Shown: piece after piece, positions 1 through 64,000 of the stretch
Position numbering within the stretch: position 1 is the stretch's first letter
Layout of the letters: each line of letters begins with the position of its first letter
NCBI RefSeq assembly: GCF_019278525.1
Contig: NZ_CP058986.1
Coordinates: 1,646,001 to 1,710,000 of the forward strand
DNA: 64,000 bases
From: Polaribacter sp. HaHaR_3_91
GTDB lineage: Bacteria > Bacteroidota > Bacteroidia > Flavobacteriales > Flavobacteriaceae
Reading direction: 5' to 3'
The notes under the pieces: generated by a model
Seen by the model: the letters and a program-made list of their open reading frames with translations, nothing else
What the model was told of the DNA's origin: nothing
The model's database searches: none
Translations under genes and position numbers: made by a program

Positions 1-511
1 AAAGATTGTTACTTGCGATCCGCATTCATTTAATACTTTAAAAAATGAATATCCTTCTTTAGGAGGGAAATATGAAGTTTTCCATCACACACAATTTATA
101 CAAGACTTAATTGCAGCAGGTCGTTTAAAAATAGATGATACTACTTTAAAAGGTAAAAGAGTTACGTTTCACGATCCTTGTTATTTAGGTAGAGCCAACG
201 AAGTGTATGAGTCTCCTAGAGAATTAATAAAAAGATTAGGTGTTAATTTAACCGAAATGAAACGCAATAAATCTACCGCTTTATGTTGCGGAGCGGGAGG
301 AGCACAAATGTTTAAAGATGCAGAAAAAGGGGATAAGGAGATAAATGTTTTAAGAACAGAAGATGCTTTAGAAACCAAACCCAATATTATTGCTACGGGT
401 TGCCCTTATTGTAATACCATGATGACAGACGGAATTAAATTTAAAGAAAAAGAAGCAGAGGTTGTTGTTAAAGATATTGCAGAGTTAATTGCAGAGGCTA
501 ATAATTTGTAG
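1..511 (+). CDS. (Fe-S)-binding CCG-domain protein, 3' part
   Basis: The reading frame is open from the window edge (first full codon at base 2), so the true start lies outside; about 169 residues are visible. It shows the distal part of one Cys-Cys-Gly module (TCDPH, Cys5) and a complete second module: HDPCYLGR (Cys60), CCGAGG (Cys95-96) and GCPYC (Cys134, Cys137). This spacing is the CCG pattern of heterodisulfide reductase subunit B, GlpC and LutA, where each module binds a cofactor, often a [4Fe-4S] cluster. In Flavobacteriaceae such proteins of about 260 aa usually follow a larger 4Fe-4S dicluster partner. An electron-transfer role is inferred; the substrate is unknown. Confidence 0.85.
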   Translation, partial: KIVTCDPHSFNTLKNEYPSLGGKYEVFHHTQFIQDLIAAGRLKIDDTTLKGKRVTFHDPCYLGRANEVYESPRELIKRLGVNLTEMKRNKSTALCCGAGGAQMFKDAEKGDKEINVLRTEDALETKPNIIATGCPYCNTMMTDGIKFKEKEAEVVVKDIAELIAEANNL

Positions 512-534
512 ATAAAAACATTAAAATAATTTAA

Positions 535-1038
535 ATGTTTGAAAACGAATTTGTTTCTAATTTACCAAATATTACTGAGATAGCTTTTAAACGGATTCAT
601 AAGAATTATTTAAAAGTCATTTTATTTAATGTATTATTACTTTTTACTGCTGTCTTATTAGGGCTTTACTTTGCAAGTTATTATAATTTTCTTCAAGGAA
701 TTAGTCCTTATGTTTACCTTATTTATATCGCTTTTATAATCGTTTTTATTTTTACAGTACTTTTACTTTACTTCGGATTTAAAAAAAGAAAATATGCGGT
801 TAGACAAAAAGATATTTCTTATAAAAGTGGCTTGTTTTTCAAAAAAATAACTACAGTACCATTTTCTAGAGTTCAGCATATAGAAGTAGATGAAAGTCCT
901 TTTTCTAGGTTTTTTAAATTGGCTTCCTTAAGTGTTTTTACGGCAGGGGATAGTAGTGATGATTTAGAAATAAAAGGTATTACCAAAAAAGAAGCTATAC
1001 AAATAAAAGAATTTATCAGTCAAAAAATCAATGAATAA
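535..1038 (+). CDS. bacterial PH-domain (bPH2, YdbS-like) membrane protein
   Basis: A 167-aa protein with two membrane segments (about residues 24-46 and 55-78) followed by one bacterial pleckstrin-homology domain of the old DUF304 type, seen in the run YAVRQKDISYKSGLFF, then VPFSRVQHIEVDESPFSR. Its stop overlaps the next gene by 8 bases, so the two are translationally coupled. The YdbS/YdbT pair is widespread and sits at the cytoplasmic membrane; the molecular role is not settled. ATG start at 535, 23 bases after the previous stop. Confidence 0.85.
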   Translation: MFENEFVSNLPNITEIAFKRIHKNYLKVILFNVLLLFTAVLLGLYFASYYNFLQGISPYVYLIYIAFIIVFIFTVLLLYFGFKKRKYAVRQKDISYKSGLFFKKITTVPFSRVQHIEVDESPFSRFFKLASLSVFTAGDSSDDLEIKGITKKEAIQIKEFISQKINE

Positions 1039-2530
1039 TACGTTTGATTTTAGCCAATTTTCTAAACAGTCTAAAAAAGGAATTCTTGTAATTTATCTTA
1101 AGTTACTATATAAAGTCTTAAAAGCTTTTTGGGTTTTGCTATTCCTATTTATTCAAAAGTTCTCTGAATTTAATGAGAGTACATTTTTCTACATCTACAT
1201 GGGACTCGGGTTTTTGTTCCTATTTTTTCTGATTAGAGCTTTTTTGATTTATGAAAACTTTCAGTTTAAGGTTCAAAATAATCATTTTATCTTAAAACAA
1301 GGAATTTTAAAAAAAACAAATACTTCCATTTCTTTTGATCGAATTCAGAATATTAATTTTAAGCAAAATATTATTCAGCAACTTATTAATGTTCATGAAG
1401 TTAATATAGAAACTGCTGGGTCTAATAAAACAGAAATTTCTATAAAAGCATTGTCTTTTCAAAAAGCAAAAGCACTTAAAAGTCAACTTTCATCTTATAA
1501 TTCTAATTTACTTAAACAGGAAAGTGTTGCTGAAAAACCTTTTTTAAAAATAAGTTTATTAGAATTGTTAAAGGTTAGTTTAACAGAAAATCACCTACAA
1601 AGTTTGCTTATTTTTCTGGCATTATTATTAGGTCTTTATCAGCAATTAGAGCAATTATTTAGTGGTATTGGAAAAGATTACTTGCTAAATGAATACATAG
1701 AAAAGAGTAGTAATTCGTTTCATCAAGGCGTATTTGTATTTATTGTGCTCTTTATTTTACTGGTTTTTATAGCCATTTTAAGTTCTTTTATGAGAGTGTT
1801 TTTATTTCATTTTAATTTAACTGTTTTTATAAAAGACCAGAATTTTGAAATTTATCAAGGATTGCTTACCAAGAAATCTATTATTTTAAAGAAGGATAAA
1901 ATTCAAAGTATTACTATTTCTACAAATCCAATAAAAAAGATTCTAGGTATTTTCTTTATTACATTTAAACAAGCTGTTAGTGGCAAGGTAAGTGGAAAAA
2001 GAAAGGATAAGTTAATACGAATTGTTGGTTGTAAGAAAGCTCAGGTTAGTAAGATTAAAGAAATACTTTTTAGTTTTTCTGAAGTAGACGATTTAGAAAA
2101 AAAACAGGTGCATGTTTATTTAAAAAAGAGAATGTATTTTTTGTCTTTTATACTTTTGTTGATATTAAACGGAGTTTTTTATCTTACTTTTTTAGATGGA
2201 TTGGTTTTCTTCGGGAATGTTTTATTGGTTCCTTTGTTTATCCTTTTTGTCCATCTAATATTCAATAAAAGATTTTATAAAATAAGCGATGATGTTTTAC
2301 TAGTTGGTTCTGGAGTTTTTGACACTCATTTAACATATTTACCGTTTTTTAAGGTTCAAAATATTAAAATGATGCAAACTTTTTTTCAAGAAAGAAATAA
2401 GGTTGTAGATTTGGTTTTTCAAACCGCTTCTGGAGAAATTAAACTTCCTTGTATAGAAAAAAGCGAGGCGATAAAAATTTACAATTATACTTTATTTAAA
2501 GTGGAAAGTAGTACAGATTTATGGATGTAA
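1031..2530 (+). CDS. bacterial PH-domain (YdbT-like) membrane protein
   Basis: A 499-aa partner of the preceding gene. Three bPH2 repeats can be read: around residues 80-140 (ILKQGILKKTNTSISF, then FDRIQNINF), around 275-330 (FEIYQGLLTKKSIIL, then KDKIQSITI) and around 415-480 (LLVGSGVFDTHLTYLPFF, then KVQNIKMMQ). Membrane-segment pairs precede each repeat. This architecture is the YdbT family, always found with a short YdbS-like protein. It overlaps both neighbours, 8 bases upstream and 10 bases with menA downstream, so it probably belongs to the men transcription unit. Confidence 0.85.
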   Translation: MNNTFDFSQFSKQSKKGILVIYLKLLYKVLKAFWVLLFLFIQKFSEFNESTFFYIYMGLGFLFLFFLIRAFLIYENFQFKVQNNHFILKQGILKKTNTSISFDRIQNINFKQNIIQQLINVHEVNIETAGSNKTEISIKALSFQKAKALKSQLSSYNSNLLKQESVAEKPFLKISLLELLKVSLTENHLQSLLIFLALLLGLYQQLEQLFSGIGKDYLLNEYIEKSSNSFHQGVFVFIVLFILLVFIAILSSFMRVFLFHFNLTVFIKDQNFEIYQGLLTKKSIILKKDKIQSITISTNPIKKILGIFFITFKQAVSGKVSGKRKDKLIRIVGCKKAQVSKIKEILFSFSEVDDLEKKQVHVYLKKRMYFLSFILLLILNGVFYLTFLDGLVFFGNVLLVPLFILFVHLIFNKRFYKISDDVLLVGSGVFDTHLTYLPFFKVQNIKMMQTFFQERNKVVDLVFQTASGEIKLPCIEKSEAIKIYNYTLFKVESSTDLWM

Positions 2531-3432
2531 AAAGTTACGTAAAAGCAGCACGATTAAGAACCTTACCTTTATCGGTTTCAGGGATTATTGTTGGAAGTTT
2601 TTTAGGAAGTGATCAGTTAAATAATCAGATTTCAATTTTAGAATCGCCTATTTTTTGGTTAGCAATTTTAACCACTATTGGTTTTCAAGTATTGTCTAAT
2701 TTTGCAAACGATTATGGAGACGGAATTAAAGGCTCCGATAAAAATAGAACAGGAGAAGCACGTATGGTTTCATCAGGAGCAATTACTCCGAAACAAATGA
2801 AATCTGCCATGATAATTACAACAATTATTACGTTGATAATTGCGTTATTGCTAATTTATGTTTCATTCGGAAAAGAAAATTTTGGGTATTCAATATTATT
2901 TTTAGGCTTAGGAATTGCTTCTATTGCAGCAGCTATAAAATATACAGTTGGTAATTCAGCCTATGGTTATAGTGGTTTTGGAGATATTTTTGTTTTTCTA
3001 TTCTTTGGTTTGTTAAGTGTAGTAGGTAGTTATTTCTTGTACACAAAACAGGTGGATTATACTATTTTTCTACCCGCAATATCTGTTGGCTTGCTTAGTA
3101 CAGCAGTTTTAAACCTTAACAATTTACGAGATAGGGAAGAGGATCAAAAAAATAATAAAAATACCCTAGTGGTAAAGTTAGGAATATTAAAGGCAAAAAA
3201 ATACCATTATGGATTGATTTTTGGTGCTTTAATTACTGCTTGTATATATACTTTTTTAGATTTTAAATTTGTTTATCAACTTATTTTCTTGATGGCTTTT
3301 GTGCCATTAATTAAAAACGTAAAAACTGTTGCAAACAACACGATACCTTCGGAATTAGATAGTGAATTAAAGAAAGTAGCATTGAGTACTTTTTTGTTTG
3401 CAATCCTTTTTGGAATTGGACAAATATTGTAA
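2521..3432 (+). CDS. menA: 1,4-dihydroxy-2-naphthoate prenyltransferase MenA
   Basis: A 303-aa UbiA-superfamily integral membrane enzyme that joins a polyprenyl chain to 1,4-dihydroxy-2-naphthoate, giving demethylmenaquinone. Both Mg-diphosphate Asp motifs are visible: NDYGDGIKGSD (residues 63-73) and NLRDREED (201-208), between about eight hydrophobic helices. ATG start at 2521 overlaps the end of the PH-domain gene by 10 bases. menC and menE follow on the same strand, which supports menaquinone rather than another UbiA product. Menaquinone is the usual respiratory quinone of flavobacteria. Confidence 0.95.
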   Translation: MDVKSYVKAARLRTLPLSVSGIIVGSFLGSDQLNNQISILESPIFWLAILTTIGFQVLSNFANDYGDGIKGSDKNRTGEARMVSSGAITPKQMKSAMIITTIITLIIALLLIYVSFGKENFGYSILFLGLGIASIAAAIKYTVGNSAYGYSGFGDIFVFLFFGLLSVVGSYFLYTKQVDYTIFLPAISVGLLSTAVLNLNNLRDREEDQKNNKNTLVVKLGILKAKKYHYGLIFGALITACIYTFLDFKFVYQLIFLMAFVPLIKNVKTVANNTIPSELDSELKKVALSTFLFAILFGIGQIL

Positions 3433-3459
3433 ATTAGAATTCAATTATAATTGTAAAAT

Positions 3460-4137
3460 ATGAAGATTAAATATTTAGGGCATTCTTGTTTTTCTATAGA
3501 AATTAATAAAGTAACTATTTTAGTAGATCCGTTTATTTCGGGGAATGCATTGGCTTCTCATATAGATATTTCTACTCTTAAAGCAGATTTTATTTTATTA
3601 ACTCACGCGCATCAAGACCATGTTTTAGATGTAGAAATAATTGCAGAAAGAACAAAGGCAGTCATTGTTTCTAACTATGAAATAGCCATGTACTATGGTG
3701 CAAAAGATTTAGAAGTAACTGCATTAAATCATGGAGGGACTTTTAAAACGGAGCACTTTTCTGCCAAATATGTAAATGCAATTCATACTTCATCTTTTGC
3801 AGATGGCACGTATGGCGGTGAGCCAGGTGGTTTTGTTATTTCATCTAAAGATAAAAACTTATATGTTGCAGGAGATACTGCTGTTACCATGGATATGAAA
3901 CTAATTCCTTTAACAACAAAACTTGATGCGGCTATTTTTCCTATTGGAGATACGTTTACAATGGGAGTTGAAGACGCAATTATTGCAAGTGATTTAGTGG
4001 AGTGTACCAAAATAATAGGCTGTCATTTTGATACTTTTCTTCCAATTGAAATAGATGTAAATGATGCCAAAATTAAATTCTCATCAAAAAATAAAGAATT
4101 AGTTATATTAGAAATAGGAGGAAATATAAAATTATAA
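3460..4137 (+). CDS. UPF0173-type metal-dependent hydrolase
   Basis: A 225-aa stand-alone metallo-beta-lactamase-fold protein. The zinc-binding HxHxDH motif is HAHQDH at residues 49-54; LGHSCFSIE and DPFISGN precede it as in UPF0173 proteins. Further metal ligands are likely in AGDTAVTMD and IGCHFDTF. Length is normal for the family. The natural substrate is not known. It lies between menA and menC with 27 bases upstream and 1 base downstream spacing, a placement that recurs in flavobacteria, but I see no direct link to quinone synthesis. Confidence 0.85.
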   Translation: MKIKYLGHSCFSIEINKVTILVDPFISGNALASHIDISTLKADFILLTHAHQDHVLDVEIIAERTKAVIVSNYEIAMYYGAKDLEVTALNHGGTFKTEHFSAKYVNAIHTSSFADGTYGGEPGGFVISSKDKNLYVAGDTAVTMDMKLIPLTTKLDAAIFPIGDTFTMGVEDAIIASDLVECTKIIGCHFDTFLPIEIDVNDAKIKFSSKNKELVILEIGGNIKL

Positions 4138-4138
4138 A

Positions 4139-4663
4139 ATGAAAACAATAAAAGTAATATTAATAATCATATCTACCTTTATAGTGATTTTTTTACTAAC
4201 AGGTTTAATTGTAAAAGAAACAACGTATACGGCAGAAGTGTCTATAGATAAGTCTGTAGACGAGGTTTTTACAGCTTTTAATAATTCGGAGGATGTAAAT
4301 AACTGGATTCCAGAAGTACAGTCTTTTGAGGTAGTTAATGAAAATCCAGGAAAAATAGGAAGCATCTATAAAATAGTGGTTTTAAACCAAGGGCAAGAAA
4401 TTACAATGACCGAAAAGGTGTTGGCATATGTACCTAATGAAAAAGTAACCTTGTTTTTTAATGCACAGGGTATGCTTAAAAAAGACGATTATATTTTTAC
4501 AGAAAAAGACGGAGTTACCACCGTTACTTTAAATGCAAGTTGCCAAAGTGACACCTTTCTAATGGCTTGTGTTTTTCCCTATTTTAAAGGAACATTCATG
4601 GAGCAAGATCAATCTTATTTAGATAATTTTAAAGCTTTTGTAGAAGATAAAACAGAAGATTAA
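4139..4663 (+). CDS. SRPBCC (START-like) family protein
   Basis: A 174-aa protein with one N-terminal membrane segment (about residues 4-24) followed by a helix-grip START/polyketide-cyclase fold: YTAEVSIDKSVDEVFTAF opens the domain, WIPEVQSFEVV and TMTEKVLAYVPNEKVTLFF are typical strands. Such domains bind hydrophobic ligands; no ligand can be assigned. It begins 1 base after the UPF0173 stop, so the two are cotranscribed. Confidence 0.75.
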   Translation: MKTIKVILIIISTFIVIFLLTGLIVKETTYTAEVSIDKSVDEVFTAFNNSEDVNNWIPEVQSFEVVNENPGKIGSIYKIVVLNQGQEITMTEKVLAYVPNEKVTLFFNAQGMLKKDDYIFTEKDGVTTVTLNASCQSDTFLMACVFPYFKGTFMEQDQSYLDNFKAFVEDKTED

Positions 4664-4677
4664 TTCTTCTTTTTTTG
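4654..4677 (+). terminator. weak intrinsic terminator overlapping the SRPBCC stop
   Basis: AGAAGA, a 5-base loop holding the stop codon, then TCTTCT and a run of T. The stem is only 6 A/T-rich pairs, so it could be a partial terminator between the menA and menC parts of the cluster. Confidence 0.35.
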
Positions 4678-4767
4678 TTGAAAAGACCGTTAAAAATATT
4701 TTATTAGCTGTGGTAAAGCACTAAAAAGACGGTATTCATATAAATATTTTATAAAAAATAAATTCTT

Positions 4768-5805
4768 TTGATACACGCTACTCATAAAAAATATATCCTC
4801 AATTTTAAAAATCCAAGTGGAACTTCACGTGGAATTTTAAGAACCAAAGAAACGTGGTTTATTATTTTAGAGCAAAATGGTAAAACAGGTATTGGTGAAA
4901 CTGGTTTGTTTAGAGGTTTAAGTATAGATGATGTTGTTAATTATGAAGAAAAACTAATTTGGGCTTGTACAAATATTAACAAAGGTTTGGTGTTTTTGCT
5001 TAAAGAGCTTTGTGAATTTCCATCCATACAATTTGGACTAGAACAGGCTTTTTTATCCCTTAAAAGCGAAGATAAGTTTACATTGTTTCCATCAGAATTT
5101 ACAAATGGAAATGAAGCTATTGCCATAAATGGACTTATCTGGATGGGAGAAAAAGCGTTTATGAAAAAGCAAATCAAAGAAAAATTAGAATCTGGTTTTT
5201 CTTGCATCAAAATGAAAATTGGTGCTATTGATTTTGAAGCAGAAATAGCATTGTTAAAATCCATCCGAAAAGAATTTTCATCCAAAGAAATAGAATTAAG
5301 GGTAGATGCAAATGGTGCTTTTAATCCTAAAAATGCGTTAGAAAAATTAAAGCGTTTATCAGAATTAGAAATTCATTCTATAGAACAACCCATCAAACAA
5401 GGGCAAGTTCAAGAAATGGCTGTTTTATGTGCCAAGACACCTTTGCCAATTGCATTGGATGAAGAGTTGATAGGTATATTTTCATCCGAAGCCAAAAAAC
5501 AAATGTTACAAACAATTCAACCTCAGTTTATCATTTTAAAACCGAGTTTAATTGGTGGTTTTGCCGGGAGTTTAGAATGGATTAAATGTGCAGAAGCAAT
5601 AAATGCTGATTGGTGGATAACTTCTGCATTAGAAAGTAATATTGGCTTGAATGCTATTGTGCAATTTACACATACATTAAAAAGTAATTTACCACAAGGC
5701 TTAGGAACAGGTGGCTTGTTTACAAATAATTTTACGAGTCCGTTAGAAGTTAAAAATGGAGCTTTGCATTATAATCAAACTCAAAATTGGGATTTTAATT
5801 TATAA
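4768..5805 (+). CDS. menC: o-succinylbenzoate synthase MenC
   Basis: A 345-aa enolase-superfamily enzyme that dehydrates SHCHC to o-succinylbenzoate in menaquinone synthesis. The catalytic set is complete: KMK (Lys148, Lys150), Asp180 in RVDANGAF, Glu206 in EQPI, Asp231 in LDEE and Lys258 in LKPSLIGG. The start is TTG at 4768; no in-frame ATG gives a better N-terminus, and the first residues already fit the capping domain. A gap of 104 bases separates it from the SRPBCC gene, and the CPBP gene follows 2 bases later. Confidence 0.93.
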   Translation: MIHATHKKYILNFKNPSGTSRGILRTKETWFIILEQNGKTGIGETGLFRGLSIDDVVNYEEKLIWACTNINKGLVFLLKELCEFPSIQFGLEQAFLSLKSEDKFTLFPSEFTNGNEAIAINGLIWMGEKAFMKKQIKEKLESGFSCIKMKIGAIDFEAEIALLKSIRKEFSSKEIELRVDANGAFNPKNALEKLKRLSELEIHSIEQPIKQGQVQEMAVLCAKTPLPIALDEELIGIFSSEAKKQMLQTIQPQFIILKPSLIGGFAGSLEWIKCAEAINADWWITSALESNIGLNAIVQFTHTLKSNLPQGLGTGGLFTNNFTSPLEVKNGALHYNQTQNWDFNL

Positions 5806-5807
5806 AT

Positions 5808-6773
5808 ATGAATTTTATACAACAAGCATATAAAGGAAAAAATGAATGGTTTCATTGGGTATTAACCATCATGGTGGTTTTTGTTGGCTGGCAAATTGTA
5901 GGTGTATTGCCTTTAACAGTTTTAGCTTATATGCATTCTGTAGATATAGCAGGGTTTACTGCGGCGGCTCAAAATAATTTTATGACGTTAGATATCGATA
6001 AAAATCTCTTCCTTTTTTTTATGATCTTAATGTTCTTTTTTGGCTTAGTCAGTCTTTTAATAGCAATTAAGTACATTCATAAAAGAACTTTAACATCTTT
6101 GGTTACCAGTAGAAAGTCGATAGATTGGAAACGTTTTTGGTTTGGCTTTATTACTTGGGGAATCGTTTCTGCCGTTGTAATTATGAGTGGTATTTTTCTG
6201 TCTCCAGAAAGTTATGAGTGGAATTTTAAACCGATACCTTTCTTTACTTTAATAGCAGTTTCTTTTTTGTTTTTACCTTTTCAAACTAGTTTTGAAGAGT
6301 TGTTGTTTAGAGGATACTTTATGCAAGGTTTGGGTATTTTAGCTAAAAATAGATGGGTGCCTTTAATTATCACTTCAGTTTGTTTTGGGTTATTACATGG
6401 CGCAAATCCAGAGGTAGAGAAACTAGGTTACATTTCTATGGTTTTTTATATTGGAACAGGATTCTTTTACGGAATTACCACCTTAATGGACGAAGGAACT
6501 GAATTGGCAATTGGTTTACATGCTATAAATAATATTGTAGCTGCATTTTTTGTAACTACAAATTGGACTGTTTTTCAAACGGATGCATTGTATGTAGATA
6601 CCTCAGAACCTTCTGTAGGGTGGGAAATGTTTTTTCCTGTGTTGGTTTTATATCCAATTCTATTATTTATTTTTTCTAAAAAATATGGATGGAAAAATTG
6701 GAAAGAAAAACTAACAGGTAAGATTACTGAACCTGTTAATTTAAAAGAAAATTATAGAATTTTAGAAGATTGA
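5808..6773 (+). CDS. CPBP family intramembrane glutamic protease
   Basis: A 321-aa multi-pass membrane protein with the CPBP/Rce1 motifs: EExxxR at Glu163-Glu164-Arg168 (FEELLFRGY), FGLLHG with His197, and HAINN with His238. These form the glutamate-based active site of Rce1-like proteases. The target is unknown; in bacteria the family ranges from CAAX-like processing to bacteriocin immunity. It sits inside the men cluster, its TGA overlapping the TTG start of menE, so expression is coupled to menaquinone genes. Confidence 0.88.
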   Translation: MNFIQQAYKGKNEWFHWVLTIMVVFVGWQIVGVLPLTVLAYMHSVDIAGFTAAAQNNFMTLDIDKNLFLFFMILMFFFGLVSLLIAIKYIHKRTLTSLVTSRKSIDWKRFWFGFITWGIVSAVVIMSGIFLSPESYEWNFKPIPFFTLIAVSFLFLPFQTSFEELLFRGYFMQGLGILAKNRWVPLIITSVCFGLLHGANPEVEKLGYISMVFYIGTGFFYGITTLMDEGTELAIGLHAINNIVAAFFVTTNWTVFQTDALYVDTSEPSVGWEMFFPVLVLYPILLFIFSKKYGWKNWKEKLTGKITEPVNLKENYRILED

Positions 6774-7861
6774 AAATAGATAAGTTTCATAGCAACTTTC
6801 AATTAAATGAGGTTTCATTTGCTTCTGTAGATGAAATTCTATCGTATACATCTCGTTTTTCTGATGAAATATATCCATTTTTAGAAAGTTGGTTTTCAGC
6901 CGATGCTTTTATTACAGTGAAAACTTCTGGTTCTACAGGTGTTCCAAAAAACATAAAATTGCATAAAAAGCAGATGATCAATTCTGCTTTGGCTACTGGT
7001 AGTTTTTTTGATTTAAAAGAAAATACAACAGCATTGTTATGTTTGCCTACAGAATACATTGCGGGTAAAATGATGTTGATTCGTGCTTTAATCTTAGGCT
7101 GGCATTTAGATATGGTAGCACCATCTTCTTATCCACTACGTGGGATAAAAAAACAGTATGATTTTTCTGCAATGGTTCCGTTACAGTTGGAGAATTCTAT
7201 CAAGTCTTTAAATTTAATTAAAAAATTAATTGTTGGTGGAGGCGTAGTTTCTAGTCAATTACAAGATAAAATTCAGGCTTCTAATTGTAGTGTTTTTGCA
7301 ACTTACGGGATGACGGAAACCATTACTCATATTGCCGTTAAAAGGTTGAATAGTTTTTCATCATTACAAAACAATAATAGTAATGAATCTTTTCAAAAGG
7401 ACTTTTATAAAACACTACCAAATGTAGAAATCTATAAAGATGTTAGAAACTGTCTGGTAATTAAAGCGCCAAAGGTTTCCAATGAAGTGATTTTTACAAA
7501 TGATATCATTCATTTAGTTTCTGATGATCAATTTGAATGGTTAGGTCGTTTAGATAATGTAATAAACTCAGGAGGAGTAAAATTGCATCCAGAAAAAATA
7601 GAAGAAAAGTTATCGAAAATAATAAGCAAACGTTTTTTTGTTGCAGGTATATCAGATGATAAGCTAGGGCAGAAGCTTGTTTTAATGATAGAACAACCAT
7701 TTGCATCATTAGATGAAGAAGTAGCCTTAAAATTAAAAATAAAGCAATTAAAAACACTTACTAAATTCGAGATTCCAAAAGAAATTTATTTTGTTGCTAG
7801 TTTTATAGATACCGAAACAAATAAAATTCAACGTACCAAGACCTTAGGTTTATTAAAATAA
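6770..7861 (+). CDS. menE: o-succinylbenzoate-CoA ligase MenE (short form)
   Basis: A 363-aa acyl-adenylate enzyme that activates o-succinylbenzoate with ATP and CoA. Visible motifs are the phosphate loop TSGSTGVPK (52-60), YGMTET (179-184) and the hinge region WLGRLDNVINSGG. It is about 100 residues shorter than E. coli-type MenE because the N-terminal subdomain is reduced, as I recall for other Bacteroidota. The start is TTG at 6770, overlapping the CPBP stop (TTGA). Order menC-CPBP-menE makes the assignment firm. Confidence 0.88.
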   Translation: MKIDKFHSNFQLNEVSFASVDEILSYTSRFSDEIYPFLESWFSADAFITVKTSGSTGVPKNIKLHKKQMINSALATGSFFDLKENTTALLCLPTEYIAGKMMLIRALILGWHLDMVAPSSYPLRGIKKQYDFSAMVPLQLENSIKSLNLIKKLIVGGGVVSSQLQDKIQASNCSVFATYGMTETITHIAVKRLNSFSSLQNNNSNESFQKDFYKTLPNVEIYKDVRNCLVIKAPKVSNEVIFTNDIIHLVSDDQFEWLGRLDNVINSGGVKLHPEKIEEKLSKIISKRFFVAGISDDKLGQKLVLMIEQPFASLDEEVALKLKIKQLKTLTKFEIPKEIYFVASFIDTETNKIQRTKTLGLLK

Positions 7862-8074
7862 GAAGCTAGGTTTATACATTTATTTTTAATATTTCATTCT
7901 TTCTAATATTATATCCGAAAGAGAAACTTTCTCTCTGAAATAATAAAAGGATAATTCGATACATTTAAGATTCATATAATAGTGCTCAAAATTTCTTAGC
8001 TATTTAATAATATTATATTATTCTTATCATTATTTTGAATTTACCATAATTAATAACTAAATGTTACAGTTATC
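7862..8074. other. AT-rich intergenic stretch after the men cluster
   Basis: No coding frame or recognisable element is apparent before the promoter at 8075. A short imperfect hairpin around GAGAAACTTTCTCTC (about 7920-7938) may end men transcription, but it lacks a clear T-tract. Confidence 0.4.
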
Positions 8075-8105
8075 TTGAAAAATATTTATATTTTTTATAT
8101 ATTTG
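8075..8105 (+). promoter_or_regulatory. Bacteroidota-type promoter (TTG / TAnnTTTG)
   Basis: TTG at 8075-8077, a 20-base spacer and TATATTTG at 8098-8105 match the -33/-7 consensus of Bacteroidota primary sigma factors. Transcription should begin near 8111-8113. There is no coding start until 8348, and a terminator-like hairpin lies at 8179-8213. Confidence 0.6.
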
Positions 8106-8111
8106 TATTTA

Positions 8112-8213
8112 TTCTGACGATAATACATAATAATTAAATTGGGGGATTGAATTTATTATATTCTAAGAATAACCTAAGGTCGTAATTTTCTAATTACGGC
8201 TTTTTCTTTTTTT
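8112..8213 (+). ncRNA. candidate ~100-nt short RNA or attenuated leader
   Basis: The segment runs from the predicted transcription start to the T-tract of the hairpin at 8179-8213. It contains no plausible reading frame. It carries TTGGGGGA (8139-8146), conspicuous in such AT-rich DNA. It is either a free short RNA or the leader of the thioredoxin-like gene at 8348. The call rests on promoter and terminator alone. Confidence 0.4.
8179..8213 (+). terminator. intrinsic terminator
   Basis: GTCGTAATT (8179-8187), loop TTCT, AATTACGGC (8192-8200), a 9-pair stem with one G-U pair, followed by a T-rich tract to 8213. Confidence 0.65.
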
Positions 8214-8347
8214 ATTCCTAATGTTTTTACCGGATTTACTTTTTTAATTGAGAGATACTATCTTCTTTTAACGCCTAATTAAGGGGAATTTTCTATGGAG
8301 TTTTTTTTATGGTATTATTTTTGATATTTTTGATGAAATTACCATTC

Positions 8348-8836
8348 ATGAAAAAAGTTATTTTAGGATTTACTATTTGTTTTTTTTCCATTACATATAT
8401 TGTAGCACAAGAACACCCAATAGAAAAGCAAGAAGTTAATATAGAAGATTCAGTTCATATAAACTGGGAACCTTCTTTTAACGATGCTTTAAAGAAGTCT
8501 AAAAAAGAAAATAAACCAGTACTTATTTATTTTACAGGATCAGATTGGTGTGGTCCCTGTATTATTTTAGATAAGAAACTTTTTCATACAGAAAAATTTA
8601 AGGCTATAGCAGATAAAGATTTAGTATTGTATGAGGCAGATAGTCCTAGAAATGTAGATTTAATTTCTGCGGAGACTTTAGAAGTAAATAATGAATTAAA
8701 GAGAAAATTTAAAATAAGATCTTTTCCTACGTTAGTGTTTGTAAATCATAAAGGTAAAATGATCGGCTATAAAAAAGGATTAATTCTTACCGATTATTAT
8801 TATCCTTTTATTCAATCTGTTATCGAAAATTATTAA
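8348..8836 (+). CDS. secreted thioredoxin-like protein
   Basis: A 162-aa protein counted from the ATG at 8348; an upstream in-frame ATG at 8309 would add 13 residues in front of a good signal peptide (MKKVILGFTICFFSITYIVAQ), so the internal start is preferred. The thioredoxin-fold domain carries WCGPC (Trp67, Cys68, Cys71) in YFTGSDWCGPC and the conserved cis-proline run RSFPTLVF. Export to the periplasm and a thiol-disulfide role are likely. The N-terminal linker of about 40 residues is not conserved with thioredoxin. It converges on the OmpA gene across a shared terminator. Confidence 0.85.
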   Translation: MKKVILGFTICFFSITYIVAQEHPIEKQEVNIEDSVHINWEPSFNDALKKSKKENKPVLIYFTGSDWCGPCIILDKKLFHTEKFKAIADKDLVLYEADSPRNVDLISAETLEVNNELKRKFKIRSFPTLVFVNHKGKMIGYKKGLILTDYYYPFIQSVIENY

Positions 8837-8890
8837 AAAATATACTTATAACTTAACAACACTTTCCGTTATAGGTTCATTATATATAGT

Positions 8891-8941
8891 TTTAGAACAA
8901 CAAAAACCGAAGCAATATGCTTCGGTTTTTGTTGTTCTAAA
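8891..8941. terminator. strong bidirectional terminator
   Basis: A perfect 24-base inverted repeat, arms 8891-8914 and 8918-8941 with a 3-base centre. The core is CCGAAGCA/TGCTTCGG flanked by A- and T-tracts, so it can stop both the thioredoxin-like gene (+) and the OmpA gene (-). Confidence 0.85.
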
Positions 8942-8960
8942 TTATATTAGAAAAATAAAA

Positions 8961-10061
8961 TTATTTTTCATTCACTACTCTAAATGTAGTTCTTCTATTA
9001 GCTCTGTGTTGCGCTTCTGTACAAGAAACACCATCAGCACATCTGTTAGTTAATTTAGCTTCACCGTAACCATTACCAGTTAATTTACTTGGGTTAATAC
9101 CTTTAGAAATTAAATAGTTAGTTACTGCTTGAGCTCTTCTTTCAGACAAGTCTTGGTTAGATGATTTAGTACCTCTAGAGTCTGTATGAGATTCTAAAGC
9201 TACAGATACACCAGTTTTTAAAACAGGTAATAATCTTGTATCGATAATTCCTTTAGCTGTAGAAGTTAAAGTAGCGCTTCCTAAATTCCAGTTAATTGGT
9301 AAAATTGTATTGTTTACTAATTCACATTCAACCTCTTTCCAAGTTGTTAAGCCTCCTTTATTAACTAAAATTTCTTTAGTAACTGTTTTGTATTTAGCAT
9401 CAACAGTAACTTCTTCTTGCCATGCATCTTTTACTAAAACTGTTTTATTGATGCTTCCGTATTCTGCAGGAATTTCAATAGATTTAGTAGTTGGTGGCGT
9501 TACCATTACTTTAGTAGTATATGTTTTATCATATCCAGGAACTTTGTTAGATACAGTAGTTGCGTCTTTATCTAATTTAGTTAAAGGTACTGTTACATAT
9601 TGAGCAGCAACAGGTACAAAACACCAGTATCTACAGTCGTTAGGGTCGCTAGATTCACAATCAGGTGCTTTTTCACTCATTTCCCAATTAGCAGAAGCAG
9701 CTTTTGTTTCTATTGTTTGAGAATCTGAATTAAAAGTAGCATTAACTACACTTAACTTATTTGCATCTACTTTGGCAGTATAGCTAACTGTTTTGTTTTC
9801 CCATACAGCAGGTACAACAACTAAACGTTGTCCAGCTTCTTTAATTAGAACTCTTTCTGTTATTGTGTTGTATTCTGCAGGATGTGTAACAATTTTTTTG
9901 TAAGCCGGAGCTACTTCTATCGTTACATCTTCGTTTTTCCAAACTTCTGGAGTTTTACATCGAACATAACACTTTCCTGGTTCTGGATTCTGTGGTAAGT
10001 CTTGAGCAAACGCTGCTGCTCCAAACATTAATAATGTAGCACTTAGTAAAATTTTTTTCAT
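8961..10061 (-). CDS. OmpA family outer-membrane protein with repeated N-terminal motif
   Basis: A 366-aa protein with a signal peptide (1-20, cleavage after AFA). The C-terminus (about 255-366) is an OmpA-like peptidoglycan-binding domain: VALESHTDSRGTKSSNQDLS, RRAQAVTNYL, GYGEAKLTN and HRANRRTTF. The N-terminal 230 residues are not a typical beta-barrel. They repeat a motif PAEYxxIxxxVLxK-D/E-A at 61-76 and 198-213, with a diverged third copy DAKYKTVTKEILVNKG at 221-236. Cysteines at 31, 35, 135, 143 and 147 suggest disulfides. An envelope-anchoring role is inferred. Confidence 0.85.
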   Translation of the reverse strand: MKKILLSATLLMFGAAAFAQDLPQNPEPGKCYVRCKTPEVWKNEDVTIEVAPAYKKIVTHPAEYNTITERVLIKEAGQRLVVVPAVWENKTVSYTAKVDANKLSVVNATFNSDSQTIETKAASANWEMSEKAPDCESSDPNDCRYWCFVPVAAQYVTVPLTKLDKDATTVSNKVPGYDKTYTTKVMVTPPTTKSIEIPAEYGSINKTVLVKDAWQEEVTVDAKYKTVTKEILVNKGGLTTWKEVECELVNNTILPINWNLGSATLTSTAKGIIDTRLLPVLKTGVSVALESHTDSRGTKSSNQDLSERRAQAVTNYLISKGINPSKLTGNGYGEAKLTNRCADGVSCTEAQHRANRRTTFRVVNEK

Positions 10062-10171
10062 AATAAACTTGTATTTTGTGTTAATAGTTCAATTTTATGA
10101 CACAAACTTTTTTAGTAAGTCACATCACGTTACTCAAAAATACAAATTATGTTAAAGAAATCATAAAAAAA

Positions 10172-11068
10172 TTACAACTTATTGTAAAATAAGCTTTTAA
10201 TTATTCCGTCAGAAAGTCCAATTTTAGGAACATAAATTTTTCTAGCGCCACTCCATTTCATAGCAGACAAGTAAATTTTGGTTGCTGGTATAATAACATC
10301 TGCTCTATCTGGGTTTAAACTTAACTCAGAAATGCGTTCATCATAAGTCATTTGTTTTAAGAATTGATATTGAGCATTTAGATAAATATAAGAAATAGGT
10401 TTTCCTTCTGCTCGTCCAGACATTTTAAATAACTTATTAATGTTACCGCCAGAACCAATTAAAGATACTTTCTTTAAATCTTTAGTATTTTTCTTTATCC
10501 ATTTTTCTACGTTGGCAAACATTTCTTTGTTCACAGCTTTTTTGTTACTTAACAAACGTACTGTTCCCATTTTAAAAGATTTTGAAGTAAGAATTTTACC
10601 TTCAGAAAATATGGTAAACTCTGTACTACCACCACCAACATCAACATAAAGGTAAGAATTATCACCTTGTATTAATTGATTTAGATCTGTAGATGAAATT
10701 ATAGCGGCTTCTTCTTTACCACCAATAATATCAATTTTTACACCAGTTTCTTTAAAAATTTTTTCAACAACTTCCTTACCGTTTTCTGCTTCTCTCATTG
10801 CAGAGGTTGCACAGGCTTTATACCTTTCTACACCATTTACATCCATTAATAATTTAAATGCTTCCATAGCATTAATCATTCTGGTAATGTTTTTCTCGCA
10901 GATAATTCCGCCAACAAAAGCATCTGCTCCTAAACGAATAGGAACACGTACTAAAGAAGATTTTTTAAACTGAGGCTCTTTGTCGTCAGATACTATAACG
11001 TTGGATATTAGTAATCTAATTGCATTTGATCCAATGTCTATAGCTCCATATTTTTTAATTTCTAACAA
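10172..11068 (-). CDS. Ppx/GppA family phosphatase (exopolyphosphatase-like)
   Basis: A 298-aa ASKHA-fold enzyme with DIGSNAIRL (11-19) and the second phosphate-binding motif VDVGGGSTE (142-150). It has only the two core domains, without the C-terminal HD-like region of E. coli Ppx, which is common in Bacteroidota. Hydrolysis of inorganic polyphosphate or pppGpp is the family role; sequence alone does not separate the two. The next gene in the same direction starts 6 bases upstream in the operon order (SixA-like then this gene). Confidence 0.88.
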   Translation of the reverse strand: MLEIKKYGAIDIGSNAIRLLISNVIVSDDKEPQFKKSSLVRVPIRLGADAFVGGIICEKNITRMINAMEAFKLLMDVNGVERYKACATSAMREAENGKEVVEKIFKETGVKIDIIGGKEEAAIISSTDLNQLIQGDNSYLYVDVGGGSTEFTIFSEGKILTSKSFKMGTVRLLSNKKAVNKEMFANVEKWIKKNTKDLKKVSLIGSGGNINKLFKMSGRAEGKPISYIYLNAQYQFLKQMTYDERISELSLNPDRADVIIPATKIYLSAMKWSGARKIYVPKIGLSDGIIKSLFYNKL

Positions 11069-11074
11069 ACTATT

Positions 11075-11563
11075 TTATTTATGGTTCTTAGGGAATTCTA
11101 TCATAAACGTTTTCCCTTTTTTTATGTTTTTCCAATGTTTATCTTCGAACTGAATACCTACAACTCCGCAAGTTGATACATGCGAAATAGGTTTGTTACC
11201 AAACTTATTTACAAAGGTATTGATACCGTGATCATGACTAAAAATGATGGCAGAATTAAAGCCGTCATCTAAAGCATTTACTGTTTTTACCAAATAACCA
11301 TCACTAAAGCTATATAATTGTCTTTTTACTTGAAGGTTTGATAAAGGAAACTCGAAGTTTTCACAAAAAATAATTGATGTATGTAATGCTCTATTGGCAC
11401 TACTTGATACAAAAACATCTGGTCTGTCTATTTCTGTTGATAAGAATTTAGACATTAAATGTGCGTCTTTTATGCCGCGTTTTTTTAGAGGTCTGTCAAT
11501 ATCTTCTATTCCTGAGTATTCCCAAGAAGATTTTGCATGTCTAACAATGTATAAAGTTTTCAT
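11075..11563 (-). CDS. SixA-like histidine phosphatase
   Basis: A 162-aa member of the histidine phosphatase superfamily. The RHA motif (His9 in YIVRHAKSSW), SSANRALHT and FSHDHGIN with the second catalytic His are present. SixA acts on phosphohistidine in E. coli; substrates elsewhere are unproven. Six bases separate it from the Ppx/GppA gene downstream, so they form an operon concerned with phosphate-bond hydrolysis. Confidence 0.85.
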   Translation of the reverse strand: MKTLYIVRHAKSSWEYSGIEDIDRPLKKRGIKDAHLMSKFLSTEIDRPDVFVSSSANRALHTSIIFCENFEFPLSNLQVKRQLYSFSDGYLVKTVNALDDGFNSAIIFSHDHGINTFVNKFGNKPISHVSTCGVVGIQFEDKHWKNIKKGKTFMIEFPKNHK

Positions 11564-11597
11564 TCAATTCTAATTGTTGAGTTGTAAATATAAAAAT

Positions 11598-12245
11598 TTA
11601 TGGTGCTAATCTTTCTTTTTTCCAAGAAAAATCTTCTTCTAAGGTATATCTTATTCTGTCATGCATTCTATTTGGTCTCCCTTGCCAAAATTCTATAGAA
11701 ATTGGTTTTACCAAATAACCTCCCCAATGCTTAGGTCTTAGTATTTCTTTTCCTTCAAATTTGTTTTCAAAAGTTTTTAGGTTACCATCTAATTCTTCTC
11801 TAGAAGTAACTATATCACTTTGGTTAGATGCCCAAGCACCTAATTTGCTACCGTCTGGTCTAGATTCAAAATAACCGTCAGATAAGTTTTCGGCTAATAT
11901 TTCTGCGTTTCCTTTTATAATAATTTGTTGTTCTAGCGCAGGCCAGAAGAAAGATAAACAGATATTGTTATTGGCTGCAATTGCTTTTCCTTTTTCTGAA
12001 TTGTAATTGGTGTAAAAAATAAAACCTTCCCAAGTGAACTTTTTTAATAAAACAACTCTGCTTTTAGGAAAACCATCTAAACCAATGGAAGATACAGTCA
12101 TGGCATTACTTTCATCTACCATGTTTGATGTATCGGCTTTTAGAAACCAAGTTTGGAAAAATTCCATAGGATTTTCTGGACAAGTACTTTCTAAAAGTTC
12201 TTGTTTTTCGTAGGATTTTCTGTAATTACTTAAATCTTTAGACAT
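11598..12245 (-). CDS. pdxH: pyridoxamine 5'-phosphate oxidase PdxH
   Basis: A 215-aa FMN-dependent oxidase that converts PNP or PMP to pyridoxal phosphate. Diagnostic stretches are SRVVLLKKF, FYTNYNSEKGKA, SRPDGSKLGAWASNQS and the C-terminal FWQGRPNRMHDRIRY. Length and motifs are canonical. It lies 34 bases upstream of the sixA-like gene in the same direction. Confidence 0.95.
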   Translation of the reverse strand: MSKDLSNYRKSYEKQELLESTCPENPMEFFQTWFLKADTSNMVDESNAMTVSSIGLDGFPKSRVVLLKKFTWEGFIFYTNYNSEKGKAIAANNNICLSFFWPALEQQIIIKGNAEILAENLSDGYFESRPDGSKLGAWASNQSDIVTSREELDGNLKTFENKFEGKEILRPKHWGGYLVKPISIEFWQGRPNRMHDRIRYTLEEDFSWKKERLAP

Positions 12246-12313
12246 TATATATAAATTCTATAGAGTAAAAATACAGAATATTTTAAGAGTATTAACACTC
12301 TAAATCCCCCTTT

Positions 12314-13501
12314 TTAAAGATTTTTATTGATATGTTTTGCAAGATAAACTCCAGAACTTGCACAACCTTGAATTAAATATCCTCCAGTTGGAGCATCCCA
12401 ATTTAACATTTCTCCAATACAAAATTGATTTGGAATTTTATGTAGCTGAAAATGAGTGTCTACTGCATTTAATTCAATTCCACCAACCGTAGAGATGGCA
12501 GCATTTAACTTTCCTAAGCCTGTAATTTCTATAGGAAATTTTTTAATATATTTTGATAAAATTGTTGCATCTAGATATGCTTCTTTAGAAAGATGCATTT
12601 TAAGTAACTCTATTTGAGAAGTGCTTAATTTTAATCCTTTTTTTAAAATTTGTGTGGTGTTTTTAAAAGAGGGATTTATAATTTTATTGCTCACTTCTTC
12701 TAGTGAAAAAGTAGGTTTAAAATCGATGTAAACCATTGCTTTTTCTTCGGATTTTAGTTGTGTTCTAATCTGCGGACTCAATGCGTAAATAGCATTTCCT
12801 TCTATTCCAAATTTGGTAATTACAGCTTCTCCTTTTTGTGTTTTGTCAGCACAAGAAATAGCAATGTTTTTTAAAGGGTTTCCTTCGTTTTCTTTGATGA
12901 AATCTAGATTCCAATCAATTTTAAAAGCACAATTAGAAGCTTCAAACGGAGTCGTGTTTACACCTTTTTCTTGAAACGTTTCTAACCAACTTCCGTCAGA
13001 ACCAGTAATTTTCCAACTTGCACCGCCTAAAGAGAAAATGGTATAATCAGAATGAATAATTGCATCATTAACTATTAAATTATTTTCTGCATCCCAACCA
13101 GAAAAAGTATGTTCGTATTTAAAAACAATTCCTTTTCCTTTTAAATGATTTAAAATAGTATTTAAAACAATAATTGGTTTTATACCTTCTTCTGGATAAA
13201 TTCTTTTGCTACTACCAATATACGTAGGAATTCCTATGGATTGTAACCAATTTCTAAAATCATCATTGGTGAAACTTAGTAAAGCATCTTTTAAAACATC
13301 ATTAGGAGTATAGCGTTCAATAAAATCTAGAATAGGTTCTGAATGTGTCAAATTAAAGCCACCTTTTCCTGCGACTAATAGTTTTCTTCCTGCTGTTTTA
13401 TTTTTTTCATAAATAGTAATATCAAATTTTTTGGTATCTAAAAAAGCGGCTAAAAGTAGGGTAGAAGGTCCGGAGCCAATAATTGAAATTGATTTTTTCA
13501 T
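12314..13501 (-). CDS. HI0933/YhiN-type FAD-dependent oxidoreductase
   Basis: A 395-aa flavoprotein. The N-terminal dinucleotide-binding GSGPST (9-14) is followed by GRKLLVAGKGGFNLTHS, the hallmark of the HI0933-like family, and the C-terminus has STVGGIEL and NWDAPTGGYLIQGC for FAD contact. It matches the group annotated TIGR03862 flavoprotein. The reaction in vivo is unknown. No operon partner is obvious: 68 bases separate it from pdxH and 135 from the next upstream gene. Confidence 0.85.
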   Translation of the reverse strand: MKKSISIIGSGPSTLLLAAFLDTKKFDITIYEKNKTAGRKLLVAGKGGFNLTHSEPILDFIERYTPNDVLKDALLSFTNDDFRNWLQSIGIPTYIGSSKRIYPEEGIKPIIVLNTILNHLKGKGIVFKYEHTFSGWDAENNLIVNDAIIHSDYTIFSLGGASWKITGSDGSWLETFQEKGVNTTPFEASNCAFKIDWNLDFIKENEGNPLKNIAISCADKTQKGEAVITKFGIEGNAIYALSPQIRTQLKSEEKAMVYIDFKPTFSLEEVSNKIINPSFKNTTQILKKGLKLSTSQIELLKMHLSKEAYLDATILSKYIKKFPIEITGLGKLNAAISTVGGIELNAVDTHFQLHKIPNQFCIGEMLNWDAPTGGYLIQGCASSGVYLAKHINKNL

Positions 13502-13636
13502 GATATTAATTTATACAAACAGGAATTATTGTTTTTTAAGATTTTTTACTTGTTTTAAGTACTAAAAGGCGAAAGTAAATCGGCAACTTACTACTTTATA
13601 AAATAGGTTAAAACCTGTAGTTAATTTTATAGGATA

Positions 13637-14830
13637 TTACCAAGGTGTTTTAATTTTGTTTATCTCTACTGTTTGTTGTATTCCATCAGATTCTATAACA
13701 ATTTTTAAAATGTCGTTGGTAATTAACTTTTTCCATTCTTTTTTCCACAAGTCACAGAATTTACCTGTTATTTTTAACTCAATTAAATCTATATTGTTGA
13801 TTTTTAGCACTTTTGAATTCGGCTTTATTTTTCCAACCAGTTTGCTTTTATCATATATGTTAGCTACTGTAACTGTATTATTTTCATAATCTGTAAAAAA
13901 ACCAACTTCGTAAATATTTGGCAGAATAGAATCTAATTTTTCTGTCTTATCTAAAATTAAATAATCATTTTTCCAGTCTATTGTAATGGTGTAGTTTTCA
14001 TAAAAGTCATTACCTAAAAGGGAAGAGTTTCCTGGTTTAATTAAGAGGTAAGAAGGTTGCTTAAATAGTTGTTCGTTTATTTGAAAACTATCTAGCTTTT
14101 TAAAGTGTGTCTCTCCTTGTTTTGCTCCTGTAAAATTAAAACCTTTTATTCCAACCTTTGTAATCGACGGATTGTTTTTTAATAAAGTTGTATCTCCTGT
14201 TTGAATAAAGCCATTAAACCCAGTGTCAAAAGTAAAATAATTTGATTTTTGACCTATTTTTAGGTTAAAATGAATATTACCAACCTCTTCAGAATTCATT
14301 TTTACTTTTTTAGAATTACTTGATATTTCAAATCTTTCACTGTTATCTGTAATTCTAATAGTTTGCTTTTGATAATCTATTTGCCAATTGGCTTTTCTCA
14401 TCAAATTATTTCCAATGATACCGTCTATTTTTTTACATCTAATATATTTTCCAAATTTAGATACGTCCCAAATTAAACTAACAGTCTCCCGGAATTCAAT
14501 ACCTGCTATTTTTATAGAATTTATTTGAACTCTCTCTACTTTTTTTACTGAATCACTACCATTTGAAACAGTTCCTTTTTTTAGCTGTTTTACATTTAAT
14601 TCACTTGATATTGTTGGGGCAATTAGGTTTAATTCAGCTCCTGTATCAAGAAGGAAATTATACTCTTTTTCTTGAATTGTTACTGGTATAAATATAAATC
14701 CGTTTTCGTAGGTAAAAGGAATTTCTTTTAAGTATTCTTTCTTGGTTACAAACCCCTGTTTTTTATAATTGTATGTTACGCAACTACTTAATAAGATAAT
14801 TATAAAAAAGGCTATTATTCTGTTGTTCAT
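13637..14830 (-). CDS. retropepsin-like aspartyl protease lipoprotein with PDZ-like end
   Basis: A 397-aa protein with a lipoprotein signal (LSSC, Cys17). Two retropepsin-type active-site motifs occur in one chain: FLLDTGAEL (DTG 62-64) and FTFDTGFNGF (DTG 202-204), so it could fold as an intramolecular two-lobe aspartyl protease. The last 90 residues (about 310-397) resemble a PDZ domain (KIKPNSKVLKINNIDL). Similar proteins are common in Bacteroidota; substrates are unknown. It is likely anchored in the outer or inner membrane facing the periplasm. Confidence 0.8.
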   Translation of the reverse strand: MNNRIIAFFIIILLSSCVTYNYKKQGFVTKKEYLKEIPFTYENGFIFIPVTIQEKEYNFLLDTGAELNLIAPTISSELNVKQLKKGTVSNGSDSVKKVERVQINSIKIAGIEFRETVSLIWDVSKFGKYIRCKKIDGIIGNNLMRKANWQIDYQKQTIRITDNSERFEISSNSKKVKMNSEEVGNIHFNLKIGQKSNYFTFDTGFNGFIQTGDTTLLKNNPSITKVGIKGFNFTGAKQGETHFKKLDSFQINEQLFKQPSYLLIKPGNSSLLGNDFYENYTITIDWKNDYLILDKTEKLDSILPNIYEVGFFTDYENNTVTVANIYDKSKLVGKIKPNSKVLKINNIDLIELKITGKFCDLWKKEWKKLITNDILKIVIESDGIQQTVEINKIKTPW

Positions 14831-15286
14831 AGGATTTGTTATTCTAGTGTTTTTAACAATTTATATACTTAAAGTAGTGTTGTTTTTCATAAATAATAGT
14901 AACATTAAACTTTTTAGCAGCTAAAAGTAACGTAAAAGTGTCGGTGTTAATAATGCAAACTATTTTTTTGATGATATAAGGATGAATTTTCCAAGTGAGC
15001 TAAAACCGCAATAAAATTTATACGGTGTTGCAATTGGTTATTATAGTTCTAATAACGAATCACTCGATTTTATACTAACATTTGTTGTTTTAAGAATTTT
15101 TTTGATATCATTTTTTATCCAGTCTTGTGATTTTGGTGAAATACTATCTCAAAATTATACTTTTCAAATTCATTAAGTATCAAATTATAACCAAATGGTT
15201 CATTTATTTGATGATATATCCTCGTTTTAATAATTATATCAGAAGTTAGCGAATTTATCTAAAAACAAAGTTAGAAACAAACTAAA
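14831..15286. other. intergenic region with decayed sequence
   Basis: These 456 bases lie between two minus-strand genes. Apart from the remnant at 15041-15258 I see no intact gene, terminator or repeat; 14850-15040 holds nothing I can recognise. Confidence 0.5.
15041..15258 (-). pseudogene. frameshifted gene remnant, family unknown
   Basis: On the minus strand an open stretch from 15258 reads INSLTSDIIIKTRIYHQINE and continues to NEFEKYNFEIV. Coding-like sequence then moves into another frame (PKSQDWIKNDIKKILKTTNV) and ends with the stop at 15041. Neither half has a proper start, and the frame switch near 15135 suggests a lost base. Residue usage resembles neighbouring proteins rather than random AT-rich DNA. 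I cannot name the family. Confidence 0.35.
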
Positions 15287-16717
15287 TTACTTCTTCGCTA
15301 AATACAGTCCAATAAAAGTTAAAAGGCCATTTAAAACCAACACAAAAAAGCCAAAGTCAAAACCTAATTTTTGTTTAGAATAATAACTAATTACATACGT
15401 AAGAATCGGAGCAATTATACAAATGGCAGGTATTAATTTATCTTTTACTTTTATTTTGGTAAACATTCCAAAAGCATATAAACCTAATAAAGGTCCGTAT
15501 GTATAGCCTGCAAATGTGAATATTTTAGCAATAACACTTGCATCTGCAATAAAATATTTAAAGATTAAAATGGTTGCAATCAAGACAAAAGAGAAAATAA
15601 TATGAATCTTCTTTCTTATTTTTTCTTGTTCATCTTTATCCTTCTTTTTATCAATCTCTAAAATATCAATACTAAAAGAAGTAGTTAAAGATGTTAGCGC
15701 AGAGTCTGCACTAGAATAAGCTGCTGCAATTAAACCCAATAAAAAGAATAGAGCAGTAGCCAAACCTAAGTTTCCTTGTGTTGCAATAATAGGAAAAAGC
15801 TCGTCTTTGTGTGCTTCAATTCCTGCTTGTTGTGCGTAATCTGTTAATAAAACACCTAAAGCTAAAAAGAAAAAGTTGACAATTACCAACACAATGGTAA
15901 ACCAAAACATATTTTTCTGAGCATCTTTTAAATTTCTACAGGTTAAGTTTTTTTGCATCATATCTTGGTCTAAACCGGTCATTACAACGGCAATAAATGC
16001 ACCAGATAAAAATTGTTTCCAGAAATAATTTCCAGCCTTTATATCATCAAAAAAGAAGGTTTTAGACATTTTACTATCGGCAACATAGGTAAATAGATTG
16101 TCAATTTTCATTTCGCTTGAAATGGTGTAAATACAAACGCCTACTGCAATTAGCATAAATAAGGTTTGTAAAGTGTCCGTCCAAACAATGGTTTTGATAC
16201 CTCCTTTAAAAGTATATAACCAAATTAAGAGAATTGTGATAGAAACGGTTACCCAAAACGGAACTCCGTAAGCGTCAAATAAAATTGCTTGTAACACATT
16301 TGCTACTAAAAAGAGTCTGAATGCAGCGCCAACTATTCTAGAAAGTAAAAAGAAACTAGCACCAGTTTTGTAAGAATAATTACCAAAACGATCTTGTAAA
16401 TAGGTGTATATAGACGTTAAATTTAGTTTGTAATACAACGGAAGTAAAACCAAACCAATAATGGCATATCCAACAACATAACCCAAAACCATTTGAAAAT
16501 AGCTCATAGAATCTGTTTCTACCCAACCAGGAACCGAAATAAAGGTAACTCCAGAAAGTGAAGCACCAATCATACCAAAGGCAACTAAATACCAAGGTGA
16601 AGCGTTGTCTGCTTTAAAAAAGGTTTTGTTGTCTGCAGATTTTCCGGTGAGGTAAGAAATACCGATTAATACGGTAAAATAAGCGACTATTAATAGTAGT
16701 ATGTAAAGTGGTTGCAT
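15287..16717 (-). CDS. sodium:solute symporter (SSS family)
   Basis: A 476-aa membrane transporter with about 13 hydrophobic helices. Family features include GASLSGVTFISVPG near residue 50, TGLDQDMMQKNL, and AAAYSSADSALTSLTTSF in the helix 8 region that holds Na+-coordinating Ser/Thr residues. It imports a small solute with sodium, as expected of a marine bacterium; the substrate cannot be told from sequence. It stands alone, divergent from recR. Confidence 0.9.
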   Translation of the reverse strand: MQPLYILLLIVAYFTVLIGISYLTGKSADNKTFFKADNASPWYLVAFGMIGASLSGVTFISVPGWVETDSMSYFQMVLGYVVGYAIIGLVLLPLYYKLNLTSIYTYLQDRFGNYSYKTGASFFLLSRIVGAAFRLFLVANVLQAILFDAYGVPFWVTVSITILLIWLYTFKGGIKTIVWTDTLQTLFMLIAVGVCIYTISSEMKIDNLFTYVADSKMSKTFFFDDIKAGNYFWKQFLSGAFIAVVMTGLDQDMMQKNLTCRNLKDAQKNMFWFTIVLVIVNFFFLALGVLLTDYAQQAGIEAHKDELFPIIATQGNLGLATALFFLLGLIAAAYSSADSALTSLTTSFSIDILEIDKKKDKDEQEKIRKKIHIIFSFVLIATILIFKYFIADASVIAKIFTFAGYTYGPLLGLYAFGMFTKIKVKDKLIPAICIIAPILTYVISYYSKQKLGFDFGFFVLVLNGLLTFIGLYLAKK

Positions 16718-16832
16718 GTAGTAATTACGAATGTTGAATTATGATGCACAATATAGGATTTTTAGTGAATAGAGAATAGATATTAGGGGAAAGAAAATAG
16801 ATAAGTATTTCAATTATAAAAGAATGTTTTTC

Positions 16833-16864
16833 TTGAATCTTTTCTTTTTATTGAGTTAAATTTG
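16833..16864 (+). promoter_or_regulatory. promoter of recR, possibly leaderless
   Basis: TTG at 16833-16835, a 21-base spacer and TAAATTTG at 16857-16864 match the Bacteroidota consensus. The predicted transcription start falls at about 16870, exactly the A of the recR ATG. Confidence 0.55.
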
Positions 16865-16869
16865 CAGTT

Positions 16870-17487
16870 ATGGATTTTTCATCAAAACTTTTAGAAAACG
16901 CCGTAAATGAGGTGTCTCGTTTACCCGGAATTGGTAAGAGAACTGCATTGCGTTTGGTATTACATTTATTAAAACAACCTTCGGACAATACAAAGTTTCT
17001 ATCGGAAGCTTTATTGCATTTAAGAAATGATGTAAAGAATTGTGAAAAGTGTCATAATATTTCTGATACAGCTTTGTGTGATATTTGCAATAATGTAAAA
17101 AGAAAGCCGGAGATTGTCTGTGTGGTAGAAGATATTAGGGATGTTATGGCGATAGAAAGTACATCTCAATTTAATGGATTGTACCATGTTTTGGGAGGAA
17201 AAATTTCTCCGATTGAAGGAATTGGTCCTCAGAATTTAAAAATAGAAAGTTTAGTTAAAAAAGTAGAAAGCGGAGAAGTAAAAGAGTTGATTTTTGCTTT
17301 AAGTTCTACGATGGAAGGTGATACGACTAACTTTTATATTTTTAAACAAATAGAAAAATTTGAGATTACAACATCTACAATTGCACGAGGAATTTCTGTG
17401 GGTGATGAATTAGAATATGCAGATGAAGTTACTCTAGGTAGGTCTATTGTAAATAGAATTCCGTTTGAACAAAGTATAAGAGGGTAA
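16870..17487 (+). CDS. recR: recombination mediator RecR
   Basis: A 205-aa recombination-repair protein that acts with RecO to load RecA on gaps. It has the helix-hairpin-helix start ([12 protein letters not shown]), the four-cysteine zinc finger (Cys58, 61, 70, 73) and a Toprim domain ([15 protein letters not shown] from residue 83). Length is normal. It converges on a lipoprotein gene only 1 base beyond its stop. Confidence 0.96.
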
Positions 17488-17488
17488 T

Positions 17489-17941
17489 TTAATCGATTCT
17501 GTAAAAAAATATTTGGTTAGGATTTTCCGTGTTAGGATTTTCAAAGTCAAAAATAATTTCGTGATGTTTTCCGTCAATAATTGGATTGAGACTAAAGTAG
17601 TTTTCAACATCAGAGTTGTCGTATTTAAAAGATCCCCAAATTTTATTATAACGGCTATGGGTTATTGTAAATTTACCAGTTAAGGTTTCTGAGTATACAC
17701 AATTATTATTAGCATCTCTTTTGTATTTTCTATGAATAAAGCTGTCATCAGAATTAATGATTAAATCAATAGAGTCGTCAACAGAACTACCTGTACAATA
17801 TGTTTGTATTGAAGGGGTAAATTGTCTAACTCTAAAATTACCGCTAAAATCTCCCAATCCATAAAATTCTGGTTGGTCATCATTAGAAGTGCAAGAAAAT
17901 AAGATGATAAGGATAGAGAATGCTAAAATTTTATTTTTCAT
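17489..17941 (-). CDS. hypothetical lipoprotein
   Basis: A 150-aa protein with a clear lipoprotein signal: MKNKILAFSILIILFSC, lipobox LFSC with Cys17, followed by the acidic run TSNDDQPEF that is usual after the lipidated Cys in Bacteroidota. The rest looks like a small beta-rich domain (DSFIHRKYKRDANNN, KLTGKFTITHSRYNKIWG-like strands). I do not recognise the family. It stands between recR and hemJ. Confidence 0.7.
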   Translation of the reverse strand: MKNKILAFSILIILFSCTSNDDQPEFYGLGDFSGNFRVRQFTPSIQTYCTGSSVDDSIDLIINSDDSFIHRKYKRDANNNCVYSETLTGKFTITHSRYNKIWGSFKYDNSDVENYFSLNPIIDGKHHEIIFDFENPNTENPNQIFFYRID

Positions 17942-18001
17942 ATTTTTTAATCAAAGAGATCAATTTTTAAAATAGTTTATGTTGAAATGAGTTTTATTTA
18001 C

Positions 18002-18589
18002 TTATTCTTTTTTATCATCACTTTCCAAAACTTCTCTCTCAGCTTTTTCCCAAGATCTTTTTTCTCTTATTTTTTTGTAGAGTCTAATCCCTAACATCAA
18101 TATTACTCCAAAAAGGATAATACCTACAACGCCCCAAATCCAATTTATGGCAGATTTTAGTGTTACTAAAAAGACTACTGCAAATAAAATAATTGTTGGT
18201 GCTTCGTTTATAATTCTTAATTTGAATGCTGTGTATTTTATAACATCATTCTGTAGCTGTTTGTATATTTTATGACATAAGCCGTGATAAACATATAATG
18301 CTAAAACAAAAGTAAGTTTTATGTGCATCCAAGGCATTTCTAAATAAACAGGATTTTTATACAACATCCAGAAAGCAAAAAAACTTGCTAAAATAGCAGA
18401 GGGCCAGGTAATTATATACCACAATCTTTTGCTCATTAATTTGTATTGAGTTTGTAAAATTTCTTTAGCAGGTTCTGGTTTTTTTTCTGCTTCTACGTGA
18501 TACATAAATAGACGAACAATGTAAAATAACCCTGCAAACCAAGTAACAACAAAAATAATGTGAAGTGCTTTTACGTATAGGAAATCCAT
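18002..18589 (-). CDS. hemJ: protoporphyrinogen oxidase HemJ (CopD-like)
   Basis: A 195-aa protein with four to five membrane helices. It resembles HemJ, the heme-containing protoporphyrinogen IX oxidase that replaces HemG/HemY in many bacteria: KALHIIFVVTWFAGLFY with the conserved His10, then LMSKRLWYIITWPSAILA, MPWMHIKLTFVLALY and YHGLCHKIYK. Its place 340 bases from hemH and near the large hem operon supports HemJ over a copper-resistance CopD role. It would supply the step between hemF and hemH. Confidence 0.85.
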   Translation of the reverse strand: MDFLYVKALHIIFVVTWFAGLFYIVRLFMYHVEAEKKPEPAKEILQTQYKLMSKRLWYIITWPSAILASFFAFWMLYKNPVYLEMPWMHIKLTFVLALYVYHGLCHKIYKQLQNDVIKYTAFKLRIINEAPTIILFAVVFLVTLKSAINWIWGVVGIILFGVILMLGIRLYKKIREKRSWEKAEREVLESDDKKE

Positions 18590-18759
18590 AATCTTTTAAT
18601 TTTTATTTATTCTTATCGATGTCATCTCGAAAGAAGTATTAAGAGTGTCTAAAATTTATTTATCTTTAGATTTCTCAATCGATTAAGAAAGTTATTTTCG
18701 AAATGAAATATGAAAACTTAAATGTGCTTTATGTTTCACTATTTGTTTGCAAACAAGTT

Positions 18760-18905
18760 TAGCCCTGATTAACTCCACTTTAAAATTTTTATTGAGTCGT
18801 TGAATGCTTTGCATTTGAAATGGCATCCTTTTTTCTGTCAGTTTGAGTGAATTTGCTTTTTTGCAAATTTGTATCGAGAACAGAAGAAAAAAGATATAAT
18901 GTAAA
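18760..18905. repeat. composite interspersed repeat (R2-related)
   Basis: Between hemH and hemJ. It includes TTGAAATGGCATCCTTTTT (18815-18833), the reverse complement of a 19-base run at 28713-28731, and a GTCAGTTTGAGTGA...TATCGAGAAC module containing the hairpin AATTTGC/GCAAATT. The latter module recalls the flavobacterial element seen at 24702. The remaining bases of the 18590-18928 gap show nothing else. Confidence 0.55.
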
Positions 18906-18928
18906 GCAGGAAATAGCTTCTTATAATT

Positions 18929-19945
18929 TTACTTGTTCTTCCAATCGTTAATCCATTTCACCATTACATCTACCCAATCGTCATTGTCATTCATACATGG
19001 TATGTGTTTGTAATCTTTACCACCAAACTTCATGAATTCGTCTTTACCTTCCATGGCAATTTCTTCTAAAGTTTCTAAACAATCTGCAACAAAAGCTGGT
19101 GTAACAACGGCTAATTTCTTTTTACCTTCACCTGGAAATTTCTCAATTTCGAAATCGGTATAAGGTTTTAACCAAGGGTCTTTTAATAAACGAGATTGAA
19201 AAGAATTGCTATACGTGCCTTCTTTTAAATTTAAGGTTTTCGCAATTTCTTTGGTTGTTTCAAAACATTGATGTCTGTAACATGTGTGATGTGCAACAGA
19301 GTTACGCTCGCAACAAGAACCATCTATTTTACAGTGGTTTTTGGTAACGTCTGATTTCATGATATGACGCTCTGGAATTCCATGGTAAGAAAATAAAATA
19401 TGATCGTAATCAAACCCTTCTAAATGATTGGCAATGTTATTACTCATTGCTTTTATATAATCAGGCTCGTTATAAAAGGCAGGTAAAACGTCTAATTTTA
19501 CTTGTGGGTATTTCTCAGCTAAAATTTCTTCAGCTTTTACAACAACTGTCTCGTAGGAAGACATTGCGTAATGAGGATATAATGGCGCTAAAAAAATTTC
19601 TGTAACCCCTTTATCAACCAATTCTTTAATCCCTTTTTCCATGGTCATAGAACCATAGCGCATTGCCAAGGCAACTGGTAGGTCTACTTTTTTAATCACT
19701 TTATCTGTAAATCTTTGAGATATTACCACTAACGGAGAACCTTCTTTCCACCAGATTTTCTTATAAGCGGCACCTGCTTTTTTTGGTCTTGTTTGTAGTA
19801 TAATTCCGTTAATTAGTAACCAACGTTTCCAATACGGAATGTCAATTACGCGTTCATCCATTAAAAATTCTCCTAAATAATTTTTAACGTCTTGTGTTTC
19901 TGTAGAGTCTGGTGATCCTAAATTGTTAAGTAATATTCCCTTCAT
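18929..19945 (-). CDS. hemH: ferrochelatase HemH with internal cysteine cluster
   Basis: A 338-aa enzyme that inserts Fe2+ into protoporphyrin IX. The active site FSYHGIPERH carries the catalytic His188, and PLYPHYAMSSYETV is a typical porphyrin-site strand. Five cysteines (205, 211, 212, 222, 227) fall within 23 residues in the middle of the chain, and none at the C-terminus. That arrangement matches the ferrochelatase class, described for Myxococcus, that holds a [2Fe-2S] cluster in an internal segment. The gene is downstream of a heptamer repeat array. Confidence 0.95.
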   Translation of the reverse strand: MKGILLNNLGSPDSTETQDVKNYLGEFLMDERVIDIPYWKRWLLINGIILQTRPKKAGAAYKKIWWKEGSPLVVISQRFTDKVIKKVDLPVALAMRYGSMTMEKGIKELVDKGVTEIFLAPLYPHYAMSSYETVVVKAEEILAEKYPQVKLDVLPAFYNEPDYIKAMSNNIANHLEGFDYDHILFSYHGIPERHIMKSDVTKNHCKIDGSCCERNSVAHHTCYRHQCFETTKEIAKTLNLKEGTYSNSFQSRLLKDPWLKPYTDFEIEKFPGEGKKKLAVVTPAFVADCLETLEEIAMEGKDEFMKFGGKDYKHIPCMNDNDDWVDVMVKWINDWKNK

Positions 19946-20018
19946 TTAAAAAAGTTTCAAAGTTTTAAAATTTCAAGTTTTTAGATTGAAAAAATAGACT
20001 TTTGTTATTTTATTTTTT

Positions 20019-20039
20019 ATTCTGAACTTGTTTCAGAAT
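20019..20039. repeat. short hairpin with repeat core GAACTTGTTTCAG
   Basis: ATTCTGAA (20019-20026), a 5-base loop and TTCAGAAT (20032-20039). The 13-base run GAACTTGTTTCAG at 20024-20036 also occurs at 49098-49110 and resembles a common flavobacterial intergenic element. Confidence 0.45.
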
Positions 20040-20050
20040 TTTATTTTTGC

Positions 20051-20169
20051 TTACTGCTTACTGCTTACTGCTTACTGCTTACTGCTTACTGCTTACTGCT
20101 TACTGCTTACTGCTTACTGCTTACTGCTTACTGCTTACTGCTTACTGCTTACTGCTTACTGCTTATTGC
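20051..20169. repeat. heptamer tandem repeat, (TTACTGC)16 plus one variant
   Basis: Sixteen uninterrupted copies of TTACTGC from 20051 to 20162, followed by TTATTGC to 20169. The array spans the last codons and stop of the SpoU/TrmH gene and extends toward hemH. It is a likely variable-number tandem repeat. Confidence 0.95.
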
Positions 20170-20664
20170 CAACTGATTTGTAACTTCATATAATGTAATC
20201 GCTAAACTATGTATTACATTCATACTAGAGTTTCTACCGTACATTGGTATTGCAATTGTTTCGTCCAGTAAATTTATGTTTTCAATTCCATTTCTTTCGC
20301 TCCCCAAAAGTAATACGATTTTTTCATAATTTTTAAAATTAAAATCTTGAATATCGATGCTTTTATCAGTAATTTCTATACCAATAATGGTGTTTCCTTC
20401 TTGCTTTAATTGCTGTATTAGCGCATCAAAATTGTTGTAAACGTCATGTTCAATTTGATTTACCGTATTTCTTGCCGTTTTTTTTACAATTCTATTTTCT
20501 GTAGAAGGTGAATTCTCGTGAAAATAAATTTTTTGCACTCCAAAACTTTCCGAAATTCTAAAACACATTCCTATGTTTTCAGGTGTTCTAATGGCATCGC
20601 AAACAATTGTTATCGGAAATTGTTTTTGATTGTTTTCTATATCGTAATGTGTTAATTGTTCCAA
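20149..20664 (-). CDS. SpoU/TrmH family RNA methyltransferase
   Basis: A 171-aa SPOUT (trefoil-knot) methyltransferase that would 2'-O-methylate tRNA or rRNA with SAM. The three knot motifs are visible: [27 protein letters not shown] and [14 protein letters not shown]. It lacks an N-terminal RNA-binding extension. The last residues (SSKQ) and the stop are encoded by the heptamer repeat, so the gene reads into the array. Its specific RNA target is not known. Confidence 0.88.
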
Positions 20665-20712
20665 ATTAATTTTGTTTCAAAGTTTTTTAAAAAGATGTAC
20701 TTTTATTTTTGC

Positions 20713-21597
20713 TTACTCTTTTAAGCTCATTACATACTTCTTAGGCGTTGTGCCAAATTTCTTTTTAAATGCTGCTATAAAATGGCTAGATGTACTATAA
20801 CCAACTTTTACACCAACTTCATTTACATTAAATTGATTGCTCTCTAACAATTTTCTAGCGTATTCCATTTTATAATCAAACAGAAAACTATAAACAGTAT
20901 CTCCGTAAATTTGTTTAAAACCTTCTTTTAATTTTTTTATGTTTAAACCAATTTCATTTGCTAGTTCTTGCAAACTTGGTGGTTCTGCCATTCTTGCAAT
21001 AATAATTTCTTTGGCTTTTCTAATTTTTAAAACATTCTGTTCATCTACTAAAAACGGACAAAACTCGCCTTCTGGATTTTCTTCTTTCTGAAAATGGATG
21101 CTTAACAATTCGTATACTTTACCTCTAACATATAAATCTCTAATAGAGTTATTTGTTTTAGAATTGATAATTTGTTGTAAAATAATAGAAACAGTTGGTT
21201 TTATTTCTGTGTCATCGTAATATTTCTTGTTACTGTTCTCATTACTTAAAAAAGGAATGTAACCAGATTCTTTAGAAAATAAGGAGTGAAATTTTTCGAT
21301 AGAAATTAACAATGAAACCAATGTTGTTTTTGGTTGAATCTCTAAATTGATGGGTAAAACTCCTTGCGGATTGTATAATAAAATTGCTCTATTGTCTAGA
21401 ACATCAAAAGAGTAGGTGCCATTATTAAATAAAAATTTAGATTTCCCTCTTAAACAAAAGTGAATTTGTATAAAGGCATTATTTATTTTCCTTTCAAAGT
21501 TTTCTACTTCTTTACTTTCGTTCTGAAAATGAAGCACATAAAACCCTTTTTCTAAAGTAATTTCTTCAAATGTACTTTCTCCGACATTTTTGAACAT
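20713..21597 (-). CDS. AraC family transcriptional regulator
   Basis: A 294-aa protein with a C-terminal double helix-turn-helix (about 195-290): PSLQELANEIGLNIKKLK then FNVNEVGVKVGYSTSSHF and the AraC signature FKKKFGTTPKKYV. The N-terminal 170 residues look like a cupin-type sensory domain. It is divergent from hemA with 204 bases between, a linkage seen in other flavobacteria, so regulation of heme or iron genes is a reasonable inference, not shown. Confidence 0.88.
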   Translation of the reverse strand: MFKNVGESTFEEITLEKGFYVLHFQNESKEVENFERKINNAFIQIHFCLRGKSKFLFNNGTYSFDVLDNRAILLYNPQGVLPINLEIQPKTTLVSLLISIEKFHSLFSKESGYIPFLSNENSNKKYYDDTEIKPTVSIILQQIINSKTNNSIRDLYVRGKVYELLSIHFQKEENPEGEFCPFLVDEQNVLKIRKAKEIIIARMAEPPSLQELANEIGLNIKKLKEGFKQIYGDTVYSFLFDYKMEYARKLLESNQFNVNEVGVKVGYSTSSHFIAAFKKKFGTTPKKYVMSLKE

Positions 21598-21628
21598 ATC
21601 TTATCTTTTTAGTTTCATTTTTTTTATT

Positions 21629-21641
21629 TAGAATCATTCTA
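21629..21641. promoter_or_regulatory. 13-bp palindrome TAGAAT-C-ATTCTA, candidate operator
   Basis: A perfect 6-1-6 palindrome lies 31 bases upstream of the AraC gene and about 160 bases upstream of hemA. It could serve the AraC regulator or an iron regulator; the sequence is the only evidence. Confidence 0.35.
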
Positions 21642-21775
21642 TATAAAAAGAAATAAAAACTCAATTACATAGCAAAAGTAATGCTTTTAGGGTGTTTTAT
21701 GGATAAAAATTAATTAAAAAACATATAACGATATAAATAGTCCTTTAAGCGACATTTTTTTCTAATTGAAGTTTA

Positions 21776-21783
21776 TACTTTTG
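21776..21783 (+). promoter_or_regulatory. -7 element of the heme operon
   Basis: TACTTTTG matches TAnnTTTG, 18 bases before the hemA start. No TTG is found at the usual -33 distance, which would fit a promoter that depends on an activator. Confidence 0.45.
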
Positions 21784-21801
21784 TCCAACTTTTAGAATAA
21801 T

Positions 21802-23037
21802 ATGCAAGAGCACAGGCAAGAGCACTTTTATAATATTGGCGTTAGTTACAAAAAAGCGGATGCTAACACACGTGGAAAATTTTCTTTATCAAAAGAAAAT
21901 CAAGTTTCGTTGTTAAAACTTTCAAAAGAGAGAGGGTATAAAGGGGTCTTTATTATCTCTACCTGCAACAGAACAGAAATAAGCGGTTTTGCAGAAAGAC
22001 CATGTCAATTAATAGAATTGTTGTGTGAGTTTTCTGAAGGAACCATCCAGGAGTTCTCTAAAGTTTCTAATGTTTATAAAAACCAAGAAGCAATACATCA
22101 GTTATTTAGAATTGGTACCGGTTTAGAGAGTCAGATTTTAGGAGATTACGAAATTGTAGGGCAATTAAGACAGTCTTATAAAGTAGCAAAATCTTTAAAA
22201 ACGACCAATGCGTATTCAGAAAGGTTAATTAACTCTGTATTGCAAGCAAGTAAAAGAGTTAAAAATGAAACAAGGTTAAGCTCTGGAACAACATCTGTTT
22301 CTTATGCTGCTATTCAATATCTTATTAAACATTTACCAGATTATAATTCTAAAAATATTTTAGTTTTTGGTTTAGGTAAAATGGGGAAATACACTTGTAA
22401 AAACCTAGCAGAATACACGCAAAATAAATCTGTTTGTCTAATTAATAGAACGGAAGAGAAAACAACAGAATTTGTAAAAGAACATGCTACTATTAGAAAA
22501 TCAGTAATAGAAAACTTATCTGATGAAATAGAAAAAGCAGATGTTTTAATTGTTTCTACAGGAGCAGATAAACCTACCATTACAAAAGAACTTATTGCTA
22601 AGAATAAAGATTTATTAATTTTAGATTTATCAATGCCAGAAAATGTGGCAAAAGATGTAACTGACTTTAATGGAGTTACTTTAGTAAATATAGATGAGCT
22701 TTCTAAAATTACTGATGAAACTCTAGCGGTTCGTCAACAAGAAGTACCGTATGCAGAAGCTATTATAGAGACTCACAAAGCAGAATTTAATGAATGGCTA
22801 AACCATAGAAGATTTACGCCTGCAATTGCAGCTTTAAAGAAATCATTAGAAAATATTACAAACGACGAAATTAATTTTCAGAAGAAAAAAATTGCTGGTT
22901 TTGATGAAAGTCAGGCAGAAATCTTAACTTCACGTTTTATACAGAAAATAACCACCCAATTTGTGAAACATTTAAAAGATGAAGAAACATCTGTTACACA
23001 AAGCCTACAAGTAATTAATAAGGTTTTTAAATCTTAA
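21802..23037 (+). CDS. hemA: glutamyl-tRNA reductase HemA
   Basis: A 411-aa NADPH-dependent enzyme for the first committed step of the C5 tetrapyrrole pathway, reducing glutamyl-tRNA to glutamate-1-semialdehyde. The nucleophile is Cys55 in STCNRTEI; ESQILGDYEIVGQLRQSY and the Rossmann stretch ILVFGLGKMGKYTCKNL are characteristic. The C-terminal dimerisation helix is complete. It heads an operon of heme genes and is preceded by a TAnnTTTG element. Confidence 0.97.
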   Translation: MQEHRQEHFYNIGVSYKKADANTRGKFSLSKENQVSLLKLSKERGYKGVFIISTCNRTEISGFAERPCQLIELLCEFSEGTIQEFSKVSNVYKNQEAIHQLFRIGTGLESQILGDYEIVGQLRQSYKVAKSLKTTNAYSERLINSVLQASKRVKNETRLSSGTTSVSYAAIQYLIKHLPDYNSKNILVFGLGKMGKYTCKNLAEYTQNKSVCLINRTEEKTTEFVKEHATIRKSVIENLSDEIEKADVLIVSTGADKPTITKELIAKNKDLLILDLSMPENVAKDVTDFNGVTLVNIDELSKITDETLAVRQQEVPYAEAIIETHKAEFNEWLNHRRFTPAIAALKKSLENITNDEINFQKKKIAGFDESQAEILTSRFIQKITTQFVKHLKDEETSVTQSLQVINKVFKS

Positions 23038-23047
23038 CCACAATACC

Positions 23048-24640
23048 ATGCAGAAAATAATAAAAATAGGAACTCGCGATAGCCAATTAGCGCTTTGGCA
23101 AGCTAATAAAGTGCGCAAAGAATTAAAGGAGTTGGGCTATGAGTCTGAGATAGTACCTATAAAATCTTTTGGCGATATTGTTTTAGATAAACCTTTATAT
23201 GAATTAGGAATAACAGGTGTCTTTACTAAGAATTTAGATGTTGCTATGTTAAATGGCGATATTGATATTGCTGTACACTCTTTAAAAGATGTGCCTACTG
23301 TTTTACCTCAGGGTATTATACAAGCTGCTGTTTTAAAGCGTGCAGATTATATAGATGTATTGGTTTTAAAAGATAACGAAGAGTTTTTTGGACAACCAGA
23401 TGGTGTTATTGCAACGGGTAGTATCCGTAGAAAAGCAATGTGGTTAGATCGTTACCCAACTCATAAAGTAGAAGGAATACGTGGTAATGTAAACACACGT
23501 TTAGAAAAATTAGAGAATAGTGAAACTTGGAACGGAGCAATATTTGCTGCTGCAGGTTTAGAAAGATTAGGCTTAAGAGATGCAGAAGCAATTCCGTTAA
23601 CATGGATGGTTCCTGCGCCAGCGCAAGGAGCAATTATGGTTGCTTGTTTAGAAAAAGATGATTTTGTAAGAGATGCTTGTGAGCAAATAAATCATTACGA
23701 AACAAAGGTTTGTGTTGGTATAGAAAGAGAATTTTTAAACCTTTTAGAAGGTGGTTGTACTGCACCAATTGGAGCTTTGGCTTATATTGATGCAAGAACC
23801 GAAGAAGTAGTTTTTAAAGGAGTTTTATTAAAAAAAGACGGTACTAAAAAAATTACAGTTACTAAAAATGCAAAAATGGGAAGCCATCGTTATTTGGCTA
23901 AAGATTGCGCAGATTATGTAATTAATAAAGGAGGAAAAGAGTTAATGGCAGAAGACGCAGAAGATGCTGTTGAAACATTACAAAATATATTTTCTACAAA
24001 GAAACTTTCTGAGCTTCAAAAAGAAATAGTATCTGAAACCATTGGCGTAAAAGATAGCGATTTTATTAAAATCCGTTTTAATCGAATTCCTGCTAAGGTG
24101 ATGAAAAACGAAATAGAAAACGTTATTATCACAAGTCAGAATGGAGTAGAAGCACTTTTAAATTCTTTCACAAGAGAAGAAATGAATTTTAAGAACATTT
24201 ACTGTGTAGGTAGAAGAACTAAAAAACTAATTGAAAACAGAATAGGTAAAGTTGCGCACGCTGCAAAAAATGCTAAGAAATTAGCGGAATATTTAGCAGA
24301 AGAATTGGATACTAAAAAAGTAACCTATTTTTGTAGTAATCTAAGGTTAGATATTTTACCAGCTTCTTTAAAAGCTGAAGGAATACAAGTAACGGAAGTA
24401 GAGGCTTACAAGACTATGTTAAGTTCAGAAAAAATTGATGATGAAGTTTCTGGAGTTTTGTTTTACAGTCCATCAGGAATTGAAAGTTATTTAGAAGAAA
24501 ACAACCCAGATAGAGTTGCTTTTTGTATTGGAGAAACGACAGCGGTAGAAGCAAGAAAATATTTTGAAAAAGTAGAAGTAGCAAACATGCCAAGTGTAGA
24601 CAGCCTTTTAGAATTGGTGAACTTGTATTATTCAAGATAG
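23048..24640 (+). CDS. hemCD: fused hydroxymethylbilane synthase / uroporphyrinogen-III synthase
   Basis: A 530-aa fusion. Residues 1 to about 305 are HemC: IGTRDSQLALWQA, AVHSLKDVPT (76-84), GSIRRKAMW and the dipyrromethane-binding Cys237 in LEGGCTAPIG. Residues from about 325 onward are HemD: VIITSQNGVEALL, YFCSNLRLDILPASL and FYSPSGIESYL. The bifunctional enzyme would build hydroxymethylbilane and close it to uroporphyrinogen III, so the unstable linear tetrapyrrole need not leave the protein. It starts 10 bases after hemA. Confidence 0.93.
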   Translation: MQKIIKIGTRDSQLALWQANKVRKELKELGYESEIVPIKSFGDIVLDKPLYELGITGVFTKNLDVAMLNGDIDIAVHSLKDVPTVLPQGIIQAAVLKRADYIDVLVLKDNEEFFGQPDGVIATGSIRRKAMWLDRYPTHKVEGIRGNVNTRLEKLENSETWNGAIFAAAGLERLGLRDAEAIPLTWMVPAPAQGAIMVACLEKDDFVRDACEQINHYETKVCVGIEREFLNLLEGGCTAPIGALAYIDARTEEVVFKGVLLKKDGTKKITVTKNAKMGSHRYLAKDCADYVINKGGKELMAEDAEDAVETLQNIFSTKKLSELQKEIVSETIGVKDSDFIKIRFNRIPAKVMKNEIENVIITSQNGVEALLNSFTREEMNFKNIYCVGRRTKKLIENRIGKVAHAAKNAKKLAEYLAEELDTKKVTYFCSNLRLDILPASLKAEGIQVTEVEAYKTMLSSEKIDDEVSGVLFYSPSGIESYLEENNPDRVAFCIGETTAVEARKYFEKVEVANMPSVDSLLELVNLYYSR

Positions 24641-24701
24641 AGACGTATTTCCTATAAAGGATCTAATTTTACAGGTATTAAAAATAATAAAGAATGTCTC
24701 C

Positions 24702-24750
24702 TCGAGCGCAGTCGAGAGGTTTTTATAAATTAGGTCTCGACTGCGCTCGA
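24702..24750. repeat. interspersed inverted repeat, TCGAGCGCAGTCGAGA arms
   Basis: Perfect 16-base arms at 24702-24717 and 24735-24750 with a 17-base loop, in the hemCD-hemB gap. The arms are GC-rich against the local background, typical of a REP-like element in flavobacterial genomes. In the operon RNA it would form a strong hairpin. Confidence 0.8.
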
Positions 24751-24769
24751 CCTGACATAAGTAAAAGTT

Positions 24770-25735
24770 ATGTTTAGAACTCGTAGATTAAGAAAAACAG
24801 AAGGAATTAGAAGATTAGTTAGAGAAACTAAAGTATCTGTAGACGATTTTATTTATCCACTTTTTATTGAAGAAGGAGAAAATATAGAAACTGAAATTGT
24901 TTCTATGCCAGGGATCAAACGTTTTTCTTTAGATAGAATTTCTAAAGAATTAGATGAGGTGGTCGAATTAAATATTCCTGCCGTTTTATTATTCGGAATT
25001 CCATCAACAAAAGATGATGAAGGAACAGAAACTTGGAATGATAACGGAATTATGCAACAAGCAATTCGTTTTATCAAGAAAAACTACCCAAGTTTATATG
25101 TAATTACAGACGTTTGTTTTTGTGAATATACTTCTCACGGTCATTGCGGAATTATACACGACAATGATGTAGATAATGATGCTACGTTAGTAAATATTGC
25201 AAAACAAGTTATTTCGCATGCAAAAGCAGGTGTAGATATGGTTGCGCCATCGGGAATGATGGACGGAACGATTGATATGATTCGTCAGTCTTTAGACAAT
25301 ACAGGTTTTGTAGATTTACCAATTATGGCGTATGCTGTAAAATATTCATCCGCTTTTTACGGTCCTTTTAGAGATGCTGCAGATTCTGCTCCTACTTTTG
25401 GAGACCGAAGAACTTATCAAATGGATCCTGCAAATAGAGACGAAGGAATGCGAGAAGCAACTTTTGATGATCAAGAAGGAGCTGATATTTTAATGGTAAA
25501 ACCAGCATTGTCTTATTTAGATATTATTAGAGATTTAAAAAATAATTTCGATCGTCCGATTGCATGTTACAATGTAAGCGGAGAGTATGCAATGGTAAAA
25601 GCTGCTGCAGAAAAAGGTTGGATTGATGGCGAAAAAGTAATGATGGAAAGCTTACTGTCTATGAAGAGAGCTGGAGCAGATATTATTATTACGTATTTTG
25701 CAAAAGAAGCAGCTAAGGTATTGTTGAAGAAATAA
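24770..25735 (+). CDS. hemB: porphobilinogen synthase HemB (zinc type)
   Basis: A 321-aa enzyme condensing two 5-aminolevulinate molecules. The zinc-site motif [14 protein letters not shown] supplies Cys116, Cys118 and Cys126, so this is the Zn-dependent type. The two active-site lysines are Lys191 ([18 protein letters not shown]) and the Schiff-base Lys244 ([10 protein letters not shown]). Full length, in the hem operon after the 24702 hairpin. Confidence 0.97.
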
Positions 25736-25811
25736 CGTCATTACGAGGAAGAATGACGAAGTAATCTCTTAAATTAATAAGTGTAGATTACTTCACTACG
25801 TTCGCAATGAC
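25736..25811. repeat. R1 interspersed hairpin repeat, copy 1
   Basis: Begins CGTCATTACGAGGAAGAATG and ends CTACGTTCGCAATGAC. Inner arms GAAGTAATCT/AGATTACTTC pair over 10 bases, outer arms GTCATTacGA/TTCGcAATGAC imperfectly. It fills the hemB-hemL gap. The first 33 and last 20 bases are identical to copy 2. Confidence 0.85.
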
Positions 25812-25826
25812 AGAAAAACAAAAGAA

Positions 25827-27116
25827 ATGAATTTCAAGAAATCAGAAAAATTATATAAAAAAGGATTAAAAAATCTAGTAGGAGCTGTAAACTCTCCTGT
25901 AAGAGCCTTTTCATCAGTTGGAGGGAATCCGTTGTTTATCAAAAAAGCAAAAGGGACTAAAATTACCGATGTAGATGGTAATAAATATATAGATTTAGTG
26001 CTTTCTTACGGACCAATGATTTTAGGTCATAGACATAAAAAAGTGCAAAAAGCTGTTGAAAAAGCATTACAAAAGGGATATTCTTTTGGTGCATCAACAG
26101 AAAATGAAATAAAATTAGCAAAAATTGTTTGCGACGCTTTCCCAGGAATGGACAAAGTTCGTTTTGTAAACTCTGGTACAGAAGCTGTTTTAAGCGGAAT
26201 CCGTTTGGCAAGAGCATTTACCGGAAAAGATAAAATTATAAAATTTGCAGGTTGTTACCATGGGCATCAAGATGCATTATTAGTAGCGGCAGGTTCTGGT
26301 TTGGCAACATTAAGTTTACCAGGTTCTAAAGGTGTTCCTGAAGGCGCTGTAAAAAACACATTAATTTCTAATTATAACGATTTAGATAGTGTAAAAAAAC
26401 ACTTTGAAAATGATGACAATATTGCTGGTGTAATTATAGAACCAATTGCTGGTAATATGGGGGTTGTAATTCCTGAAAATAATTTCTTAGTAGAATTAAA
26501 AGCGTATTTAGAAACAAAAGGAGCGTTATTAATTGTTGATGAAGTAATGACAGGTTTCCGTTCTAAGTTTGGTGGAGCGCAAGAATTACTAGGTGTAGAA
26601 GCAGATATTACCTGTTTAGGTAAGGTTATTGGTGGAGGTTTCCCCGTTGGAGCTTACGGAGCAAGAGAAGAAATTATGCAAGAAGTTGCGCCTTTAGGTG
26701 GAATGTATCAAGCAGGAACGTTAAGTGGAAACCCAATTGCAATGGCAGGAGGAATCGCTACTTTAACGGAACTGAAAAAGCAAAATCCGTATAAAAAATT
26801 CGAGGAAACTGGTAGTATTTTAGAGGTGATTTTATTAGAAACTGCTAAGAAATACAATGTTGCTTTAACTGTAAATAGGTTTGGTTCTATGTTAAATCCT
26901 TTCTTTGTAAATAGTGAAGTTACTAATTTTGTAGAAGCACAGTTGTCAGATACTAAAAAGTTTGCTGTGTTTTTCTGGGAAATGATTAGAAACGGAGTTT
27001 TCTTACCTCCAAGTCAGTTTGAAGCATGGTTTTTATCATCAGCATTATCAGATAAGGATATAAAGAAAATAGCAGAAGCGATTGATAAGGGAATGTTAGC
27101 TGTTTCAAAAATGTAA
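25827..27116 (+). CDS. hemL: glutamate-1-semialdehyde 2,1-aminomutase HemL
   Basis: A 429-aa PLP enzyme converting glutamate-1-semialdehyde to 5-aminolevulinate. The PLP Lys266 lies in CLGKVIGGGFPVGAYG, with VDEVMTGFR as the Asp-containing cofactor strand and VNSPVRAFSSVGG at the N-terminus. Full length. It follows repeat copy 1 in the hem operon and precedes repeat copy 2. Confidence 0.96.
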   Translation: MNFKKSEKLYKKGLKNLVGAVNSPVRAFSSVGGNPLFIKKAKGTKITDVDGNKYIDLVLSYGPMILGHRHKKVQKAVEKALQKGYSFGASTENEIKLAKIVCDAFPGMDKVRFVNSGTEAVLSGIRLARAFTGKDKIIKFAGCYHGHQDALLVAAGSGLATLSLPGSKGVPEGAVKNTLISNYNDLDSVKKHFENDDNIAGVIIEPIAGNMGVVIPENNFLVELKAYLETKGALLIVDEVMTGFRSKFGGAQELLGVEADITCLGKVIGGGFPVGAYGAREEIMQEVAPLGGMYQAGTLSGNPIAMAGGIATLTELKKQNPYKKFEETGSILEVILLETAKKYNVALTVNRFGSMLNPFFVNSEVTNFVEAQLSDTKKFAVFFWEMIRNGVFLPPSQFEAWFLSSALSDKDIKKIAEAIDKGMLAVSKM

Positions 27117-27126
27117 ATATATAAAT

Positions 27127-27200
27127 CGTCATTACGAGGAAGAATGACGAAGTAATCTCCGTATGAATTAGCAGATTGCTTCACTACGTTCGCAATGACG
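27127..27200. repeat. R1 interspersed hairpin repeat, copy 2
   Basis: Same ends as copy 1 with a different 20-base centre, in the hemL-hemE gap. The inner arms pair as in copy 1 with one changed base. Confidence 0.85.
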
Positions 27201-27220
27201 TTCAATAATCATAAATAGCT

Positions 27221-27248
27221 AATAGCCAAAAGCTAATAGCCAAAAGCT
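27221..27248. repeat. two tandem copies of AATAGCCAAAAGCT
   Basis: Two perfect 14-base copies just before the hemE start at 27254, with a partial copy (AATAGCT) upstream. It may be a slippage product; no function is evident. Confidence 0.8.
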
Positions 27249-27253
27249 AAAAA

Positions 27254-28282
27254 ATGATAAAAAACGATTTATTTTTAAGAGCCTTAAAAGGAGAAACTGT
27301 AGACCGTCCACCTGTTTGGATGATGCGTCAGGCAGGAAGATATTTACCTGAATTTCAAGAAATCAAAAAGAAATATGATTTTTTTACACGTTGTCAAACT
27401 CCTGAGTTAGCATCAGAAATTACAGTGCAACCAATTCGTAGATACGGAATGGATGCTGCAATTCTATTTTCAGACATTTTGGTAATTCCACAAGCAATGA
27501 ATATTCATGTGGAAATGAAACCAAACTTCGGACCTTATTTACCGAATCCAATTCGTACTCAAAAAGATTTAGATTCAGTAATTGTTCCAGATATTCAAGA
27601 TACTTTAGGCTATGTAATGGAGGCTATTAAAGCAACCAAAGAAAAACTGAATGATGAAGTACCATTAATCGGTTTTGCAGGTTCTCCATGGACGATTCTT
27701 TGCTATTGTGTACAAGGGCAAGGGTCTAAAAACTTTGATAAAGCAAAAGAATTATGCTTTACAAACCCTGTGTTAGCTCATTCTTTATTACAGAAAATTA
27801 CAGATACAACCATTGCTTATTTAAAAGCAAAAGTAGCTGCAGGTGTAGATGCTGTTCAGGTTTTTGATTCTTGGGGAGGTATGTTATCTCCAGTAGACTA
27901 TCAAGAATTTTCTTGGCAATATATTCAGCAAATTATCGATGCTTTAAAAGATGAAATTCCTGTTATTGCTTTTGGTAAAGGATGTTGGTTTGCTTTAGAC
28001 GAAATGTCTAAATCTGGCGCTTCGGCTTTAGGTGTAGATTGGACTTGTTCTCCAAGAAATGCACGTTATTTATCTGGCGGAAAAATTACGCTACAAGGTA
28101 ATTTCGATCCAACAAGATTGTTTTCTCCACCAGCGGTGATCAAAAAAATGGTACATCAAATGATTAATGAATTTGGTAAAGACAGATTAGTTGTAAACCT
28201 TGGGCATGGTATTTTACCAAACATTCCCTTAGAAAACGCAAAAGCATTTATCGATGCTGTAAAAGAATATAAAGCAGACTAA
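27254..28282 (+). CDS. hemE: uroporphyrinogen decarboxylase HemE
   Basis: A 342-aa enzyme that decarboxylates uroporphyrinogen III to coproporphyrinogen III. The signature [16 protein letters not shown] (19-34) with catalytic Arg25 and Arg29, and [13 protein letters not shown], are present. ATG at 27254 directly follows the short tandem repeat. The tautomerase gene starts 3 bases after its stop. Confidence 0.97.
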
Positions 28283-28285
28283 AAA

Positions 28286-28630
28286 ATGCCACATTTTATT
28301 TTAGATTGTTCAGAAAACATTTTAGAATTACGAGAACCAAGAAAAGTATTAGAAGCCGTTTTTGAAACGGCTTTTTCTACGGGGTTATTTGATAGAGATG
28401 ATATTAAAGTACGTTTAAATCCTTATAAACACTCTTTAGTACAAAGTGAATCAGCAGATTTTATTCATGTTTTTGGTAATATAATGGAAGGAAGAACTAG
28501 TGATCAAAAATCAGATCTTTCTTACGCAATTGTAGCTACCTTAACTACATTGTTTCCTAAAGTACCCGTTATTTCTATGAATATAAGAGACTTTGAAGCT
28601 AATACTTACTGTAATAAATCTATGATTTAG
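28286..28630 (+). CDS. 5-carboxymethyl-2-hydroxymuconate isomerase (CHMI)-like tautomerase
   Basis: A 114-aa protein starting MPHFILDCSENI, so Pro becomes the N-terminal residue after Met removal, the catalytic base of the tautomerase superfamily. The chain fits the CHMI family in length, with RTSDQKSDLSYAI as a conserved helix region. No homoprotocatechuate genes are nearby; the gene sits 3 bases after hemE inside the heme operon. The true substrate is therefore open. Confidence 0.8.
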   Translation: MPHFILDCSENILELREPRKVLEAVFETAFSTGLFDRDDIKVRLNPYKHSLVQSESADFIHVFGNIMEGRTSDQKSDLSYAIVATLTTLFPKVPVISMNIRDFEANTYCNKSMI

Positions 28631-28641
28631 ATACATTATAT

Positions 28642-28742
28642 GGGCGTTACTTTATGCTGAAAAAAATCAGCATAAAGTCGCGCTTTCCAGTATATCTTTT
28701 TACAGAAAAAGTAAAAAGGATGCCATTTCAATCGCTAACGCA
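28642..28742. repeat. R2 interspersed repeat, copy 1
   Basis: Starts GGGCGTT and ends TCAATCGCTAACGCA. Inside is a perfect 12-pair hairpin ACTTTATGCTGA/TCAGCATAAAGT (28649-28678). It ends 11 bases before the EI24 gene. A second copy is at 50778-50856; the run AAAAAGGATGCCATTTCAA (28713-28731) also occurs reversed at 18815. Confidence 0.7.
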
Positions 28743-28753
28743 AGCCAACGCTA

Positions 28754-29500
28754 ATGATTAAAAATATATTTTCAGGCATAAGTGCCTACGCAGGTTCTTT
28801 TGGTTTAATATCTCAATTAAAACTATGGAAATATTTTATAATTCCAATAGTAATTAGTGTGGTAACGGCAACAATTATTGGTTTTACAGCGTACGGATTA
28901 TCCGATAATATTGGTGCTTTTTTAGCTAAAATATGGGTTTGGGACTGGGGAAAAGAAACATTTACAACCATTACATCCGTAATTGGAGGTCTCTTTGTTT
29001 TGGTTATTGGGTTTTTATTGTACAAACATATTGTAATGGCTTTATCAGCACCATTTATGAGTCCTGTATCAGAAAAGATAGAAATTCATATCAATGGAAA
29101 TTTAAAACACAACCACAGAAGAACAAGCTTTCAAGAACAATTAATTAGAGGAATTAGAATTAGTTTAAGAAACATAGGTAAAGAGTTATTATTAACGATT
29201 CCGTTGTTATTATTAAGTTTTATTCCCATAATAGGAATTTTTTTTACCGCTTTATTATTTTTATTACAAGCTTATTATGTCGGTTTCGGAAATATGGATT
29301 ATACCTTAGAAAGACATTTTAACTATAAAGATAGCATCAACTTTGTTGGAAAAAAGAGAGGTTTTGCTATTGGTAATGGAATTGTTTTTATGATGTGCAT
29401 GCTAATTCCTGTAATAGGAATCATTATCGTTTTACCACTTTCTGTAACAGCTGCATCTGTAAAAACGGTTGCCTTATTAAATACTGAAAATAATAAGTGA
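28754..29500 (+). CDS. EI24 domain (CysZ-like) membrane protein
   Basis: A 248-aa membrane protein with four to five helices, of the EI24/CysZ/DUF540 family: GISAYAGSFGLISQLKLW at the start, LSAPFMSPVSEKIE, and YYVGFGNMDYTLERH near residue 180. E. coli CysZ takes up sulfate, but members outside proteobacteria are unassigned. It belongs to the hem operon and overlaps the next gene by 4 bases (GTGA). Confidence 0.82.
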   Translation: MIKNIFSGISAYAGSFGLISQLKLWKYFIIPIVISVVTATIIGFTAYGLSDNIGAFLAKIWVWDWGKETFTTITSVIGGLFVLVIGFLLYKHIVMALSAPFMSPVSEKIEIHINGNLKHNHRRTSFQEQLIRGIRISLRNIGKELLLTIPLLLLSFIPIIGIFFTALLFLLQAYYVGFGNMDYTLERHFNYKDSINFVGKKRGFAIGNGIVFMMCMLIPVIGIIIVLPLSVTAASVKTVALLNTENNK

Positions 29501-30126
29501 ATTTTTTAAAAAAATACGATAAACCTTTTGAGTATGCAGGCATAATAATGAAACTTATTATTGCTTATCAATTTTCTGTTATTTGGTTTCAACCAGAAGC
29601 TTCTGATGTTTCTAAAATATCTTCAATGGCTATTTTAATGGTTTTTGAGTTTATAATGGTACATTCAGGAGTATTTATGGCTGTTATGCCTAAAAGATTA
29701 TCTTTGTTTCTGTTGGTGCCTTTTTATGGTTTATTTGCCTGGGGATTTTCGTCTGCAATGGAAGGCAATGATATATTAATTATATACTTATTAGTTGTAT
29801 TAAATAGAATGCGCTTTGCCTTTTCAGAAGTCGATATTCAAATACGAAGTAGAGCGATACTGTTTTCTATTTCGGCAGCAATTTTATACTTAATACTTAT
29901 CTTTATCACTCTTTTTTCAAATGGTGTTTTTGGAGAATTAGGACTAACACAAGAATTTTTAAATTCGTCGGGGTATTTTGAAACTTTAACAGCAAGTGGA
30001 GAGTTTATGGAGAGACCACATACGGCTATTAGCTTTGTTTTTTTTTATTATTGCTTTTTGGCTGTAGTAGAAACGCTATTGCTAACCACTAAAAAAATAA
30101 ATATGACTAAAATTGCAATTAAATGA
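29497..30126 (+). CDS. hypothetical six-helix membrane protein
   Basis: A 209-aa protein with about six membrane helices and few charged residues. GTG start at 29497 overlaps the stop of the EI24 gene, and its own stop overlaps the ATG of hemF, so it is translationally coupled to both. I do not recognise the family. Because it is locked into the operon beside hemF, a membrane role related to oxygen or porphyrin handling is possible but unsupported. Confidence 0.75.
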   Translation: MNFLKKYDKPFEYAGIIMKLIIAYQFSVIWFQPEASDVSKISSMAILMVFEFIMVHSGVFMAVMPKRLSLFLLVPFYGLFAWGFSSAMEGNDILIIYLLVVLNRMRFAFSEVDIQIRSRAILFSISAAILYLILIFITLFSNGVFGELGLTQEFLNSSGYFETLTASGEFMERPHTAISFVFFYYCFLAVVETLLLTTKKINMTKIAIK

Positions 30127-31028
30127 AAGATCAATTTTATAAATACATAGAAAACTTACAAGACACAATTACTTGTAAGCTAGAAGAGGTAGACGGTGGT
30201 GCTAAATTTCAAGAAGACCTTTGGGAAAGAGAAGAAGGTGGAGGTGGAAGAACTCGTGTGATTGAAAATGGAAAAGTTTTTGAAAAAGGTGGTGTAAACA
30301 TTTCTGCTGTTCATGGTGAGTTACCAGAAGCATTAAGAAAACAATTTAAAGTAAAAGAAGGTAACTTTTTTGCTTGTGGATTGAGTCTCGTTTTACATCC
30401 AATAAGTCCTTTTGTGCCAACAGTGCATGCAAATTGGCGCTATTTTGAAATGTATGACGAAGCAGGAAACATCGTTACTCAATGGTTTGGTGGAGGACAA
30501 GATTTAACGCCCTATTATTTATTTGACGAAGATGCTACTCATTTTCATACAGTATGTAAATCTGCTTGCGACCAACATGATCCAGCATTTTATCCGAAGT
30601 TTAAAAAGGTATGTGATGAGTATTTCTGGAATGCTCACAGAAAAGAAGCAAGAGGAATTGGAGGTTTATTTTTCGATTATCAAAAGGAAACAGAGCAGTT
30701 TTCTATAGAAGACAGATTCAATTTTGTTACGGAAGTAGGGGACAGTTTTTTAGAAAGTTATGTGCCAATTGTAGAAAGGCGAAAAGAAATAGCATTTACA
30801 AAAGAACATAAAGATTGGCAAGAAGTAAGACGAGGACGTTATGTAGAGTTCAATTTAGTGCATGATAGAGGTACTTTGTTCGGCTTAAAAACAAACGGTA
30901 GAATAGAAAGTATTCTAATGAGTTTGCCGCCAATTGTACAATGGAAATACAACCATCAACCAGAAGAAAATTCTGAAGAAGAAAGGTTGATTAAGGTTTT
31001 AGAAAATCCTAAAGAATGGATTTCTTAA
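30123..31028 (+). CDS. hemF: oxygen-dependent coproporphyrinogen III oxidase HemF
   Basis: A 301-aa enzyme converting coproporphyrinogen III to protoporphyrinogen IX with O2. Motifs FEKGGVNISAVHG, VHANWRYFE and WFGGGQDLTPYY are diagnostic. Full length. It is the last gene of the heme operon, with an ATGA overlap upstream and a terminator 6 bases downstream. Confidence 0.97.
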   Translation: MKDQFYKYIENLQDTITCKLEEVDGGAKFQEDLWEREEGGGGRTRVIENGKVFEKGGVNISAVHGELPEALRKQFKVKEGNFFACGLSLVLHPISPFVPTVHANWRYFEMYDEAGNIVTQWFGGGQDLTPYYLFDEDATHFHTVCKSACDQHDPAFYPKFKKVCDEYFWNAHRKEARGIGGLFFDYQKETEQFSIEDRFNFVTEVGDSFLESYVPIVERRKEIAFTKEHKDWQEVRRGRYVEFNLVHDRGTLFGLKTNGRIESILMSLPPIVQWKYNHQPEENSEEERLIKVLENPKEWIS

Positions 31029-31033
31029 AAGAT

Positions 31034-31067
31034 AAAAAAGGCAAAACGATTCGTTTTGCCTTTTTTT
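31034..31067 (+). terminator. intrinsic terminator of the heme operon
   Basis: AAAAAAGGCAAAACG paired with CGTTTTGCCTTTTTT around a minimal loop. GC core GGC/GCC with A- and T-tracts. Confidence 0.85.
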
Positions 31068-31164
31068 ACATCGTTTTTTTTATTGATATTAATTTTAGTT
31101 GTATTTTGCTTTAACTTTTGTGATATCTACTGTTTTGTAAAAGTAAAAATAGACTGACAAAAAA

Positions 31165-32799
31165 ATGTACTTCAAAATAATACTCCCTTTTTTATTTCTT
31201 TTTATTTTAAAAACCAACTCTCAGAATTTAGATTCCATTTTTATTTCAAAAAAAGAAATTGTAAAATCTATAAAAACAGACGAAAAAAAAGCACTGTTTT
31301 TATATGAATGTGGTGAATATTTTTATTCTAAAAATAGTAATAAAGCGGAATATTTTTATCGAGAAGCTTTGGCTTTAAATAAGGATAAGAATAATTTGAT
31401 GGAAGGTAGAGCTTTATTTAAATTAGGATTTGTAGAGAAAAATGAAGGAAATTTAAGTACAAGTCTCAGGTATTTTAATAAAGCAAAAGATATCTTTAAA
31501 GATAATAATGATTTAGAACGTTTAGCCTCTGTTTATTTTGATATTGGATATGTATATCGATATAAAAATCAAATGGATAAAGAATTTGAATTCTACCAAA
31601 AAGGATTGAAATTAAGTGAAGGAGGAAGTGAAACATTAATAGGAAAAGGTTATCTACATTTAGGGAATTACTACACTAGATTAAAAAAATTAGATTCCTC
31701 AATTTATTTTTATAATAAAGCACTTTACCTTTTTAAAAAAATAAAGAAAGAAAATAGAGTTTATAATGTTTATAATAACATAGCGAATACGTATTATAAA
31801 CAGGGAAGATATGCTGAAGTAATAAATATTAGAAGTTTAGTTTTAAAATATGCTAAAAAGGAAAATAAGAAACTACTTATAACTGTAAATTACCATAACA
31901 TTGCGGCCGCATATAGTGAATTGAACGAATATGATAAAGCTGAAAAATATTTAGATTCTGCTATTGTGGTAGCTGAAGAAGAAAGTTTTAAACTACGGTT
32001 AGCAAAATCTTATAATTCAATTTCAAAGGTTAACTATTCATTGAAAAATTACAAATCTGCTTATCTATATCAACAGAAGTATAAAACTTATTCAGACTCT
32101 ATCTTTAAATCTCAATTAACAAACACACTTGAAGAGACCGAGTTAGTAAATAAACACAAAGTGGAAACCAAAAATTTGCAAATATTAAATCAAGAAGAAG
32201 TTTTTGAGAAGAGGTTGTATTTAATTATAATTTTTGTTTTTTTATTATTGGGTATCCCTCTTGTTTTTTTATTTTATAGAAATTCAGTTAATAAAAATAA
32301 AATAATACAAGGAAATTTAGAAAAAGAAAAAATTAAAAAAGAGGTTTTACAGGAAAAGTTCAAAAGATCTGAATCAGATATAAGAAGTTTGGTTGCAGAT
32401 AATTCTATGAGGTTAGAGTTTTTAAAACAACTTTTATTAAAACTTAAAAATCAAAGAGAATCGAGTGATTCAGTTGAAGTGAAAAATTATATTAAAGATT
32501 TATCTTTTAAAATTCAGCAACAAATTACAACAGATAGTAAATTAACTTTGGTTAAAAATAAGATTGATATTATTAATGATGGTTTTAATAATATGTTAGT
32601 TATCACTTATAAAGAGCTTACTAAAACAGAAAGAGAAGTATGTTCATTATTAAGGTTAAATTTATCGATTAAGGAAATAGCATCAATTAGAAATTCAAGT
32701 TCGGATGCAATAAAAGTTACACGCTACAGAATAAGAAAGAAAATGAATGTACCTAAAGGTGAAAAATTAGAGATGTTTATTCAAAAGTTAGAAGTGTAG
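31165..32799 (+). CDS. TPR-containing membrane regulator with LuxR-like HTH
   Basis: A 544-aa protein: signal sequence (about 1-19), a run of tetratricopeptide repeats (about 40-320), one membrane segment (350-372), a coiled coil (about 380-440) and a C-terminal helix-turn-helix (about 480-544) with LTKTEREVCSLLRLNLSIKE and SSDAIKVTRYRIRKKM. This layout is a Bacteroidota-specific one-component design in which periplasmic TPRs could sense a partner and the cytoplasmic HTH bind DNA. No target is known; the unusual GTTAC array lies just downstream. Confidence 0.83.
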   Translation: MYFKIILPFLFLFILKTNSQNLDSIFISKKEIVKSIKTDEKKALFLYECGEYFYSKNSNKAEYFYREALALNKDKNNLMEGRALFKLGFVEKNEGNLSTSLRYFNKAKDIFKDNNDLERLASVYFDIGYVYRYKNQMDKEFEFYQKGLKLSEGGSETLIGKGYLHLGNYYTRLKKLDSSIYFYNKALYLFKKIKKENRVYNVYNNIANTYYKQGRYAEVINIRSLVLKYAKKENKKLLITVNYHNIAAAYSELNEYDKAEKYLDSAIVVAEEESFKLRLAKSYNSISKVNYSLKNYKSAYLYQQKYKTYSDSIFKSQLTNTLEETELVNKHKVETKNLQILNQEEVFEKRLYLIIIFVFLLLGIPLVFLFYRNSVNKNKIIQGNLEKEKIKKEVLQEKFKRSESDIRSLVADNSMRLEFLKQLLLKLKNQRESSDSVEVKNYIKDLSFKIQQQITTDSKLTLVKNKIDIINDGFNNMLVITYKELTKTEREVCSLLRLNLSIKEIASIRNSSSDAIKVTRYRIRKKMNVPKGEKLEMFIQKLEV

Positions 32800-32845
32800 T
32801 TTAATTTACTGTATTTCAGTTGTTTGATGTTTAGGTATTGTCTTT

Positions 32846-32893
32846 TTGTTACTTTTTGTTACGATTTAAAAATACTTTGTTACTTTTTGTTAC
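32846..32893 (+). promoter_or_regulatory. four helically phased GTTAC boxes, candidate activator site
   Basis: TTGTTACTTTTTGTTAC occurs twice (32846-32862 and 32877-32893). The GTTAC pentamers begin at 32848, 32858, 32879 and 32889, i.e. 10, 21 and 10 bases apart, so all face one side of the helix. They precede the -7 element at 32927, which lacks a good -33. Confidence 0.6.
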
Positions 32894-32926
32894 CTTTTTT
32901 TTAGTGTAAAATTTAGACTTATTATT

Positions 32927-32934
32927 TACATTTG
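32927..32934 (+). promoter_or_regulatory. -7 element TACATTTG
   Basis: Perfect TAnnTTTG with no TTG at the usual distance upstream. Together with the GTTAC boxes it looks like an activator-dependent promoter. Confidence 0.5.
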
Positions 32935-32940
32935 ATTATA

Positions 32941-33037
32941 TAATAAGTGATTCCCCTAAAATATTTAATTTTCCCCCAAAATATTTTATCACCATTTTAA
33001 ACTTTTAAAGCAACTTAGAAATAAGTTGCTTTTTTAT
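32941..33037 (+). ncRNA. candidate ~97-nt short RNA
   Basis: From the predicted start to the terminator T-tract, with no coding potential. It contains two near-identical 16-base segments 20 bases apart, TTCCCCTAAAATATTT (32951-32966) and TTCCCCCAAAATATTT (32971-32986). The C-rich boxes should be single-stranded because the only strong hairpin is the terminator. Confidence 0.45.
33007..33037 (+). terminator. intrinsic terminator with GAAA tetraloop
   Basis: AAAGCAACTTA (33007-33017), GAAA, TAAGTTGCTTT (33022-33032), then T-rich. Perfect 11-pair stem. Confidence 0.8.
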
Positions 33038-33422
33038 TTACAAAGCTTTACAAATATTTTTAATCACACAATAAGTTTAAATCGTAACATAATTTCTATT
33101 ACTTACAGTTTTTAATCTTCTTTGCTTTTTACTAATTATTATATTTTTATAAATGATAAAAATATAAATTTTGCATCTCTTAAACGAAACGAACTCTTAG
33201 AGAATAAATCAACTCAATATCATTGTAAATAGCTTTTTTTATATGGATACCATTGCCATGATTTCTATTTTTTTTAAATAAGTTAATTAGTATGTTCTTT
33301 AGACTGTAACTCTGCAGTAAATAATAAATCCATACAAAAGGATATTTCAGTTTATTAAATAACGTGAAGTGTCCTTTTGATATGGCTTATGAGAATCGTT
33401 GTATTAATTAAAAGAACCGATA
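33038..33422. other. AT-rich intergenic region
   Basis: No coding frame, repeat or convincing hairpin could be found between the short RNA terminator and the end of the AsmA gene. Confidence 0.4.
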
Positions 33423-36059
33423 TTAATTTTTCTTTACAGTATCTTTCTTTTTATTTCCAAAAAGACCACCTAAAACATCTTTTACTTTATCGGTAACCTT
33501 ATCTTTTGCCGTTTCTGTACTGGTAGAATCCTTTTTAGTGTCACCACCAATTAAATCTTTCAACTTATCTTTTCCTTGATTTATCAATTGATTTTTTTGT
33601 TTTTCAACTAAATCCTTTACCAAATTTGTTGTAGCGTCTTTAATATTAGAAGTAAATTTAGGGCTATTAAAACTACCCGTTAAGGTTCCGTTTACAGGAA
33701 TACTTTTAATACTTGCAGCATCTTTAGCTGTTAGTTTAGCTATTATATTGGTTACATCTGTACCTAAATATTTTACAGGAACATCAAAAACTAAGTTATA
33801 ATTCATAGATTGATCAAAACCGTGTGTCCCTGAAATTATTAAGCCAATATCTTGATAGTTTAAAGGAATTGGTTTTACAGTAACTTTACCATCTTTAAAA
33901 GAAAATGCCCCAGTTGCTTCGTTTAAGTTTAGTTTATTTATGTCTAAAAAACTTACTTTTTCTGTTAGTGTGGTTAACATTTTAGAATTACTAGCTTTTA
34001 GTTTAGTGTCTAACAACTGTCCTAATAAATTTCCAGTAATGGTTTTTAGATTAGGTGTCATATCTTTATTTAAATCACCAGAGACAGTAATTGTAGAATT
34101 CATTTTTCCTTCTATGGCTTTTGCTATTGGAGCAATAGATTTTAACATTTCTAAAGCACCAAAAGATTCTCCAATATTTAATTTAGATAGGTTTAAATCC
34201 ATTTTAAATTTAGGTGTAGTTCCTTGGGTAGAAACATTACCGTCAAAACCAATATTACCACCAAAAATATCAGATTTTAAATTTTTTAAATCTACTGTTT
34301 CATCATGAATTATCAATTGTCCTGAAACATTGGTTAAGTTTATATTGTCATACATTACTTTTTTAGCATTTGCAGTTAGAGTTACATCTAAAAAAGCAGG
34401 TATTTTTAAGGTTGAGTTTGCTGCTGTCTCTGTATTTGTTTTTTCTTCTGTTACAACAGGTGTACTTTCTGCAATAAAATCGCCAACTTTTAAATTGTTA
34501 GAATTTAAAATAAAGTTTCCTTTTAAAACATCATCTTTAAAAATGAAACCGTAAAAATTATCTAAATTTCCATTGATAGCTAAATCAGAACTACCTGTTT
34601 TAGCTTTAAATTCGTTTAATTTAATGGTGTTTGTATTAAAAACGATAGATGTTTTATCAATATAAAAAGTATTAGCAACATCTTTACCATCATATTTAAA
34701 GTTACTAAGTGTTATGTTCCCAGAGTTTTTAATGTTCTGATAGGTTCCTTTTTCAACAGAGTTCATATCAAAATTAGTAGAAATATTTGCATTTAAAAGA
34801 CCTTCTAACTCTTGCTCTATAGGAGCAGGATATACTTTACCAATATTAGCTAAATTAATAGTTCCTTTTGCTGTTAAATTAATATACGGATTGGTGGTAA
34901 TGTTTTTGAAATTTCCGTTTGCAGCAAAAGTGTCATCATCAATTTTAAAGTTGAATTGATCAATATTTACATATGTGTCTTTAACAAAACCTGTTTTGTT
35001 TACAATTTTAGTATCTATGTTTATGTTGGTTACAGATTTTGGTAAATCGGCATACTTAAACAAAGCATTTTTTGAAATAATTTCGATATTAAATGTAGGT
35101 ATTGTTTTTTCGGACAACGTTCCTTTTACCACACCATTTACTTCAAAATTACCTTCCGTTTTAATAGATTCTAAATTACCTGCATATTGTTTCGGAAATA
35201 AAGCCAATGCATTTTTAAATGATGAGGTAGGGTTTTTAAAATTAAGGTCATATAATTGGTTTTCATCAACTAATTGAACAAAACCATCAAACTCTAAAGG
35301 CAATTGATTTATATAGCCTGTATTTTCTTTAAAGGTATATTTGCTGTTTTTTAAATCGATACCAAGTACGGCATCTAAAGAAATTTTTACGTTACTTAAA
35401 TAGTTGGTTTTGTCTAGGTCTAAAGATAAATAACCTGTTGTTTGGGTATCTAAGTTAAAAACATCTTCAGCAAAATTTCCTTCACCAGAATGGTAAATAC
35501 TATCTAAACTCATTTTGGTGTTGTTACCTCTGTCTATGTAATTAAAATTAATGTCTTCCAACTCATAGTCTTCGATGTTTAATGAAAAAGTACTTTCGCT
35601 ACTTGTTGTTGGCGTTTCTTCGGGTGCTTTTGCGATATCAAAATTTCCATTTCCTTCTTTATCAAATATAATATTGACATCTCCTTCTTTGGTCGCAATA
35701 CTTTTTATAGAAAGCGTTTCTTTAGAGTTTTTAAAAAGCTCTGTTAGTTTTAAAGATAAGCTTAATTCTTTTGTATTGAATAAAGTATCACCAACAAACG
35801 GTGCTTTATTAGCTACAACCACATCGTTTACCGTTAAACTAATTAATGGAAAGTGTTTAAGTAAACTAAGGTCTGCTTCTTTAAAAGTTACCGTTGCGTT
35901 TATATTGTTGTTAATGGTATTGGTTACCATCACTACAATTTTATCTTTAAACAAAAAGGGAATTGAAATTACTGCTATTATCAATACAAGAGCAGTTATA
36001 GAACCCCATTTAAGAATTTTTGAGACTAAAGATTTTTTCTTCTTTTCGGTATTTGTCAT
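33423..36059 (-). CDS. AsmA family outer-membrane biogenesis protein
   Basis: An 878-aa protein from the ATG at 36059. An in-frame ATG at 36089 would add ten residues (MLLIFNQLKK) that spoil the usual short basic N-terminus, so the inner start is preferred. One membrane anchor (about 14-35) is followed by an AsmA N-domain (LSLLKHFPLISLTVNDVVV) and a long beta-rich periplasmic body ending in an AsmA_2-type domain (TLSGDLNKDMTPNLKTI-like region, then SFKDGKVTVKPI). The tail is Lys-rich with DKVKDVLGG-type amphipathic segments. AsmA-like proteins are thought to carry phospholipid between membranes. Confidence 0.85.
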   Translation of the reverse strand: MTNTEKKKKSLVSKILKWGSITALVLIIAVISIPFLFKDKIVVMVTNTINNNINATVTFKEADLSLLKHFPLISLTVNDVVVANKAPFVGDTLFNTKELSLSLKLTELFKNSKETLSIKSIATKEGDVNIIFDKEGNGNFDIAKAPEETPTTSSESTFSLNIEDYELEDINFNYIDRGNNTKMSLDSIYHSGEGNFAEDVFNLDTQTTGYLSLDLDKTNYLSNVKISLDAVLGIDLKNSKYTFKENTGYINQLPLEFDGFVQLVDENQLYDLNFKNPTSSFKNALALFPKQYAGNLESIKTEGNFEVNGVVKGTLSEKTIPTFNIEIISKNALFKYADLPKSVTNINIDTKIVNKTGFVKDTYVNIDQFNFKIDDDTFAANGNFKNITTNPYINLTAKGTINLANIGKVYPAPIEQELEGLLNANISTNFDMNSVEKGTYQNIKNSGNITLSNFKYDGKDVANTFYIDKTSIVFNTNTIKLNEFKAKTGSSDLAINGNLDNFYGFIFKDDVLKGNFILNSNNLKVGDFIAESTPVVTEEKTNTETAANSTLKIPAFLDVTLTANAKKVMYDNINLTNVSGQLIIHDETVDLKNLKSDIFGGNIGFDGNVSTQGTTPKFKMDLNLSKLNIGESFGALEMLKSIAPIAKAIEGKMNSTITVSGDLNKDMTPNLKTITGNLLGQLLDTKLKASNSKMLTTLTEKVSFLDINKLNLNEATGAFSFKDGKVTVKPIPLNYQDIGLIISGTHGFDQSMNYNLVFDVPVKYLGTDVTNIIAKLTAKDAASIKSIPVNGTLTGSFNSPKFTSNIKDATTNLVKDLVEKQKNQLINQGKDKLKDLIGGDTKKDSTSTETAKDKVTDKVKDVLGGLFGNKKKDTVKKN

Positions 36060-36144
36060 TTTTTTAAGTTGATTAAATATCAACAGCAAAAATACAATTT
36101 AGACACTCTTTAATGTGTTTATATAACGTTAAATATAAATGAAT

Positions 36145-36185
36145 TGAAAAAAAATACTGTAACTCTTGGTAAGAATTACAGTATT
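36145..36185 (-). terminator. intrinsic terminator of the CCC-motif gene
   Basis: Arms 36153-36167 and 36171-36185 (15 pairs, one mismatch) around AATACTGTAA. Reading on the minus strand the stem is followed by a run of T (the A-run at 36146-36154). Confidence 0.75.
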
Positions 36186-36207
36186 GGTAGTTTAGTATAT
36201 ATTGGTG

Positions 36208-36540
36208 TTATTGCCCAAATATTTCATTTATTCTTTGTTCTAATAAGGCTGGGTCTTCTAAAGTTGCTAGACCTATTTGGTAAAAGAACCATACAATTAC
36301 CAATAAAAAAATTGCGTTTAAGAGTATACCAATAATTCCTGTTATTTTCCCAGCAGTAGCGTTACCAACGCTATTGTAGTTTTCTGGGTTTAAATTGTAT
36401 TCTTTTATAGCTTTGTTACCTAAAACTAAAGCGATAATACCTAAAGGCAGCCCTATAATTCCATAACAAATACAAGTTACTAAAGATAAAATACCAAGTA
36501 CTAAAGAAGTGGTTGCATTGGGTAAATTTTGTTTTTCCAT
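36208..36540 (-). CDS. CCC-motif membrane protein (DUF4190-like)
   Basis: A 110-aa protein with two membrane hairpins. The first has the pattern ATTSLVLGILSLVTCICYG and GLPLGIIALVLGNKA, typical of small DUF4190-like proteins, with the CxC that gives Bacteroidota members the 'CCC motif' name. Function unknown. It follows the DUF2752 gene by 9 bases, and the pair recurs in flavobacterial genomes. Confidence 0.78.
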   Translation of the reverse strand: MEKQNLPNATTSLVLGILSLVTCICYGIIGLPLGIIALVLGNKAIKEYNLNPENYNSVGNATAGKITGIIGILLNAIFLLVIVWFFYQIGLATLEDPALLEQRINEIFGQ

Positions 36541-36549
36541 TAATTTTTT

Positions 36550-36849
36550 TTAAAGTGTAAATAAAGGTTTCATTTTAATACAGTAACTAATTACGATAAC
36601 TAGCACGTTTATCGTTGCAAATGATATAATTATTTTCTGCTTGTTCTTAAATCTCGATTTAAAGGTTATCAATATAAATAGACCAAATAATAGTAATGTG
36701 TAAATTGCAGGATACATTTTAAAAGCAGCTACAAAGTCTCCTTTTATAAGCAGCATAAATGCTCTTTGAATTCCGCAACCTGGACAATCTATCCCGAAAA
36801 GAGATTTATTTAAACAAGGCAGCAAATAATCATTTGTAATTAAAAACAT
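36550..36849 (-). CDS. DUF2752 membrane protein
   Basis: A 99-aa protein with the DUF2752 signature FGIDCPGCGIQRAFMLLIKG, i.e. CPGCGxxR, followed by two membrane helices. Function unknown; the Cys pair suggests metal or disulfide chemistry. It lies 6 bases after ybaB and 9 bases before the CCC-motif gene, forming a three-gene unit. Confidence 0.82.
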   Translation of the reverse strand: MFLITNDYLLPCLNKSLFGIDCPGCGIQRAFMLLIKGDFVAAFKMYPAIYTLLLFGLFILITFKSRFKNKQKIIISFATINVLVIVISYCIKMKPLFTL

Positions 36850-36855
36850 ATTTAA

Positions 36856-37179
36856 TTATTTAAACATGTCCATTCCTGGTATGTTTGGCATTCCGCTTTT
36901 AGCGGCAACAGCCATTTCTGCATCATTAATTTTAGTTGCTTTTTCGATAGCTTTATTTAAAGAAAGAATTAAATAGTCTTCTAATTCTTCGGCATCTTCA
37001 AGCAAAGAATTATCTATAGAAATAGATTTAATTTCTCTGTTTGCTGTTAATATTATTTTTAGTTTACCATCTGCGGCTACTTCATCTACTAAAACAGTGT
37101 TTAATCTTGTTTTTGTTTCTTCTACTTTTTGCTGAGCTTCTTTAAGCTTATTCATCATTCCTGATAAGTCTCCTAACAT
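36856..37179 (-). CDS. YbaB/EbfC family nucleoid-associated protein
   Basis: A 107-aa protein with the family start [17 protein letters not shown], a central beta region ([20 protein letters not shown]) and a C-terminal Met/Gly-rich tail. YbaB homologues bind DNA as dimers without strong specificity and often sit beside recR; here recR is about 20 kb away. First gene of the unit with the DUF2752 and CCC-motif genes. Confidence 0.88.
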
Positions 37180-37246
37180 ATTTTTTTATTAAAATTTAAG
37201 TTTGTTACAAATTTAGTATTTTTATAAGAATTTAAATCAACCAAAA

Positions 37247-39418
37247 ATGAGAAAAATAGTTATTCCTTTCGTTGTATTAAGTCTTACATTTGCAACCGCT
37301 TGTAAAAATGAGACCATGAAAAGTACAGATGCAAAAACTCCAGTAGCAGAAAAACAGCCTACAAAGTTAGAAAAACACGGAGATGTTAGAATAGATAATT
37401 ATTTTTGGATGCGTTTGTCTGATGAGCAAAAAAATGCCATAGATAAAGACACTCAAACTGAAAAAGTAGTAAACTATTTAGAAGAGGAAAACACCTATTA
37501 TAATGAGGTAACTGCATATACAAAACCGTTTCAAGGAGAATTATTCGAAGAAATGAAAGGTAGAATAAAAGAAGACGATTCTTCTGTACCTTATAAAGAC
37601 AACGGTTACTTTTATATTACGCGTTATGAAATAGGGAATCAATACCCAATATATAGCCGTAAAAAAGAAAATTTAGAGGCAGACGAAGAAGTTCTTTTTA
37701 ATGTAAACGAAATGGCTAAAGATTTCGATTATTATCAATTAGGAGGTTTAAATATTTCTTCGGATAATAAATTAGCTGTTTTTGCAACAGATACTGTAAG
37801 TAGAAGACAGTATTTTTTAAGAATTAAAAACTTAGAAACTGGTGAAATTTATAAAGATATTATAGAAAACACAACAGGAGGATCTGTTTGGGCAAACGAT
37901 AATAAAACTATTTTTTACACCAAAAAGAACCCAGAAACGTTAAGAAGTGAAAAGGTTTTTAGACATGTTCTAGGTACACCAACCTCTGAAGATGTAGAAG
38001 TTTTTCATGAAAACGACGATACATTTGGTACGTATGTAACCAAATCTAAATCTGATAAATATATTATTATTGGGTCTTATAATACAATCTCTACAGAAGC
38101 ACAGTATTTAGATGCAGATAATCCAACAGGAGCATTTACAATGCTACAACCTAGAGAAAGAGATTTAGAATATAGTGTTGCGCATTTTGGAGATTATTTT
38201 TACTTGTTAACGAATAAAGATAATGCCATTAACTTTAAGTTGATGAAAACTCCAATTACAAATACTACAAAAGAGAATTGGGTAGATGTAATTCCGCATA
38301 GAGATGATACTTTATTAGAAGATTTTTCAATATTTAAAGACTATTTAGTTTTAGAAGAGCGTACTAATGGCTTAAATAAAATACGTATTAAGCGTTGGGA
38401 TGAAACCAAGGATTACTACTTACCTTTTAATGAAGAAACCTATTCTGTGGGCGTGTATGCAAATCCAGATTTCGATACAGATATTATTCGTTATTCATAC
38501 AATTCTTTTACAACACCAAGTTCTGTGATTGATTTCAATATGAAGGATCAATCTAAAGAGGTTAAAAAGGAACAAGAAGTTTTAGGAGGTAAATTTAAGA
38601 AAGAAAATTACATAAGCAGACGTGTTTGGGTAAGTGCTAGAGATGGTAAAAAGGTAGCTATTTCTTTGGTTTATCATAAAGATACAGAGCTAAATAATAA
38701 CACACCGGTATTGCAATATGCTTATGGTTCTTACGGATATACCATTCCAGATAGTTTTTCTACCACTCGTTTAAGTTTATTAGATAGAGGTTTTGTTTAT
38801 GCGTTGGCACATATCCGAGGTAGCGAATATTTAGGAAGAGAATGGTATGAAGATGGTAAAATGTTGAATAAGAAAAATACCTTTAATGATTTTATCGATT
38901 GTTCTCAGTATTTAATTGATAACAACTACACATCACCAGAGCATTTATACGCTATGGGTGGTTCTGCAGGAGGTTTATTAATGGGAGCTATTGTAAATAT
39001 GAATCCAGAACTGTATAACGGAATTATTGCTTCTGTACCTTTTGTAGATGTAATTTCTACGATGTTAGATGATAGTATTCCGCTTACAACGGGAGAATAT
39101 GACGAATGGGGTAACCCAAATGACAAGGAGTATTACGATTATATAAAATCGTATTCACCTTATGACCAAGTAAAAGCAAAAGACTACCCGAATATTTTAG
39201 TTACTACAGGTTTTCATGATTCTCAAGTACAATATTGGGAGCCAGCAAAGTGGGTTGCAAAATTACGTGAGTTAAAAACAGACAACAATTTACTGTTATT
39301 AGAAACAAATATGGAAGCAGGACACGGAGGTGCTTCAGGGCGTTTTGATGCTTTAAAAGAAACTGCTAAAATGTATTCTTTCTTTTTAGCATTAGAGGGT
39401 AAATTAGATACCAAATAA
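37247..39418 (+). CDS. S9 prolyl oligopeptidase family protease (oligopeptidase B-like), lipoprotein
   Basis: A 723-aa enzyme with a lipoprotein-type signal (TFATAC, Cys19), an N-terminal seven-blade propeller (about 75-430) and a C-terminal alpha/beta hydrolase. The catalytic Ser573 is in MGGSAGGLLMG, Asp658 in GFHDSQV and His693 in AGHGGASGR. RVWVSARDGKKVAISLVYHK and EWYEDGKMLNKKNTFNDF are typical of PtrB. It would cut short peptides, probably in the periplasm. Confidence 0.9.
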   Translation: MRKIVIPFVVLSLTFATACKNETMKSTDAKTPVAEKQPTKLEKHGDVRIDNYFWMRLSDEQKNAIDKDTQTEKVVNYLEEENTYYNEVTAYTKPFQGELFEEMKGRIKEDDSSVPYKDNGYFYITRYEIGNQYPIYSRKKENLEADEEVLFNVNEMAKDFDYYQLGGLNISSDNKLAVFATDTVSRRQYFLRIKNLETGEIYKDIIENTTGGSVWANDNKTIFYTKKNPETLRSEKVFRHVLGTPTSEDVEVFHENDDTFGTYVTKSKSDKYIIIGSYNTISTEAQYLDADNPTGAFTMLQPRERDLEYSVAHFGDYFYLLTNKDNAINFKLMKTPITNTTKENWVDVIPHRDDTLLEDFSIFKDYLVLEERTNGLNKIRIKRWDETKDYYLPFNEETYSVGVYANPDFDTDIIRYSYNSFTTPSSVIDFNMKDQSKEVKKEQEVLGGKFKKENYISRRVWVSARDGKKVAISLVYHKDTELNNNTPVLQYAYGSYGYTIPDSFSTTRLSLLDRGFVYALAHIRGSEYLGREWYEDGKMLNKKNTFNDFIDCSQYLIDNNYTSPEHLYAMGGSAGGLLMGAIVNMNPELYNGIIASVPFVDVISTMLDDSIPLTTGEYDEWGNPNDKEYYDYIKSYSPYDQVKAKDYPNILVTTGFHDSQVQYWEPAKWVAKLRELKTDNNLLLLETNMEAGHGGASGRFDALKETAKMYSFFLALEGKLDTK

Positions 39419-39459
39419 ATTAAGTATTAAAAACAGTTTCAGTATTTAAGGATTAACCG

Positions 39460-39467
39460 TACTTTTG
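39460..39467 (+). promoter_or_regulatory. -7 element upstream of the capA-like gene
   Basis: TACTTTTG matches TAnnTTTG. Transcription from here would include repeat R1 copy 3 in a leader of about 115 bases. Confidence 0.4.
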
Positions 39468-39493
39468 CTGCAAGAATCAAAGATCAAATAAGT

Positions 39494-39562
39494 GTCATTG
39501 CGAGCGTAACGAAGCTATTTTTAGCAATAAAAGATAAATACGTAGCGCAAAATCGTAATGAC
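39494..39562. repeat. R1-type interspersed repeat, copy 3 (diverged)
   Basis: Starts GTCATTGCGAGCGTAACGAA and ends ATCGTAATGAC, sharing the outer arms of copies 1 and 2 with a different centre. It lies between the S9 peptidase and the capA-like gene. Confidence 0.65.
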
Positions 39563-39586
39563 ATTTACTTTGAGAATAGTGAGAGA

Positions 39587-40582
39587 ATGACGAGAAACAA
39601 AGGAATTACCAATTCAATATTAGATTTAGTAGGTGAAACCCCGCTAATTAAACTTCATAAGATTACAAAAAATCTACCTGGCGGCTATTACGCAAAGTTC
39701 GAAGCTTTTAATCCAGGTCATTCAGCAAAAGATAGAATTGCTTTACACATTGTACAAAACGCAGAGAAAAAAGGCATCCTTAAAAAGGGAGCTACCATTG
39801 TAGAAACTACTTCAGGTAATACTGGTTTTAGTTTGGCAATGATAAGTATTGTTAAAGGGTATAAATGTATATTAGCAGTAAGTGATAAATCTTCTAAAGA
39901 TAAAATAGATTTACTAAAATCGATGGGAGCAGAGGTACATGTTTGTCCTGCAAATGTAGCACCAGAAGACCCAAGATCTTATTATGAAGTTGCCAAAGCA
40001 ATACATAAACAAACAAAGAATTCAGTTTATATAAATCAATACTTTAATGAGCTAAATACAGAGGCACATTATAGAACAACTGGACCAGAAATTTGGGAAC
40101 AAACGGGAGGTAAGATCACACATTTAGTGGTTGCAAGTGGTACAGGAGGTACTATATCTGGTTCTGGTAAATATTTAAAAGAACAAAATCCGAATATTAA
40201 AGTACTCGGAGTGGATGCAATAGGTTCTGTATTAAAGAAATATCATGAAACTAGAGAGCTAGATTTAAATGAAGTAAGTCCGTATAAGATTGAAGGATTG
40301 GGTAAAAACTTAATTCCTACGGCTACCGATTTTGATGTGATAGATATCTATGAAAAAGTATCGGATAAAGAAGCTGCTTTAGAGGCTAGAAACATTGTTC
40401 GAAAAGAAGGTATTTTTCCAGGATATACAAGTGGAGCTGTTATGCAAGCTACCAAACAATATGCTGCAAAAGATATGTTTAATGAAGATAGTTTTGTAGT
40501 GTTAATTTTTGCAGATCATGGATCTCGTTATATGAATAAAATTTATAGCGATGATTGGATGAAAGAAAATAATTTTTTGTAA
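39587..40582 (+). CDS. PLP-dependent cysteine-synthase-like enzyme, probable cysteate synthase (CapA-like)
   Basis: A 331-aa fold-type II PLP enzyme. The PLP Lys48 is in HSAKDRIAL, with the substrate loop [10 protein letters not shown] (75-84) and the phosphate loop [12 protein letters not shown]. It is slightly unlike housekeeping CysK. The next gene is a CapB-like acyltransferase. In Capnocytophaga and Flavobacterium such neighbours make capnine: the first enzyme forms cysteate (from phosphoserine and sulfite), the second condenses it with fatty acyl-CoA. A plain O-acetylserine sulfhydrylase role cannot be excluded. Confidence 0.78.
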
Positions 40583-40666
40583 AAAGAATAGAAACAAACG
40601 CAATTTGATTAACTGCAAAAAAAGCAGTTTCTTTGCGTTTCGAATAACAATAATAAAATAGAGCAC

Positions 40667-41914
40667 ATGGCGAAAGATTTATTTGAAAGAATAGAAGCAG
40701 ATAAAGGTCCCTTAGGTAAATGGGCAAAACAAGCAGAAGGCTATTATGTTTTTCCAAAGTTAGAAGGACCAATCTCTAACAGGATGTCTTTTAATGGTAA
40801 GAAAGTTGTTACTTGGAGTATCAACGATTATTTAGGTTTGGCTAATCATCCTGAAGTTTTAAAGGTAGATGGTGCTGCAGCTGCAGAACATGGTATGGCT
40901 TACCCAATGGGTGCTAGAATGATGTCTGGACATACAGAATTTCATGAACAATTAGAAAAAGAATGTGCAGAATTTGTTGAAAAAGATGCTGCATATTTGG
41001 TAAACTTTGGATACCAAGGTATGGTGTCTGCTATTGATGCTTTAGTAACTAAAAACGATATTATTGTCTATGACATGGATACACATGCGTGTATTATAGA
41101 TGGTGTTCGTTTGCATGCTGGTAAACGTTTTGTTTACAAGCACAACGACATGGAAAGTTTTGAGAAAAACATTAAGCGTGCTCAAAGAATGGCAGAGAAA
41201 ACAGGCGGTGGAATCTTAGTGATTTCTGAAGGTGTTTTTGGAATGCGTGGAGAGCAGGGGCGTTTAAAAGAAATTGTTGCTTTTAAAAAAGAATATAATT
41301 TTAGACTTTTAGTAGATGATGCTCATGGTTTTGGTACCTTAGGTAAAGACGGTAAAGGAACAGGAGTAGAGCAAGGAGTACAAGATGAAATAGATGTATA
41401 TTTTGCAACGTTTGCAAAGTCTATGGCAGGTATAGGAGCTTTCTTTGCAGGTAATAAAGAAGTAATACAGTATTTACAATACAATATGCGTTCTCAGATG
41501 TTTGCTAAATCATTGCCAATGGCAATGGTGAAAGGAGCATTAAAACGTTTAGATATGTTGCGTACAATGCCTGAGTTAAAAGAAACTTTGTGGAGAAACA
41601 CAAATGCTTTACAATCTGGTTTACGTGATGCTGGTTTCGATTTAGGAACTACACAAACATGTATTACACCAGTATTCTTAAAGGGAGATATACCAGAAGC
41701 AATGGCTATGGTAAATGATTTACGTGAAAACCACGGGATTTTCTGTTCTATTGTTGTATATCCTGTAATACCAAAAGGATTAATTATTTTAAGATTAATT
41801 CCAACTACAACACATACACAAGAAGATATAGACGAAACAATTACTGCATTTTCCGCAATTAGAGAATTGTTAGAAAACGGTACTTATAAAAAGATTGCAG
41901 CTTCTATGGTGTAA
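40667..41914 (+). CDS. alpha-oxoamine synthase, probable cysteate fatty-acyltransferase (CapB-like)
   Basis: A 415-aa fold-type I PLP enzyme of the KBL/AONS/serine palmitoyltransferase family. The PLP Lys251 is in FATFAKSMAGIGAF, with VDDAHGFGTLGKDGKG carrying the cofactor Asp and NDYLGLANHP near the N-terminus. It lacks the biotin or aminobutyrate neighbours of BioF and Kbl. Next to the cysteine-synthase-like gene it fits the sulfonolipid enzyme that joins cysteate and a fatty acyl thioester to give 3-ketocapnine. Serine palmitoyltransferase is the main alternative. Confidence 0.8.
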   Translation: MAKDLFERIEADKGPLGKWAKQAEGYYVFPKLEGPISNRMSFNGKKVVTWSINDYLGLANHPEVLKVDGAAAAEHGMAYPMGARMMSGHTEFHEQLEKECAEFVEKDAAYLVNFGYQGMVSAIDALVTKNDIIVYDMDTHACIIDGVRLHAGKRFVYKHNDMESFEKNIKRAQRMAEKTGGGILVISEGVFGMRGEQGRLKEIVAFKKEYNFRLLVDDAHGFGTLGKDGKGTGVEQGVQDEIDVYFATFAKSMAGIGAFFAGNKEVIQYLQYNMRSQMFAKSLPMAMVKGALKRLDMLRTMPELKETLWRNTNALQSGLRDAGFDLGTTQTCITPVFLKGDIPEAMAMVNDLRENHGIFCSIVVYPVIPKGLIILRLIPTTTHTQEDIDETITAFSAIRELLENGTYKKIAASMV

Positions 41915-41937
41915 TTTTTTTTCTCTTTAGATATTAT

Positions 41938-41967
41938 AAAAAACCGAGCTATATAGCTCGGTTTTTG
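41938..41967 (+). terminator. intrinsic terminator after the capB-like gene
   Basis: AAAAACCGAGCT and AGCTCGGTTTTT around ATAT; a near-perfect GC-core hairpin with T-tract. Confidence 0.85.
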
Positions 41968-42148
41968 TGTTTATAATTTTCACTTTTTAACTTCTATATT
42001 TCTTAAAGTTTAAATACACTTCGAAATTAAGGAAAATGCTTTGTTGGTACATAAATAAAATGTTAAACTAATTAATTGTATTTAAGCGATCATTTAGAGA
42101 AGTATTTATGAATGAAGAGATTTTTAAATTATGTTTAATTTATAGGCA

Positions 42149-42183
42149 TAAAAAAACCTCATCATTTTAAAATGATGAGGTTT
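42149..42183 (-). terminator. intrinsic terminator of the DEAD-box gene
   Basis: Arms 42154-42168 and 42169-42183 (AAACCTCATCATTTT and complement), perfect 15-base palindrome. The minus-strand reading is followed by a T-run. The 290 bases between the convergent capB-like and helicase genes hold only this and the previous terminator. Confidence 0.85.
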
Positions 42184-42204
42184 GTATATATAGTTTAGTA
42201 CTAT

Positions 42205-44043
42205 TTAGCTTTCTCTACGTTTTCTTCCAAAACCGCCAGAAGATCTTCTCTCTCCAGAAGCACTACCTGAACTTCTGTTAGCTCTGTCTGGTCTATCAGA
42301 AGAACGTCTGTCAGATCTTCCTCTACTAGAAGAATCTCCACCTCTAGAAGAACCTTCAGAACCTCTACGTCTTCCAAAACCACCATCTTTTTTACCGAAA
42401 GGTTTTTTACCTCCTCTTCGTCCACCACCAGAACGTTCTTTCTTAGTAATCTCTATGTTTACAGAGCGTCCGTCAAAATCTGGTTGGTTGCTAGCAAAAG
42501 CTTCTAATGTTTGGTCTTCGAAATTTTTATCAAGTTCAAAGAAAGAGAAAGTATCTAAAATATCTATAGAACCAATTTCAATCTTATCTCCAATATTTTG
42601 GTCGTTAATTAAACCAATTAATTTACCTGGGTTTAAGTTGTCTTTTCTACCAATATTGATAAAGAAACGGGTCATGTTTTCATTCTCCATTCTAGCTCTA
42701 GAGTTGTCTCTAGAAGATAGATCGTTTAAATCTTTAGAGTTCTCATAATACTTTAACATGGTATTAAATTCTAAAGAAACAAATTTTTTGATTAACTCTT
42801 CTCTATCTAAAGATTCTAGTTTCTCATAAATATTTGGTAAAAACTCCTCCATTTCAGATTCGTTTACTTCCGTATTTTGAACCTTATCAATTAAATTCAT
42901 TAATTGATTTTGAACAATTTCTTTTCCAGAAGGAACTTTACCTTCTAAGAATTTCTTCTTAATGATTCTTTCAATCTGACGTAATTTCCCTTTTTCTTTA
43001 CCGTTAACTAAAACAATAGAAATACCTTTGTTACCAGCTCTACCGGTTCTACCACTTCTGTGTGTGTAGTTTTCTATCTGGTCTGGTAATTTATGGTTTA
43101 TTACGTGTGTTAATTCAGTAACATCCAATCCACGAGCAGCAACATCTGTAGCTACTAAAATCTGAATTGTTTTCTTACGGAATTTACCCATTACAGAATC
43201 TCTTTGTGCTTGAGATAAATCTCCGTGTAAAGCATCTGCACTATAACCGTCTTTTATTAAATTGTCTGCAACCTCTTGTGTTTCTCTACGAGTTCTACAA
43301 AAAATAATTGCATAAATATCAGGGTTTAAATCTGCTATTCTTTTTAATGCTGGGTAACGTGTTCTTTCTGTAACTCCATAAAACTCATGAGTTACATTAT
43401 CTGAACCTGTATTTTTTTCACCAGAAGTAATTTCTACTGGTTTTGTCATATAGTTTTTTGCAATAGACTCTACCTCTCTAGGGAAAGTTGCAGAAAACAA
43501 TAAGGTTTGTTTTGTTTCTGGAGTAGCTTCTAAGACTTTATCTAACTCGTCTTTAAAACCCATGTTTAACATTTCATCAGCTTCGTCTAAGACTAACCAT
43601 TGAACGTTTCCTAATTTTAAAGCTCTTCTGTTAATTAAATCTACAGTTCTACCTGGAGTTCCAACTACTATTTGTGCACCTCTTTTTAAAGATCTAATTT
43701 GATCTTCCATACTAGAACCACCATATACGGTAGCTACTTTAACATCCGGTAAATACTTACAAAAGTCTTTAATATTATTACCAATCTGAACTGCAAGTTC
43801 TCTTGTTGGTGATAAAATAATTGCTTGTACGTTTTTACTGCTTGTATCTAAAAGCTCTAATATTGGCAAACTAAAAGCAGCAGTTTTACCTGTACCTGTT
43901 TGTGCAAATGCTTTTAAATCGTCTGTAGATGAAATAATTTGTGGAATTGCTTTTTCCTGAATTACGGTAGGTTTTTCGTAACCTAAATCCGTCAATGCTC
44001 TGTTAATCGGTTCTTTTAAACCTAATTCTAAAAATGTTGACAT
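42205..44043 (-). CDS. DEAD-box ATP-dependent RNA helicase
   Basis: A 612-aa helicase. Motif I is AQTGTGKT (47-54), motif II DEAD (153-156), motif III SAT and motif VI HRSGRTGRAG. After the core, a DbpA-type RNA-binding domain is likely (about 455-535: MTRFFINIGRKDNLNPGKL). The last 75 residues are a low-complexity tail of Gly, Arg, Ser and Asp (RSGGGRRGGKKPFGKK), suited to RNA binding. It resembles DeaD/CshA helicases of cold adaptation and ribosome assembly. The predicted leader of about 95 bases fits post-transcriptional control. Confidence 0.93.
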   Translation of the reverse strand: MSTFLELGLKEPINRALTDLGYEKPTVIQEKAIPQIISSTDDLKAFAQTGTGKTAAFSLPILELLDTSSKNVQAIILSPTRELAVQIGNNIKDFCKYLPDVKVATVYGGSSMEDQIRSLKRGAQIVVGTPGRTVDLINRRALKLGNVQWLVLDEADEMLNMGFKDELDKVLEATPETKQTLLFSATFPREVESIAKNYMTKPVEITSGEKNTGSDNVTHEFYGVTERTRYPALKRIADLNPDIYAIIFCRTRRETQEVADNLIKDGYSADALHGDLSQAQRDSVMGKFRKKTIQILVATDVAARGLDVTELTHVINHKLPDQIENYTHRSGRTGRAGNKGISIVLVNGKEKGKLRQIERIIKKKFLEGKVPSGKEIVQNQLMNLIDKVQNTEVNESEMEEFLPNIYEKLESLDREELIKKFVSLEFNTMLKYYENSKDLNDLSSRDNSRARMENENMTRFFINIGRKDNLNPGKLIGLINDQNIGDKIEIGSIDILDTFSFFELDKNFEDQTLEAFASNQPDFDGRSVNIEITKKERSGGGRRGGKKPFGKKDGGFGRRRGSEGSSRGGDSSSRGRSDRRSSDRPDRANRSSGSASGERRSSGGFGRKRRES

Positions 44044-44139
44044 TACTGTGTTTTTTTGGATTCACAGAACGCCCACCTGCAAACCCGATTATAAATTCGA
44101 CCTGATTATTAATGAGTTAGACTCAGAATAAAAATCGTG

Positions 44140-44147
44140 CAAATGTA
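44140..44147 (-). promoter_or_regulatory. -7 element of the DEAD-box gene
   Basis: TACATTTG on the minus strand, about 97 bases before the start codon, giving a long leader. No clear TTG at -33. Confidence 0.45.
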
Positions 44148-44178
44148 CAACTAATTTTTAGATTATCGAAATAAATTA

Positions 44179-45567
44179 CTAATCTCTTAGTTTTTTTAAA
44201 TCAGAATATAATTTTTTAGAAGAAATAGAAGCAAAACCATTTGTAATAATTCCTTCTTTATTAATGATAATAGATCTTGTCATTTTACTGGTTAAGAACT
44301 TATTGGCTTCACTTTCTTCTGTAATAAAAAATTGATTCTTTATATCTAATTGCTCAATTCGATCTTGTGCACTTCCGTCAATTTTTATTTGAATAAATTG
44401 TACATCCGGAAATTGTTTGCTTAAATAATTAATTCTAGAAGAGATATACATTGGTGTTGTATTCTCTGGATTCCAGAATAATAGAAACGTATTTTTGTTT
44501 TTTGTAATGTCTTTTATAGAATAAATTCCGTTCGTTAAATCTGTAATGGTAAAATTTACCAATTCTTGTCCTTTACGTAATTCTTCACTGTCTAATAGCA
44601 ATAGTTTTACATGTTCTTTGTCTTTAGTATTTGTACTTAGTTTAAAATAAGTTCCAAAAGCTTCTTTATTTACATTGCAACTAGATTTTTTATAAAAATG
44701 ACTAATAACTGTTTGTTTTAGAAAAGCATTCTTAGAAGCATCAGATGTAATATTCTTGTCTATTGTTTTTAATAAATCTACTGTAAAGTCAGAAGAATAC
44801 TCATTAGTCATTGGTTTATGGCCTAAAGAATAGGTGCTGTTATATAAAAAATTTCTAACGTATTTAGAATAAGGTTGATAATACATTAAAGAATCATTAT
44901 TTACACCTGCAGATGCTCTATGCTTATAAAAAGACTTGTTCACTTTATGAAAGTCTTTTTTATGGTTATATCTTAGGTGAGCAATAGGATATCTTTCTAT
45001 TCTAGAAAATATAGGGTAGGTAAGTGCTACATTTAAAACGCGTTTAAATCCTTTAGTTTCTCCTGGATGATTCTCGGCGTATTCTTTAAATGTTTTATCT
45101 TTTAACACGAGTAGAGAATCTGTCTTTTTAATAAAATTATCAGGCGTTAATTGATTTAATTTGTAAAACATTTTATTGTCTCTTTCTTCTTGTAAAAAGC
45201 AATCTATTAAAATATTATTTCTTTCTGCACCTTTACCAGCATAAACAATAGATTCATCAAAATCCCAGGTGTTTAAACGCAGCATTAAGCTATCTTGTTG
45301 TTCTAAGTAGATAAATTGGTTTTCATTACCATGTGCAAAATAGTACAAACCTTCGTTGGCGTTTTCTAATTTCCCTAAAAACCTATTGTCTTTATTTAGG
45401 AACAAAGTATCGATTACTTTTTCCATAGAAAATAATACAACATATTTAGATTTTGGGTTTATAATCTTACCACCAAAATAAGTTGCTGTTTTTTTAGAAT
45501 TAGAAGTACAGCCTACAAAGGCGGTAATTGTAATTAATAAAATTATATGAAGTAGATTTTTAATCAT
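44179..45567 (-). CDS. thioredoxin-fold (TlpA-like) lipoprotein without CXXC
   Basis: A 462-aa lipoprotein (VGC lipobox, Cys20). The N-terminus (about 30-125) matches a DUF4369-like beta domain; the C-terminus (about 330-460) has the fold of a TlpA/AhpC-TSA thioredoxin (LVNFTITDLTNGIYSIKD, then NTFLLFW). Where the active CXXC should follow Trp365 the sequence reads WNPENTTPM, with no cysteine. Reductase activity is therefore unlikely; a binding or chaperone-like role is inferred. The cis-Pro region is also altered. Confidence 0.75.
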   Translation of the reverse strand: MIKNLLHIILLITITAFVGCTSNSKKTATYFGGKIINPKSKYVVLFSMEKVIDTLFLNKDNRFLGKLENANEGLYYFAHGNENQFIYLEQQDSLMLRLNTWDFDESIVYAGKGAERNNILIDCFLQEERDNKMFYKLNQLTPDNFIKKTDSLLVLKDKTFKEYAENHPGETKGFKRVLNVALTYPIFSRIERYPIAHLRYNHKKDFHKVNKSFYKHRASAGVNNDSLMYYQPYSKYVRNFLYNSTYSLGHKPMTNEYSSDFTVDLLKTIDKNITSDASKNAFLKQTVISHFYKKSSCNVNKEAFGTYFKLSTNTKDKEHVKLLLLDSEELRKGQELVNFTITDLTNGIYSIKDITKNKNTFLLFWNPENTTPMYISSRINYLSKQFPDVQFIQIKIDGSAQDRIEQLDIKNQFFITEESEANKFLTSKMTRSIIINKEGIITNGFASISSKKLYSDLKKLRD

Positions 45568-45725
45568 TTACTCTAGGGATCTATTCTTTATAACAAAGTT
45601 AGGTATTCATCTAGGCTATTGTTGTTAATTCATTGTTAAAATAGTTCTTAAATTGGTCATAAAAACCAAATTATAATTTATTGAAAACCGTTTTAAATCA
45701 AGGGGTAAAAGATAAATCAAATTTG

Positions 45726-45733
45726 TACTTTTG
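45726..45733 (+). promoter_or_regulatory. -7 element of the ABC-F gene
   Basis: TACTTTTG, 23 bases before the start codon; the -33 region is weak. Confidence 0.4.
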
Positions 45734-45753
45734 CACAAAATTAAAAATAATAG

Positions 45754-47376
<1,623 letters not shown>

Positions 47377-47420
47377 TTTCTAAGAGACACGAGTTTTAGA
47401 AGTATTCAATACTTTAATAA

Positions 47421-47461
47421 AAAAAGACCTCACAAATTTTTAAAATTTGTGAGGTCTTTTT
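47421..47461. terminator. bidirectional terminator
   Basis: 20-base arms 47421-47440 and 47442-47461 (AAAAAGACCTCACAAATTTT and complement) between the convergent ABC-F and oxyR genes. Confidence 0.85.
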
Positions 47462-47549
47462 TTATTATTTAGATTAAATTTTTTAAGAATATTGAATGCT
47501 ATAAAAGAGTGTCTTTGATAACATAAATATCTGCGAAATTCGTGTCTTT

Positions 47550-48491
47550 TTATTTCTTCTGTAACGGACTAATAATCTTGACATCAGAAAAAGAAATTGC
47601 GCCTCTAACAACACCATCTATTGTTTTCTTTAGAGCTTCAATTAATTGCATTTTCAATTGAGATTTATGATAAATTAAACTCACTTCTCTTGCTGGAGGA
47701 GGTGTTGTAAATTCTCTTAAATGACTTTTATCTTCATCATTTAAGTCTAAAGTGTGTAAATAAGGTAATAAGGTCATTCCTAATCCTTCTTTAGATAGTT
47801 TAATTAAAGTGTCAAAACTTCCGCTTTCTAATTGAAATCCTTTTTTATTATCTACTTTTCGAGTGCTACATAAATTAATGATGCTGTCTTTAAAACAATG
47901 TCCATCTTCTAAAAGTAAAATATCTTCCATTTCTAACTCTTCTGCTGTGATGGTTTTATTTTTAGATAATCTATGGTTTTGTGGTATCAACCCAACAAAA
48001 GGCTCGTAATATAAAGGTCTTTCTTTTATAGCTTCGTTTTCTAGCGGAGTCGCAGCAAGACCTGCATCGATGTGTCCATCAGTTAATTTTCTTATAATTT
48101 CTTCCGTAGTTAATTCTTCAATAATCAACTTTACTTTCGGGTATTTTTTAGTGAAGTTTTGTAAAAACATTGGCAATAATGTAGGCATAATTGTAGGGAT
48201 AATTCCCAGTTTAAATTCGCCTCCTATATATCCTTTTTGTTGATGAACAATATCTAAAATTCTATTGCTTTCATCTACAATTACTTTTGCTTGTTCTACG
48301 ATTTTTTTACCAACTTCAGTTAGCTCAATTGGTTTCTTAGATCGATTAAATATTTTAACACCTAATTCGTCCTCCAATTTTTGAATTTGCATACTCAGCG
48401 TTGGTTGTGTTACAAAGCTGTGCTCTGCAGCGACCGTAAAATTTTGGTATTCTGCAACAGACAAAACATATTTTAATTGGGTAATAGTCAT
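47550..48491 (-). CDS. oxyR: hydrogen-peroxide-sensing LysR regulator OxyR
   Basis: A 313-aa LysR-type regulator. The N-terminal helix-turn-helix reads FTVAAEHSFVTQPTLSMQIQ (18-37). The peroxide-sensing cysteines Cys199 (LLEDGHC) and Cys208 (IINLC) have the same spacing and even the same numbering as in E. coli OxyR. It is divergent from dps, a classic OxyR target, with 104 bases between the starts. It would activate peroxide defence genes upon Cys199-Cys208 disulfide formation. Confidence 0.93.
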   Translation of the reverse strand: MTITQLKYVLSVAEYQNFTVAAEHSFVTQPTLSMQIQKLEDELGVKIFNRSKKPIELTEVGKKIVEQAKVIVDESNRILDIVHQQKGYIGGEFKLGIIPTIMPTLLPMFLQNFTKKYPKVKLIIEELTTEEIIRKLTDGHIDAGLAATPLENEAIKERPLYYEPFVGLIPQNHRLSKNKTITAEELEMEDILLLEDGHCFKDSIINLCSTRKVDNKKGFQLESGSFDTLIKLSKEGLGMTLLPYLHTLDLNDEDKSHLREFTTPPPAREVSLIYHKSQLKMQLIEALKKTIDGVVRGAISFSDVKIISPLQKK

Positions 48492-48520
48492 TATGTATAA
48501 AATTTTTTGATAAAGATATT

Positions 48521-48572
48521 AAAACTATCAATTATAATGATGCATTATCTGGTTAAATTTCTCATAAATTTG
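48521..48572 (+). promoter_or_regulatory. dps promoter with candidate OxyR site
   Basis: TAAATTTG at 48565-48572 is a good -7 element, 24 bases before the dps start. The -33 position is weak, and the preceding stretch (about 48521-48550) carries spaced CTAT/ATC and GAT/ATC half-site-like elements, compatible with an OxyR tetramer site. Confidence 0.4.
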
Positions 48573-48595
48573 ATGTACCAAAAAAAAACAATATC

Positions 48596-49069
48596 ATGAA
48601 CAAGTCAATATTAGGATTAGATAAAAAAGAAACTGCAAATTTAGTAGGAGAATTAAACGGTTTATTAGCAAATTTTCAAATTTATTATCAGAATTTAAGG
48701 GGATTGCACTGGAACATAAAAGGTAAAAACTTCTTTGAATTACATGTAAAGTTCGAAGAGTTTTATACAGATTCTCAAGTAAAAATAGATGAGATTGCAG
48801 AACGTATTTTAACATTACAAGGCAAGCCATTACATACTTTTACAGATTATATAAACTTGGCAACAGTTCCTGTTGGAAAAAATATTTCTAATGATGTGGA
48901 AGGAGTAGAGTTGGTTGTAAACTCACTTTCAGAATTATTAAAAATCGAAAGAACGATACTAGAATCTTCAGATGAGGCAAATGACGAAGGAACAAACTCT
49001 ATGATGAGTGATTTTATTGCAGAGCAAGAAAAAACTATCTGGATGTTAAATTCTTGGTTAGGTAAATAA
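48596..49069 (+). CDS. dps: Dps family DNA-binding ferritin-like protein
   Basis: A 157-aa ferritin-like mini-ferritin. The Dps ferroxidase ligands are visible in LHWNIKG (His38) and FELHVKFEEFY (His50), followed by the acidic cluster KIDEIAERI (Asp65, Glu69). It stores iron by oxidising Fe2+ with peroxide, so it protects DNA. The N-terminus is short with few basic residues, so strong DNA binding is not assured. Divergent from oxyR. Confidence 0.94.
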   Translation: MNKSILGLDKKETANLVGELNGLLANFQIYYQNLRGLHWNIKGKNFFELHVKFEEFYTDSQVKIDEIAERILTLQGKPLHTFTDYINLATVPVGKNISNDVEGVELVVNSLSELLKIERTILESSDEANDEGTNSMMSDFIAEQEKTIWMLNSWLGK

Positions 49070-49131
49070 TTAATAAAAGAAAGAAACTTGTTGTGTAGAA
49101 CTTGTTTCAGTATCTTATTACTACACTATTT

Positions 49132-49180
49132 AATTCCTATTAAAACTAATATAAATGTTAGTTCTAATAGGAATTTTATT
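49132..49180. terminator. bidirectional terminator
   Basis: Arms 49132-49149 and 49158-49175 (AATTCCTATTAAAACTAA type, one mismatch in 18) between convergent dps and the PagL-like gene. Just upstream, 49098-49110 repeats the 13-mer GAACTTGTTTCAG of 20024. Confidence 0.7.
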
Positions 49181-49193
49181 TAAAGTGTAATCT

Positions 49194-49838
49194 TTATTTT
49201 AGGAAATAAGAAACACCAACTTCAAAGCCTAGAAAAGTATATCCATTATTTGGAGATTGAAAATCAAGGTTAGAAATGTGTCCTATATTACTTCCAATAT
49301 ATAAAGCTGTTTTTTTAGTAGTTTTATAAGAGAACCCTAGAGAAGCATTTTCTAAAAAAGTAAAACCTTTTGCCAAACGCTCTGTTCTGGTGTCTATAGT
49401 TGCAACTCCTAAACCTGCTGTAAACTGAAAATCTAAGTTTTTAAGAAACTCTCTCTTTACCACAAATCCCAATTCAAAAGCATATAAGTGCATTGTTTTA
49501 GGCGTTGTAAATTCTATTATTTTATCCTCAAAATTTTCTTCTGAAGGTAATACAAAATAGGAGTTTAATAATTGATGTTTTATAACCTGTATTTGCGGTT
49601 GAACAATCAACTCAAAATCAAAAGACCTCCATTTTCCTAAGTTGTAAAAAGCTTGTAACTTTAAGGTGTTTGAGGTGTATTTATAATCTTCATCTTCAAA
49701 TATAAAGTTTTTAGCATTTACTGTATTATATAAAACCCCAACCTTTTTAATGTTTAGAATTCCTTTTTTATTTTCTTGTGCTTTTACAGTGTATATCAGT
49801 ATAAAGAATAAGAAAAATAGATAGTGCTTTTTGTGCAT
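49194..49838 (-). CDS. acyloxyacyl hydrolase (PagL-like) outer-membrane protein
   Basis: A 214-aa beta-barrel protein with a signal peptide (cleavage about residue 20, VKAQ). Its end carries the PagL motif: IGHISN (His187, Ser189) and SPNNG. PagL removes a 3-O acyl chain from lipid A using His, Ser and Glu. Here the residue 14 places after the His is Thr201 where Glu is expected, and the nearest acid is Glu206, so activity is uncertain. It could be a structural relative. Confidence 0.65.
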   Translation of the reverse strand: MHKKHYLFFLFFILIYTVKAQENKKGILNIKKVGVLYNTVNAKNFIFEDEDYKYTSNTLKLQAFYNLGKWRSFDFELIVQPQIQVIKHQLLNSYFVLPSEENFEDKIIEFTTPKTMHLYAFELGFVVKREFLKNLDFQFTAGLGVATIDTRTERLAKGFTFLENASLGFSYKTTKKTALYIGSNIGHISNLDFQSPNNGYTFLGFEVGVSYFLK

Positions 49839-49871
49839 TTAATAGAAAATTATTGCTCTAGAAAATAGAGA

Positions 49872-50759
49872 TTATGAAAACATTTTTGCAACTTTTTCTG
49901 CTTTCCTACTTTCTGAATAATCGTAAAAACCTTCTCCAGATTTTACACCTAATTTCCCTGCCATTACCATGTTTACTAATAAAGGACAAGGAGCGTATTT
50001 TGGATTTTTAAAACCATCGTATAAAACATTCATAATAGATAAACAAACATCTAAACCAATAAAATCTGCCAATTGCAAAGGTCCCATTGGGTGTGCCATA
50101 CCAAGCTTCATTACGGTATCTATTTCTTCTACGCCAGCAACATTATTGTACAAAGTTTCAATAGATTCATTTATCATTGGCATTAAAATTCTGTTTGCAA
50201 CAAAACCAGGGTAATCATTTACTTCCACCGGAATTTTACCAATCTTTTTAGAAAGTGCTACTATGGTTTCCATAACGGCATTAGAAGTGTTGTAACCTCT
50301 AATAATTTCCACCAATTTCATAATTGGCACCGGATTCATAAAATGCATTCCAATAACCTTATCAGCTCTGTTAGTTGCTGCTGCAATTTGGGTTATAGAA
50401 ATAGAAGAAGTATTGGTTGCTAAAATGGTGTTTTCACCACAAACTTCATCTAATTCTTTAAAAATCTTCTCTTTTAAAACCGCGTTTTCAGTAGCAGCTT
50501 CCACGACTAAGTCTGCATTTTTAACGCCGTCTTTAATAGATGTAAAAGTGCTAATATTTTTTAATGTCTGGGTTTTATCGTCTTCAGAAATTTTTTCTTT
50601 GGCCACCATTCTATCTAAATTTTTAGCAATGGTATTCATTCCTTTTTCTAAAGAAACTTCAGAAATGTCTATTAAACTTACTTTATAATTAAACTGTGCA
50701 AAGGTGTGAGCAATTCCATTTCCCATGGTTCCAGCTCCAATAATAGCTATGTTTTTCAT
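49872..50759 (-). CDS. 3-hydroxybutyryl-CoA / 3-hydroxyacyl-CoA dehydrogenase
   Basis: A 295-aa NAD(P)-dependent enzyme: GAGTMGNGIAHTFAQ (7-21) binds the cofactor, TNTSSISI holds the catalytic Ser/His environment, and GMHFMNPVPIMKLVEII is the family signature. The C-terminal domain ends GVKSGEGFYDYS. It oxidises 3-hydroxybutyryl-CoA in fatty-acid or butanoate metabolism. Stands alone, with repeat R2 copy 2 just upstream. Confidence 0.93.
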   Translation of the reverse strand: MKNIAIIGAGTMGNGIAHTFAQFNYKVSLIDISEVSLEKGMNTIAKNLDRMVAKEKISEDDKTQTLKNISTFTSIKDGVKNADLVVEAATENAVLKEKIFKELDEVCGENTILATNTSSISITQIAAATNRADKVIGMHFMNPVPIMKLVEIIRGYNTSNAVMETIVALSKKIGKIPVEVNDYPGFVANRILMPMINESIETLYNNVAGVEEIDTVMKLGMAHPMGPLQLADFIGLDVCLSIMNVLYDGFKNPKYAPCPLLVNMVMAGKLGVKSGEGFYDYSESRKAEKVAKMFS

Positions 50760-50777
50760 GTATATTCTATTTTATTT

Positions 50778-50856
50778 GGGCGTTTTTACAGGCTTTCGCT
50801 ACTCGCTTTTTTCGTACCTCAAAAGAGCTCAAACAAACCGCTCAATCCCTAACGCA
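50778..50856. repeat. R2 interspersed repeat, copy 2
   Basis: Begins GGGCGTTTTTACAGGCTTTC and ends TCAATCCCTAACGCA, matching the ends of the 28642 copy. It starts 18 bases upstream of the dehydrogenase start codon. Confidence 0.65.
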
Positions 50857-51037
50857 ATTACTTATAAACTCCATTATTTAGTCAAAAAACTATTCGCTTT
50901 TTAAAAGTAAATATCGGTTCCTTGTTATTTTTAAATCAATAATCTAGACCCAAAATGAAGAGGCACACTTCTGCAACAAATCTTTTCATTTCAAGCCATA
51001 CTTAGATAGGATAAAATAATAGACTATCGCTCTGAAA

Positions 51038-51997
51038 TTAAAAACAATCAATAATCATTTGTGCAACTTTTAATGCTTCTGTTCCTTGTCTTAGACTTAC
51101 TACAGGAGATGTGTTGCTTTTAATTGAACCAGCAAATGACTCTAATTCATCTAAAATTGCATTGTTGTTTTCTACTTCAGGATTCTCGAAATAAATTTGC
51201 TTCTTAACGCCTTCAGCATTTTGTAAAATCATTGCAAATTCATCTGGGTTTGCAGGAACATCTTTCATTCTAACAACTTCAGATTCCTTGCTTAAAAAGT
51301 TAACAGAAATATAGGCATCCTTTTGAAAAAAGCGAGATTTACGCATGTTTTTCATAGAAATTCTACTTGCAGTTAAATTAGCGACACAACCGTTTTCGAA
51401 TTCAATTCTTGCATTTGCAATATCTGGAGTTTCAGAAATAACAGCTACCCCACTTGCGTGCACACTTTTAACGTGAGATTTTACAACAGAAAGAATAATA
51501 TCAATATCATGAATCATTAAATCTAGCACTACAGGCACATCTGTACCTCTTGGGTTAAATTCTGCCAAACGATGACATTCAATAAACATTGGGTTTTCAA
51601 TTTGGTCTTTTACGGCTGTAAAGGCTGGGTTAAAACGTTCTACATGTCCAACTTGTCCTAAAACATGAAATTGACTTGCCAAGGTTTTTAAAGCTTCCGC
51701 TTCTAAAACAGTTTTAGTAATAGGTTTTTCAATAAAAATATGACGTCCTTTTTCAATAGCAGATTTAGCGCAATCAAAATGAGATAAAGTAGGTGTTACA
51801 ATATCTACAACTTCAACAGCATCTATTAAGGCTTCTACAGAATCAAAAGCGGTGTAGCCAAATTCTTCTGCAACACTTGCTGCGTTTTCCTTAGAAGGGT
51901 CGAAAAAACCGACTAAGTTGTATTTGTCTGATTGTTGTAATAATCGTAAATGAATTTTTCCTAAGTGCCCAGCACCTAATACTCCTACTTTAAGCAT
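51038..51997 (-). CDS. Gfo/Idh/MocA family oxidoreductase
   Basis: A 319-aa NAD(P)-binding oxidoreductase: VGVLGAGHLGKIHLRLL at the start, the family hallmark FIEKPITKT (about 92-100) with the conserved Lys, and MIHDIDIILSVV with the catalytic His region. Substrate unknown; many relatives act on sugars or inositol derivatives. It is monocistronic; a minus-strand TATCTTTG at 52138-52145 could be its promoter. Confidence 0.87.
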   Translation of the reverse strand: MLKVGVLGAGHLGKIHLRLLQQSDKYNLVGFFDPSKENAASVAEEFGYTAFDSVEALIDAVEVVDIVTPTLSHFDCAKSAIEKGRHIFIEKPITKTVLEAEALKTLASQFHVLGQVGHVERFNPAFTAVKDQIENPMFIECHRLAEFNPRGTDVPVVLDLMIHDIDIILSVVKSHVKSVHASGVAVISETPDIANARIEFENGCVANLTASRISMKNMRKSRFFQKDAYISVNFLSKESEVVRMKDVPANPDEFAMILQNAEGVKKQIYFENPEVENNNAILDELESFAGSIKSNTSPVVSLRQGTEALKVAQMIIDCF

Positions 51998-52137
51998 ATA
52001 TTATATTTTTAGTCTTTTAGAACAAAGTAAAATAACTCTTTTAATATCGTTGTTATTTTAGATTACTTGCTTTGTAGCAACGATGCTCATTATAAGGACG
52101 TTAGTTTAGTTTTACTGATTTAAAAATCAGCCAAAAA

Positions 52138-52145
52138 CAAAGATA
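52138..52145 (-). promoter_or_regulatory. possible promoter of the Gfo/Idh/MocA gene
   Basis: TATCTTTG on the minus strand matches TAnnTTTG, about 140 bases before the start codon; -33 is weak. Confidence 0.3.
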
Positions 52146-52206
52146 CAATTTTATGCTTATGTATATGGATTAATTACTATTTTTAGACTCCAGAAATTTA
52201 TAAAAA

Positions 52207-52848
52207 TTGAAAGATACTTCTAAACACCAAGGCCTTAGAAACCAACTTGCTAAAGTACTAAACGCAAAAGGGATTATTGATAAAAATGTATTGAATGCAG
52301 TACGTAAAATTCCACGTCATCTATTTATTGATAGTAGTTTTGAGTCTCATGCCTATCAAGACAAAGCTTTTCCTATTGCAGCAGAGCAAACTATTTCTAT
52401 GCCTTATACAGTGGCTTTTCAATCGCAAACATTGCAAGTAGAGCCTGGTGAAAAAGTGTTAGAAATTGGAACTGGTTCAGGGTATCAAACCGCTGTTTTA
52501 TTAGAGTTAAAAGCAGAAGTGTATTCTATAGAAAGACAACGTGAGTTGTTTAAGAAAACGTCTCTGTTTTTACCGAAGTTAGGGTATAATCCAAAAAGAT
52601 TTATTTTTGGAGATGGATATATTGGCTTAAAAGTAGAAGCACCATTCGATAAAATTATAGTGACTGCAGGTGCTCCTTTTGTGCCTAAGCCTTTATTGTC
52701 TCAATTAAAAGTAGGAGGTAGATTGTTAATTCCTGTTGGAGATCAAACACAAATAATGACTTTGTTTATTAGAAAATCTGCAACAGAATTCGAAAAACAC
52801 GAATTAGGAGATTTTGCTTTTGTACCAATGTTAGAAGAGAAAAACTAA
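52207..52848 (+). CDS. pcm: protein-L-isoaspartate O-methyltransferase
   Basis: A 213-aa SAM-dependent repair enzyme that methylates isoaspartyl residues. Characteristic runs are VRKIPRHLF, QTISMPYTVAFQSQTL and the SAM motif LEIGTGSGYQTAVL; then IIVTAGAPFVPKPLLSQL. The start is TTG at 52207. Its stop overlaps the end of the convergent ModF-like gene by 4 bases. Confidence 0.93.
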   Translation: MKDTSKHQGLRNQLAKVLNAKGIIDKNVLNAVRKIPRHLFIDSSFESHAYQDKAFPIAAEQTISMPYTVAFQSQTLQVEPGEKVLEIGTGSGYQTAVLLELKAEVYSIERQRELFKKTSLFLPKLGYNPKRFIFGDGYIGLKVEAPFDKIIVTAGAPFVPKPLLSQLKVGGRLLIPVGDQTQIMTLFIRKSATEFEKHELGDFAFVPMLEEKN

Positions 52849-54083
52849 CTATTTTCTTTTATTTTACCTGTGGATCCATTTTTACTAGGTGTTAACTCAT
52901 AAATAAAATTAGGTTGTAGGTTTTCTACTTCTCTATGAGAAACAAAAAGTATGGTGGTGTCACTTTCTTTTACAATTTTATTAATCAAAGCAACCACAAT
53001 AGCTGTTCCTTGATTATCAAGATTGATTAATGGTTCATCTAAAATTAATAATGGTGGATGTTTAATCATAGCTCTTGCTATTAAAACCAATCTTTGAGTT
53101 GTAGTAGTAAGATCCTGAAAAGAGGTGTTTCTTTTGCTTTTTAAATTTAATAGTTTAAGCCAATCATCAGCTATTTTAATTTGAAGTGTCGTAGGAGTTT
53201 GGTATAAGCCTACGCTGTCAAAAAAACCGGAAATCACCATTTGTGAAATGCTGATTCTTCTTTTGAATAATTCTAAAACTGCAGGACTAAAATAGCCTAT
53301 TTTTTCTTTTATTTCCCAAACACTTTCACCAGATCCTTTTTTTTTGCCAAACAAATAGACTTCTTGTCTAAAAGCTTTTACATTATTTCCATAAATCATG
53401 GATAAAATGGTGGTTTTTCCAGAGCCATTAGGACCAATTAAATGCCAAAATTCATTTTTATTGATGGTCCAATTAATGTTTTTTAAAATAGATCTTTCAT
53501 CATACTCTACATTTACATTTTGAAGCTTTATAAGCTCTTCTGGTATGTTTTTGTAGAACGTAATCGGTTTAGGAACTTCGCCCATAAACTCGAAGTCAAT
53601 TTCTTTAAAAGTATATTTTTCTATAGGAATATTCTCAATAATCTCATCATTTTTAATTTCTAAGACGTGTGTTATTATTGGTAAAATTTCTTCTTTTCGA
53701 TTAAAAACCTGAATTAAAATAATTTCTGAAGATAACGCAATAAGGTCTTCTTTTAAATTAGAAACAGAGGCAATATCTAAACTTTCAAAAGGGCTATCTA
53801 AAATTAGAAAGTCTGGTTTTTGTTGTAACAAATAGTTCAGTAAAGCCTTTTTTTGTTCACCACTAGACAAGGTTCTTATGCTTCTATTTTCTTTACTTGT
53901 TAAGGTTTGCTTGCTGTGTTTTGCTTCTTCGTCTATAAATTTATCTAAAATAGAATTTGAAAATAAAAGTCCTTTTTTGTTTTTTAAATTAGGGAAACTA
54001 TGTATCCCTTTTAAAATGTTTTCTACTAAAGAACTTTTAGAAGAAAGACTTTTATTTTCAATTGTAAAATGGATGTTCTCCAT
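52845..54083 (-). CDS. ModF/PhrA-like twin ABC ATPase, one degenerate ATP site
   Basis: A 412-aa soluble protein with two ABC domains and no membrane segment. Domain 1 lacks a Walker A but has the signature LSSGEQ (72-77) and Walker B FLILDSP (92-98). Domain 2 has Walker A GPNGSGKTT (217-225) and Walker B LLILDEP (345-351) but a lost signature, LTTTTQ (325-330). It resembles ModF (PhrA), an ATPase of uncertain role linked to molybdate loci in E. coli; no molybdate genes are seen here. Domain 1 is shorter than usual. Confidence 0.8.
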   Translation of the reverse strand: MENIHFTIENKSLSSKSSLVENILKGIHSFPNLKNKKGLLFSNSILDKFIDEEAKHSKQTLTSKENRSIRTLSSGEQKKALLNYLLQQKPDFLILDSPFESLDIASVSNLKEDLIALSSEIILIQVFNRKEEILPIITHVLEIKNDEIIENIPIEKYTFKEIDFEFMGEVPKPITFYKNIPEELIKLQNVNVEYDERSILKNINWTINKNEFWHLIGPNGSGKTTILSMIYGNNVKAFRQEVYLFGKKKGSGESVWEIKEKIGYFSPAVLELFKRRISISQMVISGFFDSVGLYQTPTTLQIKIADDWLKLLNLKSKRNTSFQDLTTTTQRLVLIARAMIKHPPLLILDEPLINLDNQGTAIVVALINKIVKESDTTILFVSHREVENLQPNFIYELTPSKNGSTGKIKENS

Positions 54084-54125
54084 GGTAATTTTATGAATTT
54101 TTGAAAAAAAAACTGAAATTATTAA

Positions 54126-54551
54126 TTATATAGCTCTTTCCCAGTAAGTAGTTTTACCGAATAATGAAAGACCAATATATCCACGAACTTTCAATTTATT
54201 AGGTTTAACTAATTCAACATAACTTTTGTATACTTTACCGTTTCTTGGGTCTAAGATAGTACCTCCAGACCATTCGTTACCATCTTTTTCTAAACCAGAT
54301 AAAATATTTAAGCCTAAAATAGGCTTGTCTTTATTTTCACCTTCACATAAACTACAAACAGCAGTCTTTCTGTCAGGGTTTTTTATATCTATTATTTTAG
54401 CGAAGGCTTTTCCGTTTTTTTCATAGATTTCTACAACAGAGTCAACTTTACCCGTTTCATCATTTTTAGAATTCCATTTTCCAAAAATGGTTTGTGAGCT
54501 CATAGAAAAAGAAATAATTAATAGTACGAATGTAAAAAGAGATTTTTTCAT
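54126..54551 (-). CDS. DUF2147 domain secreted protein
   Basis: A 141-aa protein with a signal peptide (about 1-19) and the DUF2147 beta-barrel domain: TIFGKWNSKNDETGKVDSVV at the start, GGTILDPRNGKVY in the middle and KVRGYIGLSLFGKTTYW at the end, where the final WxR-like end is typical. Probably periplasmic; the function of DUF2147 is not established. Single gene 42 bases after the ModF-like gene in the same direction. Confidence 0.85.
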   Translation of the reverse strand: MKKSLFTFVLLIISFSMSSQTIFGKWNSKNDETGKVDSVVEIYEKNGKAFAKIIDIKNPDRKTAVCSLCEGENKDKPILGLNILSGLEKDGNEWSGGTILDPRNGKVYKSYVELVKPNKLKVRGYIGLSLFGKTTYWERAI

Positions 54552-54643
54552 GTTTTTATTTTTTTTATAAAGACATCGATAAGCGAGGTCTAATTTATTT
54601 TAATGGTTTGTAAGTTATAGTTTTATATTAAACAAATATACAT

Positions 54644-55171
54644 TTAGTCATATTTTGCACTAAAATTATTTTCCCATTTTCCTTGAACACGTAAAATCTG
54701 TTCAATAACGTCTCTTACACAGCCTTCTCCTCCTTTTTTGTAAGAAATGTATTTAGAAACGCCTTGTATTTCTGGAGCAGCATCATTTGGGCAACAAGGC
54801 ATTCCTACCAATTTCATAACCGGGTAATCAGGAATGTCGTCTCCCATATACAATACATTTTCGGGTTTTAAATTGTATTTTTCTACCAATTCGTTGTATT
54901 GTTTAATTTTATCGTGAGCACCTAAATAAATGTCTTTGATTCCTAAATTCGCCAAACGAGTTCTAACTCCTTCGTTTTTTCCTCCAGAAATAATACAAAC
55001 ATTTAAGCCTTTATCTACTGCCGTTTTTAGAGCATAACCATCTTTAATATTCATGTGTCTTACTAATTCTCCATCAGGCATAATTGTAACCATACCGTTG
55101 GTAAGTACACCGTCTACATCAAAAATTAAAGTATTTATTTGTGGTAATAATTGTTTGTAACTAATTTCCAT
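54644..55171 (-). CDS. KdsC-like HAD phosphatase
   Basis: A 175-aa HAD-IIIA hydrolase: IFDVDGVLTNG with nucleophile Asp18 and Asp20, VCIISGG as motif II and YMGDDIPDYPVM as motif IV. It matches KdsC, the 3-deoxy-D-manno-octulosonate-8-phosphate phosphatase of LPS synthesis, in size and motifs. No kdsB or kdsA neighbour is seen. Another sugar-phosphate substrate is possible. Confidence 0.85.
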   Translation of the reverse strand: MEISYKQLLPQINTLIFDVDGVLTNGMVTIMPDGELVRHMNIKDGYALKTAVDKGLNVCIISGGKNEGVRTRLANLGIKDIYLGAHDKIKQYNELVEKYNLKPENVLYMGDDIPDYPVMKLVGMPCCPNDAAPEIQGVSKYISYKKGGEGCVRDVIEQILRVQGKWENNFSAKYD

Positions 55172-55232
55172 ATTTATATTTTATAAAACTTCTACACGTT
55201 GTTAGAAGTGGTATTGTTTGTTTAAAGTAAAT

Positions 55233-55931
55233 TTAATCAACCGAATTCTGAATTGACCCCGTTAAAAGTCGATAGATTTCTTGTTGCTTTAGATTCAACA
55301 AATCTAAATGATTTTTTATTGTTTTTTTATCTTTTCTAACTGCAGGTCCTGTTTGTGCTTTTTTTGGTGATAAAGATTCTATTTTAGAAGCCGTTTCCTT
55401 AATTAAAGGGAACAAAACCTCAAAAGGTACTTTATGCTCTGTGCAAATATCATTCCCAATTTTATAGAGGTGATTGGTAAAGTTGTTTACAAAAACAGCA
55501 GCAACATGCAATGCTTTTCGTTGTTCAGAATCTACTTCATAAGTTTTTTCGCCTATAGATTTTGCAATTTTATCAAGTAATTGTTGGTCTTTTTTATTGG
55601 TGGCTTCTAAGCAAAAAGGAACGTTATTAAAATTGACTTCTTTTCCTTTAGAAAAAGTTTGTAGCATGTAAAAAACACCTTTGTTATTTTTATTTTTCAA
55701 CTCGTCAATTGAGCATCCACCAGAGGTGTGTACTACAAGTTTGTTATTTATTTTTGATGAAACTTCTGCAATTGCATCGTCAGAAACGGCAATTATAGTA
55801 ATATCTGCTTTCGGAATTTTTTCTAAATCTCTAGAGTTTATTTGTGTAACTGAAATAGTATCAGCTTTTAAAAAAGCATTATATAAATGTGTGGCAACAT
55901 TTCCTTTTCCTACGAGTAATACAGATATCAT
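55233..55931 (-). CDS. Rossmann-like and DUF2520 domain protein
   Basis: A 232-aa protein with an N-terminal NAD(P)-binding fold (MISVLLVGKGNVATHLYNAF, then ITIIAVSDDAIAEV) and a C-terminal all-helical DUF2520 domain (RKALHVAAVFVNNFTNHLY). Related to pyrroline-5-carboxylate reductase in architecture, but the reaction is unknown. It lies 61 bases upstream of the kdsC-like gene, so the two may be cotranscribed. Confidence 0.85.
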   Translation of the reverse strand: MISVLLVGKGNVATHLYNAFLKADTISVTQINSRDLEKIPKADITIIAVSDDAIAEVSSKINNKLVVHTSGGCSIDELKNKNNKGVFYMLQTFSKGKEVNFNNVPFCLEATNKKDQQLLDKIAKSIGEKTYEVDSEQRKALHVAAVFVNNFTNHLYKIGNDICTEHKVPFEVLFPLIKETASKIESLSPKKAQTGPAVRKDKKTIKNHLDLLNLKQQEIYRLLTGSIQNSVD

Positions 55932-55995
55932 AAAACGAAGATATTGTTTTTTTTAGAGGATTAAACAAGCAATTCTAAAATTAAATAGTAGTGTA

Positions 55996-56352
55996 TTAAT
56001 ATTCGAATCTTTTTATTCTTAAAAGTAAATCTGTAGGGTTAAAAGGTTTTGTAAGAAAATCGTCTACTCCTAAAGAAAAAGCTTCTAAAACCACATCTTC
56101 TTGCCCAAGAGATGTTAGAATAATTATTTTTATTTGATCGCCATAGTTTTCTTTTATCCACTCTACCAATTCTAACCCAGTTATAAAAGGCATCATAAGA
56201 TCTGTTATTATTAAATCTGGTGTTTCTAATTTAATTTTTTCTATTGCATCTCTTCCGTCAATAGCTACAGAAATTGTGTGATTACTGTCTTTTAAACTAA
56301 ATTCTAATGATCTTCTTACAAAACCACTATCATCTGCTATTAATATTTTCAT
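55996..56352 (-). CDS. single-domain response regulator (CheY-like)
   Basis: A 118-aa receiver with all phosphorylation residues: Asp7-Asp8, Asp51 (IITDLMMP), Thr80 and Lys102 (LTKPFNP). There is no output domain. It is divergent from the kinase-like gene at 56901 with 548 bases between. Because that protein appears unable to phosphorylate, this receiver probably obtains its phosphate from another kinase or interacts with the polysaccharide system directly; both are inference. Confidence 0.9.
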   Translation of the reverse strand: MKILIADDSGFVRRSLEFSLKDSNHTISVAIDGRDAIEKIKLETPDLIITDLMMPFITGLELVEWIKENYGDQIKIIILTSLGQEDVVLEAFSLGVDDFLTKPFNPTDLLLRIKRFEY

Positions 56353-56758
56353 TAAGTGATGTTTTAAATTAAGGGTACTAAAGTATACAATTACTATTAT
56401 TAAAATGATGAGATAACTTTAAAATAAGGCAAGTAAAAATAAGTAATATGTATTTAATAGTTATTTATCTACCTGCTTTGTTTGTAGAAAGGTAATAGAA
56501 TTAGTCGTGTTCTTATTTATTGTTATATCTATAGTGATATTTTTAATGAGCTTATAAAAGTTTATTTATATAAATCCTTTTTTAAGGAACTACTTTTTTT
56601 ACTAATTAGTATTAGTTAAAATAGTAGGCTTATTATTGGTGGTGTTTAGCTTAGAGTATTTGTAGATACTAACTATTTTAGATTTCATTAAACTATATCA
56701 AAAAGTAATTCATCACAAACAAACGTCCATTCAACTAATCTTTGTTTTTTTTACACAT
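56353..56758. other. long AT-rich intergenic region
   Basis: Between the divergent receiver and kinase-like genes. I see no coding frame; the stretch 56400-56735 shows nothing recognisable apart from AT-rich runs. Confidence 0.4.
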
Positions 56759-56773
56759 TATCTTTGTTTTTTT
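56738..56773 (+). promoter_or_regulatory. promoter region with tandem ATCTTTGTTTTTTT
   Basis: ATCTTTGTTTTTTT occurs at 56738-56751 and 56760-56773, 22 bases (two helical turns) apart. The second copy contains TATCTTTG (56759-56766), a TAnnTTTG element, so transcription of the polysaccharide operon may start near 56773 with a leader of about 128 bases. Confidence 0.45.
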
Positions 56774-56900
56774 GTAAAAAAGCAATATTTATTAAGTAAT
56801 TGTTGTTTAATGTTGGTAAACGTAGTATTATTCGTATTGTTGTGCTATATTTATTGAATATTTAATTTTAATAAAAACAAGACTTATACCCTTAAAAAGT

Positions 56901-58208
56901 TTGGAAAAAGAGAAACTAAAAATAAAAGAATTACAAAAAGAACTATGGAAAATTGGTAATACAATATTTTGGAGTTTAAATGCTGTAATTTTATTAACAA
57001 TTATTTTAGATGTCATTATTTTAAGTAAGAATTGGTTAGATTTTGTTCTGTTAAAATTATTTCTTCTTTTTTCTTTCTATTTTACGTACAATGTTTTCAA
57101 AAAAAAACATGCGACACCTAATATTTTAATTCATTTAGTATTATTCAGTTTTAATTTTTTATCATTAATTTCTATTTCTTATTCTGGTATAGGTAATAGA
57201 ATTGTATATACTTCTTTACTTATCGTTTTATTTGTTGCTTTTAATACCATTGTTTTATGGTCTATTGTAAATAGTTTCATTCAGTATTTATTGGTTATAG
57301 TAACCTTTATAATATTGGTGTTAATGAATGTTATAACAGAACCTCTTCAAATATTAAGAGAAGGCGGGTATCTTTTTTTATCATTAGGTTTTATTAGTTT
57401 TTTCTTTCCAAAAATCAGAAAAAAAGCATTAATAGAAAGAATAGATATAGGAGTTAGAGCAGATGAAAGAATTAATTATTTAGGCGGAGAATTGTCTGAA
57501 GTTAATGCTAATTACGCATTATTACAAAAGAAGGTTTTAAAGAAAGAAAATGAATCTAAATTTCTTTTTCAGCAGATTAGTAGTGATTTAAACGACCTTA
57601 GTGAAACTTTAATAGGAGTTGAAGATAGTTGTTCTGAAAAAGAAAAGAAAGATTTAGATGCTTTAATACAGAATCTAAGAAATCAAAGTTCTATTTATTT
57701 TAAACCGATTAATATAAATACTGTAGATAAAAATTATGCAACAGATACAATAGATGTAAAACAAGTTTATATAGAGATTTTTAAATCATTTGAAAATAAA
57801 ATTAAAGAAAAAAATATTACAGGTATAGATAACTATCCAGCAACTAATACATTAATTCTTGGTAATGAAAAAGTCTTTAAAACTATATTATATAATATTT
57901 TAAATTTTATGGTTACTTTTTCTAACGAGAATGATAAAATAGAAGTAACTATAGGTAACAGAAAAGACGAGACCATATTTAGTGTGTCTAATAAAACTGC
58001 AGGAATAGATACAGCCGAAATAGAATCTTATTTTAGAGATTTAGAGTTTGTTAATTACGACTATAAGAAGCATAGCGATAGTTTAAAGATAGGGTTAAGA
58101 ATTTCTAAACAATTAACAGAAAAAATGAAAGGGTATTTTAGTTACGTTTCTTCAGTAAAAATGGGGTTTGAACTTAAAGTGCAATTTAAAACATATAAAC
58201 AAAAGTAA
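56901..58208 (+). CDS. membrane histidine-kinase-like pseudokinase
   Basis: A 435-aa protein with six membrane helices (about 20-42, 45-66, 72-95, 99-123, 125-146, 155-172), a coiled coil (about 185-260) and a C-terminal ATPase-like domain (about 285-432). The dimerisation helix reads ISSDL (226-230) where kinases have SHDL, so the phosphate-accepting His is Ser228. The N-box (ILYNILNFMVTFS) lacks the second Asn, the G1 box is SNKTAG and the G2 box LKIGL. It therefore looks catalytically dead. TTG start at 56901. It abuts the BcsB-like gene with no gap. Confidence 0.72.
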   Translation: MEKEKLKIKELQKELWKIGNTIFWSLNAVILLTIILDVIILSKNWLDFVLLKLFLLFSFYFTYNVFKKKHATPNILIHLVLFSFNFLSLISISYSGIGNRIVYTSLLIVLFVAFNTIVLWSIVNSFIQYLLVIVTFIILVLMNVITEPLQILREGGYLFLSLGFISFFFPKIRKKALIERIDIGVRADERINYLGGELSEVNANYALLQKKVLKKENESKFLFQQISSDLNDLSETLIGVEDSCSEKEKKDLDALIQNLRNQSSIYFKPININTVDKNYATDTIDVKQVYIEIFKSFENKIKEKNITGIDNYPATNTLILGNEKVFKTILYNILNFMVTFSNENDKIEVTIGNRKDETIFSVSNKTAGIDTAEIESYFRDLEFVNYDYKKHSDSLKIGLRISKQLTEKMKGYFSYVSSVKMGFELKVQFKTYKQK

Positions 58209-60266
58209 GTGATGATGAGAAAATATTATTTTATTGTATTGGCAATCTTGTTAGGTATACATACAAAAGGATTTAGTCAAATAATTGAGCACTTTAATGA
58301 GTATGATTATAATGATGAAATTACTATTAATGGAGCAAAAGGGATGCAAGATATTTATATACCTATTAATGAGGATATAGATAATTTAAACAGTTATGTA
58401 AACTTAGAATTTGCGAGCTCTAGTGTTATAGATTTTAACAATAGTCATATTTCGGTATTATTAGCAGATACTCCAATAGAAACACGTTTTCTTAAAAATC
58501 AGAATCAGTTAATTAGTTTTAAAATACCTGTCAAAAAAAAGTATATAGTTTCTGGTTTTATAAAACTTACTGTTAAAACCAATTTAAAAATAGGTGCAGA
58601 AACATGTGAAATATATTCTGAAGGTGGCTTTTGGGTTAAATTAACAGAAAACTCTTTTTTCTCTTATAAAATTCTACCAACAAAGAAAACACTTGTAGAA
58701 AAAACAATTAGTTATACTGTACCAGATATTAAGTATGTTGTTTTATCAGAAAAAAATAACATTGAAGATATAAAATATGCAGCTTACATTAAGTTTTATT
58801 TAAAGAGAGTTTACGGTTTAGATATTAAAGTTAAAAATATTAAAGAGTTTGATAATAGCGTTATAAGTAATGCAATTATATTAATGCCTTTTGATCATTT
58901 AAGTGAAAAAATAACAAAAGAGTTACCAAACTTTAAAGACAAAGACGCAGGTTTAATTAGTGTATATAGAGATCAAAATAAAGACTCAATTAGTTTAGAA
59001 GTTAGTCAAGGACAAAATATTGTGGTTACCGGAAAAACAGCATTAGGTTTTGGTAAAGCTGCACACTATTTGCTGCAAAAGCATTTATTAAACTCTTCTT
59101 ATGTAGATTATGTTTTTGTAAGAAAACAAGCAAAATTACTAGATATACCAAAAAGGAAAGATTATGAGCCTATCTATTTTAAAGAGTTAGGTGCCCAAAA
59201 CAATGTTTTAAAAGGAATTGGATATATACAATCTAATATTGCTATGCCAAGGTCTAATTTTGGGTCTAATGTAAAAAAAATGGATGTAAAGATAAATGGA
59301 AAATACAGACCTTTAGCAGATGGAGAGCAAGGCTACTTTAACCTTTATTTTAATGATAATTTTTTAAGTTCTTATAAATTAAACGCTACAGGAAATTTAG
59401 ATATAGAGTTTGATTTTGATGATATTGTTATGCAACAAGAAAATAACTTTAAGTACGAGTTTTATTTTGTGCCAAAAGGAGGTTTGTGTGGAACAACAGA
59501 AGCTAAATTTTATGGGCAAATAGATATTGTAAACTCTTATTTTAAACCTATTGGTTACGAGAATTCTTCTTCATTATCATTTTTTAGATTTCCAGAAAAC
59601 TTTCAATCTAAACCTTTAACAGTTTATACAGATTTAGAAGCAGATGATAAATTAATTGCTCCAATATCTGAGTTAATTGATATTATTAATCCAGGAGAAG
59701 CAGGTTTGTCTGGTTTTATTTATCCGGCAATTAAACATGCAAGTTTAAAAGAGATCGAAAAAGACTTAGCAACTTCTAAAATTATTATTAGTTCTAATAG
59801 GGATAAGTTTTCAGACTTTTTTGGAGCATCTACATTTATAAAATTTAAAGATAATACAGTAGAATATAAATCAGAAGAAATCAATCCTTTCTTTAATGTA
59901 GAGTATGAAAAAAGTATGGGGTTCAATCAGCTTTTTTATCATAAAGAAATTCCAATAATGTTGGTTAATGTTCCTGAAGACTATAAAGAAAGTACGTTAT
60001 TGTCATTAGTTTCTAATATTAGAGAACAAACGATCTCAAATACAGGAAATGTAATTGTTTCTGATAATGAAAATTCTTACTTTTTTGATTTAAGATTGGT
60101 AAATGAGAATCATGATAAAAATTATATCAACTATTTGTTAGATGATTTCTGGGGAAAATATAGACTATTTATTGTTTCTGTATTGTTAATTTTAGGAATA
60201 TTGGTCTTGGTGTTTATTTTTCAAAAATCTAAAGAGTCTAAAGCAAAAATTAAAAATGAAAATTAA
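58209..60266 (+). CDS. BcsB-like periplasmic polysaccharide-synthase subunit
   Basis: A 685-aa protein with a signal peptide (cleavage about residue 24), a long beta-rich periplasmic part and a C-terminal membrane helix (about 655-676, LFIVSVLLILGILVLVFIF) followed by a basic tail. This matches BcsB, whose carbohydrate-binding and flavodoxin-like domains alternate; ISNAIILMPFDHL and SKIIISSNRDKF are consistent with the two flavodoxin-like parts, and CGTTEAKFYGQI with the second binding domain. It would pair with the glycosyltransferase at 61089. Similarity is architectural, not confirmed by search. Confidence 0.7.
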   Translation: MMMRKYYFIVLAILLGIHTKGFSQIIEHFNEYDYNDEITINGAKGMQDIYIPINEDIDNLNSYVNLEFASSSVIDFNNSHISVLLADTPIETRFLKNQNQLISFKIPVKKKYIVSGFIKLTVKTNLKIGAETCEIYSEGGFWVKLTENSFFSYKILPTKKTLVEKTISYTVPDIKYVVLSEKNNIEDIKYAAYIKFYLKRVYGLDIKVKNIKEFDNSVISNAIILMPFDHLSEKITKELPNFKDKDAGLISVYRDQNKDSISLEVSQGQNIVVTGKTALGFGKAAHYLLQKHLLNSSYVDYVFVRKQAKLLDIPKRKDYEPIYFKELGAQNNVLKGIGYIQSNIAMPRSNFGSNVKKMDVKINGKYRPLADGEQGYFNLYFNDNFLSSYKLNATGNLDIEFDFDDIVMQQENNFKYEFYFVPKGGLCGTTEAKFYGQIDIVNSYFKPIGYENSSSLSFFRFPENFQSKPLTVYTDLEADDKLIAPISELIDIINPGEAGLSGFIYPAIKHASLKEIEKDLATSKIIISSNRDKFSDFFGASTFIKFKDNTVEYKSEEINPFFNVEYEKSMGFNQLFYHKEIPIMLVNVPEDYKESTLLSLVSNIREQTISNTGNVIVSDNENSYFFDLRLVNENHDKNYINYLLDDFWGKYRLFIVSVLLILGILVLVFIFQKSKESKAKIKNEN

Positions 60267-61083
60267 GTTTCTTATTCTTTTTTTATTATTGAATACATGC
60301 ATATGCTATTCTCAAAACCCATGGCTACAAGGTAAAGGAGACGTATTGTTGTCTCCTTCTGTAACTCATTATTATACAGATACCAATAGTGATAATAGTA
60401 GTAATAAGTCAGACTTTAGTAATAATGGTTTTTATGAAAACTATGTTTATAAACTATATTTTTCTACATCATTAATTAGTAATAAATTAAGTTTAATAGG
60501 AAACATACCATACATTAAAAGTACCTATGGAGATGATTCTACTTTAGATAACAATAACGAATTAGGTGATGTGGAATTAGGTGTAAAAATGCATTTAAAA
60601 AAGATTGGTGAATATCATTATTTAATGGGATCATTAACAACGATAATACCAATGTATAGTAACGATGTTGGGCCATTTGTTGGTTTCGATAAATTTGGAA
60701 CCGAATTAAAGGTTAATATTTCTGGAAACTCTAAATGGATGGGAATTAATGATAACTTTCATCAATTAGAATTTGGTATTAAAAAGTTTTTTGATGGAGG
60801 ACCTTATCAATTTAAACTTTATGGATCACAAGCTTATAGACTTACAGATAAGTTTCTTGTAATGGGAGACGTAGAAGTACTACTTTCTAGAGGTGATGAT
60901 TTTACTGTTTCTCAAGAAAATATTAGAATAACACCAGATTTTGATATCTTAAAAACAACCTTAAATTTTGGGTATGAATTTTCTCCTAATTTTGCTTTAT
61001 ATGCAGGTGGTTTTAGTGATTTATGGAATAGAAATATTTCTGTAGGTAAAGGTTGGCAAATATTTAGTGTCATAAAACTTTAA
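60256..61083 (+). CDS. outer-membrane beta-barrel protein
   Basis: A 275-aa protein with a signal peptide (cleavage after about residue 19) and alternating strands ending in an aromatic/hydrophobic residue (WQIFSVIKL), typical of outer-membrane barrels. The pattern LSLIGNIPYIKS, GDVELGVKMHLKKIG and LNFGYEFSPNFALYAGGFSD resembles the transporter/MetA-like barrel family. It overlaps the BcsB-like gene by 11 bases. It may provide the outer-membrane exit of the polymer in place of BcsC, by inference from position. No TPR region is present. Confidence 0.7.
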   Translation: MKIKFLILFLLLNTCICYSQNPWLQGKGDVLLSPSVTHYYTDTNSDNSSNKSDFSNNGFYENYVYKLYFSTSLISNKLSLIGNIPYIKSTYGDDSTLDNNNELGDVELGVKMHLKKIGEYHYLMGSLTTIIPMYSNDVGPFVGFDKFGTELKVNISGNSKWMGINDNFHQLEFGIKKFFDGGPYQFKLYGSQAYRLTDKFLVMGDVEVLLSRGDDFTVSQENIRITPDFDILKTTLNFGYEFSPNFALYAGGFSDLWNRNISVGKGWQIFSVIKL

Positions 61084-61088
61084 GCGTT

Positions 61089-62939
61089 ATGAGAAGTTTT
61101 AATATAGACCTTCATAGAAAAGAGCTGTTTGTAGAGAGTGAATTGCTTTCTAATAAGCAAGTTTCTGAAATTGAAAGATTTAAAGTTAAATTAAATAAGT
61201 CATTTCTTAAAATAGCACTTAACCACGGGTTTATATCACGTTTTCATTATAATAAAGTAATCGTAGGCTTAGAGCTTCCAACTTATAATATAAACTGTGA
61301 TGAAATAGAGGAATACAAATCTTTTTCTGATACTCACGAACGATTCAATTTATTTTTAAACACATTAATTTTTCCAATAGAGCACAATAATAAAGTTGCT
61401 TTTGTGGTGGCAGATCCATCAGATCTTAATAACATTAGATTAGTAGAAGAAGAGTTGCAAGTAACTGTTTCAGAGATTTTTGTAACCAATGAGTTAGATT
61501 TAAATAAAGCGTTACATTTAAAGTATGGAGGTGAGACTTTACATAAATCCGTTTTTAATTTATATGAAAAAGACCCTGATAGTTGTGCTATAGAAACTTT
61601 TACTTTTAAGCAGGTTATAGCATTAGGAGTGCTCTTTTTTATCTTTTTAATTTTTTTATATTTTAACTTTGTAGATACATTAATTGGAACAAATTTAGTA
61701 TTAAATTTATTTTTGCTATTCTCTATTCTTTTTAAGTTTATGCTTACTATTCATGGCTCTAAAACAGAGCTAGAAAGCAAAGTAAGTAAAGAAGAAATAG
61801 AATTAATTACAGATGAAGAGTTACCTATATATACAATTCATTTACCGGTGTTTAAAGAATCTGAAGTGATTCAGAAATTAGTGTGGAACTTAAATAACCT
61901 TGATTATCCGATAGAAAAATTAGATGCAAAATTGTTAATTGAGTCAGATGATGAGATGACATACAATGCAATTAGAGAGATGAAATTCCCTACTAATTTC
62001 GAACCTATTATAATTCCTTATGCACAACCTAAAACAAAACCAAAAGCATGTAACTATGGGCTGTATTTTTCTAAAGGAAAATATTTAACTATATACGATG
62101 CAGAGGATATACCAGATAGTGATCAATTAAAACAAACGTATAAATTATTTCAGAAACTACCAGAAGATTATATAGCCATACAATGTGCTTTAAACTATTT
62201 TAATAAGAGTGAAAACTTTTTAACGAAGATGTTTACGTTAGAGTACTCTTATTGGTTTGATTATATGCTTCCTGGGTTAGATAGTCTTAGAATTCCGATT
62301 CCGTTAGGCGGTACAAGTAATCATTTTAAGTTTGATAAATTAATGGAACTTGGTGGATGGGATGGTTTTAATGTAACAGAAGATGCAGATTTAGGGTTAC
62401 GTTGTTATGCTAAAGATTATAAAATTACAGTTTTAGATTCTACTACTTATGAAGAAGCAAATAACGAGTTTTTTAATTGGATAAGACAACGCTCTAGATG
62501 GATTAAAGGATACATGCAAACCTATTTGGTTCACATGAGAAATCCTATAAAGTTGTACAAATCTATTGGGACTAGAGGTTTTTTTGGATTTCAGTTTTTT
62601 ATTGGAGGAACGGTATTTACTTTCTTAAGTTATCCTATTTTATTACTTTTTCTATTGATTTATATATGTTTTAAAAGTAAGTGGATAGAGTTGTTGTTTC
62701 CAGATTGGTTAATTATTATTTCTTTAGTTAACTTTACTTTAGGGAACTTAATTATGATTTATACCAATATGATTGCTATTTTTAAAAGAAGATCATACTC
62801 ATTAATAATATACGCTTTAGCAAACCCTGTTTATTGGTTAATGCATTCTATCTCTGCATACAAAGGGTTACATCAATTAATAACCAAACCTTTTTATTGG
62901 GAAAAAACCAATCATGGTTTAACTAAAAAGAAGAATTAA
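61089..62939 (+). CDS. BcsA/XagB-like processive glycosyltransferase with GspE-N-like domain
   Basis: A 616-aa membrane glycosyltransferase of family 2. Residues 1-155 resemble the GspE/MshEN N-terminal domain (KVAFVVADPSDLNNIRLVEE and LDLNKALHLKYGGE). Two helices (about 173-225) follow, then the GT-A domain with DAED (337-340), TED (430-432) and QRSRW (467-471), the hallmarks of processive synthases. At least four more helices end the chain. There is no C-terminal PilZ domain. It starts 5 bases after the barrel gene. The polymer is unknown; XagB-type enzymes make a secreted polysaccharide. Confidence 0.85.
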   Translation: MRSFNIDLHRKELFVESELLSNKQVSEIERFKVKLNKSFLKIALNHGFISRFHYNKVIVGLELPTYNINCDEIEEYKSFSDTHERFNLFLNTLIFPIEHNNKVAFVVADPSDLNNIRLVEEELQVTVSEIFVTNELDLNKALHLKYGGETLHKSVFNLYEKDPDSCAIETFTFKQVIALGVLFFIFLIFLYFNFVDTLIGTNLVLNLFLLFSILFKFMLTIHGSKTELESKVSKEEIELITDEELPIYTIHLPVFKESEVIQKLVWNLNNLDYPIEKLDAKLLIESDDEMTYNAIREMKFPTNFEPIIIPYAQPKTKPKACNYGLYFSKGKYLTIYDAEDIPDSDQLKQTYKLFQKLPEDYIAIQCALNYFNKSENFLTKMFTLEYSYWFDYMLPGLDSLRIPIPLGGTSNHFKFDKLMELGGWDGFNVTEDADLGLRCYAKDYKITVLDSTTYEEANNEFFNWIRQRSRWIKGYMQTYLVHMRNPIKLYKSIGTRGFFGFQFFIGGTVFTFLSYPILLLFLLIYICFKSKWIELLFPDWLIIISLVNFTLGNLIMIYTNMIAIFKRRSYSLIIYALANPVYWLMHSISAYKGLHQLITKPFYWEKTNHGLTKKKN

Positions 62940-62948
62940 AAAAAAGGT

Positions 62949-64000
62949 ATGGATAAAATTAAGACAAAGAGTTCAACGCTATCTTTTTTTATAATATGGT
63001 TTGTTTACTTAGCTTTTTACAGTTTTGTAACAATGGTAATTCGTGAAGATGGATATTTAAATTTTGAACCTCTATTTATTACAAGCCATATAAATACATT
63101 GTTTGATAGTGGAGAGTTGGTTAAAAATTTCTTTTTATCTTATCCTTTGTTAACGAATGTGTTATCTTATCCTTTTTCTGTATTTAGCGCAGTAGATGCT
63201 CCTTTTTTTGCATCGATATTTTATACTTCATTGTTTACAACAATGGTAGTAACTATTGTAGGGAAAGAGAAAAATAAAGTAATTAAAGTACTTTTGTTTT
63301 TATATTTCTTATTTAGTCCAATAACATTTTATACAGCAACTTCTGGTACATCGTTGTATGCTTTTTACATCTTATATTTTTTAATTTTTTATTATCTATT
63401 TAATTACATTAAAAAATTTACAACGTATCACATAGCAATACTTAGTATTATTTTAAGTTTAGCAATATTTTTAGATTATAGAATTTTATGGATACTTCTT
63501 CTTCTAGTTTTTCATGTATTTGTTTTTAGTATATACGGAGTAAAAGGATTGTTATCTTCAAATGTTATTATTAAGTATATTAAAATTACACAACATAAAT
63601 CATTAAGAAGAAAGTTTAGAGGGCGTTTAGGATCTATGGTGTTTATTATTGGTTTTTTTCCTATAACAAGTTTATTATTGTATTTATTTATCAATTATTT
63701 AATGGGAGATGATTCTTTTTATTTTTATAATTCATTAGAAACTAGATGGAATGGTAATAGTTTTTTAAGCTTAATAGATTCAGATAGTATTACAAGTTTA
63801 AAGAATAAAGCAGTAAACGATTTTTCTTTTCTTTTTATAGTTGCTTTTATAGTACCTATTTATCTGTTTGAATTGATAAGTCATTACAAGAGAGGTCTAA
63901 AAGTCTTTATTTTATTATTAGTTCCGTTATTGTTATATGTTTTGGTAAGAGGTAGTCAAATTGACTATATGGGCTTATTTTATTATGTTATTATTATAGC
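62949..64000 (+). CDS. multi-pass membrane protein, 5' part (cut by window end)
   Basis: The frame stays open from ATG 62949 to the window edge, at least 350 residues, with about nine hydrophobic helices and short polar loops such as VIREDGYLNFEPLF near residue 30. It starts 9 bases after the glycosyltransferase stop, so it belongs to the same operon. The pattern recalls membrane-embedded GT-C or polymerase-like proteins, but no motif fixes this. Confidence 0.7.
   Translation, partial: MDKIKTKSSTLSFFIIWFVYLAFYSFVTMVIREDGYLNFEPLFITSHINTLFDSGELVKNFFLSYPLLTNVLSYPFSVFSAVDAPFFASIFYTSLFTTMVVTIVGKEKNKVIKVLLFLYFLFSPITFYTATSGTSLYAFYILYFLIFYYLFNYIKKFTTYHIAILSIILSLAIFLDYRILWILLLLVFHVFVFSIYGVKGLLSSNVIIKYIKITQHKSLRRKFRGRLGSMVFIIGFFPITSLLLYLFINYLMGDDSFYFYNSLETRWNGNSFLSLIDSDSITSLKNKAVNDFSFLFIVAFIVPIYLFELISHYKRGLKVFILLLVPLLLYVLVRGSQIDYMGLFYYVIII

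What the first reader, a model, noticed from the sequence alone, without database searches (positions are those of the whole stretch)
56901..64000. Possible undescribed polysaccharide synthesis and export system with a pseudokinase
Five tightly packed genes (gaps from -11 to 9 bases) combine a histidine-kinase-like pseudokinase, a BcsB-like periplasmic protein, an outer-membrane barrel and a BcsA/XagB-like glycosyltransferase, plus a further membrane protein. Known cellulose systems use PilZ for c-di-GMP control and a TPR-BcsC pore; neither is visible here. The GspE-N-like domain on the synthase and the kinase-like protein may supply regulation instead. The motifs are seen; the system idea is inference.
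Basis: partly seen in the sequence, partly recalled or inferred. Interest (0 to 1): 0.7.

Follow-up and report, generated by a model that had tools for sequence, protein, structure and literature searches.

The report
Polysaccharide synthase cluster lacking c-di-GMP switch
A marine Bacteroidota genome carries a compact gene cluster, kept in the same order in many relatives, that looks built to make and export a sugar polymer; the usual c-di-GMP control site on its synthase is worn away, and a sensor-kinase-like protein, itself dead in this lineage, heads the cluster.

Summary
The five packed genes are real; the last runs on to window-equivalent 64529. They form a conserved exopolysaccharide locus: kinase-like protein, BcsB, (outer-membrane barrel), GT2 synthase, GT-C glycosyltransferase, often with a GH5 endoglucanase next door (53 of 81 loci). 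Of 81 loci, 52 read HK-BcsB-GT2-GTC and 16 add the barrel. The closest published kind is the bcsB-xagBCD/sfz cassette of stalk-forming iron oxidisers and Xanthomonas Xag, so 'undescribed' is too strong. The new part is control. The synthase's MshEN-type domain lacks the c-di-GMP motif in 198 of 198 relatives examined, while outgroup synthases keep most or all of it. GGDEF, EAL, PilZ and BcsC_C find no match in this genome. The histidine kinase heading the operon keeps its His in 67 of 72 loci, but this clade has lost all four catalytic boxes under purifying selection. A single-domain response regulator adjoins 11 of 81 loci, at several positions. Best reading: an EPS synthase uncoupled from c-di-GMP and tied to two-component signalling, with a pseudokinase here. 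The polymer and the wiring are inferred.

The parts
55996..56352 (-). Single-domain (CheY-like) response regulator, divergent from the operon; probable partner
   Evidence: PF00072 E 4.6e-28. Same divergent place in 4 of 4 loci of the window clade (L004, L009, L010, L011); single-domain RRs adjoin 11 of 81 loci at different positions. The acidic pair, phospho-acceptor Asp, Thr/Ser and Lys read as intact by eye (sequence printed; motif recalled).
56901..58208 (+). Membrane histidine-kinase-like pseudokinase, 435 aa, TTG start
   Evidence: HATPase_c PF02518 E 1.5e-9; H, N, D, G2 boxes all lost; dN/dS 0.13-0.22; 32 homologues in the protein search, the 27 full-length ones all without the His.
58209..60266 (+). 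BcsB-like periplasmic, membrane-anchored subunit, 685 aa
   Evidence: PF03170 E 6e-20; profile hits solved BcsB; 37 close homologues.
60256..61083 (+). Outer-membrane beta-barrel, 12 strands predicted, 275 aa
61089..62939 (+). Processive-type GT2 polysaccharide synthase with N-terminal degenerate MshEN (T2SSE_N) domain, 616 aa
   Evidence: PF13632 E 8e-22; catalytic residues invariant in 24 aligned relatives; MshEN c-di-GMP motif absent.
62949..64000 (+). GT-C-fold membrane glycosyltransferase, 526 aa in full; continues to window-equivalent 64529 (L004:7950-9530)

Best explanation
It is a synthase-dependent exopolysaccharide machine of the bcsB-xagB-xagC kind. The GT2 protein polymerises a nucleotide sugar and passes the chain through the inner membrane to the BcsB-like protein (inferred by homology to BcsA-BcsB). 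The GT-C enzyme is likely to decorate or branch the chain on the periplasmic side from a lipid-linked sugar (inferred from fold). The 12-strand barrel is a candidate exit pore in lineages that have it. The GH5 enzyme trims or releases the polymer, as GH8 BcsZ or GH5 CcsZ do (inferred). In these Bacteroidota the synthase is no longer switched by c-di-GMP (shown: motif lost; the cyclase family is rare in the class). The operon's membrane histidine kinase, with a CheY-like response regulator in several lineages, probably supplies control (inferred from linkage). In the window's clade the kinase has become a pseudokinase kept by selection (shown); it probably binds its regulator or the synthase complex as a reader rather than phosphorylating anything (inferred; DivL is the precedent).
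For: Conserved order in 81 loci: HK-BcsB-GT2-GTC 52, with barrel 16, remainder mostly cut by contig ends or split ORFs; tight gaps. BcsB, GT2, GT-C and GH5 identities. Same BcsB-GT2-GTC core on a Geobacillus plasmid and a Hyphomicrobiales plasmid. c-di-GMP motif: published relaxed motif in 0 of 198; R1 and G3 of motif II 0 of 198, R1 of motif I 0 of 198, G3 of motif I 1 of 198; NfrB, Geobacillus and Hyphomicrobiales keep G3 in both motifs. GGDEF absent here, found in 4 of 49 searched holders (47 distinct genomes) and 7 of 295 genomes of the class. Kinase: His kept 67 of 72, lost in one GT2 clade of five (support 86/82); dN/dS 0.13-0.22, like its neighbours except the slower GT2. RR adjacent in 11 of 81 loci, 11 of 143 adjacent slots against 3 of 625 other ORFs, Fisher p 1.5e-6.
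Against: Nothing shows polymer, enzyme activity or regulation directly. RR linkage is missing in 70 of 81 loci, including every Mucilaginibacter-type locus examined, and in L012, which also has a dead kinase; the Fisher test ignores shared ancestry. The barrel gene is next to the operon in only 18 of 81 loci, so it may not be the general pore. NfrB's first motif also fails the relaxed pattern though NfrB binds c-di-GMP in print, so failing the pattern does not alone exclude binding. GGDEF rarity is a feature of the class, not of holders of this system. Barrel and GT-C models are predictions with 16 and 28 sequences.
Confidence: 0.6

Rival explanations
1. The kinase-like protein is an ordinary operon-linked sensor that controls transcription of the cluster or something unrelated, and in the window clade it is simply decaying; the synthase is constitutively active or set by substrate supply.
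For: Kinase linkage alone does not show post-translational control; His is lost in 5 of 72 loci and the N- and D-box residues are already gone in several other lineages. The linked RRs have no DNA-binding output domain in the 8 scanned, which fits poorly with direct transcription control.
Against: Purifying selection on the dead kinase (dN/dS 0.13-0.22), and an intact ORF in 27 full-length homologues at 51-100% identity. Co-retention with BcsB and GT2 in most complete loci.
Confidence: 0.25
2. The degenerate MshEN domain still senses a nucleotide, either c-di-GMP by a changed site or another one, and remains the main switch.
For: The domain is retained in all 25 members scanned (PF05157 at E<=0.1 in 25 of 25, best 6.2e-14) and has invariant residues. 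NfrB binds c-di-GMP although one of its two motifs departs from the pattern.
Against: R1 and G3 of motif II are gone in 198 of 198; GGDEF, EAL and PilZ give no match in this genome.
Confidence: 0.15
3. The polymer is a beta-mannan or glucomannan rather than a cellulose-like glucan.
For: The Geobacillus plasmid version is led by an NTP_transferase + MannoseP_isomer protein of the GDP-mannose type. The GH5 enzyme is nearest FnCel5A and Thermotoga Cel5A-type endoglucanases, some of which are recalled to cut mannans as well.
Against: The Geobacillus outgroup is on a long branch, and no sugar-nucleotide gene was seen next to the core in the 16 Bacteroidota-type loci listed. GT2 models score best for CelA and PgaC, below cut-off.
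Confidence: 0.3

Closest known systems
bcsB-xagBCD / sfz cassette of stalk-forming Ferriphaselus and Mariprofundus (PMC4643136, PMC8250860; passages and sections 16-17 seen)
   Same: BcsB-like protein, then a GT2 with an N-terminal T2SS-E type domain, a ~500-510-aa protein of unknown function, and a ~323-345-aa glycoside hydrolase, clustered. The Kryptonia locus L075 also has a CotH protein upstream, as sfz6 has a CotH domain.
   Different: No histidine kinase is described there; the hydrolase is called GH10, here GH5. Those papers propose c-di-GMP control.
Xanthomonas xagABCD (PMC3609779, passages seen)
   Same: Several relatives of the window's GT2 bear the source name 'glycosyltransferase XagB'; xag genes affect biofilm.
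   Different: Xag lies in a c-di-GMP-using organism under RpfG; no kinase at the operon head is described in the passages seen. No direct sequence comparison was possible.
E. coli NfrBA-YbcH (PMC8669469, passages seen)
   Same: GT2 synthase fused to an MshEN domain, with a periplasmic and an outer-membrane protein.
   Different: NfrB binds c-di-GMP and keeps G3 in both motifs; its MshEN is C-terminal; NfrA is a TPR pore. The GT2 profile of this family does not report NfrB at E<=0.01.
Bcs cellulose synthases (BcsABZC)
   Same: BcsA-like GT2, BcsB, an endoglucanase.
   Different: No PilZ, no TPR-BcsC; MshEN-type domain and GT-C enzyme instead.
DivL pseudokinase of Caulobacter (PMC4211667, outline and section 15 seen)
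   Same: Histidine-kinase fold without kinase activity, next to the idea of a single-domain response regulator read by the pseudokinase.
   Different: DivL acts in the cell cycle, is not linked to a polysaccharide synthase and is not shown here to be related beyond the general HK fold (4q20 in the list).

Membership tests
bcsB-xagB-xagC (sfz) exopolysaccharide cassette | BcsB-family gene directly beside the GT2 gene | tested here: met
   PF03170; a BcsB-like ORF within three genes of the GT2 in 79 of 81 loci
bcsB-xagB-xagC (sfz) exopolysaccharide cassette | GT2 with N-terminal T2SSE_N/MshEN-type domain | tested here: met
   PF05157 at E<=0.1 in 25 of 25 family members scanned, window member below curated cut-off; profile hits PilB and MshE structures
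bcsB-xagB-xagC (sfz) exopolysaccharide cassette | XagC/Sfz3-like protein of ~500 aa homologous to the GT-C gene | not testable with these tools
   Xag and sfz sequences were not held; only length and place agree. A cognate GTC is found beside BcsB-GT2 in Geobacillus (E 1e-10) and Hyphomicrobiales (E 2.5e-9) plasmids
bcsB-xagB-xagC (sfz) exopolysaccharide cassette | Linked glycoside hydrolase | tested here: met
   GH5 PF00150 E 9.7e-33 next to the operon; GH5 within five genes in 53 of 81 loci; the published one is called GH10
Bcs cellulose synthase | BcsA-type GT2 catalytic motifs (D, DxD-like, TED, QxxRW) | tested here: met
   D287/D288, D337-D340, T430-D432, Q467-W471 invariant in 24 aligned sequences
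Bcs cellulose synthase | C-terminal PilZ domain on the synthase | tested here: not met
   No PilZ in the GT2 nor a match in the genome
Bcs cellulose synthase | TPR-BcsC outer-membrane pore | tested here: not met
   No BCSC_C match in the genome; the cluster's barrel is predicted 12-stranded
NfrB-type c-di-GMP-controlled synthase | MshEN c-di-GMP motifs RLGxx... | tested here: not met
   Relaxed published motif in 0 of 198; R1 and G3 of motif II 0 of 198
Active histidine kinase | Phospho-acceptor His, N-box Asn, D-box Asp, G2 box | tested here: not met
   All four replaced in the window clade; all four kept in 44 of 44 Mucilaginibacter-type and 2 of 2 Spirosomataceae loci
DivL-like pseudokinase | Binds a phosphorylated single-domain response regulator | not testable with these tools
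   An RR gene adjoins 11 of 81 loci; binding not tested
GT-C glycosyltransferases (PMT/ArnT/OST) | GT-C fold with an acidic residue in the first periplasmic loop | tested here: met

The most novel reading that the evidence does not exclude
A polysaccharide synthase controlled after translation by two-component phosphorylation instead of c-di-GMP: a membrane kinase, or in this clade a DivL-like pseudokinase, reads the phosphorylated state of a single-domain response regulator and gates the BcsB-GT2 complex through the repurposed, ligand-blind MshEN domain. The kinase then decayed to a pure reader in one clade while the regulator stayed.
Probability: 0.22. Interest if true: 0.82.

Novelty: new variant of a known kind. 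Interest (0 to 1): 0.56.

Why it matters
Synthase-dependent exopolysaccharides of the cellulose, PGA and Nfr types are the textbook targets of c-di-GMP. A family of such synthases that has lost the c-di-GMP site, in a class where the cyclase family is rare, poses a direct question: what switches these polymers on? The operon itself offers the candidate, a kinase-like protein with every stage from intact to dead preserved in living relatives, which makes a DivL-style repurposing testable by comparing a Mucilaginibacter (active-looking) with a Formosa/Algibacter-type (dead) system. It also gives a name and likely fold to a widespread unannotated GT-C protein in these clusters.

Tried and rejected
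Rejected: that the locus is unique to Flavobacteriaceae. Rejected: that GGDEF absence is specific to holders of this system; it is found in only 7 of 295 genomes of the class, while 203 of 395 of a wider phylum sample have it, so the absence is a class trait. Rejected as a close relative: NfrB, which the GT2 family profile does not report at E<=0.01.

Led nowhere: Pfam for the GT-C gene (28 members) and the barrel (16 members) gave no family; the GT-C profile hit no solved sequence; plain BcsB against solved structures gave only weak repeat-protein hits, and only the profile found BcsB. Paper searches for XagB with Bacteroidota returned 0 papers; searches showed no description of this Bacteroidota cluster in their listings, which covers only the held open library. 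The 'find' in PMC7112194 for Bacteroid, Xag, MshEN and histidine kinase gave 0 occurrences.

Rows dropped before counts: A1 used 23 of the 120 listed GT2 homologues plus the window's; A2 used 24 of 28 kinase ORFs listed; A3 28 of 29 (L086 left out, 822 aa); A4 16 of 18 barrels; A5 26 locus BcsB proteins plus 10 of 37 homologues (the split L011 and short L015 left out); A6 25 of 28. The kinase counts use the 72 loci with an ORF of at least 380 aa of 81; the MshEN counts use 198 proteins over 560 aa (79 loci and 119 search hits, 186 distinct N-termini). GGDEF was sought in 49 handles of the 83 then in hand (80 loci, G144, G153, G000); G144 and G153 prove to be the genomes of L018 and L010, so 47 are distinct. 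A first count by regular expression missed the HELKN box of L013; one search corrects it. In one search not every column letter was printed; completes it.

Full report
What is there. The window ends inside a five-gene operon: a kinase-like protein (56901-58208), a BcsB-like protein (58209-60266), a small outer-membrane protein (60256-61083), a GT2 synthase (61089-62939) and a membrane protein cut by the window edge, with gaps 0, -11, 5 and 9 bases. The whole genome (one contig of 4.21 Mb) shows that the last protein has 526 aa and that a GH5 cellulase gene, on the other strand, follows at once. A single-domain response regulator lies divergently upstream. The next genes downstream of the GH5 gene read as housekeeping by their sequence.

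Is it a system? A scan of species genomes brought 80 further loci (capped at the best 80 of 573). Of 81 loci, 52 read HK-BcsB-GT2-GTC and 16 HK-BcsB-barrel-GT2-GTC; 13 show other strings, mostly because a contig ends or an ORF is split. By a looser count an HK-type ORF is near the GT2 in 73, BcsB in 79, GTC in 79, the barrel in 18 and GH5 in 53 of 81. The loci come from Flavobacteriaceae, Cyclobacteriaceae, Spirosomataceae, Sphingobacteriaceae and Chitinophagaceae, plus a MAG titled Kryptonia. The same BcsB-GT2-GTC core occurs on a conjugative Geobacillus plasmid and a Hyphomicrobiales plasmid, without a kinase at the head. Prevalence is low: 3 of 199 in the family at E<=1e-60, 5 of 295 in the class and 11 of 395 in the phylum sample at E<=1e-100.

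Loss of the c-di-GMP site. [quoted passage not shown] The domain is recognisable in 25 of 25 family members scanned (PF05157 at E<=0.1, best 6.2e-14), and a profile of it finds PilB, XpsE and MshE structures. Yet the published relaxed motif occurs in 0 of 198 N-termini. R1 and G3 of motif II are absent in 198 of 198, R1 of motif I in 198 of 198, and G3 of motif I is present in 1 of 198. As controls, E. coli NfrB, the Geobacillus synthase and the Hyphomicrobiales synthase keep G3 in both motifs. Two cautions: by the full relaxed pattern NfrB and Geobacillus each pass in only one of their two motifs, and NfrB binds c-di-GMP in print, so pattern failure alone is not proof. The Geobacillus GT2 is 53% identical to the window's over residues 132-614, about as close as Mucilaginibacter, so the contrast is not merely distance.

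The signal itself is scarce. This genome has no match to GGDEF, EAL or PilZ (the controls ring in 8, 6 and 5 of 14 genomes). Among 49 handles with the system (47 distinct), 4 have a GGDEF match: L013, L047, L053 and L075. But the class as a whole has only 7 of 295, against 203 of 395 in a wider phylum sample. The right statement is that the synthase family has adapted to a class that mostly lacks the cyclase, not that holders are special.

The kinase. Across 72 loci with a long enough ORF, the phospho-acceptor His is kept in 67. All four boxes (H, N, D, G2) are kept in 44 of 44 Mucilaginibacter-type and 2 of 2 Spirosomataceae loci. Chitinophagaceae-type keep H and N (11 of 11) but D in 1 of 11. 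Eight Flavobacteriaceae/Cytophagaceae/Cyclobacteriaceae loci keep H and GxGL but have lost N and D. The window clade (4 of 4 loci, and 27 of 27 full-length protein hits, which overlap with the loci) and W. heitensis (L012) have lost all four. On the GT2 tree the five His-less loci form one group (support 86/82), so one loss is likely but not certain. The dead kinase is under purifying selection (dN/dS 0.13-0.22; dS above 1, so rough) like BcsB, barrel and GTC, while GT2 is slower (0.04-0.06). Its most conserved block is residues 376-425, in the dead ATPase domain.

The response regulator. Single-domain receivers adjoin 11 of 81 loci: divergent in the window clade (4), just after GTC in L013, L017 and L018, directly before the kinase in L061 and L084 (4 and 3 bases), upstream in L086, and convergent after GTC in L079. 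Against 3 of 625 other ORFs, 11 of 143 adjacent slots is unlikely by chance (Fisher 1.5e-6), though shared ancestry inflates this. The four or more arrangements argue for repeated linkage. No single-domain receiver was found next to the other 70 loci, including all Mucilaginibacter-type ones.

How it most likely works. Shown: the parts, their order, the lost motif, the dead kinase and its selection. Inferred: polymer synthesis and translocation by GT2-BcsB; decoration by GT-C; exit through the barrel where present; trimming by GH5; control by the kinase/RR pair, and in this clade by a pseudokinase that reads a phosphorylated regulator. DivL is the precedent: it lacks kinase and phosphatase activity yet binds DivK~P (PMC4211667, section 15). 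The polymer may be a beta-glucan (GH5 endoglucanase, BcsB) or a mannan (the Geobacillus version is led by a GDP-mannose-type enzyme).

Against the known. The published bcsB-xagBCD/sfz cassette of stalk-forming iron oxidisers (PMC4643136 and PMC8250860) matches in gene content and protein lengths, and the L075 locus shares a CotH gene with it. I could not compare sequences. NfrBA shares the GT2-MshEN idea only. Bcs membership fails on PilZ and BcsC. The kinase-headed, c-di-GMP-site-less form was not seen in print in searches of the held open library.

Noticed in passing
L089 (Geobacillus stearothermophilus plasmid CP128455.1), 3195-9932: A conjugative plasmid carries NTP_transferase/MannoseP_isomer - BcsB - GT2 - GT39 genes: an exopolysaccharide synthase on a mobile element of a Gram-positive host.
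   Followed up: partly
L075:3449-6250: A CotH kinase-domain protein with a Por secretion tail sits directly upstream of BcsB in the locus titled Kryptonia; the sfz cluster of Zetaproteobacteria also has a CotH protein.
   Followed up: partly
L086:3723-4802 and L079:458-2083: MORN_2-repeat proteins that begin like lipoproteins lie upstream of the kinase gene in both deep-branching loci.
   Followed up: no
L021:4187-5167: A fatty acid desaturase 2 gene stands next to the GH5 gene here; an ORF of similar length is at that place in many Mucilaginibacter-type loci.
   Followed up: no
L011:7121-9178: BcsB is split into two ORFs in Wenyingzhuangia marina, while the other operon genes are intact. Left as it is.
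   Followed up: no
L017:13361-17687: Downstream of the operon lie a single-domain RR, a 1168-aa protein with many PAS domains, GAF and HATPase_c, and a second receiver: a larger signalling block beside the synthase.
   Followed up: no
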